Origin: an uncultured Eubacteriales bacterium
Lineage (GTDB): Bacteria; Bacillota; Clostridia; Oscillospirales; Oscillospiraceae
NCBI GenBank assembly: GCA_949293985.1
Contig: CASFFN010000011.1
Span: 1-35,787 of the forward strand
Direction: 5' to 3'
Length of the DNA stretch: 35,787 bases
Under the pieces are notes generated by a model. That model ran no database searches and had not been told where the DNA came from. It was given only the letters and a program-made list of their open reading frames with translations. Every line of letters starts with the position of its first letter. Positions within the stretch are counted from its first letter, which is position 1. This document shows, piece after piece, positions 1-35,787 of the stretch. A program made the position numbers and the translations under genes.

Positions 1-108
1 GAATCTTCTGCGAATCGTTACTGCCCCTCCAAAGCCCGGTATCGGCGGCGAGTCGCCGCAGACGATTTCGCACGGTAGCTTTCTACAATTCGTTTTTTCC
101 CTGACCCG

Positions 109-143
109 CCCGGTATCGTTTCATTGTGCGATACCGGGTTTTC
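109..143 (+). terminator. Rho-independent terminator
   Basis: A perfect 10-bp stem (CCCGGTATCG at 109-118, CGATACCGGG at 129-138) with a 10-nt loop is followed directly by TTTTC. The T tract lies on the right, so it would end a rightward transcript entering from outside the window. Confidence 0.7.
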
Positions 144-260
144 AATCGACAGCGTGGGGAAGAAATACTCCAAAAACCACAGACCAAAACGGGGGCAAAA
201 GTTGAAACCCACCACCCGAGCCAAAGCGAAGGGTCAATCTCCCGATGGTTAGGGGGGATT

Positions 261-337
261 CTTAAGGGGAAAACACCGAACGGGAGTGAGTTGTTTTCCC
301 CTTAAGCCGAACGGGAGTGAGTTGTTTTCCCCTTAAG
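261..337. repeat. 31-bp tandem repeat plus 14-bp inverted repeat
   Basis: Two identical 31-bp copies sit head to tail at 276-306 and 307-337. The left flank (CTTAAGGGGAAAAC, 261-274) is the exact reverse complement of the end of copy 1 (GTTTTCCCCTTAAG, 293-306) and of copy 2 (324-337). The same flank can therefore pair with either copy, giving two alternative hairpins of different loop size. No coding function is apparent. Confidence 0.8.
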
Positions 338-349
338 CCGGCTTCTTTG

Positions 350-379
350 CATACTTTCTTGCCGGAGCAAGAAAGTATG
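350..379. repeat. Perfect 13-bp inverted repeat (hairpin)
   Basis: CATACTTTCTTGC (350-362) and its exact complement GCAAGAAAGTATG (367-379) flank the 4-nt loop CGGA. There is no T run on either side, so this looks like an intergenic palindrome rather than a classical terminator. Confidence 0.75.
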
Positions 380-497
380 GCCCTGCTGGCAAGCATTTGC
401 AGAAAGCTGATTGGAGAACAGATAAAAAGATTATGACCGGGTGTCGATACCCACCAGCAAGTACCACCCCATCCGCAAACCGTCGGCTTGCCCCCCG

Positions 498-548
498 CTG
501 GCTCCCTCAGTCACGCCTCCGGCGTGCCAGCTCCCTCCCGGAGGGAGC
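498..548. repeat. Double-hairpin intergenic repeat
   Basis: A compact unit has a small hairpin (CACGCC/GGCGTG around TCC, 512-526) followed by a second (GCTCCCTC/GAGGGAGC around CCG, 530-548), led in by another GGCTCCCTCAG half-arm near 500. From memory, this GCTCCCTC-type repeat is scattered between genes of Faecalibacterium and other Oscillospiraceae. The family assignment is recollection, not a search result. Confidence 0.55.
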
Positions 549-655
549 TATTTTCCGTCAGCTTTTGCGTTTTCACATTGGATTTTTGCGAATTGGAAGG
601 CGAATTGGAAGTGGTTGCTGTGAATCCCTCTGGCAAAAATCAAAGATTATTGCCA

Positions 656-680
656 GCTCCCACAGGCCGGGAGCCTTTTT
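656..680 (+). terminator. Terminator-like hairpin
   Basis: A 6-bp stem GCTCCC/GGGAGC (656-661, 669-674) is followed by CTTTTT. It is terminator-like on the plus strand, although no gene lies immediately upstream in the window. Confidence 0.5.
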
Positions 681-714
681 GCGCCTGGTATCGGCACTGC
701 CTCAAATCCAATAA

Positions 715-748
715 CCCCGGAAAGCATGGGCTTTCCGGGGGATTTTCT
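715..748 (+). terminator. Terminator-like hairpin
   Basis: CCCCGGAAAG (715-724) pairs perfectly with CTTTCCGGGG (731-740), followed by GATTTTCTT. It is a strong G+C-rich stem with a short T tract on the right. Confidence 0.6.
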
Positions 749-903
749 TATTTCGGAAGGGAGCTTCCGGCCAAAACAGGGCTTGATTTCCCAAAGCAAG
801 CCGGGCTTTTCCTTCTTTCGGGGATGATTTTACCACCCTTTCCGGGAAAAAACCAGCAAGAACCGGAAAAGACTTTGTAAAATGTGGGTAAGGTGGCTGC
901 CTC

Positions 904-931
904 TTGACAAATTTCCCGCTTTGATTATAAT
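904..931 (+). promoter_or_regulatory. Sigma-A promoter of the thiT riboswitch transcript
   Basis: A consensus TTGACA (904-909) and consensus TATAAT (926-931) are separated by 16 bp. They lie just upstream of the TPP aptamer, so transcription would start near 938 and run through riboswitch and terminator into thiT. Confidence 0.85.
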
Positions 932-949
932 AGAGGACGGATCGCATAA

Positions 950-1046
950 CAAATCCATCTTCGGGGTGCCGGTGGAACCGGCTGAGATTGGGATACTTTC
1001 CCTGACCCGTGAACCTGATACGGTTTGTACCGTCGTAGGAAAAGAT
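950..1046 (+). ncRNA. TPP riboswitch (THI element) aptamer
   Basis: The conserved blocks of the thiamine pyrophosphate aptamer appear in order: GGGGTGCC, CTGAGAT, then ACCCGTGAACCTGAT near 1005-1019 and the closing GTCGTAGGAAA. The aptamer sits between a consensus promoter and a perfect terminator hairpin ahead of a thiamine transporter gene. It should therefore shut the gene off when TPP is plentiful. Class identity is from known consensus blocks; exact ends are approximate. Confidence 0.93.
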
Positions 1047-1064
1047 GCACATACAGAAAAATTT

Positions 1065-1112
1065 GTATCGCATTGCACCTTTGGACGGGTTTGCAATGCG
1101 ATACTTTTCTAT
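1065..1112 (+). terminator. Riboswitch expression platform: intrinsic terminator
   Basis: A perfect 13-bp stem, GTATCGCATTGCA (1065-1077) with TGCAATGCGATAC (1092-1104), is followed by TTTTCT. It lies between the TPP aptamer and the thiT ribosome binding site, which indicates transcriptional attenuation. An antiterminator would need part of the left arm to pair with aptamer-proximal sequence such as the ATACAGAAAAATTTGTAT region (1051-1068). Confidence 0.85.
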
Positions 1113-1127
1113 TTACGGAGGTTTCCT

Positions 1128-1781
1128 ATGAAAACCAAAACAAGAATGCTCACGGAAAGCGCTCTGCTCATCGCCATGGCCATCGTCCTGGAACTGGTGG
1201 CCAAGGCCTTCATCCCCGAAATGCCCTTCGGCGGACAGATTACCCTGGTCAGTATGCTGCCGGTGGTGCTGATTTCCTACCGCCACGGTGTGAAGTGGGG
1301 CCTGCTCTCCGGCGTGGTGTATGCCGCTCTGGAAATGGTCATCGGTGCCAAGACCGTGGCCGCCGCTTTCCAGCCGGATTACTTCGGCTCCGGGGTGCTG
1401 ATCGTCAACGCCCTTTTGATGTGCCTGCTGGACTATGTGCTGGCCTTTACCGTCCTGGGCATTGGCGGCTGCTTCCGCAATAAGATTCAGAATCCCGGCC
1501 TGTCCCTGTGCCTGGGCAGTATCGTGGCCCTGGGCTGCCGGTACCTGTGCCACATCCTCTCCGGTTACATCCTCTTCGGCAGCTACGCCGAGTGGTTCTT
1601 CACCCAGGAGGGCTTCCCGGCCTGGGGCGCGAACCTGGTGGCTGCCCTCAATCCCCAGCTGCTGGCCCTTGCCTACTCCGTGGTGTATAACGGTATGTAT
1701 ATGATTCCGGAAATTGTCCTCACCGCCGTGGCGGCGCTGCTCTTGGGCAGAATCCCCGGCATCGTGAAAAAGGTTTCCTGA
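1128..1781 (+). CDS. thiT: ECF transporter S component for thiamine (ThiT)
   Basis: This 217-residue, very hydrophobic protein has about six membrane segments. It is the thiamine-binding S subunit of an energy-coupling-factor importer that works with EcfT and EcfAA' encoded elsewhere. Recognisable family blocks are CRYLCHILSGYILFGSYAEW in the middle and YSVVYNGMYMIPE near the C terminus. Tyr, Trp and Asn residues in these blocks form the thiamine pocket in studied ThiT proteins. The start was chosen at ATG 1128 because ACGGAGGTTTCCT lies directly upstream; an in-frame extension would read back through the riboswitch and is not credible. Length is near the usual 180-220. Regulation is by the upstream TPP riboswitch. 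A hairpin terminator follows the stop. Confidence 0.93.
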   Translation: MKTKTRMLTESALLIAMAIVLELVAKAFIPEMPFGGQITLVSMLPVVLISYRHGVKWGLLSGVVYAALEMVIGAKTVAAAFQPDYFGSGVLIVNALLMCLLDYVLAFTVLGIGGCFRNKIQNPGLSLCLGSIVALGCRYLCHILSGYILFGSYAEWFFTQEGFPAWGANLVAALNPQLLALAYSVVYNGMYMIPEIVLTAVAALLLGRIPGIVKKVS

Positions 1782-1785
1782 GAAA

Positions 1786-1814
1786 AATCCCCCGAAGGCT
1801 TCCTTCGGGGGATT
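1786..1814 (+). terminator. Terminator after thiT
   Basis: AATCCCCCGAAGG (1786-1798) and CCTTCGGGGGATT (1802-1814) pair as a near-perfect stem with a tiny loop. It begins 5 nt after the thiT stop. The A/T-flanked symmetrical stem could also end leftward transcripts, which matters because a leftward glf remnant lies immediately to its right. Confidence 0.8.
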
Positions 1815-1820
1815 GGTCTA

Positions 1821-1876
1821 TCTCCGGGCGTTCTCCTTTTCAAACCGCTCCATGGCGGAGAGAATGACGGCGTTCA
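1821..1876 (-). pseudogene. 3'-end remnant of a second glf (UDP-galactopyranose mutase) gene
   Basis: Bases 1827-1876 match the 3' end of the complete glf gene (3293-3342) at 46 of 50 positions, in the same orientation. Read leftward it encodes about 17 codons (NAVILSAMERFEKENARR, stop) against NAVILSAMERFAKENA-type sequence in the intact copy. It carries one amino-acid change and its own two-residue extension. A stop lies in frame just upstream, so only the tail survives. The differences suggest a tail from a divergent allele rather than a fresh duplication. It sits beside the thiT terminator, where an ancestral glf would have ended. Confidence 0.75.
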
Positions 1877-1908
1877 GCCCTTACATGCTGTCTGAAAACG
1901 CGTTTGGC

Positions 1909-1937
1909 TTGCAATCTTCCCGTCTAAAAGGTATAAT
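1909..1937 (+). promoter_or_regulatory. Promoter of the acyltransferase gene
   Basis: TTGCAA (1909-1914) and a consensus TATAAT (1932-1937) are spaced by 17 bp, about 30 bp ahead of the start codon at 1967. The acyltransferase thus has its own promoter, opposite to the glycan operon. Confidence 0.75.
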
Positions 1938-1966
1938 AGTGCCGATAAATTCTCAAGGAGGAGCTT

Positions 1967-3034
1967 ATGTCCAGCAAACCACGAAACGGTTATATCGATC
2001 TTTTGCGTTTTTTTGCCGCCTGCGTAATCATGTATTTCCATTTTGGAAACGCGCCTTTTCTCAGATTGGATGGAACCTGGGGCAGCTTCCCCAGCGGCGC
2101 GTTGTTCGTAGAATTTTTCTTTATGCTTTCCGGCTATTTTGCCATATCCAGCTTTCACGCGTCCGGAAACCAACTTTGCATTGGGAAGTATATGCTTAAA
2201 AAATATATACATTTTCTTCCCTATACCATAATTGCTGTTTCCTTTGCCTACGGCTGGGTTTTGGTCTTTAACACCGAAACCCTGTATGATGCGGTAAAAA
2301 CATTGACCATGGCTCCCTTTGAGGCTTTTCTAATGCGCAATACCGGCATAAACATGGCCGGTTATAACGGTGTTCTATGGTATCTTTCCGCAATGCTCAT
2401 AACGCTGCCCATTATTTTGTTTGTTGCCCGGCGGTTTCCCAGTCTTTTCAAAGAATATCTGGTATGGGTCGTCCCCATCTTTTTGTATGGATGTATTGTA
2501 CGCAAGTATGGTACACTGCGTACCACTCAGTGGTTATTCAGCAATCTCCGCGCCATTGCAGGACTGCTTTTGGGTTGCAATATCTATTATTTCCTACAAT
2601 TTCTGAAGAAAGTACCTTTTTCTGCCGTTGGAAAAACCACACTTACCATATTTGAAGCTCTGCTTTTTGTTCTGATTATTTTGTTTTGTACTGTCCGTTC
2701 CTTTGAAAAAACATATCTGGATGTTTTCTGTGTCCTGCTGATGTACCTGTTTGCCATCATCGCTCTCTCGGGAAAAAGCTGGACAAATAAAATCCAAGGT
2801 CGGGTTTTGACTTACCTGGGAAAACTCAGTCTTCCGATTTATTGCAATCAGTTCAACGCTATTTCAATAATGGAAAAATATTTTTCCAACTACGATATGA
2901 AATACCAACTACTAATCTACACCATTCTCGTGTTTTCCAGTTCCGTTGCCGTGCAGTTTTTTGTGGATTACATTGTCACACCCTTCGTAAAAAAACTGGA
3001 ACAAAAAATTACTTTACTTTCCACCCGGTGCTAA
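1967..3034 (+). CDS. Acyltransferase family 3 membrane protein (probable glycan O-acyltransferase)
   Basis: This 355-residue polytopic membrane protein of about ten hydrophobic segments has the acyltransferase-3 (OafA/WecH-like) N terminus: YIDLLRFFAACVIMYFHF, with Arg14 and His25 in the family's conserved spacing, then FVEFFFMLSGYF. Family members move acetyl or other acyl groups onto sugars of surface polysaccharides; the acceptor here is unknown. The start is set by AAGGAGGAGCTT just before the ATG. It is convergent to glf and has its own promoter and terminators. Its base composition is visibly more A+T-rich than thiT or glf, and it is bounded on the left by a glf scar, both signs of acquisition. 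It most likely decorates the polymer made by the neighbouring operon. Confidence 0.85.
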   Translation: MSSKPRNGYIDLLRFFAACVIMYFHFGNAPFLRLDGTWGSFPSGALFVEFFFMLSGYFAISSFHASGNQLCIGKYMLKKYIHFLPYTIIAVSFAYGWVLVFNTETLYDAVKTLTMAPFEAFLMRNTGINMAGYNGVLWYLSAMLITLPIILFVARRFPSLFKEYLVWVVPIFLYGCIVRKYGTLRTTQWLFSNLRAIAGLLLGCNIYYFLQFLKKVPFSAVGKTTLTIFEALLFVLIILFCTVRSFEKTYLDVFCVLLMYLFAIIALSGKSWTNKIQGRVLTYLGKLSLPIYCNQFNAISIMEKYFSNYDMKYQLLIYTILVFSSSVAVQFFVDYIVTPFVKKLEQKITLLSTRC

Positions 3035-3037
3035 AAG

Positions 3038-3070
3038 CAGCCCCGTTGCGTCAGCAACGGGGCTGTTCAG
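3038..3070 (+). terminator. Terminator after the acyltransferase gene
   Basis: CAGCCCCGTTGC (3038-3049) pairs perfectly with GCAACGGGGCTG (3054-3065) around a GTCA loop, starting 4 nt after the stop. The T tract is weak (TTCAG). Confidence 0.7.
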
Positions 3071-3091
3071 CGTGTCAAAAAACTCGTAAAG

Positions 3092-3177
3092 TTTGCCGCC
3101 TCAAGCGGCAAATAAAGTCAAAATCATTTCCCGCCGTGTCACACCCCAGGATGGCTTCTCTTGCCCCTCTGGGGCAA
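3092..3177. repeat. Two short perfect hairpins between convergent genes
   Basis: TTTGCCGC/GCGGCAAA (3092-3099, 3105-3112) and TTGCCCC/GGGGCAA (3161-3167, 3171-3177) are small perfect palindromes in the non-coding gap between acyltransferase and glf. No gene is apparent here. Confidence 0.5.
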
Positions 3178-3224
3178 TTCACCTTCAGTATCTAGCGGAA
3201 AATACATCTCATGCTGCAAAAATT

Positions 3225-3253
3225 TGCCAAAAAGTCCAACGGACTTTTTGGCA
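3225..3253 (-). terminator. Terminator for the leftward glycan operon
   Basis: A perfect 13-bp stem, TGCCAAAAAGTCC with GGACTTTTTGGCA around a 3-nt loop. On the minus strand it is followed by AATTTTTG, so it would stop transcripts leaving glf. Confidence 0.75.
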
Positions 3254-3260
3254 GTCTAAC

Positions 3261-3290
3261 CCCCGCTGTCATGCACAGCGGGGGGTTTTT
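3261..3290 (+). terminator. Terminator between convergent acyltransferase and glf
   Basis: CCCCGCTGT (3261-3269) and ACAGCGGGG (3275-3283) form a 9-bp stem followed by GGTTTTT on the plus strand. It abuts the glf stop codon and gives a second barrier to rightward read-through into glf antisense. Confidence 0.7.
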
Positions 3291-4408
3291 CAGGCGTTTT
3301 CCTTCGCAAACCGCTCCATGGCGGAGAGAATGACGGCGTCCATGTCGTAGTACTTGTACTCGCCCAGGCGGCCGCCGAAGATGATGTTTTGCTCCCGGTC
3401 CGCCAAAGCCTTGTACTTGCCATACAGCGCTCCGTTTGCCGCGTCGTTTACCGGATAGTAAGGCTCGTCGCCGGGCTTCCACTCGGAGCTGTACTCCCGG
3501 CTGATGATGGTCTTGGGTACATCCTTGCCCTCGTCGTCCTTGCCGAACTGGAACCACTTGTGCTCGATGATCCGGGTGTAAGGGGTCTGGCGGTCGGTGT
3601 AGTTCACCGCCGCGTTGCCCTGGAAGTTGGGCATATCCAGCTTTTCCGTCTCGAACCGGACGGAGCGGTACTGCAAATGGCCCAGCCGGTAGCCGAAGTA
3701 AGCGTCGATGGGGCCGGTGTAGACCACCTTCTCTGCCAGGGCGTCCAGCTCCTGCTTGTGCTCCAGGTAGTCGGTGTTCAGCCGCACCTCAATCCCCTCC
3801 AGCATATTGGCAACCATCCTGGTGTAGCCGCCCATGGGGATGCCCTGATAGAGGGCGTTAAAGTAGTTGTTGTCAAAGGTCAGGCGCACCGGCAGCCGCT
3901 TGATGATGAAAGCGGGCAAATCCTTGCAGTCCCGGCCCCACTGCTTCTCCGTGTAGCCCTTGATGAGCTTCTCGTAAATGTCCCGGCCCACCAGAGAGAT
4001 GGCCTGCTCCTCTAAGTTCCGGGGCTCGCCGGTGATTTCCCGGCGCTGCTCGGCAATCTTGGCCTCCGCCTCCTGGGGGGTGACCACGCCCCACATCTTG
4101 TTGAAGGTATACATATTGAAGGGCATGGAGTACAGCTCACCCTTGTAATTGGCCACCGGGGAGTTGGTGAAGCGGTTGAACTCCGCAAAGTCCTGCAAAA
4201 AGTCCCAGACCTTCTTGCTGTTGGTATGGAAAATGTGGGCGCCGTACTGGTGGACATGAATGCCCTCCTCCAGATAGGTGTAGACATTACCGGCGATGTG
4301 GCCCCGCTTCTCCACCACCAGACACTTCTTCCCGGCCTTCTTCGCCAGGTTGGCAAACACGGCGTTATAAAGGCCGGCGCCTACAAAAAGGTAGTCGTAT
4401 TGCTTCAT
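3290..4408 (-). CDS. glf: UDP-galactopyranose mutase
   Basis: This flavoenzyme interconverts UDP-galactopyranose and UDP-galactofuranose, the donor for galactofuranose in bacterial surface polymers. The 372-residue length is typical. The N terminus carries the FAD-binding YDYLFVGAGLYNAVFA loop and the VVEKRGHIAGNVYT segment. The family blocks HQYGAHIFHTN, YTEKQWG, IPMGGYT and the C-terminal IIFGGRLGEYKYYDMD are all present. An Asn replaces the usual small residue in GAGLYNAV. ATG 4408 was chosen, with AGGA six bases upstream; a TTG two codons earlier also has a well-placed GGAGG. It is the last gene of the operon, starting 2 nt after the licD-like stop. Confidence 0.95.
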   Translation of the reverse strand: MKQYDYLFVGAGLYNAVFANLAKKAGKKCLVVEKRGHIAGNVYTYLEEGIHVHQYGAHIFHTNSKKVWDFLQDFAEFNRFTNSPVANYKGELYSMPFNMYTFNKMWGVVTPQEAEAKIAEQRREITGEPRNLEEQAISLVGRDIYEKLIKGYTEKQWGRDCKDLPAFIIKRLPVRLTFDNNYFNALYQGIPMGGYTRMVANMLEGIEVRLNTDYLEHKQELDALAEKVVYTGPIDAYFGYRLGHLQYRSVRFETEKLDMPNFQGNAAVNYTDRQTPYTRIIEHKWFQFGKDDEGKDVPKTIISREYSSEWKPGDEPYYPVNDAANGALYGKYKALADREQNIIFGGRLGEYKYYDMDAVILSAMERFAKENA

Positions 4409-4410
4409 CG

Positions 4411-5337
4411 TCAATCCTGCTCCTCCAATTCCTCTGCCGGAAGGTTGGCAAAGTACTCCTTATAGGGTACATCTGGCTCAAACGTCACAGAACCATGGCA
4501 TCTGCCATTCTTTGCGGCCACATTCTTAGGAATTTTCATAAAATTACCGTACTGGTGCTGAAGAATCTCCTTATAGAACAGGGGCGCACGCACCTGCATC
4601 CCCTCAAACGGCAGATAGGTGTAGCCTTCATACCATTCCCGGCGCCACTGGACATTATTCCTCCACTTCAAGGTCACATCTCCTACCAGGCGTGTTTTCC
4701 GGTTTTTATACCGTCCCAGAGCTCTGCGGTTGAAGTTGGCATAGAATTTTTTGAAAGGCACCACTTTGAAAAAGGCGTGCACAAGATGGTAAAAAATCTT
4801 ACCCTTCCACTTTTGCTTCTGGTAATCCCGGTCATACTGGAAGGCCAGAATTTTCTTCTGCACCTGAATACGCCACTTGAACAGCCGCTTTGCCAGCATT
4901 CCGTTGGGGATATTGTCCAGGACAAAAATGTCCATAAAAATGCCTCTGTTGATGTCCTTATTCCCGTCAATGGCAATGAAGCCGGTGGTATCGCTGTTGC
5001 GCAGCTGGGCATGGGTGCGGAAGAAGCCATTCTCCGACAGCGTGGTCTGGAAGAAATAGGGATGGGTAAACTCCTTGTCCGCAATCTCAAACAGACGGTC
5101 ATAGTCCGCTCTGGGCATGATTACATCAATGTCGTCATCCCAGGGAATGAAGCCCTTGTGTCTGACCGCGCCCAGCAGGGTGCCGCCATCCAGAAAATAA
5201 TTCAGGCCGTTGCGCTCGCAGACCTCAATAAACTTTTCCAGCATTTGAAGCTCTACCGCCCAGACCTTTTTCATGGTCTCGTCCACCACATAACCGCAGC
5301 GGACTTCCTCTTTATAAAAATCCTTGGATAAATTCAT
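4411..5337 (-). CDS. LicD family phosphotransferase
   Basis: LicD-family enzymes transfer a phospho-alcohol (phosphocholine, polyol phosphate or similar) from a CDP donor to a glycan. This 308-residue protein has the diagnostic block at about residues 49-80: FLDGGTLLGAVRHKGFIPWD followed by DDIDVIMPRADYDRL, with the acidic metal-binding cluster intact. The C-terminal half is basic. ATG 5337 was chosen because TAGGAG lies 9 nt upstream; a longer frame would overlap the preceding gene by 50 bp. It lies two genes downstream of a cytidylyltransferase/SDR pair that could supply a CDP-activated donor, and directly upstream of glf. The transferred group cannot be read from sequence. Confidence 0.88.
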   Translation of the reverse strand: MNLSKDFYKEEVRCGYVVDETMKKVWAVELQMLEKFIEVCERNGLNYFLDGGTLLGAVRHKGFIPWDDDIDVIMPRADYDRLFEIADKEFTHPYFFQTTLSENGFFRTHAQLRNSDTTGFIAIDGNKDINRGIFMDIFVLDNIPNGMLAKRLFKWRIQVQKKILAFQYDRDYQKQKWKGKIFYHLVHAFFKVVPFKKFYANFNRRALGRYKNRKTRLVGDVTLKWRNNVQWRREWYEGYTYLPFEGMQVRAPLFYKEILQHQYGNFMKIPKNVAAKNGRCHGSVTFEPDVPYKEYFANLPAEELEEQD

Positions 5338-5356
5338 GGCTTGACTCCTATAACCC

Positions 5357-6427
5357 TTACAGTTTGATTTTTTTCCGCAGAATCCGCAGGAATTGCTTGA
5401 ATCCATAGAAGTGGATCATCTGCTTTGCCAGAAATGCCAGCCGCTTTTTCCGGGGCCCGGATACTGCCAGCATGAACTCGTCTGTGGAGTTGAGCAGGTA
5501 CCGCAAAACCTCCCGCTCTCTTGCCAGCATCAGGCCGGTATCCAGCAAATGGGCATCCCTGGCCTCCACCATGTCCCGGCGCATCAGCTGGCAGTAATCG
5601 GGACGAAATTCCTTGTTAATCCGCATATAGGTCTGGTAGTGGGCACGGAACAGCCGGGCATAGTAGGCAGGAAGCACCTGCTGCTCAAACTCCGGGTGCC
5701 GGGAAAGAAACTCCCGGATAAAACCGTATTCCTCCGACATGGTATACACCTTGCTCTTGTCATGGATGGAAGAACCGGGATTGTCAATTCGATAGCAGTA
5801 GCAGGGACGAGGGATATACACCAACTTTTCCGTCTGGGCAAAAACCTGGAAGAAAAAACCGTTGTCCTGGTAGGCTGCACCCGGCGTTTCGTTGTAGCGG
5901 ATGTTGTGGGCGTTCAGGAAAGGAATGGAGTAAATGCCCGTCCAGTTATGCATGGTAAAGGAATACACTTCCCGCTCCTTGTTGGGGCAAATCAGGCGAT
6001 AATAGTAGGAAAAGTCCTTGGACATCTGCCGCACCGTCAGATTGTTTTTCCCGGAACCGGTGCTTAAGTCAAAGTAGTCCGTCCGCACCACATCCGCCTG
6101 GAACTGGGTAATATAACGATACAGGATTTCGCAGGTATCCGGCATCATCATATCATCGGACTCCAGAATCACAAAGTAGTCGCTGGAAGCTCTGTTCAGG
6201 CCGGCATTCATGGCCTTGCCATAGCCGCCGTTTTCCTTGTGAATCACCACGAAGCGGGGATCCGCAGCGGCATATTCATCCAGTATCTCTCCGCTGGTAT
6301 CCGTAGAGCCGTCATCCACACAGATAATCTCGATATCCTCCAGGGTCTGTCTGGCAGCGCTGTCCAGACATTCCCGCAGATAGTTCTCCACATTGTAAAC
6401 AGGAACAACAATCGATACTTTTGGCAT
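5357..6427 (-). CDS. Glycosyltransferase family 2
   Basis: A GT-A fold glycosyltransferase of about 356 residues. It starts with the classical PKVSIVVPVYNVENYLRECL, followed by IEIICVDDGSTD, the NGGYGKAMNAGL loop and the metal-binding FVILESDDMM. The C-terminal 180 residues are helical and not diagnostic. It probably adds one sugar to the lipid-linked repeat unit in the cytoplasm. The chosen ATG (6427) has GGAGA 11 nt upstream; an ATG six codons earlier (6445) lies 5 nt after the preceding stop but has no clear ribosome binding site. It is fourth in the glycan operon, with a 19-nt gap to the LicD gene. Confidence 0.88.
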   Translation of the reverse strand: MPKVSIVVPVYNVENYLRECLDSAARQTLEDIEIICVDDGSTDTSGEILDEYAAADPRFVVIHKENGGYGKAMNAGLNRASSDYFVILESDDMMMPDTCEILYRYITQFQADVVRTDYFDLSTGSGKNNLTVRQMSKDFSYYYRLICPNKEREVYSFTMHNWTGIYSIPFLNAHNIRYNETPGAAYQDNGFFFQVFAQTEKLVYIPRPCYCYRIDNPGSSIHDKSKVYTMSEEYGFIREFLSRHPEFEQQVLPAYYARLFRAHYQTYMRINKEFRPDYCQLMRRDMVEARDAHLLDTGLMLAREREVLRYLLNSTDEFMLAVSGPRKKRLAFLAKQMIHFYGFKQFLRILRKKIKL

Positions 6428-6450
6428 AATCTTATCTATCTCCATCTTAA

Positions 6451-7458
6451 TTATATGTTATTTTTCAAAGCCTGAATGGTATGCCGGAAGCCGGTAGGGG
6501 CGTCAAACAGTCCCCGCCACCCCAGCTGTTCCAGCTTTTCGCTGCTCAGACTGGAATTGTCCATGGGATTAAAGGCCTGCTTTTCCGCCTCCGTAGGCAG
6601 TTCCATCCGCAGGGATACGCCGCTGCTTTGGGCAATCAGCTCTGCCATCTGCCGGATGGTGATTATGGAATCTTTGTTGGAAATATTGTAGGCTTCCCCG
6701 GAAGCGCCCCGGAGCAGTACCGTCAAAATTCCTGTGGCACAGTCCACACAATAGCAGTAGGAGCGCAACTGCCTTCCCTCGCTTTTCATCACCAAATCTT
6801 CCCCGGCTGCCGCCTGATAGGCAAAAGAGGAGGATACCCGCATATCTGACTTTGCTGCCGTAGGCCCATAGATATGTCCCAGCCGCACAATGGAAAAGGG
6901 AATCCCATACTCCTGCCCATAACAGGCGCACAAGGTCTCCGCCGCACGCTTTCCCATAGGGTAGCTGGAACGGGGCGTGAGCAAATCCACAAAGCCATAG
7001 TCATCCTCCCGGAATGGCTCCATGGTATTCTTTCTGCCATATACCTCGCTGGAGGATACATACAGCAACTTCTTTACCGGGTGAACGGCAGCATATTCCA
7101 TCAGGTTCCGAATGCCCACAATATTGGCCATCATGGTATCCACAGGCTTACTTGTGTAGAAAGACGGCAGGGCGTTGCTGGCTCCGTGGATGACGTAATC
7201 CACATCCTCTTCAAAATCCAGAGGCTTTGTGGCATCGTATGCCACGAAGCACACCCTATCTCCGAACCGGGCCTGCACCTTTTCCCCACTTCTTCCGGCA
7301 GCATACACCCGGGCACCGCACGCCAGCAGCATATCCACCACAGCGGAACACACCAGTCCCGTGGCGCCGGTAACAAACACCCGGCTTCCTTTCAAAGCGG
7401 AAAAGTCAAAGGCCTGTGCGCCGGCGGCAACGTCCCGCAAATAGCTGTTATCCATCAT
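6451..7458 (-). CDS. NAD-dependent epimerase/dehydratase (extended SDR)
   Basis: This 335-residue extended short-chain dehydrogenase has a Rossmann fold motif TGATGLVCSA at about 30-39, where the third glycine of GxxGxxG is replaced by Cys37. It also has the SSSEVYG block at 135-141 and the catalytic Y166-x3-K170 pair (SYPMGKRAAE). Relatives act on nucleotide sugars (UDP-glucuronate decarboxylase, dTDP-glucose dehydratase types); the substrate is not readable. Its ATG overlaps the stop of the cytidylyltransferase gene (ATGA), implying translational coupling and a shared pathway step. That pairing suggests work on a nucleotide-linked or phosphorylated sugar or alcohol for the downstream LicD enzyme. 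Confidence 0.85.
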   Translation of the reverse strand: MMDNSYLRDVAAGAQAFDFSALKGSRVFVTGATGLVCSAVVDMLLACGARVYAAGRSGEKVQARFGDRVCFVAYDATKPLDFEEDVDYVIHGASNALPSFYTSKPVDTMMANIVGIRNLMEYAAVHPVKKLLYVSSSEVYGRKNTMEPFREDDYGFVDLLTPRSSYPMGKRAAETLCACYGQEYGIPFSIVRLGHIYGPTAAKSDMRVSSSFAYQAAAGEDLVMKSEGRQLRSYCYCVDCATGILTVLLRGASGEAYNISNKDSIITIRQMAELIAQSSGVSLRMELPTEAEKQAFNPMDNSSLSSEKLEQLGWRGLFDAPTGFRHTIQALKNNI

Positions 7459-8198
7459 TTCCCCCTGCTCCCGTTGGCACCGTGGCTGCCAGGGTGCTTC
7501 TGCCAGCTGTTCTGCTCTACATTCAACAGTGCCTTGAACATCTCCACATCGTCCAGAGTGGTAATTTTGAAGTTTGTTTCCGCACCGTCATAGAAGTATA
7601 CCGGATACCCCAGTTCCAGCAGCAGGGTGCAGGTAGCCACCGTATCGGTGATTCCTTTTTCGTTGGCTTGCAAGTGTAAATCCCGTAATTTGCCGTAGGT
7701 AATGCCATGGGGGGTCTGAGACCGAAGAAGCTTTCTTCTGTCCAGTCCGGTCACCTGATCTCCCTCCACATAGAAGGGGGCTTCCGCAATGGGAATTGCA
7801 GCGATGGCCACGCCTTTTTCCTTGGTCATGCGGATACAGTCCGAAATAATCCGTTGGCTGGTATTCACCCGAATACCGTCCTGCACTAAAACAATGTCAT
7901 CCGCTTTCAAATCCTTTTCCAGGCCGAAAACCGCATTCTGAATAGACTGCATCCCGGTTTCGCCTCCCAGGAATATCCACCGCAGCTTGGTAATCTCAAA
8001 CTGTCTGGCATAGGCCTCCAGCATTCCTTCCCAGCCTTTGAGACATACCACCGCAATGGCATCAATGTCCGGGTGGCGCTGGAACTTTTCCAGGGAATAC
8101 ACAATCAGCGGCTTGTCGTCAATGCTCAGAAACTGCTTGGGCACTTCCTGACCCAATCTGGTTCCTACTCCCGCAGCTGTCAGAATCGCTACATTCAT
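7455..8198 (-). CDS. IspD/TarI-like cytidylyltransferase
   Basis: This 247-residue protein of the IspD/TarI family transfers CMP from CTP to a phosphorylated alcohol. The CTP-binding loop AAGVGTRLGQEVPKQFL (residues 8-24) and the VLVQDGIRVN and TNFKITTLDD blocks are clear. By sequence alone it could be IspD (2-C-methyl-D-erythritol 4-phosphate cytidylyltransferase) or a TarI-type enzyme making a CDP-polyol. Its position inside a glycan operon, overlapping an SDR gene and close to licD, favours a CDP-polyol or similar donor for a surface polymer. The start has GAGG 9 nt upstream. The C-terminal dozen residues are low in complexity. Confidence 0.87.
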   Translation of the reverse strand: MNVAILTAAGVGTRLGQEVPKQFLSIDDKPLIVYSLEKFQRHPDIDAIAVVCLKGWEGMLEAYARQFEITKLRWIFLGGETGMQSIQNAVFGLEKDLKADDIVLVQDGIRVNTSQRIISDCIRMTKEKGVAIAAIPIAEAPFYVEGDQVTGLDRRKLLRSQTPHGITYGKLRDLHLQANEKGITDTVATCTLLLELGYPVYFYDGAETNFKITTLDDVEMFKALLNVEQNSWQKHPGSHGANGSRGK

Positions 8199-8245
8199 AC
8201 TTATTTACCTCACTATATGAACCAAAAATTTTGTTGTAAAGCCCG

Positions 8246-9271
8246 TTATTTCCAGGAATGCCTCTGTGTCAGCCTCCCGTAAAGCCTGCTGTCAAGCACG
8301 GCTTCAAACTGCCGCCGGGTGATATGCAGGCGGCTCATAGCCTGAAAAATCCTGTATTTTCCTGCGATCTGCCGGTAGTTTTCCGGGAAGCGGGCGCAAA
8401 AGTTTTGCGCCGCCTTTTCCGCCAGGCTGCGGCCCTGGGCCTTATCCGGGCAGACCAGCAGTGCCGTGGTCAGGTAGCTCATAAGAAGTCCCTGGGCTTT
8501 GGCGGCGGCGTAGTCTCTCCCCGCTCCCGGGGGGAGCTTCTCCCCTTCCGTCAGGAGCCGGTTCAGCACCGCCTCCACATGGGAGATTCGCTTTAGCTGG
8601 TTGGCGTCCGACACGCTCTGGTTTTCGTCCCCGATCCGGTACACATACACAAAAATGTCCAGGGGGGTGACGCTTGCCGCGTGGCAGCAGGGGAAGGTGG
8701 CAAACTCGTGGTCCTCGTAAAAGATATGCTCCGAAAGAGAAAGCCCCATCCGGTGGTAAAACTCCGTCCGGTAGGCAATGCCGTGGAAGGTCAGCGCCCG
8801 GTCAAAGTCCCCCCAGCGGGACATCACATCCCCTAAGGTCATGGCCTTGCCAAAGGCCTCCGGGTAGCACCGCCAGGCCTTTTCCTCCCCGGTGGCGATG
8901 TTCTCCGTCCGGTAGTGGGTCAGCACCACATCGCTTTCGCATCTTTCCAGAGCCTTCACAAACGCAGGCAGGCTCCGGCTTTCCACCCAGTCGTCGGCGT
9001 CGATCACCTTCAGGTACTTGCCCTGGGCGGCGGCGCAGCCGGTATTGAGGGCTCCCCCGTGGCCCAGATTCTTCTGGTTGATGAGCCGGACGCAGCCGGG
9101 ATACCGGCCGCAGAAGCGGAGGGCGATTTTCTCCGTCCGGTCGGAAGAACCGTCGTTTACCACGATGATTTCCAGCTTCTCCAGAAGCTCCGGCAAAAGC
9201 ATACTGGAAAGGCATTTTTCCAGGTAGGCTTCGCTATTATAGGCGGGGATGACAAAGGATAACAGCTTCAA
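8246..9271 (-). CDS. Glycosyltransferase family 2
   Basis: A 341-residue GT2 enzyme beginning LLSFVIPAYNSEAYLEKCLS, followed by LEIIVVNDGSSDRTE, the NLGHGGALNTGC loop and the metal-binding LKVIDADDWV. It is the first gene of the leftward glycan operon. A TTG start is chosen: GGAGGT lies 9 nt upstream and no in-frame ATG fits that site. The remainder has an EDHEFATFP block often seen in GT2 proteins with DxD plus ED motifs. It probably adds a sugar early in repeat-unit assembly; donor and acceptor are unknown. A 47-nt gap separates it from the cytidylyltransferase gene. Confidence 0.87.
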   Translation of the reverse strand: MKLLSFVIPAYNSEAYLEKCLSSMLLPELLEKLEIIVVNDGSSDRTEKIALRFCGRYPGCVRLINQKNLGHGGALNTGCAAAQGKYLKVIDADDWVESRSLPAFVKALERCESDVVLTHYRTENIATGEEKAWRCYPEAFGKAMTLGDVMSRWGDFDRALTFHGIAYRTEFYHRMGLSLSEHIFYEDHEFATFPCCHAASVTPLDIFVYVYRIGDENQSVSDANQLKRISHVEAVLNRLLTEGEKLPPGAGRDYAAAKAQGLLMSYLTTALLVCPDKAQGRSLAEKAAQNFCARFPENYRQIAGKYRIFQAMSRLHITRRQFEAVLDSRLYGRLTQRHSWK

Positions 9272-9379
9272 TTTCTCACAACCTCCAAAGGCAATCCCTC
9301 AGACCGCCGTCCCACCGTCCGGCAGGCGCTGCGGCCTATTTTTTCATAAAGAAAGGGGCACATTTTCAGACCCCAAGGT

Positions 9380-9409
9380 AGTATACCACAAAACGACCCA
9401 AAAAAGCAA
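9380..9409 (-). promoter_or_regulatory. Promoter of the glycan operon
   Basis: On the minus strand TTGCTT (9404-9409) and TATACT (9380-9385) are separated by 18 bp, with a TGG extended -10 (TGTGGTATACT). This leaves a leader of about 100 nt ahead of the first GT2 gene. No other clear promoter is seen inside the six-gene operon. Confidence 0.75.
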
Positions 9410-9564
9410 CCATATTTCCGAAAAACCGGGAAAAAGAAAAATTTTTAACAATTCGTTCCGGTTTGTCCCCCGGGCAAAATCCTTCCCGCGTTCCATTTTC
9501 CGGCAATCGCGCAAAAACTTTACTTACATTTCACCCATTGTGACTGTTTCTCCGGGAAAAACTG

Positions 9565-9573
9565 TGGTAAAAT
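9565..9573 (+). promoter_or_regulatory. Extended -10 promoter for ppx-ppk1
   Basis: TGGTAAAAT gives an extended -10 (TGn plus TAAAAT) about 37 bp before the ppx start. No good -35 lies at the standard distance, which is common for extended -10 promoters. Confidence 0.5.
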
Positions 9574-9609
9574 AAAATGTAAAATAAGAAAGACAAACAG
9601 GAGGGTACC

Positions 9610-10506
9610 ATGACACACGCAATCATTGACATCGGCTCCAACTCCATGCGGCTTACCGTCTATCAGGTGGAGAATCACACCTTCAAGATTTTATTCAAGG
9701 AAAAAATCATGGCGGGCCTGGCAGGCTTCGTGGAAAACGGATACCTGACCCAGGCGGGCATTTACCGGGCCCGGGACGCCTTGCAGGAGTTTGGCAACAT
9801 TTTGTCATTGCTGGATCTGCGGGAGCGGGTCCATGTACTGGCCACCGCCTCCCTGCGGAACATCCGCAACACCCGGGAAACGGTGGCGTTCCTCACCCGG
9901 CAGACCGGCTTCTCCATCGATGTGATCTCCGGCAAGGAGGAGGCGGTCTACGGCTATCAGGGGGCCATGTACCAGTTCGCCGTTTCGGAGGGGGCGTTCT
10001 TAGACATCGGCGGCGCCAGCACGGAGCTGACCATCTTCCGGGAGGGGCAGGTACAGACAGCGGAAAGCTGCCCGGTAGGCTCCTTGCTCCTCTACAAAAA
10101 CTGCGTAAAGAAAATCCTCCCCGGCGCCGGTTCCCGGCAGCGGATCGCCGGTATGATTGAAGCCCGGATTCCCCGGGAGCTGCTTTCCCGCCTGCCCTCC
10201 CGCTCTCAGCTGATTTGCATGGGCGGCACCTGCCGGGCCATCGGCAAGCTGGCAAAGAAGCTGAATCTCATGGATTCGGACATCCCCAGCCTGAGCCTTC
10301 CCCAGCTGGACGCGGTGGGGGAGCTGCTGCTGGGCGAGGAAAAAACGGCGGCGGACGCCATTTTGCAGGTGGACCCGGTGCGCATCCACACCATCGTCCC
10401 GGGCTATCTCATTTTGTCCCACATCGCCCACGCCCTCAAGCCTCAGCAGCTGCTCATCAGCGACTACGGCGTGCGGGAAGGCTACCTGGCGGAAAAGGTG
10501 CTGTAA
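9610..10506 (+). CDS. ppx: Ppx/GppA family exopolyphosphatase
   Basis: An ASKHA-fold phosphatase of 298 residues, the short form seen in Clostridia. It would remove terminal phosphates from polyphosphate or from pppGpp. Signature blocks are IIDIGSNSMRLTVY at the N terminus, ATASLRNIRN, the ISGKEEA loop, FLDIGGASTEL and the GGTCRAIGKL segment. GGAGGGTACC precedes the ATG. Its stop codon overlaps the start of ppk1 by one base (TAATG), so enzyme and counter-enzyme are translationally coupled. The longer C-terminal domains of E. coli PPX are absent, so substrate preference between polyP and pppGpp is open. Confidence 0.92.
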   Translation: MTHAIIDIGSNSMRLTVYQVENHTFKILFKEKIMAGLAGFVENGYLTQAGIYRARDALQEFGNILSLLDLRERVHVLATASLRNIRNTRETVAFLTRQTGFSIDVISGKEEAVYGYQGAMYQFAVSEGAFLDIGGASTELTIFREGQVQTAESCPVGSLLLYKNCVKKILPGAGSRQRIAGMIEARIPRELLSRLPSRSQLICMGGTCRAIGKLAKKLNLMDSDIPSLSLPQLDAVGELLLGEEKTAADAILQVDPVRIHTIVPGYLILSHIAHALKPQQLLISDYGVREGYLAEKVL

Positions 10507-12614
10507 TGGAAAATTATCTCTACACCCAAAACCGGGAGTTCAGCTGGCTGCGCTTTAACCAGCGGGTGCTGGAGGAGGCGGCCGACCCCTCCCTGCCCCC
10601 CTTGGAGCGGCTGAAATTCGTCTCCATCTTCTCCTCCAACTTAGACGAGTTTTTCATGGTGCGCTCAGGCAGTCTTTTTGACATTGCCGCCATGGAGCCG
10701 AACCAGGTGGACAACAAAAGCGGCCTGACCCCCCGGCAGCAGCTTTCCGGCATCTACCGCATGACCGCCGCCCTCATCCGCCGGAAAGAGCAGGTCTATG
10801 GGGAGGTTTGCCGGAGCCTGGAGGCGCGGGGCATCGGGGATGTGCCCTTTTCCGGTCTGACCAAACGGGAGGCGGACTACGCCCGGCGGTTCTTCCGGGA
10901 GCAGATTCTCCCGGTGCTGTCCCCCCAGATCGTGGACAGCCGCCACCCCACCCCCCATTTCGGGAACAAGCAGCTTTACATCGCCTCCCTGGTAAAGAGC
11001 AAACACGAAAAATTCTCCATGGCCTTTACCCCGGTGCCGGAGGTGCTGCCCAGGGTGGTGATGCTGCCGGAAAGCAGCCGGTTTATTCGGACGGAAAACC
11101 TGATTTTGCACTTCGCCCCCTCCCTGTACGGCAACTATACCCCGGTGGAGAGCTGTATCTTCGCCGTGACCCGGAACGCCGATGTGCGGTTTGACTCGGA
11201 TAAATTCGAGGACGCGGAGGTGGACTACCGGCTCCATGTGAAAAAGCTTTTGAAAAAGCGCCGGAGCCTGGCCATTTTGCGGCTGGAGCTGAACGCCCCC
11301 GTCTCCCCCATCTTCCGGAAGGAGCTTCTGAAATTCATCCCCGTGGAGGAGCATCAGATTTTCTCCGACGCCACCCCTTTGCGGATGGATTATGTCTTTG
11401 GGCTTTTGAAGCAGCTGCCCCAGGGGCTGACCGATGCTCTGTCCTATCCCCCCCACACCCCCCGGTGGCCGGAGGATTTGCGCCGGGAGGACTCCATGAT
11501 TTCCCAGATTTTGCAGAAGGACCGGTGCCTGTTCTTCCCCTTCCACTGCGTTGACCCCTTTATCCGCCTGCTGAACGAGGCAGCCGATGACCCCCAGGTG
11601 GTGTCCGTGAAAATCACCATCTACCGGCTGGCCTCCTCCTCCAAAATCGTCAGAGCCCTGTGCCACGCCGCCGAAAAGGGCAAGGAAGTGGTGGTGCTCA
11701 TGGAGCTGCGGGCAAGATTCGACGAGGAGAACAACATCGCCTGGTCGGAGATGCTGGAAGAGGCCGGGTGCAAGGTGATTTACGGCATGGAAAACTACAA
11801 ATGTCACAGCAAAATCTGTCTGATTACCCGGGAAAAGAAGGGAAAATTCCAGTACATCACCCAGATTGGCACGGGAAACTACAACGAAAAAACCAACGCC
11901 ATGTATACGGATTTGAGCCTGATGACCGCCGACCCGGAAATCGGCGCCGACGCAACGGCCTTTTTCCGGAATATGCTGGTGGGCAACCTGGAGGGGAGCT
12001 ACCGGCGGCTGCTGGTAGCCCCCAACGGCATCCGCCAGACCCTTTTCGCCCTCATCGACCGGGAAATTGCCAAGGGTGACCGGGGCTATATCTGCATCAA
12101 GGTCAATTCCATCACCCACCGGGGAATGATCGACAAGCTGGCGGAGGCCTCCCGGGCGGGGGTGAAAGTCCGGCTCATCGTCCGGGGCATCTGCTGCCTC
12201 CTGCCGGGAATCCAGGGATATACCCAGAATATCTCCGTCACCAGCATCGTGGGACGGTACCTGGAACACGCCCGGATTTACTGCTTTGGAAAAGGGGAAG
12301 AGCAGGTGCTTTACATCTCCTCGGCAGACCTCATGACCCGGAACCTGTGCCGCCGGGTGGAGATTGCCTGCCCGGTGACAGACCCGGCCATCCGCCGGGC
12401 CTTAGGGTATATCCTTCGCACCCAGCTCTCGGACACCGCCAAAGCAAGCCTTTTGCAGCCCGACGGCGCCTACCTGCGGAAGAACGGTCAGCCTCCCATA
12501 GACAGTCAAAAGGTATTCTCCCAGACTCCCTTCCCCCCGGAAAATTCCCCGCCCCCGGTCAAACCCCTGGGACTGCTGGCCCGGCTTCTACGACGGAAAA
12601 AGGGCGTCTCTTGA
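10506..12614 (+). CDS. ppk1: Polyphosphate kinase 1
   Basis: This 702-residue enzyme reversibly polymerises the gamma phosphate of ATP into polyphosphate. The N-terminal block NREFSWLRFNQRVLEEA and the ATP-site SNLDEFFMVRSG are canonical. The two phospholipase-D-like catalytic modules are intact. His434 lies in YKCHSKICLITR (E. coli equivalent His435), followed by IGTGNYNEKTNAMYTD; His588 lies in LEHARIYCFG (E. coli His592), followed by ISSADLMTRNLCRRVE. The true start is ATG 10506, overlapping the ppx stop; a longer frame upstream lies out of frame within ppx and is discarded. The last 60 residues are a proline-rich tail, probably disordered. Confidence 0.96.
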   Translation: MENYLYTQNREFSWLRFNQRVLEEAADPSLPPLERLKFVSIFSSNLDEFFMVRSGSLFDIAAMEPNQVDNKSGLTPRQQLSGIYRMTAALIRRKEQVYGEVCRSLEARGIGDVPFSGLTKREADYARRFFREQILPVLSPQIVDSRHPTPHFGNKQLYIASLVKSKHEKFSMAFTPVPEVLPRVVMLPESSRFIRTENLILHFAPSLYGNYTPVESCIFAVTRNADVRFDSDKFEDAEVDYRLHVKKLLKKRRSLAILRLELNAPVSPIFRKELLKFIPVEEHQIFSDATPLRMDYVFGLLKQLPQGLTDALSYPPHTPRWPEDLRREDSMISQILQKDRCLFFPFHCVDPFIRLLNEAADDPQVVSVKITIYRLASSSKIVRALCHAAEKGKEVVVLMELRARFDEENNIAWSEMLEEAGCKVIYGMENYKCHSKICLITREKKGKFQYITQIGTGNYNEKTNAMYTDLSLMTADPEIGADATAFFRNMLVGNLEGSYRRLLVAPNGIRQTLFALIDREIAKGDRGYICIKVNSITHRGMIDKLAEASRAGVKVRLIVRGICCLLPGIQGYTQNISVTSIVGRYLEHARIYCFGKGEEQVLYISSADLMTRNLCRRVEIACPVTDPAIRRALGYILRTQLSDTAKASLLQPDGAYLRKNGQPPIDSQKVFSQTPFPPENSPPPVKPLGLLARLLRRKKGVS

Positions 12615-12639
12615 TTCTTTCTCCGGTTTGGTGTATACT
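12611..12639 (+). promoter_or_regulatory. Promoter of the SDR gene
   Basis: TTGATT (12611-12616), overlapping the ppk1 stop, and TATACT (12634-12639) are spaced by 17 bp, about 36 bp before the SDR start. The SDR can be expressed independently of ppx-ppk1. Confidence 0.7.
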
Positions 12640-12674
12640 CTTGGGGAAAAATCCCAAGAAATGAGAGGTTCCCT

Positions 12675-13469
12675 ATGGAGAAGAAAGTCGCCATCGTCAC
12701 AGGAGGCAGCTCCGGCATCGGTCGGGCAACCGCCGCAGCCCTTGCCCGGGAAGGCTGCGTGGTTTACGAGTTCAGCCGCCGGGAGATTCCCCAGGAGGGG
12801 GTTCGGCATATACGCGCGGATGTGACCCGGGAAGACGAGGTACGGGCCGCCGTCAGCCAAATTCTGGAATCCCAGGGGCGGATAGATATTGTGGTGAACT
12901 GCGCCGGGTTCGGTATCTCCGGCGCGGTGGAATTTACGGAGCTTGCCGACGCCAAACGGCAGTTTGATGTGAATTTCTTTGGCTGCGTCACGGTGAACCG
13001 GGCGGTCTTGCCCGTTATGCGCCGGCAAGGGGGCGGCCGGATTCTTCTCATCAGCTCCGTCGCCGCCTCCGCCCATATCCCCTTCCAGGCCTACTATTCC
13101 GCCTCCAAGGCGGCCCTGGAATCCTATGCCTGCGCCCTTGCCAACGAAGTGCGCCCCTGGCGCATCGCCGTCACCGCCGTAGCCCTGGGGGACATTGCCA
13201 CCGGCTTTACCCAGGCCCGGCAAAAGTCCTTTGCCGGGGACGATGTGTACGGCGGCAGAATCGGCAGAAGCGTCGCCGGTATGGAAAAGGATGAGGAGAA
13301 GGGAATGTCCCCGGATTTTGTGGGCAATCAGATTGCAAAAATTGCAATGAAGCCCAAGGGAAAGCCCCTTTGCACCGTGGGATTTACCTACAAATTCCTG
13401 AATCTTCTGTGCAAATACCTTCCCTGCCGTCTGCGAAACTTCATCGTCTACCGGCTATACGCCCGATAA
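12675..13469 (+). CDS. Classical short-chain dehydrogenase/reductase
   Basis: This 264-residue NAD(P)-dependent oxidoreductase of the classical SDR family has cofactor motif TGGSSGIG (9-16), the NCAG block near residue 75, catalytic Ser128 and the Y141-x3-K145 pair (YYSASK). Charge following the second beta strand (FSRRE) hints at NADP(H). The C-terminal 40 residues (CTVGFTYKFLNLLCKYLP) are hydrophobic, resembling SDRs that act on lipophilic or sphinganine-type substrates, but the substrate cannot be assigned. GAGAGG lies upstream of the ATG. It follows ppk1 with its own promoter and converges on the aminotransferase gene. Confidence 0.88.
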   Translation: MEKKVAIVTGGSSGIGRATAAALAREGCVVYEFSRREIPQEGVRHIRADVTREDEVRAAVSQILESQGRIDIVVNCAGFGISGAVEFTELADAKRQFDVNFFGCVTVNRAVLPVMRRQGGGRILLISSVAASAHIPFQAYYSASKAALESYACALANEVRPWRIAVTAVALGDIATGFTQARQKSFAGDDVYGGRIGRSVAGMEKDEEKGMSPDFVGNQIAKIAMKPKGKPLCTVGFTYKFLNLLCKYLPCRLRNFIVYRLYAR

Positions 13470-13506
13470 AATCACCCCATACCGAGAACCGGTATGGGGT
13501 GATTTT
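13468..13506. terminator. Bidirectional terminator
   Basis: A 16-bp perfect stem AAAATCACCCCATACC (13468-13483) with GGTATGGGGTGATTTT (13491-13506), flanked by A and T runs on both sides. It overlaps the SDR stop and abuts the aminotransferase stop, so it serves both convergent genes. Confidence 0.88.
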
Positions 13507-14690
13507 CAGCCCTTCTGCCGGATTAAGTCTCGGAAGATGGGGATGCTTTTTAGAATCTTCTCATAGGGAACGCAGTAGCACAGCCGGCAGTAGCCGGGGC
13601 AGCCGAAGTCCGTGCCCGGCACAATCAGCAAATCCTTTTCCCTGGCCCTCCGGCTGAAGGCCTCCCCGTCCCCCTCCGGGGCCTTGACGAACAGGTAAAA
13701 AGCGCCCTGGGGCTTTGCCACCTGGTACCCGGCCTCAACCAGCGCGTGATACAGGGTACGGCGGTTTTTATCATATCTTTCCAAATCCGGGGGGATTTGG
13801 GCGCACCGGGCAATCACCTTCTGGAAAAGGGACGGAGCGCACACATGGCCGATGGACCGGGCGGCTCCCGCCACGGCGGCGTACAGCGCCTCCCCGTCCG
13901 TTGCCTTCCGGGGCACATAGACATAGCCAATCCGCTCCCCCGGCAGGGACAGGGACTTGGAATAGGAGTAGCAGACGATGGTGTCCCGGTAAATGGCAGG
14001 GACAAAGGGCACCTCCGTCCCATCGTACACCAGCTCCCGGTAGGGCTCGTCGGATACGATATAAATGGGATGGGCGTATTCCCGGCTCTTTCGCTCCAGC
14101 AGCGCCCCCAGCCTTTCCAGCGTTTCCCGGCTGTATACCACCCCGGAGGGGTTATTGGGGGAGTTGACAATCACCGCCTGGGTATTCCCGGTGAGCATGG
14201 CTTCCAGCGCCTTCATATCAATCTGAAAATCCGGCTCCTGGGCAGGCACCACCCCGAATTCCAGCCCCGACTCCTCCGCAAAGGGGGCGTACTCGGGGAA
14301 ATAGGGGGCGATGGCTAAAATCTTTCCCCCGGGGATCGCCAACGCCCGGAACACCGCTATCAGCTCCGGAGCGGCGCCGCAGCCTAAAAACAGCTCCTGC
14401 GGGGTCACATCCCAGCCATAGCGCCGGTTCAGCTCCCGGGCAATGGCGCTTCTTGCCTCCATATCCCCTCCCGCCGGGGTATAGCCGTGGACCTGTACGG
14501 AAGGCGTCCCTTCCAGAATCTCCCGGATTGCCGCCTCCACCGCCGGGGGCGCGGGAATGCTGGGATTTCCCAGAGAAAAGTCCAGCACATTTTCCTCCCC
14601 CACAATGGCGGCCCGGCTTCTGCCGTACTCGAACAGCTCCCGGATGCAGGAGCGGTTTGCCCCCAGGGCATAGGCTTTGGAATTAAACAT
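13506..14690 (-). CDS. PLP-dependent aminotransferase, class I/II
   Basis: A 394-residue fold-type I aminotransferase. The N-terminal substrate segment LDFSLGNPSIPAPP, the HGYTPAGG turn, SPNNPSG and the SDEPYREL block are typical of aspartate/tyrosine-type enzymes. The Schiff-base lysine is K245 in CYSYSKSLSLPGERIGY, and the carboxylate-binding arginine lies in the C-terminal GYCRLCYC region. The amino-acid substrate is not readable. ATG 14690 was chosen with AAGGAGGAAGCCT upstream; an extension would run deep into the CYTH-exonuclease gene. The start overlaps that gene's last 8 bases, so the two form a small leftward operon. Confidence 0.9.
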   Translation of the reverse strand: MFNSKAYALGANRSCIRELFEYGRSRAAIVGEENVLDFSLGNPSIPAPPAVEAAIREILEGTPSVQVHGYTPAGGDMEARSAIARELNRRYGWDVTPQELFLGCGAAPELIAVFRALAIPGGKILAIAPYFPEYAPFAEESGLEFGVVPAQEPDFQIDMKALEAMLTGNTQAVIVNSPNNPSGVVYSRETLERLGALLERKSREYAHPIYIVSDEPYRELVYDGTEVPFVPAIYRDTIVCYSYSKSLSLPGERIGYVYVPRKATDGEALYAAVAGAARSIGHVCAPSLFQKVIARCAQIPPDLERYDKNRRTLYHALVEAGYQVAKPQGAFYLFVKAPEGDGEAFSRRAREKDLLIVPGTDFGCPGYCRLCYCVPYEKILKSIPIFRDLIRQKG

Positions 14691-15954
14691 AGGCTTCCTC
14701 CTTTTGGTATACAGGCGTCCCCGGTTCAAAGCCCTGGGGCCGGTACCGGACAGACCGGATTTTCTTTCCGTCGCAGCCATACTTGGCCAGATACCCAAAG
14801 ATGTTTACATAAGAAATCAAATCGTCCTTCTCCCGCTCCATGGCCTTCATCACCTCTACGGTGGCCAGCACATCGTCAATGGCCCGGTGGGAGTTCACCA
14901 CCTGGCCTTGCAGGCCGTAGCTTTCGATGGCGTTGCACAGCTTGTGGGGATAGCTCCGCCGGTCCCGGTACACCGTCAGCAAATCCAGCTTGTCCTTCCC
15001 CTGTAAGATGGCGGCGTCCCCGTCCCGCAGAAGCATATAGTACAGAAAAATCAAGTCAAAACCCGCGTTGTAGGCCAGAAGCAGGGTGTTCCCTTCAATC
15101 ATCTGGGCGATGTCCCGGCACACCCGGGTTTTGGGAATCCCCCGCTCCCGAATATCCTGAGGCGTGATGCCGGTGAGCCGCTGGATTTGTTCCGGGATGG
15201 CGCTGCCGGGGCTGAGGGTAATGAGCTGGTCATAAGTCTCAATCACCTGGCACTGCCCTTCCCGTTCCTCCAGCACCACGGCGGAAAACTCGATGATTTC
15301 GTCCCTGGCTCCGTCCAGCCCGGTGGTTTCCGTGTCGAAAATCACCAGCCGGTCATACTTGTCAAACAGCTGCCGGAAGCACCCCTCCCGGGTAAGATTC
15401 AGGGCTCTTTGGAATTTGCTTTTCTCCTCCGGGATAAGGCCGTATTTTTCCGCCAGCTCCCGGGCGAAGCTGTCCGCCGCCTCCCGGGAGCCGGATTTCA
15501 GCTCCACCTCCGCCTCCCAGAAGGGAAGCTCCTTTCCGCCCCCCACAAGCACCCCTTGGTCCAGGGCCACCTCCAGCCGGGCGTCCCGATAGGTCAAAGC
15601 CGCGGCCAGCCGCCGGAACCGGGCGCCGCACACCGGCGTCAGTCCCTCTTTTGCCAGTTCGCCCAGCTCCGGTGGACAGCCCAGGCCCAGCAGCAGTTCC
15701 ACCGCCTGGGTAATGTCCCCGCAGGCGGTTTCCCACTCTCCCCGGGCGCCGTCCGCCAGCCGGGATTTGCAGGCGCACACCGTTTTCCCGTTCTCCCCGC
15801 GCAGCCGCAGGGTCAGCTTCCGCCGGGACAGGCTGCCGGAGGGGGTATCATAATAGGTGGTCTCCATGGCAATCTCCTCGCCGGGAAAAGCCGCCTGTAA
15901 GGTTTCCATAATCTCGGGTGTTACCCGGAATTTCCATTCATATTCCGTAGCCAT
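14683..15954 (-). CDS. CYTH triphosphatase domain fused to DEDDh exonuclease domain
   Basis: Two domains occupy 423 residues. Residues 1 to about 190 are a CYTH/triphosphate-tunnel domain. It has the N-terminal ExExK motif (E4, E6, K8 in EYEWK), YYDTPSGSLSRRKLTLRLR, a lysine strand (VCACKSR) and a late acidic strand (EAEVELK), the pattern of inorganic triphosphatases. Residues about 200 to 400 are a DnaQ-like 3'-5' exonuclease with FDTETTG (D207, E209), a YNAGFDLIF block and the HRAIDD motif (H356, D361). The start has AAGGAGG 7 nt upstream. The two activities are predicted from intact motifs; why they are joined is unknown. It lies 2 kb from ppx-ppk1, which suggests a role in poly- or triphosphate metabolism. 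Confidence 0.88.
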   Translation of the reverse strand: MATEYEWKFRVTPEIMETLQAAFPGEEIAMETTYYDTPSGSLSRRKLTLRLRGENGKTVCACKSRLADGARGEWETACGDITQAVELLLGLGCPPELGELAKEGLTPVCGARFRRLAAALTYRDARLEVALDQGVLVGGGKELPFWEAEVELKSGSREAADSFARELAEKYGLIPEEKSKFQRALNLTREGCFRQLFDKYDRLVIFDTETTGLDGARDEIIEFSAVVLEEREGQCQVIETYDQLITLSPGSAIPEQIQRLTGITPQDIRERGIPKTRVCRDIAQMIEGNTLLLAYNAGFDLIFLYYMLLRDGDAAILQGKDKLDLLTVYRDRRSYPHKLCNAIESYGLQGQVVNSHRAIDDVLATVEVMKAMEREKDDLISYVNIFGYLAKYGCDGKKIRSVRYRPQGFEPGTPVYQKEEAYV

Positions 15955-15978
15955 AATCGCCCTCCTTGTCTTTTCCCC

Positions 15979-16007
15979 ATTATACACCGCCCCCGGGGAT
16001 TGTGCAA
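15979..16007 (-). promoter_or_regulatory. Promoter of the CYTH-exonuclease/aminotransferase operon
   Basis: On the minus strand TTGCAC (16002-16007) and a consensus TATAAT (15979-15984) are 17 bp apart, 25 bp before the start codon. Confidence 0.8.
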
Positions 16008-16021
16008 GGGAAGTCCCTCCT

Positions 16022-16055
16022 TCCGACAGGAAATTCCCCTGGAGTTTGATAAAAT
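16022..16055 (+). promoter_or_regulatory. Candidate Spo0A-controlled promoter of the spoIIE-like gene
   Basis: TGATAAAAT (16047-16055) is an extended -10 element without a standard -35. In its place lies TCCGACA (16022-16028), whose complement TGTCGGA matches the Spo0A box TGTCGAA at 6 of 7 bases. A Spo0A box overlapping the -35 region is the known arrangement at Spo0A-activated sigma-A promoters. The assignment is inference from one site. Confidence 0.35.
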
Positions 16056-16110
16056 AGTCCCATCCTTTCCCGGAAGACCGGGAACTTTACGAAAGAACGG
16101 TGATGGCGCA

Positions 16111-18024
16111 ATGGAAACCCTCCAATCCTATGTCCACCAGGGACGGAAAAACCTGAAAAAATGGCTGGCTGAACCAAAAGTGCTGGGAGGGCTGCGGCTT
16201 TTGGGCATATCTCTTGGGGGCTTTTGCCTCAGCGCCGCCTCCTTAGCCGGATACCCCCAGCCCTTTGCCATTGCCCTGGTGCTGGCACTCCCCGGGTGGC
16301 AGGCGCTGGCAGCGGCCATAGGCAGCTACATAGGCTATTTTGTTTTTTGGGGCAGCTATGGACGGCTGTGTCTGGGATGGAGCCTGGCGGCCCTTTCCAT
16401 GGCGCTGGCCTTTGGGGGGACGGTGCTGGCACGGCAGGCGCGGCTGCTGCCGCCCTCCCTGGGATGTCTGATTGTTGCCTCCATCGGCACCCTGGGACAG
16501 GCCATCTGGCAGATTCCCGGGCCGCCGGTACCCATGTATCTGTTGCAGGTATTGCTGGCGGGGGGCTGCACCTATTTGTTCTCCCTGGTGCTGGAAAAGC
16601 GCACCCCCGTCGCCAACTGGCTGGCCTGGGGCGTGGCGGTGCTGGCCCTGGGGCAGATTATGCCCGTCCCCTATCTGGGGCTGGGGTATGTGGCCGCCGG
16701 GGCCCTGATGGTAGCCGGGGCCTTCCCCGCGGCCGCTTTGGCGGGACTTGCCCTGGATCTGGCCCAAATCACCCCCGTACCCATGACCGCCGTCCTCACC
16801 GCCGGGTATGTGGTGCGGTTTCTCCCGGTGAAGCAGGGGCTGTTTCTGCTGCCCGGGCTTATGTATGTACTGCTGATGAGCCTGTGTGGACAGGTGGATC
16901 TTTACCCCCTGCCGGGGCTGATGCTGGGAGGCCTTTTGGGAAAGTACCTCCCCACGGGAACCGCCGCGCCCCACCGCCGGGGAGAGACCGGGGTGCTGCA
17001 AGTGCGTTTGGAGATGGTATGCGGCGTGCTGTCCCAGGCGGAGCAGCTGCTGAGCCAGGCGCCGGAGGTGCCGGTGGACCGGGAGGCCCTGATGGAAAAA
17101 GCGGCGGAGGCCGCCTGCCGGGGGTGCCCCTGCGCCCGCTCCTGCAAGGACAGTAAGCGCATTGCCCATCTGCCCCCCCTGCTGCTCCAGAAGCCCCTCC
17201 TCTCCTCCCAAGAGCTGCCCATCGTCTGCCGGAAAAGCGGCCGGCTTCTGGCCCAGCTCCACCGGAGCCAGGAGCAGCTGCGCTCCATCTGCGCCGGCCG
17301 GGAGCGGCAGCGGGAGTACCGGGCGGCGGTGATGCAGCAGTACCGGTTTTTGGAGGGGTATTTGCGGGAGCTGTCCGACACGCTGGGACGGCGGAAAAAT
17401 GTGGCCCCCTGCCTGTTCCGCCCGGCGGTGTATTTCTACGGCAACCGCCCCCAGGGGGAGAACGGGGACTACTGCCAGGAGTTTCCCGGCGTTGAGGATA
17501 CCTACTATGTACTCCTGTGCGACGGTATGGGCACCGGAGCCGGGGCGGTGGGGGACGGGCGCACCGCCGGGAATATGCTCAAAAAGCTTTTAAGCGCCGG
17601 GTATCCGGCGGAGTACGCCCTGCGGAGCCTGAACAGTCTGTGCGTACTCACGGAGCGCCCCGGAGCGGTGACCTTCGATTTGGTGCAGCTGCACCTGTAC
17701 ACCGGAAAGGGCGCCCTGTACAAATGGGGAGCGGCGCCCTCCTATGTGATTGGCTCTTTCGGGGTGCGGAAGGTGGGGTCCGCCTGTCCCCCGCCCGGTC
17801 TGTCGGTGACGGACATTCAGGAGAGCCGGGAGGAGGTGAGCCTGCGCCGGGGAGAGTCTTTGGTGCTGGTAAGCGACGGGATTCCGGAGGAGGAGGCCCA
17901 GCTGTGCTGCTCCCGGGGACAGGGCCTGTCCCCCGGAGAGCTGGCCACCCAGCTGATCTCCCGGGGGGAGGAGGCAGGTCCCGACGACGCCACCGTGGTG
18001 ATTGTCCGGCTGGAGGGGCGGTAA
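16111..18024 (+). CDS. spoIIE: SpoIIE-like membrane serine phosphatase
   Basis: This 637-residue protein has about ten hydrophobic segments in residues 25-300, a Cys-rich linker (CRGCPCARSCKD) and a C-terminal PP2C/SpoIIE phosphatase domain. Metal-binding aspartates are D471 (LLCDGMGTG), D589 (VSDGIPEEEA) and D625/D626 (PDDATVVIV). In spore formers SpoIIE dephosphorylates the anti-anti-sigma factor SpoIIAA at the septum, releasing sigma-F. B. subtilis SpoIIE is about 827 residues, so this version has a shorter central region. ATG 16111 was chosen; its ribosome binding site is weak, and an upstream in-frame start would overlap the divergent promoter. It stands alone between unrelated operons. 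Confidence 0.88.
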   Translation: METLQSYVHQGRKNLKKWLAEPKVLGGLRLLGISLGGFCLSAASLAGYPQPFAIALVLALPGWQALAAAIGSYIGYFVFWGSYGRLCLGWSLAALSMALAFGGTVLARQARLLPPSLGCLIVASIGTLGQAIWQIPGPPVPMYLLQVLLAGGCTYLFSLVLEKRTPVANWLAWGVAVLALGQIMPVPYLGLGYVAAGALMVAGAFPAAALAGLALDLAQITPVPMTAVLTAGYVVRFLPVKQGLFLLPGLMYVLLMSLCGQVDLYPLPGLMLGGLLGKYLPTGTAAPHRRGETGVLQVRLEMVCGVLSQAEQLLSQAPEVPVDREALMEKAAEAACRGCPCARSCKDSKRIAHLPPLLLQKPLLSSQELPIVCRKSGRLLAQLHRSQEQLRSICAGRERQREYRAAVMQQYRFLEGYLRELSDTLGRRKNVAPCLFRPAVYFYGNRPQGENGDYCQEFPGVEDTYYVLLCDGMGTGAGAVGDGRTAGNMLKKLLSAGYPAEYALRSLNSLCVLTERPGAVTFDLVQLHLYTGKGALYKWGAAPSYVIGSFGVRKVGSACPPPGLSVTDIQESREEVSLRRGESLVLVSDGIPEEEAQLCCSRGQGLSPGELATQLISRGEEAGPDDATVVIVRLEGR

Positions 18025-18048
18025 AAAAGCACCCGGGAAAAGGAAATA

Positions 18049-18096
18049 CACCCCATTTGTGAAACGGTTATGATACACTGTCTAACAGATGGGGTG
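18049..18096. repeat. Imperfect inverted repeat after spoIIE
   Basis: CACCCCATTTGT (18049-18060) can pair with ACAGATGGGGTG (18085-18096) at 11 of 12 positions across a 24-nt loop. There is no T tract. The right arm contains the GGGGTGAT that would serve as ribosome binding site for the small frame starting at 18103. Confidence 0.5.
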
Positions 18097-18102
18097 ATTG
18101 AT

Positions 18103-18339
18103 ATGCCAAATATGAGGCTTTTGAAATCATTCCCGACGGAACCGGACGCACGCTCCATTCCGGTCAGGGATAGCAATATCCGCGCAGGCAATACCGGCGG
18201 ATTATGGCAAAGCGAAAGGGCTTGCCGCCTGCAATTCGCAGAACGGCAAGCCCTCTTGGCAGCCTGTGCGATTTTTCCTTCAGAAAACCGTCTAACTTTT
18301 TGGGGGCACTTCAAAAACCTGAGTGCCTTCCATCTGTGA
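18103..18339 (+). CDS. Small hypothetical protein (doubtful)
   Basis: A 78-codon frame begins at ATG 18103 with a good GGGGTGATTGAT ribosome binding site. The product shows no motif, signal peptide or membrane segment that I recognise. A strong hairpin (18218-18253) runs through the middle of the frame, and composition is not clearly coding. It may be chance. It is listed because it fills the spoIIE-DUF3899 gap and because its ribosome binding site lies in an inverted repeat. Confidence 0.22.
   Translation: MPNMRLLKSFPTEPDARSIPVRDSNIRAGNTGGLWQSERACRLQFAERQALLAACAIFPSENRLTFWGHFKNLSAFHL
18206..18253 (-). terminator. Terminator-like hairpin downstream of the opp operon
   Basis: GGGCTTGCCG (18218-18227) pairs perfectly with CGGCAAGCCC (18244-18253), with an inner CTGC/GCAG stem. 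On the minus strand it is followed by TTTCGCTTT. It is about 100 bp past the stop of the last opp-operon gene. Confidence 0.55.
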
Positions 18340-18349
18340 AAAAGCGGGG

Positions 18350-18760
18350 TTATGGGGAAGCCTGGTAGTACAGCAGAAGAAAAACCGCCGTGATTGCCAG
18401 ACAGGCCAGTCCGGTTATCAGCAGGAAGCCATAACCGCTTCGCCGCTTTCCTTCCCGTTCCTCCAGATAGTCCGAATACTTTTTCACCTCGAACCGCTTT
18501 CCGGGAATCAGCAGGGATCCTACATACTTGAGGATGTAGGCCATGCCGTCCAAACCGCCCTTGGAGGAAATCCAGCACATGGCACCAACGCACAGCAGCA
18601 ACAGTCCCGGCACCGTAAAGGCGTCGCTCAGCACCCGAAACCGTTCCTTCCAGTCCAGAGCGCCAAAGTCACGGAGCAGGATATACACCGCCGCCAGCAG
18701 CAGACTCACACCGGAAGCAATGGCATAGGAATAGAGCCGGACTTTTTTCTCCTGACTCAT
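18350..18760 (-). CDS. DUF3899-type membrane protein
   Basis: A 136-residue protein with three hydrophobic segments (about 10-28, 46-66, 110-130) and a charged cytoplasmic loop (KKYSDYLEEREGKRR). The ISSKGGLDGMAY segment followed by a KKYSDY box matches my recollection of the DUF3899 family, whose function is unknown. Its ATG overlaps the oppF stop (ATGA), so it belongs to the peptide-transporter operon as the terminal gene. It could be an accessory factor for the transporter or a passenger. Confidence 0.7.
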   Translation of the reverse strand: MSQEKKVRLYSYAIASGVSLLLAAVYILLRDFGALDWKERFRVLSDAFTVPGLLLLCVGAMCWISSKGGLDGMAYILKYVGSLLIPGKRFEVKKYSDYLEEREGKRRSGYGFLLITGLACLAITAVFLLLYYQASP

Positions 18761-19950
18761 AGACCCAGTTCCTTCTTGTACTGGGCTTCCTCAGCGTCGT
18801 TGCACATGACGAAGTGACCGGGCTTCAGCTCCCGGAGGGTGGGCTTGTCCACAGTGTAGTCATGGGCAGCCAGAGCATTGTAGGTAATCCGGGTACGGTT
18901 CTTCTCGCTGTGGGGGTCAGGCAGAGGAATGGCAGACAGCAGGCTCTTGGTATAGGGGTGGAGGGGATGGGCAAACAGCTCATCGGAGTCCGCCAGCTCC
19001 ACCAGGTTGCCGAAGTACATAACGCCAATCCGGTCGGAGAAGTACTTGACCACAGACAGGTCGTGGGCAATGAACAGAATGGTCAGATCCAGGGTCTTCC
19101 GCAGGTCGTTCAGCAGGTTGATAACCTGAGCCTGAATGGACACGTCCAGAGCGGAGACCGGCTCGTCGGCAATCAGCAGGCCGGGCTGCATAATCACAGC
19201 ACGGGCAATGCCGATTCTCTGACGCTGGCCGCCGGAGAACTCGTGGGGATACCGGCCGGCGTGCTCCCGCACCAGACCAACCAGCTCCAGAATCTCATAG
19301 ACCTTCTCGTCGATATACTTCTGATCCCGGATGCCGTTGATCACCAGACCCTCGGCAATAATCTCCCGAACGGTCATACGGGGGTTCAGGGAGGCGATGG
19401 GGTCCTGGAAAATCATCTGAATCTGATTCACCAGACGGGTCTTCCTGGCAATCCGCAGGTCATCGGCATACTGCTTCTTCAGGGCAGAAACCTGGGAGGG
19501 GTCAGCCTTAGCCAGCTGCTTTTCGTACCGCTCCTTGACTTCCTTTGCCAGCTCGTCGGCATACTCCCGGTCGCAGTTCTTGTGGTCGAACTTTGCCCGC
19601 TTGATTTCATCCTTCAGCTGGGCAATCCGGGCCTCGCAGTCGGAAATCTCCTGGCTGGCGCCGCCCTTCTTCTTCAGCTCCCGGATTTTTGCCCGGAGCT
19701 CCTTCAGCTCCTGGGTATAGGTGAGGATACCGGCGCAGATGCGCTGGCCCTTGAAGTAGATGTTGCCGCCGGTGATGTCATAGAGCTTGATGATGGAACG
19801 GCCGGTGGTGGTCTTACCACAGCCGGACTCACCTACCAGGCCGAACACCTCGCCCTTGTGAATCTCGAAGCTCACATCGTTAACGGCCTTCACCGGGCCA
19901 AAATGCTGGCTCAGGTGCTCTACCTTCAGCAATACTTCCTGATTATCCAT
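18757..19950 (-). CDS. oppF: Oligopeptide ABC transporter ATPase, OppF-like, with inserted helical segment
   Basis: An ATPase subunit of a peptide importer, 397 residues. Walker A is GESGCGKTTT (K46), the Q-loop MIFQDP (Q182), the signature FSGGQRQRIGIARA, Walker B LLIADEPVSALD and the H-loop IAHDLS. The C-terminal HPLHPYTKSLLSAIP is the Opp/Dpp oligopeptide-site motif. Usually about 45 residues separate Walker A and Q-loop; here 136 do. The extra roughly 90 residues (around 75-165) are highly charged and heptad-like (ELKELRAKIRELKKKGG), probably a coiled coil. ATG 19950 was chosen with GGAGGT 7 nt upstream; it overlaps the oppD stop by 8 nt. A GTG start three codons earlier is possible. Confidence 0.92.
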   Translation of the reverse strand: MDNQEVLLKVEHLSQHFGPVKAVNDVSFEIHKGEVFGLVGESGCGKTTTGRSIIKLYDITGGNIYFKGQRICAGILTYTQELKELRAKIRELKKKGGASQEISDCEARIAQLKDEIKRAKFDHKNCDREYADELAKEVKERYEKQLAKADPSQVSALKKQYADDLRIARKTRLVNQIQMIFQDPIASLNPRMTVREIIAEGLVINGIRDQKYIDEKVYEILELVGLVREHAGRYPHEFSGGQRQRIGIARAVIMQPGLLIADEPVSALDVSIQAQVINLLNDLRKTLDLTILFIAHDLSVVKYFSDRIGVMYFGNLVELADSDELFAHPLHPYTKSLLSAIPLPDPHSEKNRTRITYNALAAHDYTVDKPTLRELKPGHFVMCNDAEEAQYKKELGL

Positions 19951-22105
19951 TCTGAGCACCTCCAGCTTTCTTCTTCATTCTCTCGATCCGGTTGCGGATA
20001 ATGGCGGGCATTTCCACCTTAGGTGCATCCGGGTGGAGCAGCCAGGTAGCGGCGGAATGGGTGTCGCTCACCTGGAACATGGGGGGCTGCTCCTCGAAGT
20101 CAATCTTCATGGCGTACTTATTCCGGTCTGCAAAAGCATCGCCCACCGGGGGATAAATCATGTTGGGAGGCGTGCCGGGGATAGCTTCCAGCCGCTCGTT
20201 GGTGTCCAGATCCGGCATGGAGCTAAGCAGCGCCCAGGTGTAAGGATGCTTGGGATCATAGAAGATATCGTCGGCGGTGCCGTACTCCACAATCTTACCG
20301 GCGTACATAACCGCAATGTCGTCAGCCATGTTTGCCACAACGCCCAGGTCATGGGTGATGAAGATAACGGACAGGTTCCGCTCCTTCTTCAGCTTGTTGA
20401 TCAGCTCCAGAATCTGGGCCTGGATGGTCACGTCCAGAGCAGTGGTGGGCTCGTCACAGATGAGGATTTCCGGGTTGGCAGCCAGAGCGATGGCGATAAC
20501 AATACGCTGACGCATACCGCCGGAGAACTCGAAGGGATACTGGTTGTACCGCATACGAGGCTCGCTGATACCCACTTCGTCCATGAGCTTGATGGCCCGC
20601 TCCTTGGCAATGGACCGGGTGACCTTGTAAACCACCTTGGAGGCCTTATCCTTCATAAACTCGATGATGGCCACGCTCGCGGCATGGTAGTCCACCTGAT
20701 CCGCAGCGGCAATCAGACGGGTATAGTGGCTCTGCAGATCCGTAACCACCCGCAGCACCTCGCCCCGCAGGTCATCCAGGTCATAAACCTGCTTGGGGAC
20801 GACGCTCCAGTCCACCTTCTTGCCTCTGGCAATCTGGGCATCTCGCTGCTTGGTCTGACGGGCAAACCGCTTCTCCTCCTTGGGATTGGTGACAATCGCC
20901 CGGAAGTACTTGTGGATAGCACTGGTAAGGCTGGAGCGGAAGGTGTATGCCAGGCTGTCCTTGTTGATTTCCAGCCGGTCGATACTGGCTTCCACTGCAT
21001 TGGACAATTCCTTGGCCAAACGCAGGGCCTCCTGCTTGGTGTATTCGCCCCGGAAGAAGGTGACGGCCTTCTCCAGCATGGGCATGACTTCCTTCTTCTT
21101 CTCCATGGCCTTCTTGCCGGAGTAGGCCACACCCTTATCCTGGGCGGCCACGAAGTCATTCATGAAGTCCTCCATGATGTACTTCTGGCAGAACTCGTTC
21201 AGCTCAGCCACATCCCGGCGGGTCAGATCCTCCTGGGGATTGCGCATCTTGTAATAGCCGATGCAGAAGAAATCAGGACGGACACGGCTCTCCATCTGGT
21301 TGAGCACCTGCTCCACCTCTTTCAGGGTGGACACAATGCTCTCCGGCAGCTCCTTGGCGCCCTTCTTGTAGTCGCCGGACACCTTGCCCAGCCGGTCAGA
21401 GAGCTGGCTGAGCTTTTCGCTGTCGTTCTTGGCGAAGAAGGGGTCGGAGATGGTCTTGATGTTGGAGCGGAAGCGGCTCAGGCTTCCCGGTACATCCACC
21501 TTCTGGTGCTTTTCCGTCTGGAACAGGAAGTCTTCAATGGAAGACTTCAAGTCCTCTGCAACGGTGAAGGTTGCATTGTAATGGTTCTCCAGCTTGTTGG
21601 CCACAATGCAGAACTGGTCGAAGGTCTTGCACAGCTGTGCCACCTTCTCTGCGCCCAGCTCCGGGTTGGCAGCCTGCATATTCTTCTTCAGAAGGGCCAG
21701 CATATCGTTGAACTCGGCTCTGGCCTCTTTGCGGCTGACCTTGTTCTTCAGCAGCATGGCCTCGGTAATCTGCTTGCCGATTTTCACGATGGGGTTCAGA
21801 GAGGACAGGGGGTCCTGGAAAATCATGGAGATCTTATCGCCACGGATTTTGCACATTTCCTCCTCAGAAATCTTCAGAAGATCCATGCCGTCGTAAATGA
21901 TCTCGCCGCCCTCTACAATGGCGTTACCAGCCAGAATGCCCATAACGGCCTTGGAGGTAACGGACTTGCCGGAACCGGACTCGCCCACAATGGCCAGGGT
22001 CTTGCCTCGCTCCAGGTCAAAGGAGATGTCCCGCACCGCCTTTACCAGGCCATTGTTGGAGCGAAAGGAGACTTTTAAGTTTTTCAGCTCTAAAATTTTA
22101 TCCAT
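19943..22105 (-). CDS. oppD: Oligopeptide ABC transporter ATPase, OppD-like, with about 360-residue insertion
   Basis: The partner ATPase, but 720 residues instead of the usual 330-350. Walker A (GESGSGKS), the Q-loop MIFQDPLSSLNP (Q97), the signature FSGGMRQRIVIA (about 527-538), Walker B (ILICDEPTTALD), the H-loop (ITHDLG) and the peptide-family PKHPYTWALLSSMP tail are all intact. About 430 residues lie between Q-loop and signature, against roughly 60 normally. The additional 360 or so residues are charged, mostly helical and without transmembrane character. The frame is continuous and flanking motifs are perfect, so this is a true domain insertion. GGAGGAG precedes the ATG; oppC ends 4 nt upstream. 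Confidence 0.93.
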   Translation of the reverse strand: MDKILELKNLKVSFRSNNGLVKAVRDISFDLERGKTLAIVGESGSGKSVTSKAVMGILAGNAIVEGGEIIYDGMDLLKISEEEMCKIRGDKISMIFQDPLSSLNPIVKIGKQITEAMLLKNKVSRKEARAEFNDMLALLKKNMQAANPELGAEKVAQLCKTFDQFCIVANKLENHYNATFTVAEDLKSSIEDFLFQTEKHQKVDVPGSLSRFRSNIKTISDPFFAKNDSEKLSQLSDRLGKVSGDYKKGAKELPESIVSTLKEVEQVLNQMESRVRPDFFCIGYYKMRNPQEDLTRRDVAELNEFCQKYIMEDFMNDFVAAQDKGVAYSGKKAMEKKKEVMPMLEKAVTFFRGEYTKQEALRLAKELSNAVEASIDRLEINKDSLAYTFRSSLTSAIHKYFRAIVTNPKEEKRFARQTKQRDAQIARGKKVDWSVVPKQVYDLDDLRGEVLRVVTDLQSHYTRLIAAADQVDYHAASVAIIEFMKDKASKVVYKVTRSIAKERAIKLMDEVGISEPRMRYNQYPFEFSGGMRQRIVIAIALAANPEILICDEPTTALDVTIQAQILELINKLKKERNLSVIFITHDLGVVANMADDIAVMYAGKIVEYGTADDIFYDPKHPYTWALLSSMPDLDTNERLEAIPGTPPNMIYPPVGDAFADRNKYAMKIDFEEQPPMFQVSDTHSAATWLLHPDAPKVEMPAIIRNRIERMKKKAGGAQNG

Positions 22106-22108
22106 TTC

Positions 22109-23686
22109 TTACTCCTCCACACCACGCAAAGACGGATTGAATGCATCCCGCAGACCGTTGCCGAACAGATTGAAGGAAATCATCAGCAGGGAGATGAAAA
22201 TAGCAGGATACAGCATCAAATGAGGATAGTTGGTCCAGATGGAACTGGCGTCGGACAGTAAAGTGCCCAGAGAAGTGACTTCCGCAGTACCCAGTTTCAC
22301 GATGCCCAGGAAGGACAGCATGGACTCAGTCATAATGGTGCTGGGGATAGACAGAGCAGCGGAAGTGATGATAGTACCCAGGGAATTGGGGAAGATGTGC
22401 TTCCAGATAATCCGGCGATCCCGGGCGCCCAGGGTTCTGGCTGCCATGACGTACTCCTGGTTCTTGAAACGATAGAACTGGGTACGCACCCGGTAAGCCG
22501 TGCCAATCCAGCCGGTTACCACATAGGCAAACAGCAGACAGGGCACCGGTCCCAGCCGGTTAGCCAGGTGAATCTGGAACAAGGTAGCCACAACGATGAA
22601 GGGAACGCCGCTGAGGATTTCTGCAAAACGCTCCATGAGGATGTCAGCAGTGCCGCCGTAATAGCCTTCGATGGCGCCGTAAACAGCACCGATGGAGAAG
22701 TTGATGATAAACACAAACACAGCAACCGTCAAAGACAGCTTGATGCCGCCGGCGATACGCAGTGCCAGGTCATAGCCCTGGGAGTCGGTACCCATGATAT
22801 AGTCAGGCACACTGCCGTTGAGGTACTGGAAGTAGTTGTAGTACAGCACCCGAACCTTCAGCTGGGCAGTCTCCAGAGTGCCGCCGCCGGTGTACTCCTT
22901 ATAAACCACGTTCCCGTTTTCGTCACGCTTGTAGTTGTCCTCCAGAGTCATTCCCTCGCCGTAGGTTACGGTTTCCAGCATACCCTGCTCGTTGGTCACA
23001 ACGGGAGTGCCCTTCTTGGACTTGTACCAATAGTTGGCATCGTTGACATCCATGTTGTATTCGTTGTCCTCAATCAGAGGATACAGCACATGCAGGCCGG
23101 TCTCCTCTTCCCAGGCAACGATTTTGTCATACTCAGGCTGGGGAATGGACTTGTAGATGAAGCCCACTTCCAGATAGGCGTCAATACGGCCCTTGTAAGC
23201 CACAGTCTCCTTCTTGTTGGCGCCGATGTAGACAATGGGGTCGCTGATTTCCAGCATGGGCTGATACTCGCTGTTCAGGCCCTCCTCCAGGGTCACGCCC
23301 TGGCCGTCCCAGTCCTCGGCGCCCATGCCCATGGCCACGGCCCGGATCAGGCTCTTATCGGAGAAGTCCCGGTTCACGCCGCCATCCAGGATGCCGTACT
23401 CCCGCAGGGATTCCACCCGGCCGGGCTTCTTGGCATACAGGTTGTCCATAAAGGTAGAGCTGTGATTGGTAATCAGCAGCGGAGCCAGCAAAGAGTAGAG
23501 GATGATCAGAACGATGATGATGAAAGCAACCACAGAAGCATGGGACTTGCGGAAGCGAATCAGTGCGTCCTTGAAGTAGCCAATGGGCTTGTCCTCAAAT
23601 TTCTTATCAGAGATCCGCTCTCCCTGATTCACAAAGGCAAAGCGGGATTTATCAATATGTTCCAAAGGATTCTTTTTCTCTGCCAT
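22109..23686 (-). CDS. oppC: Oligopeptide ABC transporter permease, OppC-like, with large extracytoplasmic insertion
   Basis: A membrane permease of 525 residues against about 300 for typical OppC. TM1 is at about 50-72. The family motif GTDxxGRD appears late and altered, as MGTDSQGYDL at 298-307. The EAA cytoplasmic loop (AARTLGARDRRIIWKHIFPN) and the remaining membrane segments follow in standard order. The roughly 225 residues between TM1 and the GTD motif are hydrophilic and, by the topology of the family, lie outside the membrane; normally this stretch is about 40. ATG 23686 was chosen with GGGGAG 7 nt upstream, 1 nt after the oppB stop. The insertion could contact the enlarged OppA. Confidence 0.92.
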   Translation of the reverse strand: MAEKKNPLEHIDKSRFAFVNQGERISDKKFEDKPIGYFKDALIRFRKSHASVVAFIIIVLIILYSLLAPLLITNHSSTFMDNLYAKKPGRVESLREYGILDGGVNRDFSDKSLIRAVAMGMGAEDWDGQGVTLEEGLNSEYQPMLEISDPIVYIGANKKETVAYKGRIDAYLEVGFIYKSIPQPEYDKIVAWEEETGLHVLYPLIEDNEYNMDVNDANYWYKSKKGTPVVTNEQGMLETVTYGEGMTLEDNYKRDENGNVVYKEYTGGGTLETAQLKVRVLYYNYFQYLNGSVPDYIMGTDSQGYDLALRIAGGIKLSLTVAVFVFIINFSIGAVYGAIEGYYGGTADILMERFAEILSGVPFIVVATLFQIHLANRLGPVPCLLFAYVVTGWIGTAYRVRTQFYRFKNQEYVMAARTLGARDRRIIWKHIFPNSLGTIITSAALSIPSTIMTESMLSFLGIVKLGTAEVTSLGTLLSDASSIWTNYPHLMLYPAIFISLLMISFNLFGNGLRDAFNPSLRGVEE

Positions 23687-23687
23687 A

Positions 23688-24653
23688 TTATTTCTCCCCC
23701 ATTCTGATTCTGGGATCAATGAAGCCGTAGCTCAAGTCCACCAGGATGCCGGCCAAAAGACCGATAAAGGTATAGAACACGGAGTCCAGCATAAACACAT
23801 CGTAGTCAAACAGGGTAATGGACTGCAGATACAGCTGTCCTACACCAGGGATGGCAAAAATCTGTTCGATGATGAAAGAGCCGCCCAGAATTCCCACGAA
23901 GCTGGAGATGATCATGGGCAGAATCGGCACCATGGCATTCTTCAGGGCATGGCGGGCAGTAGCCTGGGCTCTGGTCAGACCCTTGGCCCGGGCCAGGAGC
24001 ATGTAGTCGGAGGTCAGCGTCTCCGTCAGCTCCGCACGGGTAAACCGGCACATACCGGCAATGGTGCTGAAGGACAGAGCCAGCACCGGGGCAATCATGG
24101 AGTAGAACATCTTGCCCGTCAGCCAGGAACCGCCGGCATCTGCCAGGGAATAAACCTGCAGAGGCAGCCAGCCCAGCTTGAAGTAGAAAATATACTGCAC
24201 CAAGAAGGCGTAGACATAGGAAGGCACGGATACAAAAACGATAACCAAAGTGCTGATTACACTGTCCTGCCATTTATTCTTCTTGACAGCAGCATAGATA
24301 CCCAGAAGAATACCAATGATGATGGAAGGAATCAGAGAATACACATTGATCAGCACCGTGGGCAGCAGGCGGCCTGCCAGCAAATCCCATGCGGGGGTGC
24401 GGAAGGAAATGTACCAGGAGGTACCCCAGTCCCAGGAGGTGAAAATGCCCTTGAGGTAAATGACAAACTGGGTCAGCAAGGGTTCGTTGTAGCCCAAAGC
24501 GTCCCAACGGGCAGCAATGGCTTCCGCCTGCACCTTATCCGTAGGCAGAACCCGGGGCAGAATACGAATCAGGACAAAACAGATGGTTGATATGACGAAT
24601 AGTGTGAACAGCATCAACACGATTCTTTTTACGACATACTTTGCCATTCGCAT
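23688..24653 (-). CDS. oppB: Oligopeptide ABC transporter permease, OppB-like
   Basis: A permease of 321 residues with six membrane segments, normal for OppB. It opens with the typical YVVKRIVLMLFTLFVISTIC. The EAA loop is ARAKGLTRAQATARHALKNA, and the C-terminal block FIIEQIFAIPGVGQLYLQSI is a family hallmark. AAGGAGA lies 9 nt ahead of the ATG. It is the only Opp subunit in this operon of standard size. It follows oppA after a 197-nt spacer with two hairpins, then abuts oppC. Confidence 0.94.
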   Translation of the reverse strand: MRMAKYVVKRIVLMLFTLFVISTICFVLIRILPRVLPTDKVQAEAIAARWDALGYNEPLLTQFVIYLKGIFTSWDWGTSWYISFRTPAWDLLAGRLLPTVLINVYSLIPSIIIGILLGIYAAVKKNKWQDSVISTLVIVFVSVPSYVYAFLVQYIFYFKLGWLPLQVYSLADAGGSWLTGKMFYSMIAPVLALSFSTIAGMCRFTRAELTETLTSDYMLLARAKGLTRAQATARHALKNAMVPILPMIISSFVGILGGSFIIEQIFAIPGVGQLYLQSITLFDYDVFMLDSVFYTFIGLLAGILVDLSYGFIDPRIRMGEK

Positions 24654-24708
24654 ATGATGTTATCTCCTTTTTGCATAGTCTTATGTGAACGGAATAAATA
24701 GAGAAATC

Positions 24709-24762
24709 CTACTGTTCTTCGCTGTGGATTGGTATATTCCACTCCACAGCGAAAAACAGTAG
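24709..24762 (-). repeat. Long hairpin between oppA and oppB
   Basis: CTACTGTT plus CGCTGTGGA on the left pair with TCCACAGCG plus AACAGTAG on the right, with small internal mismatches and a 14-nt loop. On the minus strand the downstream flank is GATTTCTCTATTTA, only weakly T-rich. It is probably an attenuator or mRNA processing or stabilising structure in the oppA-oppB spacer. Confidence 0.6.
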
Positions 24763-24789
24763 CTTACATACCGGAATGAACAACCCAAT

Positions 24790-24817
24790 GCCAGGAGGGG
24801 CCTAAGCCCCTCCTGGC
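24790..24817 (-). terminator. Partial terminator or stabilising hairpin after oppA
   Basis: GCCAGGAGGGGC and GCCCCTCCTGGC form a perfect 12-bp stem around a 4-nt loop, 33 nt past the oppA stop. It lacks a T tract, fitting a structure that protects the abundant oppA message while allowing read-through. Confidence 0.65.
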
Positions 24818-24850
24818 GAGTTTGGACTATGGGTGTATCAGGCTATGATA

Positions 24851-27373
24851 TTATACATAGTTCAGGGTGCCGCCCTGGCTGCTTACATGCTCAGCCCACT
24901 CAGCGTCGGTGTAGTTGTAAGTCATCAGCTCCAGACCGCCGAAACCATACATAATGTTGTAGTCGGGGGTGTAGTAGGAGCACTGATAGGACAGCATCTC
25001 ACATGCAGTGGTGGAAGCCAGGGGAATCCGGTAGTAGAACTTCAGATAGTTCTCTTCCAGATCGGCCAGTACCTGCAGCTTGGTCTCGAAGGACTCGTTA
25101 GCCAGGTCACCGGAGCCGATCATGCAGTTGCTCCACTCCTGCCAGGTCTTGGTCATCTCCTCACCGTTGACGGTCAGGGTCAGAGTCTCGGTAGTGGGAT
25201 CCCAGCAGCCGGCCTCGTTGATTTCGTACTGATCGGGATCGCAGTAAACCTGCAGGTTACGGAAGGGATAGAAGGCAGCGCCGCCCCATGCGCCGTAGCC
25301 GATAGCGTACTCGCCCTTGGCCACATCGCCGTAACGGTCAGTCAGGTTGCCAACAGCCTCGAAGGTCACAGTGCCGAAGCCGGAGCCTTCCAGAGCAGCG
25401 TTGACGTACTGGTTCAGCAGAGCCAGCTGCTGGTTGTCAGCAGAGGTCAGAGCGCCGAATGCCCAGCCGATACGGATGTAGATGGGTTCGCCCTCGGTGT
25501 ACAGACCAGCCTCAACCAGCTCCTGGCAAGCCTGCTTCATCAGGTTCTGAGCCTCGGTCAGGTTGTAGCCGTTGATGGACTTGTAAGCATCCTCCAGAGT
25601 AGCGTAGGGAGTGCCCTCGCCGTACTCAACACCGTACAGGTTGCAGATAGCCTGCATAGCGGGCTCGGAGTTCCGGTAGGAGGAGGTGGGGTCGTTGTAC
25701 ACGTCGTAGTAGTACAGCTTGTTCAGCAGGGAGTAAGCGGGGGTGTAGCCAGCGGTAGCAGCCACGTAGTTGCTGCGGTCGATGGCCAGGGACATAGCCT
25801 TACGGAAGTTGGCGTTGGACAGAACCACGGAGTTGGTGTTGCCCTTGCTCTCGTCCATGGTCTTCAGGTTCTCCAGACCGCAGTTGAAGAACAGGGACAT
25901 GGTGTAGGTCTCGTCAGCCTTGTACAGCTGCTCGGAGGTGGAGTAGGTGGGCAGATCGTCAGCGGTGGGGTTCCAGCTGGACAGCTCGCCCTTCAGGAAG
26001 GCCTGCTTGGCAGCATCGGGGTCCATCACGTCGATAACAATCTTGGTGGTCTGGTACTTCTGCACATTCTCGCCGTCCACTTCGTAGTCGGTGAAAGCGT
26101 ACAGGTAGCCGGACTCGGTCTTCTCGTACTCGTAGTAGTTCTCGTTCTGGGTCAGAACCATCTGCTTGCCGGGCTGCCAGGACTCGATCTTGTAGGGACC
26201 GTAAGCCATGTAGGTATCCACGGAGGTACCGTAGTTGGTGGTAACCAGGGCGCCGGTGGTGTCCTTGCCAGCCTCGTACAGGTCCTCGTAAACCAGCCAA
26301 TTGGAGGTGCAGGAGGTCAGGAAGTAGTTGTAGTCGATCTGGGTCTGGGTGACGTAACGGATGGTGTAGTCGTCCACCTTGTAGCAGCCGACGGTGCTGT
26401 CGTAGTCAGCCACCTCAGCCACTTCGCCGTTGTTCACGTACAGGGCTTCCTTCATGTAGTCAGCCAGCTGAGCCTCGTCGGTGATGCCGAACAGGCCGCT
26501 CAGCAGACCGTAAACCAGAGTCTTGACGGTCTCCAGGTTCTCAGCGGTAACCTTGGTGTAGCCGTAGGGGTTGGCCTCATCGGTCAGAGCAGCAACAGCG
26601 TCGTCAAAGCCCATGCCGTAGTCGCTGTTCAGAGAAGCCAGGCTTGCGTTGTACAGGGTCATGTCGGTAGCGGTCATGCTGATGTAAACGCTGCCGGACT
26701 CGATGCCTGCCTCCAGGTCGTAGGAGTAGTCAGGAGTCTCGCCCTCGCCGTAGGGAGCAACCATGGGGGTGTAGATGGGAGCGCCGGAGTTGTAGTAGGT
26801 GTTGCCACCGGCTACAGCGGACTCACCAGCGTAGTACAGGTTAGCACGGTAGTTCCGCATATCGGGATCCAGCAGAGCCTTCATGGAGTAGATGTAGGTG
26901 TCGGCATTGATGGGGGTGCCGTCCTGCCACTTCATGTTGGGGTTCAGCTTGATTTCGAACACGAAGCCCTTCTCGGTCTCCTCAGCAGCCTGACCCTCGG
27001 GCAGGGTAACTGCGTACTTGGTCAGGTCATCCTGATGGTCAGCAGTCACGTCCTCAACGGACTCGGCTGCCAGGAAGACCCACTGGTATACGCCGTTGAG
27101 AGAATCGGAGATGCTCATGGTAGCCAAGGGGGTCTCGGTGTAAGCCATGACAGCACTGTCCGAATTCACCTCCCAGGTGTGGGCGTTCAGATTGGTGGCC
27201 AGACCGGTGGTAGAAGTGTGGTAGGTGTAGTCACCTTCCGTAACAACAGAGCCCTCGCCTTCCGTACCGGTGGGGGTGGAAGGAGTGGAGTCCGTGTTGG
27301 AAGGTTCCTTGCTGCAGGCGGCCATGGAAGCCAGCATGGCCAGAGCCAGCAGCAGCGCCAAGAACTTTTTCAT
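24851..27373 (-). CDS. oppA: Oligopeptide-binding lipoprotein, OppA-like, enlarged
   Basis: The extracellular solute-binding protein of the peptide importer, 840 residues against 500-600 for most relatives. A lipoprotein signal peptide (MKKFLALLLALAMLASMAAC) ends in a lipobox Cys, followed by a Ser/Thr/Pro-rich linker. Family-5 blocks include FEIKLNPNMKWQDGTPINAD, MAYGPYKIESWQPGKQMVLT and the VLSNANFRKAMSLAIDRSNY segment. Extra sequence is spread through the middle, including the tyrosine-rich region near 160-340. ATG 27373 was chosen because GGAGG sits 8 nt upstream; an ATG five codons earlier lacks a site. It is the first gene of the operon. Codon choice is strongly biased, consistent with high expression. 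Confidence 0.93.
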   Translation of the reverse strand: MKKFLALLLALAMLASMAACSKEPSNTDSTPSTPTGTEGEGSVVTEGDYTYHTSTTGLATNLNAHTWEVNSDSAVMAYTETPLATMSISDSLNGVYQWVFLAAESVEDVTADHQDDLTKYAVTLPEGQAAEETEKGFVFEIKLNPNMKWQDGTPINADTYIYSMKALLDPDMRNYRANLYYAGESAVAGGNTYYNSGAPIYTPMVAPYGEGETPDYSYDLEAGIESGSVYISMTATDMTLYNASLASLNSDYGMGFDDAVAALTDEANPYGYTKVTAENLETVKTLVYGLLSGLFGITDEAQLADYMKEALYVNNGEVAEVADYDSTVGCYKVDDYTIRYVTQTQIDYNYFLTSCTSNWLVYEDLYEAGKDTTGALVTTNYGTSVDTYMAYGPYKIESWQPGKQMVLTQNENYYEYEKTESGYLYAFTDYEVDGENVQKYQTTKIVIDVMDPDAAKQAFLKGELSSWNPTADDLPTYSTSEQLYKADETYTMSLFFNCGLENLKTMDESKGNTNSVVLSNANFRKAMSLAIDRSNYVAATAGYTPAYSLLNKLYYYDVYNDPTSSYRNSEPAMQAICNLYGVEYGEGTPYATLEDAYKSINGYNLTEAQNLMKQACQELVEAGLYTEGEPIYIRIGWAFGALTSADNQQLALLNQYVNAALEGSGFGTVTFEAVGNLTDRYGDVAKGEYAIGYGAWGGAAFYPFRNLQVYCDPDQYEINEAGCWDPTTETLTLTVNGEEMTKTWQEWSNCMIGSGDLANESFETKLQVLADLEENYLKFYYRIPLASTTACEMLSYQCSYYTPDYNIMYGFGGLELMTYNYTDAEWAEHVSSQGGTLNYV

Positions 27374-27547
27374 TTTCTTTTCCTCCATTTTTCATAATAT
27401 ATACACAGCAGTTTATCTTTACGCTGTTGTATACCGGGGTAGAACCATGCAAAGGAGAATTGTCCGGGAAAACCGCTGTTTTCTTTTCCATTGTCCGCCA
27501 GTTGCATACATTTGGGACTTTTCAACAATTTCCTTTGATATTTTCAG

Positions 27548-27576
27548 AATATACCACAATTTTGGCCTTATGTCAA
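27548..27576 (-). promoter_or_regulatory. Promoter of the opp operon
   Basis: On the minus strand a consensus TTGACA (27571-27576) and TATATT (27548-27553) are 17 bp apart, with a TGTGG extended -10. It lies 175 bp before the oppA start, leaving a long leader. Confidence 0.85.
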
Positions 27577-27835
27577 TACTTTATTCAAAATCTTGTTTCC
27601 AGCGTATGTTCAAGTGTTCGCCGTATATGTATCTTTTCCGCCGGAGCGCCGTAAAAACCCCCCCGGAAAATACCCGGTAAACGGCTTTTTCCCTGTTTTT
27701 TCCCTGTTTCCGGGGCCAGGGGCATGGATTTTCCCTTTTGACGCTCCTTTTCGCAAGTTCAAAAAACTTTCTTGCATTTTTCTTTGGGGTCCCGGATACA
27801 GACCGCCTTTTTTCATTATGTTTTCGTAAAAATGA

Positions 27836-29251
<1,416 letters not shown>

Positions 29252-29321
29252 TCCGTCACAACCAAAACACCCCCTCGGCGCGGTTGAACAGGTCCGGTAA
29301 ACACGGACAACAGACAAAACG

Positions 29322-29359
29322 CCCCCTGTGTAGGAAAATAGAAGTACTACATCAGGGGG
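29322..29359 (+). promoter_or_regulatory. Hairpin sequestering the IS orfA ribosome binding site
   Basis: CCCCCTG then TGTAG (29322-29333) pair with CTACA then CAGGGGG (29347-29359), one base bulged. The right arm is the AGGGGG that would act as ribosome binding site for orfA (ATG 29367). RNA reading in from gdhA would fold and hide it. This is a known protective strategy in other IS families; here it is inferred from the fold. Confidence 0.5.
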
Positions 29360-29366
29360 TATTACT

Positions 29367-29450
29367 ATGGGAAAAAAGAATTACACGCATGTGCAGGAAT
29401 TGTTGCCTGAAATCGAAGCTATGCTTGGATCGGGAAAAACACAGAGAGAA
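29367..29450 (+). pseudogene. IS3-type orfA, 5' part (interrupted)
   Basis: Twenty-eight codons, MGKKNYTHVQELLPEIEAML then GSGKTQRE, match the N-terminal helix-turn-helix of orfA proteins of IS3-family elements in Clostridia. The frame is cut at 29450 by the serine-recombinase element and, read on, meets a stop about eight codons later. The missing remainder resumes in frame at 35256. Confidence 0.8.
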
Positions 29451-29475
29451 TGCTCGGTGGTCGTAAAACAGTAAT
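29449..29475. other. Left attachment site with inverted arm
   Basis: The core AA (29449-29450) is preceded by orfA sequence GACACAGAGAG-like and followed by TGCTC and the 20-bp arm 29456-29475. The complementary arm lies at 35229-35248. In the excised circle the two arms would face each other about 12 bp apart around the AA. Confidence 0.75.
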
Positions 29476-29488
29476 ATTTGAATTTCTT

Positions 29489-29525
29489 GGAACAGGCATG
29501 ATTTCGGTCATGCCTGTTCCGCTTT
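29489..29525 (+). terminator. Hairpin terminator at the left end of the element
   Basis: GGAACAGGCATGA (29489-29501) and TCATGCCTGTTCC (29508-29520) form a perfect 13-bp stem followed by GCTTTTATC on the plus strand. It overlaps the last codons of the recombinase gene and would block rightward read-through from the host chromosome. Confidence 0.7.
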
Positions 29526-31250
29526 TATCAGTTCATCCACGGGAATGTAGCCAACGAGGTCATATTCGATATGTACCTTCTGCTTGCGCTTACCGCTGGA
29601 CTTGTCGGGTGCCTCCACATAAACCGCCTTTACGAGCTCTCTGAGGGCGTATGGCGTGAGTTCTGTGAGTGTGGTGTATCTGCGTACCCGCTGAATAAAC
29701 TGTTCGAGGTTTTCTATCTGTCTTTTCTGTACTTCGACTTCTTTTTGCAGATTTGTGATTTCAACTTTAAGCTGCGCCTGCTCGTCCTCATAGGTCTTGC
29801 TCATCATGGCAAAGCGTTCATCTCTCAAATTGCCCTTGGCGTTGTCCTCGTAGATTTTGATAAACAGGCGGTCAAGCTCCCCTATACGCTTTTCTGCCTG
29901 TGCCAGACGCTTCCTATATACCTTTATGGTTTCATCGCTTTTCAGACGGAGCTTTTGCTCCATTTCCACCCTAAAATGCGCTTCGTATTGGCTCACGAAA
30001 GAGATAACTTCTTTCATGTGTTTCCAGACCACATCCTCCAAAACGACGGCACGAATATAGTGTCCGCTGCACTTGTCCTTGTTGGCTCGGTGGGTGGAGC
30101 AGATGAAAAAGTCCTGCCGTTTTTCAAAGTAATTAGTGGTGGAGTAATAGAGTTTCTGTCTGCAATCGGCGCAGAACACCAATCCCGAAAACGGACTGCT
30201 CTTGCCCGTTGCCGTTCTCCTGTGTCGCTGCTGACGAATTTCCTGTACCTTGTCAAAGACTTCCTGTTTGATAATCGCAGGATGGGTGTTGTAGAAAATC
30301 TTTTGATTTTCTTCGGGATTCTCCCTCTGCTTCTTATCCCAAATGGAATTGGTGTAGGTTTTGAAATTGACAGTAGCACCGATGTACTCTTTGCGTTCAA
30401 GAATATTGACGATGGTGCTTTCGTGCCAGCGATAAGGATTCTCCGGCTCGGTGTGCGGTGTCTTTACGCCTTGCTTAGTTTTGTATGCGGTGGGCGTGAG
30501 TATCTTTTCCCGTTCAAGCTGTTCTGCGATTTGGCTCGTTCCACGTCCGTTCATGCAGAGCGTGAAAATCTTTTTGACTACCTGTGCCGCTTCTTCGTCG
30601 ATGATCCACTTGGTTTTGTCCTCTGGATCTTTGCGATAGCCATACGGCACATGGACGGTCAATCTCTCGCCACGTTCGCCTTTTGCCTTTTGCACAGCAC
30701 GAATTTTGCGGCTCGTGTCCTTTGCAAAAAATTCGTTGAACCAGTTCTTTATACCGGCAATGTCGCTGTCAGTGCTGTTGGGATTGATACTGTCAAAGTG
30801 GTCGTTGATGGCAATGTAACGAACATCATTCTGTGGGAAAGTGTAGTTGATGTACAAGCCTGTCAGCGAGGAATTTCGTCCAAGTCTTGAAAGGTCTTTC
30901 GTGATAACTGTGCCAACATTTCCCGCTTCAATCTCCGCAAGCATTTTCTGAAAGCCTGGGCGGTTAGCAAAGTCCACACCACTGTAACCGTCGTCGATGA
31001 AAAACGTCGGGTGGGGGAAGCGGTGGTCTCGTGCATATTGAAGCAGAATGGCTTTTTGATTCTGGATAGAGTTCGACAAATCTTCCTTGCCGTTCTTCTT
31101 ATCCTCTTTGGTGTCCTCGACGGACAATCTGCAATAAAGTGCTGTGATTCTATCTGTTGCCCTTAACATTTCGTTATCCTCCTTCGGTTGGGCAACTGTC
31201 TGTACAGGATTGGATTCTTGGATTATATCAAAAGAGGTGTCGTTGTTCAT
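29508..31250 (-). CDS. Large serine recombinase (TnpX-like)
   Basis: This 580-residue site-specific recombinase catalyses excision and insertion of the element. The N-terminal resolvase domain has TALYCRLS with nucleophile Ser43, then SIQNQ, DDGYSGVDFANRPGFQ and KDLSRLGRN. A recombinase domain follows (VPYGYRKDPEDK). The zinc ribbon shows CADC and a later CSTH-x-C-type pair. A long coiled coil (about 430-530) and a C-terminal DUF4368-like region (QKVHIEYDLVGYIPVDEL) complete it. The ATG overlaps the stop of the TnpW-like gene (ATGA). The gene ends 57 bp from the left element end, as expected for the integrase of its own element. All catalytic motifs look intact, so it may be active. Confidence 0.95.
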   Translation of the reverse strand: MNNDTSFDIIQESNPVQTVAQPKEDNEMLRATDRITALYCRLSVEDTKEDKKNGKEDLSNSIQNQKAILLQYARDHRFPHPTFFIDDGYSGVDFANRPGFQKMLAEIEAGNVGTVITKDLSRLGRNSSLTGLYINYTFPQNDVRYIAINDHFDSINPNSTDSDIAGIKNWFNEFFAKDTSRKIRAVQKAKGERGERLTVHVPYGYRKDPEDKTKWIIDEEAAQVVKKIFTLCMNGRGTSQIAEQLEREKILTPTAYKTKQGVKTPHTEPENPYRWHESTIVNILERKEYIGATVNFKTYTNSIWDKKQRENPEENQKIFYNTHPAIIKQEVFDKVQEIRQQRHRRTATGKSSPFSGLVFCADCRQKLYYSTTNYFEKRQDFFICSTHRANKDKCSGHYIRAVVLEDVVWKHMKEVISFVSQYEAHFRVEMEQKLRLKSDETIKVYRKRLAQAEKRIGELDRLFIKIYEDNAKGNLRDERFAMMSKTYEDEQAQLKVEITNLQKEVEVQKRQIENLEQFIQRVRRYTTLTELTPYALRELVKAVYVEAPDKSSGKRKQKVHIEYDLVGYIPVDELIKAEQA

Positions 31251-31639
31251 TCGCCATCCTCCGTGATACCTAATTCATCATCGGCAACGTTCTGCTCCAT
31301 AATGCGGTGGAGCTTCTTATCGAGAGTTTCCGTACCCTCATAGCTGCCTGTAACTGTGTATTCTGTGCCGCCGATCTCGTCCACGATTTTTACATCGGGC
31401 AACCAAAAGGCAGACAAATTCTTGACAACGATGTTGCCCTTTTCATCGAAAGTAAACTCACGCTTGGGGGCATCATCGGGGCGAGGCTCGACCTTGGCAT
31501 ACGGGTCGGGATTAGAGAAATAGTATTCGGGAATTTCCTCGTCATACTCGCCGCTTGCAAGCTGTTCCTCAAACACAAGCTCGTCAATTTCGTCGGCGGT
31601 GAGTTCGAGGATTTCTTCCTCTTTGCGTTTTTCATCCAT
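31247..31639 (-). CDS. TnpW-like transposon-encoded protein
   Basis: A 130-residue acidic protein. The N terminus is almost all Glu/Asp/Lys (EEEILELTADEIDELVFEEQ). The C terminus carries IGGTEYTVTGSYEGTETLDK, matching my memory of the small TnpW family found beside serine recombinases. Its function is unknown; a modulator of recombination is an inference from the constant pairing. AAGGAGG lies upstream of the ATG, and its stop overlaps the recombinase start, so the two are translationally coupled. Confidence 0.65.
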   Translation of the reverse strand: MDEKRKEEEILELTADEIDELVFEEQLASGEYDEEIPEYYFSNPDPYAKVEPRPDDAPKREFTFDEKGNIVVKNLSAFWLPDVKIVDEIGGTEYTVTGSYEGTETLDKKLHRIMEQNVADDELGITEDGE

Positions 31640-31660
31640 GATGTCGAACCTCCTTTTCTT

Positions 31661-32113
31661 TCATTCGCTTCGATTCGTTTCTTTCAAACGACAGTTCAAT
31701 TCATAAAGTGCAGTACGATTTGAATCCCATTTGAGTTTTTGATTCGCTTCTTCGTAGGTCAACCAAACACACTCGGTATGCTCGTGAGATAACTGTATAT
31801 CTTCTTTGCACTCAAAACCAAAAGTGTACTCGGGAATAACATGGGTGTCCTTGTTCCAATGCTGACGGCGCTTTTCAGATATGATTGTAACAGGGATATA
31901 AGACAGGCTTTTCAGCTCAATCCACTTGTCAGCCTGCACTCCGCCTTCCTCGACAGTTTCTCTTTTTGCCGCTTCCAATGGCGTTTCATTATCTTCGCCA
32001 CCTCCGGCTATAAACTGCCATTGGTCATGATCGGCACGGTGAAACACACAGTATCTCGGAGAGCCATCAATAATCTGATATGGTATTGCAAGTATTTGGA
32101 AAGGCGCTCGCAT
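31661..32113 (-). CDS. Nudix hydrolase
   Basis: A 150-residue Nudix protein that would hydrolyse a nucleoside diphosphate linked to another group. The Nudix box is complete: GGGEDNETPLEAAKRETVEE then GG (G-x5-E-x7-RE-x2-EE-x-G). The FQILAIPYQI start and YCVFHRADHDQWQFIAGGGE resemble dihydroneopterin triphosphatase or pyrophosphohydrolase types; the substrate is unknown. ATG 32113 was chosen with AAGGAGG 8 nt upstream. It lies between mobC and the tnpW-like gene, 21 nt from the latter, as cargo or as a housekeeping passenger. Confidence 0.88.
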   Translation of the reverse strand: MRAPFQILAIPYQIIDGSPRYCVFHRADHDQWQFIAGGGEDNETPLEAAKRETVEEGGVQADKWIELKSLSYIPVTIISEKRRQHWNKDTHVIPEYTFGFECKEDIQLSHEHTECVWLTYEEANQKLKWDSNRTALYELNCRLKETNRSE

Positions 32114-32545
32114 TATATAATCCTCCTTGGTACAAACATCTTCTCGGGATAGCAAAACAGCCGAACACTGTCAATGGTCAAGATGAACGGCTTCGCCGCC
32201 ATTGACAGCATCCGTCCGTTTTGCTTTTGGGCAGACAAGGCGGCGGTTGCCGCCGATTTCCATTTAGAAAATGGCACTTGCTATCATGGGGAAACGTAGA
32301 ATAGCAAGCACAGCAGGTGTATGTACACTCTGCAATTTCAGACTTGGCAAGCAGGGCACGGCGGTACCCACTTTGCATACTTGCCATTATGTTAAAAACA
32401 TACTTGGCAAGCAATGCACGTGTGGACACACATCGTGCTTTTTGCAAATTTCAGCGTTGCTGCCTTTTGCAAAAACTTGTTGGGCAACATCCCAAACCCT
32501 TCAACGATTTTTTCAAAATCGGCTACGCTCCTGCGGAGCTGAACT
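32114..32545. other. Gene-free region with repeats, candidate oriT
   Basis: This 432-bp stretch downstream of mobC shows several repeats. There is a perfect 10-bp hairpin, CTGTCAATGG/CCATTGACAG (32168-32177, 32199-32208). Two direct copies of ACTTGGCAAGCA..GCACG lie exactly 60 bp apart (32342-32360 and 32402-32420, 17 of 19 identical). GTGTATGTACAC lies at 32317-32328. Such repeats next to a mobC gene fit a transfer origin. A frame here (32178-32447, minus) lacks a ribosome binding site and looks spurious. Confidence 0.45.
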
Positions 32546-32893
32546 TCACTTTATCTTGGAAAGTGAAGTAAGGATTTTTCGGATTCCTTCATAAATTTCT
32601 TCTTGGTTCTTTTTGATTTCTTCAATGTCTGCTTCGTAGATATTGCCGGTGGAATTGACACGCTTGGCAATTTGGTTTTCGCTGTTGGAGATACTTTTCA
32701 TCTTGAGAGTCAGCTCACGAAGCTCGGGCATATCCAGTTTTACAATGTACCCGTCGATTACCATTTTGCGGATATAGGCACTCATGTTTTCAATGCCTGC
32801 CAGCTCCATTTTCTTTTTTATCAGAGCTTGCTCTTTTTCATCTACAAAAAACTTTACCTGTATTGGTCGCTTACGATTTCTGTTATCTGGCAT
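32546..32893 (-). CDS. mobC: MobC-like relaxosome protein
   Basis: A 115-residue protein opening with a basic RKRPIQVKFFVDEKEQALI stretch followed by ENMSAYIRKMVIDGYIVKLD. This is the ribbon-helix-helix pattern of MobC-family proteins, which help a relaxase nick at oriT. The C-terminal half is helical (EIKKNQEEIYEGIRKILTSL). The start follows the DUF3795 stop directly, with GAGAGG upstream. In related elements a relaxase gene follows mobC; here only a gene-free, repeat-bearing stretch follows, so transfer would need a relaxase in trans. Confidence 0.82.
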   Translation of the reverse strand: MPDNRNRKRPIQVKFFVDEKEQALIKKKMELAGIENMSAYIRKMVIDGYIVKLDMPELRELTLKMKSISNSENQIAKRVNSTGNIYEADIEEIKKNQEEIYEGIRKILTSLSKIK

Positions 32894-33151
32894 TTACCCG
32901 TTCCTCTCACTTTCCTTTTTCCACGCAAGCCAGTCCCTATCAAGCACGGTGGAGTGTGGCTTGGTCATAATCGTATCACACGGAAAGCTCTTGCACTCAC
33001 CGCAGAAATTCAGTTTCTTTTCTTTCACGCAATCACGGGTGAAGCAATCTCCCGTAGTGTGTTCTTCCTCACAACCACGGCAACCGCCTTTTATGTATGT
33101 AGAGCAAGCACCGCAGTAAAAACCGCATTTGCCAAGCAACTTTTCATCCAT
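32894..33151 (-). CDS. DUF3795-type cysteine-rich protein
   Basis: An 85-residue protein with nine cysteines in the pattern CGFYCGAC, CRGC, DCFTRDC and FCGEC. This matches the small DUF3795 family, thought from its cysteines to bind metal; no function is established. ATG 33151 was chosen with GGGAG upstream and overlaps the stop of the SnoaL-like gene by 8 nt. It is part of the tight leftward cargo operon and directly precedes mobC. Confidence 0.8.
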   Translation of the reverse strand: MDEKLLGKCGFYCGACSTYIKGGCRGCEEEHTTGDCFTRDCVKEKKLNFCGECKSFPCDTIMTKPHSTVLDRDWLAWKKESERNG

Positions 33152-33515
33152 TGATCTTTCTCCCAATCTTCATATCTTGCCGCCATTTTGGAGCTTCTCC
33201 ATCGTCTGCCCAATACTCATCCATTGCGACGATCTTATCGTCTTTCAACTTGATGAAGGACGTAACGTGGAAAGAAGCGGAGCGATCCTTCGGGTATACC
33301 CGTGTTGCGGTGATAATCATATCGTCCGTCGTGACGATCTTTTCAACCTCGCCATCCCAATCGCCGGGATATTCACAGTTGGCTCTTATAAATTCCTCGA
33401 CCGTGAAATGCTCGTTGGAGCAATGCCAATTCACATAAGCATTGGCGTGGAAATATTTTCTTATCTCGTCTGCTCTCTGTGCGAGAACGTCAGACCAAAA
33501 CTGTTTTATGTTCAT
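33144..33515 (-). CDS. SnoaL/NTF2-like protein
   Basis: A 123-residue protein with the cone-fold pattern of the SnoaL/NTF2 superfamily. It has an N-terminal helix (NIKQFWSDVLAQRADEIRKY), then FHANAYVNWHCSNEHFTVEE and a C-terminal strand set ending SFIKLKDDKIVAMDEYWADD. Family members include isomerases, ring-opening enzymes and proteins that simply bind small ligands, so the role is open. It lies 12 nt after the membrane-protein gene in the cargo operon. Confidence 0.8.
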   Translation of the reverse strand: MNIKQFWSDVLAQRADEIRKYFHANAYVNWHCSNEHFTVEEFIRANCEYPGDWDGEVEKIVTTDDMIITATRVYPKDRSASFHVTSFIKLKDDKIVAMDEYWADDGEAPKWRQDMKIGRKING

Positions 33516-33527
33516 TATCTTTCGTCC

Positions 33528-33950
33528 TTAACAAAATATTGAAAGTGCAACCAAGACCAAATCAGTCGCAATAAGTAAATGTAACACAATATGGTAAAGA
33601 TCTGGGATAAGTCGTGTTTCGCTTATTGGGAACAGCTTAACAGTTCCCTCAAAGCATTCATTGTATCCCTTCAATTTCCGATCACTGACGCCGAAGATTG
33701 TAAAGTATTCGTGGCTGAAGAATTGTGCGACGAGCCACAAAGTAAGTTCAACCAAGAGAATCCACTTGCCTACCGGCTCCCATAAGAGAAAGCCTACGAT
33801 ACCGATGGTAAATAAAACAAGTACCGTGAACTCAATGCTTTTCAAACCCATTCCTTCGACCAGCAGCACTTTACCGAATTTCCATGTGAAGGTACAACCA
33901 AGAAACCAAAGCCAAAGCAAGCACGATATAACAATGATAGCAATTCTCAT
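33528..33950 (-). CDS. Hypothetical four-helix membrane protein
   Basis: A 140-residue protein with hydrophobic segments at about 3-20, 38-56, 62-80 and 118-138, and no motif that I recognise. A soluble stretch (FGVSDRKLKGYNECFEGTVK) separates segments 3 and 4. Its ATG overlaps the stop of the acetyltransferase gene (ATGA), which places it firmly in the cargo operon. The function is unknown. Confidence 0.75.
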   Translation of the reverse strand: MRIAIIVISCLLWLWFLGCTFTWKFGKVLLVEGMGLKSIEFTVLVLFTIGIVGFLLWEPVGKWILLVELTLWLVAQFFSHEYFTIFGVSDRKLKGYNECFEGTVKLFPISETRLIPDLYHIVLHLLIATDLVLVALSIFC

Positions 33951-34516
33951 TGGTGTTTCTCCAATCTGAACGTCAATCCATCATATTGCCCATCAACCTC
34001 TCGTGTACCTACGTTGCGGTTACACTCCACAAAGCCGAGCTTTTCGGCACAGCGAATCATCCTGGTGTTGCCAGACCATGTCTGTGTGTACAGTTCGGTT
34101 GCACCGGTCTCAAAATGGTAGTTAATAAAGGCACGGAGAACATTGGCACCAATACCCTTGCCCCAAAGGTTTGGTTCGCAAATGTCAATACCGATGGCAC
34201 GATAGACGGTCTGACCGTCCTTGATTTTCCCAACCCATTCGTAGTTCTCGTCAATGCAGTAGGAGCTTACCCAGCCAATGTGTCTGCCGTTCCATTCAAT
34301 CTCAAACTTACAACGGCGAGCATCATCGGGCCGATCTTTTACAGATTCATAGTATTCCGTCCAGCTTTTGCGCTCAGTTTCTTCGTCGGTGTCCTCCTTC
34401 TCCCAAGGAGCATCCCAGTTTTCCCATTCACGCTCCACTGTAAACCAACGCACATAATCCTCAATGTCGGACTCTATCATATCCCGAAGGATGATGTTTT
34501 CATATTTAATCCTCAT
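33947..34516 (-). CDS. GNAT family N-acetyltransferase
   Basis: A 189-residue acetyltransferase of the RimJ/RimL-like GNAT group. The N terminus is IILRDMIESDIEDYVRWFT, and the acetyl-CoA loop region reads NLWGKGIGANVLRAFINYHF, with ELYTQTWSGNTRMIRCAEKL and GFVECNRN after it. A protein N terminus, aminoglycoside or other amine could be the acceptor. ATG 34516 was chosen with AAGGAG 6 nt upstream. It follows the DUF6061 gene by 17 nt. Confidence 0.87.
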   Translation of the reverse strand: MRIKYENIILRDMIESDIEDYVRWFTVEREWENWDAPWEKEDTDEETERKSWTEYYESVKDRPDDARRCKFEIEWNGRHIGWVSSYCIDENYEWVGKIKDGQTVYRAIGIDICEPNLWGKGIGANVLRAFINYHFETGATELYTQTWSGNTRMIRCAEKLGFVECNRNVGTREVDGQYDGLTFRLEKHQ

Positions 34517-34533
34517 AGTTAACTCCTTCAAGT

Positions 34534-34779
34534 TTAATCCAAAGGCTTGTACTCTGTAACTGATTTGAGATACGCCTCCGGGGCGCCGTTCAAAACGAGG
34601 TCGGCATATGCCAGAGGGTCATTGTAAATAAGATAGTCAAGCTCAGACCGCTGATACATATTGTCAGCGACTTCGTTTTCCACGGCGGTGCAGTTAATGG
34701 CAATCATACTGCCATCGTCGAATTTCAGCTCCACGCATCCGCTATCCATATTGAACGCACAAGACAATAATTTTTTCAT
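34534..34779 (-). CDS. DUF6061-type small protein
   Basis: An 81-residue protein, KKLLSCAFNMDSGCVELKFD, followed by DGSMIAINCTAVENEVADN and ending YLKSVTEYKPLD. I recognise it as the small family often annotated DUF6061 in Firmicutes mobile elements; the function is unknown. ATG 34779 was chosen with GGAGGT 7 nt upstream. It is the first gene of the leftward cargo operon, directly behind the palindrome-overlapped promoter. Confidence 0.75.
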   Translation of the reverse strand: MKKLLSCAFNMDSGCVELKFDDGSMIAINCTAVENEVADNMYQRSELDYLIYNDPLAYADLVLNGAPEAYLKSVTEYKPLD

Positions 34780-34801
34780 CTGCCTTACCTCCATTCATAC
34801 C

Positions 34802-34844
34802 TGTGTGTACACACATTATAACACGAAGATGTGGCATTTTTCAA
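34802..34844 (-). promoter_or_regulatory. Cargo-operon promoter with 14-bp palindromic operator candidate
   Basis: On the minus strand TTGAAA (34839-34844) and a consensus TATAAT (34815-34820) are 18 bp apart. The perfect palindrome TGTGTGTACACACA (34802-34815) begins at the -10 and covers the likely start site, an ideal position for a repressor. No regulator gene that I recognise lies in the element. Confidence 0.75.
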
Positions 34845-35228
34845 TAGATGCACCGAAATTTATCGCATTAAAGTGTAACTTTTCTATGAACCAAGGGCAA
34901 TGGAGCAATTTTTGCGGCGTTTGACGTACTCTGCATCGAAACATACCACTATCAACTTAACGGCTTGGTGGGTCTATTCACGAAACCACAAATATTCGCA
35001 CTTCTCAACGAACGGGGTTCATTATGGCGTGATTCGCTGTTTCGTATGGTTTTTACCACGAAAACGGCAACTATTTCACCCGTTTCACTATCCTTGCTAT
35101 ACAGGGCATAAAAACAAGGTTTTTCGCCCCAGAAACAAACAACGGCACTCAGCCGAAGCTGAATGCCGTATGTTCGTTTGTTTTCCAACCCTGTAAGACA
35201 GATGCCGTAAAATAGTAATTTTTTAAGA
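34845..35228. other. Gene-free right end of the element
   Basis: This stretch of nearly 400 bp has no convincing gene. It contains a long hairpin at 35133-35184 and, near the end, GTAAGACAG (35192-35200) inverted to CTGTCTTAC (35233-35241). The latter repeats part of the element's end arm and may be an accessory recombinase site. A 99-codon leftward frame starting in the end arm lacks a ribosome binding site. Confidence 0.5.
35133..35184. repeat. Long imperfect hairpin near the right end
   Basis: AAACAAAC then ACGGCA then TCAG pair with CTGA then TGCCGT then GTTTGTTT across short mismatches. On the plus strand TTTTCC follows, so it may act as a terminator shielding the element from the right, mirroring the hairpin at its left end. 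Confidence 0.55.
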
Positions 35229-35255
35229 ATTACTGTCTTACGAGCACCCATCTAA
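35229..35255. other. Right attachment site with inverted arm
   Basis: The 20-bp arm (35229-35248) is followed by CATCT and the core AA (35254-35255), after which orfA resumes. The arm is the inverted counterpart of 29456-29475. Confidence 0.75.
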
Positions 35256-35486
35256 GTAGCGGAGTATTTTGGTTTTCGGGATAAGTATGTCGTAAAAAGC
35301 CTTGTGAAACGGGAACGTGCCAAACAACGGAAGCAAGAAGCCGGGATCACGATACGGCCCAAAGGACGGCCGAGAAAAGCTGCTTCGCCAAGGGACATTG
35401 TTGCAGAGCAGGCTTACGAGATTCGGCGGCTGCGCATGGAGAATGAATTGCTGCGGGATTTTCTGCGATCCACAGGAAGGAAGTGA
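35256..35486 (+). pseudogene. IS3-type orfA, 3' part
   Basis: Seventy-six codons continue the interrupted orfA: VAEYFGFRDKYVVKSLVKRE, then KGRPRKAASPRDIVAEQAYE and a terminal leucine-zipper-like IRRLRMENELLRDFLRSTGRK. With the 28 codons at 29367-29450 this gives a normal 104-residue orfA. There is no start codon of its own with a ribosome binding site. Confidence 0.82.
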
Positions 35487-35641
35487 GAGCAAAGGCAAAG
35501 TATGCGGTGATTTACCGCCGCAAACCGGCTACCTTCTCGGAAGCCAACGAGATGATTGACCGCCATATCCACTTTTACAACCATGAGCGCATCCAAAGCA
35601 AAACAGGAGTGCCGCCCCTCTCGCCGCGCCACTCCTGCTAA
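35483..35641 (+). pseudogene. IS3-type orfB remnant with internal deletion
   Basis: A GTG-started frame overlaps the orfA stop, as orfB does in this IS type. The first 12 codons (VRAKAKYAVIYR) match an orfB N terminus. They run directly into a C-terminal tail, PATFSEANEMIDRHIHFYNH then ERIQSKTG, ending at residue 52. The DDE catalytic core (about 200 residues) is missing, with the frame kept. The IS cannot move on its own. Confidence 0.72.
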
Positions 35642-35787
35642 GGAAACTCTGAATAAATCGCCTTCGGCTGGACAGCGGATCTTTTTCCCCATCCATGCAG
35701 AATGAAAAACCGGAAATACACAAAGTATTCCCCGGTTTTCCATTCTTTTGTCTGACGAAAAACTCTTCCTGCCAGCTCTTGCCGATT
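35642..35787. other. Sequence after the IS remnant
   Basis: No gene is evident. AAAACCGG (35706-35713) and CCGGTTTT (35732-35739) form a terminator-like hairpin with T-rich flanks on both strands. A leftward frame entering from the right edge cannot be judged from 146 bases. Confidence 0.4.

Follow-up and report, generated by a model that had tools for sequence, protein, structure and literature searches.

The 5.8-kb mobile element that splits an IS3-type orfA in the window (the whole 35,787-nucleotide stretch of uncultured Eubacteriales DNA analysed here) encodes a serine recombinase whose relatives point to a target class other than that gene. Relatives for which both ends could be located sit mostly in predicted terminator hairpins, and the orfA site is the exception. 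We propose, with a probability of roughly 0.7, that this DUF4368 recombinase inserts the circular form of its element by recombining a fixed attP with sites whose core dinucleotide matches that of the element and which have, to the left and to the right, an A-tract at about 10-19 bp from the core. Such an arrangement would be found mostly in intrinsic transcription terminators.

The element and its insertion site

The ends of the element (Table 1) were placed by comparison with two independent copies, L051 and L032, which are inserted at other places and whose recombinases are 98% identical to that of the window. Blast homology to both copies starts exactly at 29449 and stops exactly at 35255, with both AA dinucleotides included. 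The two halves of orfA fall in one frame once the insert and one AA are omitted, and uninterrupted IS relatives in G124 (L132, L152) align gap-free for 281 bp across the junction at 75% identity; L133 in G129 spans it too, at 72% identity and with gaps at other positions. On these alignments both ends and the AA core are fixed to the base, as the preliminary description of this serine-recombinase element had proposed. The interrupted IS is a remnant: about 695 bp that in G129 separate orfA from the 3' end of orfB are absent in the window, leaving a 52-codon fusion, and orfB of the intact relative L132 belongs to the IS3 family.

Table 1. Positions of the element, its genes and its insertion site in the window
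Feature	Position	Strand	Basis
5' part of IS orfA (target)	29367..29450	+	shared frame, uninterrupted relatives
Target A-tract, 10-14 bp outside left core	29435..29439	+	read from sequence; both-sided A-tract test passed
Core dinucleotide AA, left copy (attL)	29449..29450	.	homology limit
Inserted element, 5803 bp without core dinucleotides	29451..35253	.	L032/L051 homology limits and gap-free orfA relatives
Left arm, predicted attP half-site, GGTGGTCGTAAAACAGTAAT	29456..29475	+	18/20 vs right arm; same place in relatives
Terminator-like hairpin, inward-reading from left end	29488..29530	+	15 pairs, then CTTTTATC
Large serine recombinase, 580 aa, DUF4368 / TnpX-like	29508..31250	-	Pfam and TnpX 2mhc match
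ORF of 130 aa adjoining recombinase, no family found	31247..31639	-	
NUDIX hydrolase, cargo	31661..32155	-	
NikA/MobC-like mobilisation accessory protein	32546..32893	-	
DUF3795 protein, cargo	32894..33166	-	
SnoaL-like protein, cargo	33144..33515	-	
ORF of 140 aa, no family found	33528..33950	-	
GNAT acetyltransferase, cargo	33947..34531	-	
DUF6061 protein, cargo	34534..34794	-	
Terminator-like hairpin, inward-reading from right end	35133..35169	-	12 pairs, then TGTTTGTTTC
Right arm, predicted attP half-site, GGTGCTCGTAAGACAGTAAT	35229..35248	-	18/20 vs left arm; conserved in relatives
Core dinucleotide AA, right copy (attR)	35254..35255	.	homology limit
3' part of IS orfA (target)	35256..35486	+	shared frame, uninterrupted relatives
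Target T-tracts (TTTT, GG, TTTT), 12-21 bp outside right core	35267..35276	+	sequence; both-sided tract test passed
orfB remnant, start joined to C-terminal end (IS3-type)	35483..35641	+	G129 comparison

The recombinase has an uninterrupted reading frame of 580 codons, and the Resolvase, Recombinase, Zn_ribbon_recom (zinc ribbon) and DUF4368 domains of Pfam all score above their cut-offs within the one protein. Its best match among solved structures is TnpX 2mhc (E 7.5e-30, catalytic domain), bearing out the relation to TnpX that had been suggested, and S43, which we take to be the catalytic nucleophile, lies in the motif ALYCRLS, is invariant in eight relatives and aligns with ALYERLS of 2mhc. 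Its domains and this match place the protein among the TnpX-like large serine recombinases with DUF4368. A relaxase was found in none of the nine element ORFs scanned, the NikA/MobC-like accessory protein being the only mobilisation protein among them. The GNAT acetyltransferase was considered as a resistance gene and rejected, since the best AAC(6') model reached 37.8 bits where the cut-off is 340.

The predicted attP is formed by inverted arms that agree at 18 of 20 positions. The preliminary description had recognised these arms and put them just inside the AA. A placement flush with the AA was rejected because the 20 bases there match at only 15; the arms begin 5 bp inside each AA. They exceed chance, since the best of 300 random place pairs in the element, drawn on the same offset grid, matched at 15/20. 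The arms are conserved at the same position in relatives. The ends are kept, the targets differ, and the related elements with ends elsewhere that had been named as evidence against this reading did not appear.

Target sites of related elements

Our sample comprised 83 elements with a left end, namely 80 loci retained out of 526 confirmed plus the window copy, L032 and L033. Right ends were picked by arm match alone; the 29 elements (that of the window included) whose right arm matched at 16/20 or better and whose flank was sufficient made up the two-ended set, and in 54 of the 83 the right end was not located. Each of the 29 flank pairs differs from all the others. When the flanks were rejoined, a hairpin centred on the core with at least 10 of 12 pairs formed in 20 of the 29 elements. 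Mispaired flanks reached this threshold in 59 of 812 cases and random host positions in 27 of 5000; the remaining nine sites, that of the window among them, missed it. Rebuilt sites fold with a mean energy of -22.3 kcal/mol compared with -12.1 kcal/mol for mispaired flanks, and none of 20000 permutations was as low. A looser whole-fold pairing measure was passed by 25/29 sites; we dropped it in favour of the centred-stem measure because 346 of 1000 random sites passed as well.

At 28 of 29 sites, that of the window included, each of the two flanks carries an A-tract 10-19 bp away from the core (73/81 left flanks and 28/29 right flanks taken singly; random one-sided rate 402/5000). Across eight left-flank positions A makes up 60-78% of bases. 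These conserved features lie outside the 16-bp attB that had been predicted for this element, which is thus too short. The core sits at the centre of the stem and is identical at both ends in 28/29 elements (34% in the mispaired control), the exception being L107, whose two cores are unequal. The AA overlap had also been offered as a distinction from Tn4451, whose core we take to be GA, but this does not hold, as cores vary among the 29 elements (AA 15, TT 9, GA 3, TA 1, TG 1) and GA occurs in L052, L053 and L074, whose recombinases are 88-96% identical to that of the window.

A replication set gave a similar picture: in all three new elements with two ends, the rejoined flanks form hairpins (11, 12 and 11 of 12 pairs) and the cores are equal, while at four of the seven new loci no right end could be used and no A-tract was present in the left flanks from G837 and G701. 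The class-wide search added one genome with a strong match, the order-wide search gave 15 of 394 with the genome of the window included, and relatives from plasmids (462 records) and phages (364 records) were all below 60% identity.

We infer that the enzyme would read double-stranded DNA with one subunit per half-site, the A-tracts being its main contacts, and that terminators would be used because they offer two inverted A-tract/GC-rich half-sites. Integron integrases read attC hairpins, and the recombinase might likewise read the hairpin itself, as a cruciform or single-stranded terminator stem, with A-tracts merely accompanying terminators. Stems are indeed commoner in real sites (20/29) than among the top 100 sites matched by weight matrix on sequence only (32/100; Fisher p 5e-4), suggesting that tracts alone may not account for the preference. 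Even so, we regard hairpin reading as unlikely: A-tracts are steadier than stems (28/29 vs 20/29), large serine recombinases bind double-stranded half-sites (PMC3783163), and tract recognition is the better fit because the window site has both A- and T-tracts and no stem. Hairpin reading, or the loss of insertions within genes, may nevertheless add to the preference for terminators.

Gene context of the sites

At ten hand-picked sites we compared the surroundings with Pfam. In nine, a GC-rich stem followed by a T-run lies no more than 100 bp from where a supported gene or a tRNA ends facing the site, with L080 as the one lacking a supported gene end within this distance; neighbours include ribosomal protein S20, SerRS/cupin and PrsW/ArsP. 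The closest relatives, L032 and L051, both occupy terminators, and it is L051 that adjoins the S20 gene. Crude gene calls at the 26 of 29 sites with enough flank placed 17 between genes and nine "in an ORF", although the ORFs crossing the junction at L074, L083 and L109 were set aside as spurious because Pfam-supported genes end beside the site. Among the 17 intergenic sites, at least one gene end faces the site in 15 and two do so in ten. The targets could also be other inverted repeats with A/T edges, such as attenuators or repeat families, given that terminator status is read from sequence and that the remaining two of the 17 sites face gene starts only; the stems, T-runs and gene ends at nine of the ten picked sites make this quite improbable.

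An intact terminator in the genome of L118/L038 shares 15 bp (CAGCCGTTTGGCTGG) with the rebuilt empty site. The L038 flank matches repeats and tRNA-linked sequence in 101/101 genomes, and this intact paralogue was read from those matches. For the L032 flank, the sole other genome of its genus gave no match.

Insertion in terminators would probably be tolerated because such sites lie between genes, and the inward-reading terminator-like hairpins at the element ends may stand in for the terminator that is split. Such hairpins occur at 25/29 right ends and 29/83 left ends (control 77/2000), although 20 of the 29 right-end hairpins read outward too. Genes often end shortly before the site, and multi-targeting relatives can be very promiscuous according to the abstract of PMC13137831, so insertion might be near-random, with terminators simply being where insertions survive and genes being intolerant. 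Survival alone predicts intergenic sites and not the register observed, in which the spacing of core and A-tract is fixed in 73 of 81 left flanks against 8% at random and the core falls in the middle of the stem, and we give this account marginally less weight still than that of other inverted repeats. That the element targets IS orfA and spreads with this IS on a repeated target, as first suggested and in keeping with the clean junction and with uninterrupted orfA relatives present in several copies in G124, is very improbable, for each orfA half matches only once in its own genome, no second insertion in the same orfA occurs among the 83 left flanks, none of the other closely inspected flanks is this orfA, and the flanks of relatives, including those of L032 and L051, are mostly split intrinsic terminators.

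Relation to known systems

Group IIC introns insert at intrinsic terminators by RNA-based retrohoming downstream of the stem. The enzyme here is unrelated to theirs, a DNA recombinase that would cut near the loop. On balance we lean towards a broader reading in which a clade of DUF4368 recombinases has come to use intrinsic terminators as its general attB, reading paired A-tract/GC-rich half-sites and landing in the spaces that separate genes, whatever the Firmicutes host, with inward terminators at both element ends replacing the split one; it would then be a DNA-recombinase counterpart of these terminator-homing introns. In the literature searched, limited to openly accessible main texts, no report of serine-recombinase insertion into terminators was found.

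Multi-targeting serine recombinases have been described as having relaxed, AT-rich specificity, and the close relatives of the window element do occupy many unrelated sites. As a Tn4451-type integrative mobilizable element it falls short in two respects, with an AA core in place of GA, varying among close relatives, and no relaxase of its own in the scanned ORFs. It nonetheless shares the catalytic domain, a 2-bp core, a mobilisation gene and low target specificity with TnpX of Tn4451/Tn4453 and TndX-type recombinases, whose low specificity is described in passages of PMC5704250 that do not mention terminators as targets. The likeness to Cp36, of the multi-targeting DUF4368 clade, extends to the target: as given in the main text of Durrant et al. 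(2022; PMC10083194), its motif has an A-rich 5' region, an AA core and a T-rich 3' region, and both enzymes use many unrelated sites. The Cp36 motif was derived from sites in human cells together with attB sites grouped by disrupted gene; in the present elements the two flanks pair with each other and lie past gene ends. The word "terminator" does not occur in the main text of PMC10083194, and no link between Cp36 and terminators was found in the literature searched. Counting against the proposed tract requirement, the abstract of PMC13137831 reports multi-targeting integrases for which a TT core is enough.

If the terminator is the natural target class of these recombinases, this would explain how they can reach many hosts and sites and leave genes unbroken, and would provide a rule for locating element ends in genomes and make new insertion places predictable. 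In genome engineering, where such enzymes are in use, terminators would serve as predictable bacterial landing sites that are gene-neutral. The value of the window copy lies in being the exception that tells tract reading from hairpin reading.

The L186/L197 group of DUF4368 recombinases (41-42% identical) shares the domain family and element layout of the window element, yet its left flanks are one common coding sequence with no stem and T-run, which implies that terminators are not used by every DUF4368 group. More distant recombinases were compared in 25 rows, one of them without upstream sequence. In L044 the stem reaches 14/18, not above the null, and the arm and flank matches are adjacent. 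Only L184 exceeds the null, with a stem of 16/18 against 14 and a second arm of 18/20, which at most hints at terminator targeting beyond about 60% recombinase identity.

Element ends and gene content

As the preliminary description had claimed, the serine-recombinase element interrupts an IS orfA, and its ends are resolved to the base because three observations agree: orfA becomes a single open frame once the element and one copy of the AA core are removed; the uninterrupted orfA relatives whose search it had proposed were found and span the junction, gap-free in genome G124 (75% identity, 281 bp) and, for one relative in G129, with gaps falling elsewhere; and homology between the window and two loci with 98% identical recombinases, L032 and L051, stops exactly at 29449 and 35255. 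The inverted arms match at 18 of 20 positions, above the best value (15/20) among 300 random pairs of places on the same offset grid, although they lie 5 bp inside the core rather than directly beside AA as first placed. The IS copy itself is broken, with ~695 bp of the orfB region absent relative to G129; an intact relative, L132, belongs to the IS3-family transposases. At 35483-35641 this copy, a deletion derivative, has the beginning of orfB joined to its final ~40 codons.

The recombinase, of the large serine type, is 580 residues long and carries Resolvase, Recombinase, zinc ribbon and DUF4368 domains, and TnpX (2mhc) is its closest solved relative by sequence. The remaining ORFs encode NUDIX hydrolase, NikA/MobC-like, DUF3795, SnoaL-like, GNAT and DUF6061 proteins, with two lacking a family. 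Scanning nine element ORFs revealed no relaxase, and the GNAT protein falls far under resistance-model cut-offs (37.8 bits vs 340). A second DUF4368-type recombinase, 46-47% identical and broken by one internal stop, is found elsewhere in the same genome (contig C31:19148-20763).

Related elements and their cores

A scan of species genomes, based on eight aligned recombinases, confirmed 526 stretches, the best 80 of which, with the window, L032 and L033, make up a set of 83 elements. An arm adjoins the recombinase 3' end in 83/83. Both ends could be used for 29 elements (right arm at least 16/20, enough flank, right end picked by the arm only), and two-ended counts therefore leave out the other 54/83. 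The core dinucleotide is identical at both ends in 28 of these 29 (34% in the mispaired control; the exception is L107) and differs among elements: AA 15, TT 9, GA 3, TA 1 and TG 1.

The recombinases of L053, L074 and L062 are close to AA users, yet these elements have GA cores; the neighbouring base shifts as well (TAAT vs CGAA in the attP predicted for L055 and L074). At L052 (4281-6776; recombinase 96% identical), which is outside the 29, the right part of the element is reversed beyond the left end on its contig and the cores are unequal (GA and TG, read inward), reflecting either two insertions or a rearrangement.

Terminator-like target sites

Terminator-like sites are the general rule for this recombinase group. 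In left flanks, positions 11-18 outward from the core are A in 60-78%, and C/G follows. An A-tract, defined as 4 or more A in 5 at 10-19 bp from the core, occurs in 73/81 left and 28/29 right flanks, and at 402/5000 random host positions. Empty sites rebuilt from both flanks and one core mostly fold as a hairpin with the core near the loop, GC-rich arms and A/T edges; their mean folding energy is -22.3 kcal/mol vs -12.1 when mispaired (0/20000 permutations as low), and in 19/29 elements the fold beats 95% or more of that element's mispairings. A centred stem with 10 or more of its 12 positions paired occurs in 20/29 real, 59/812 mispaired and 27/5000 random host sites. Of the 100 host positions that best match a sequence-only weight matrix, 32 reach the same threshold, so the sequence pattern by itself favours terminator-like hairpins, and real insertions favour them more (Fisher p 5e-4).

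The window is among the nine elements below this threshold, having tracts at 29435-29439 and 35267-35276 but no stem. Its IS orfA is an off-pattern target; the proposal that an IS orfA could let the element spread on a repeated target gives way to the terminator-like hairpins rebuilt from relatives' flanks.

The target sites look like true terminators. Among 10 hand-picked sites, 9 have a Pfam-supported gene or tRNA ending within 100 bp and facing the site, the exception being L080. In the genome of L118, whose element is the same as L038, an intact paralogue shares 15 bp (CAGCCGTTTGGCTGG) with the rebuilt empty site; the L118/L038 site has a tRNA-Gly gene upstream. At L050, the flank at the recombinase end recurs in an intact stem (AAAAGAGAGGAAGCGG..CCGCTTCCTCTTTTT) ~9 kb upstream of the recombinase, possibly an unsplit paralogue of the target site.

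Element, end hairpins and gene ends facing target sites
Feature	Position or distance	Strand	Description
Element	29451-35253		5803 bp, inside IS orfA
Left-end hairpin	29488-29521	+	inward-reading terminator-like stem
Right-end hairpin	35169-35142	-	inward-reading terminator-like stem
L051 site	33 bp		ribosomal protein S20
L105 site	27 and 30 bp		seryl-tRNA synthetase, cupin
L109 site	31 and 27 bp		PrsW, ArsP
L083 site	<=100 bp		glutaminase
L074 site	<=100 bp		S11 peptidase
L055 site	<=100 bp		FAD reductase
L069 site	<=100 bp		DUF896
L100 site	<=100 bp		ABC ATPase
L127 site	<=100 bp		tRNA-Ala

The elements also carry such hairpins. In the 160 bp inward of the right end, 25/29 elements have an inward terminator-like hairpin and 20/29 an outward one too, while left ends have inward hairpins in 29/83 and outward in 0/83 (random segments, 77/2000). 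The two in the window are the longest terminator-like stems of its region, and we infer that end hairpins take over from the split host terminator.

Replication and more distant recombinases

An order-wide search plus one genome from a class-wide search gave a replication set in which 11 loci were read, four of them already known. A right end could be used at three of the seven new loci; each of these rebuilds a hairpin (11, 12 and 11 of 12 stem positions) and has equal cores. The A-tract is absent from the left flanks of two other new loci, in G837 and G701. The locus L184, with a 45% identical recombinase, shows a pair of arms and a split stem, as L044 (51%) probably does; most of the other distant recombinase loci gave no resolvable ends.

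Unlike the terminator-like sites of the window's group, the target of the L186/L197 group (41-42% identical) is coding. Within this DUF4368 group (L186, L196, L197, L029 and L031), a single coding sequence (approximately MKQLMAGxGVA) is common to the left flanks of L186 and L197, and from these sequences the group seems site-specific for a single gene.

Proposed mechanism and relation to known systems

The attP of the circular element (arms around CATCT-AA-TGCTC) would recombine with a duplex attB of two inverted half-sites, each with an A-tract and a GC-rich spacer. Measured from the core, the A-run of the attP arm is at 15-18 bp and that of attB mostly at 11-18 bp, an offset that would loosely fit the Listeria integrase model, which places the zinc domain 5 bp closer to the crossover on attB (PMC3783163).

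For Cp36, a multi-targeting DUF4368 enzyme from Clostridium perfringens, the measured motif is A-rich, AA, T-rich, and the word "terminator" occurs 0 times in the article text (PMC10083194). Our literature search, with supplements and subscription papers outside it, found no report of serine-recombinase insertion into terminators. Beyond the Cp36 motif, the present elements show that in bacteria the left and right flanks base-pair with one another and sit past gene ends, which points to intrinsic terminators as the natural target class.

Elsewhere in the window, at 24833-27397, a minus-strand frame that resembles a solute-binding protein overlaps a plus-strand frame that is probably open by chance; each is ~850 codons long.
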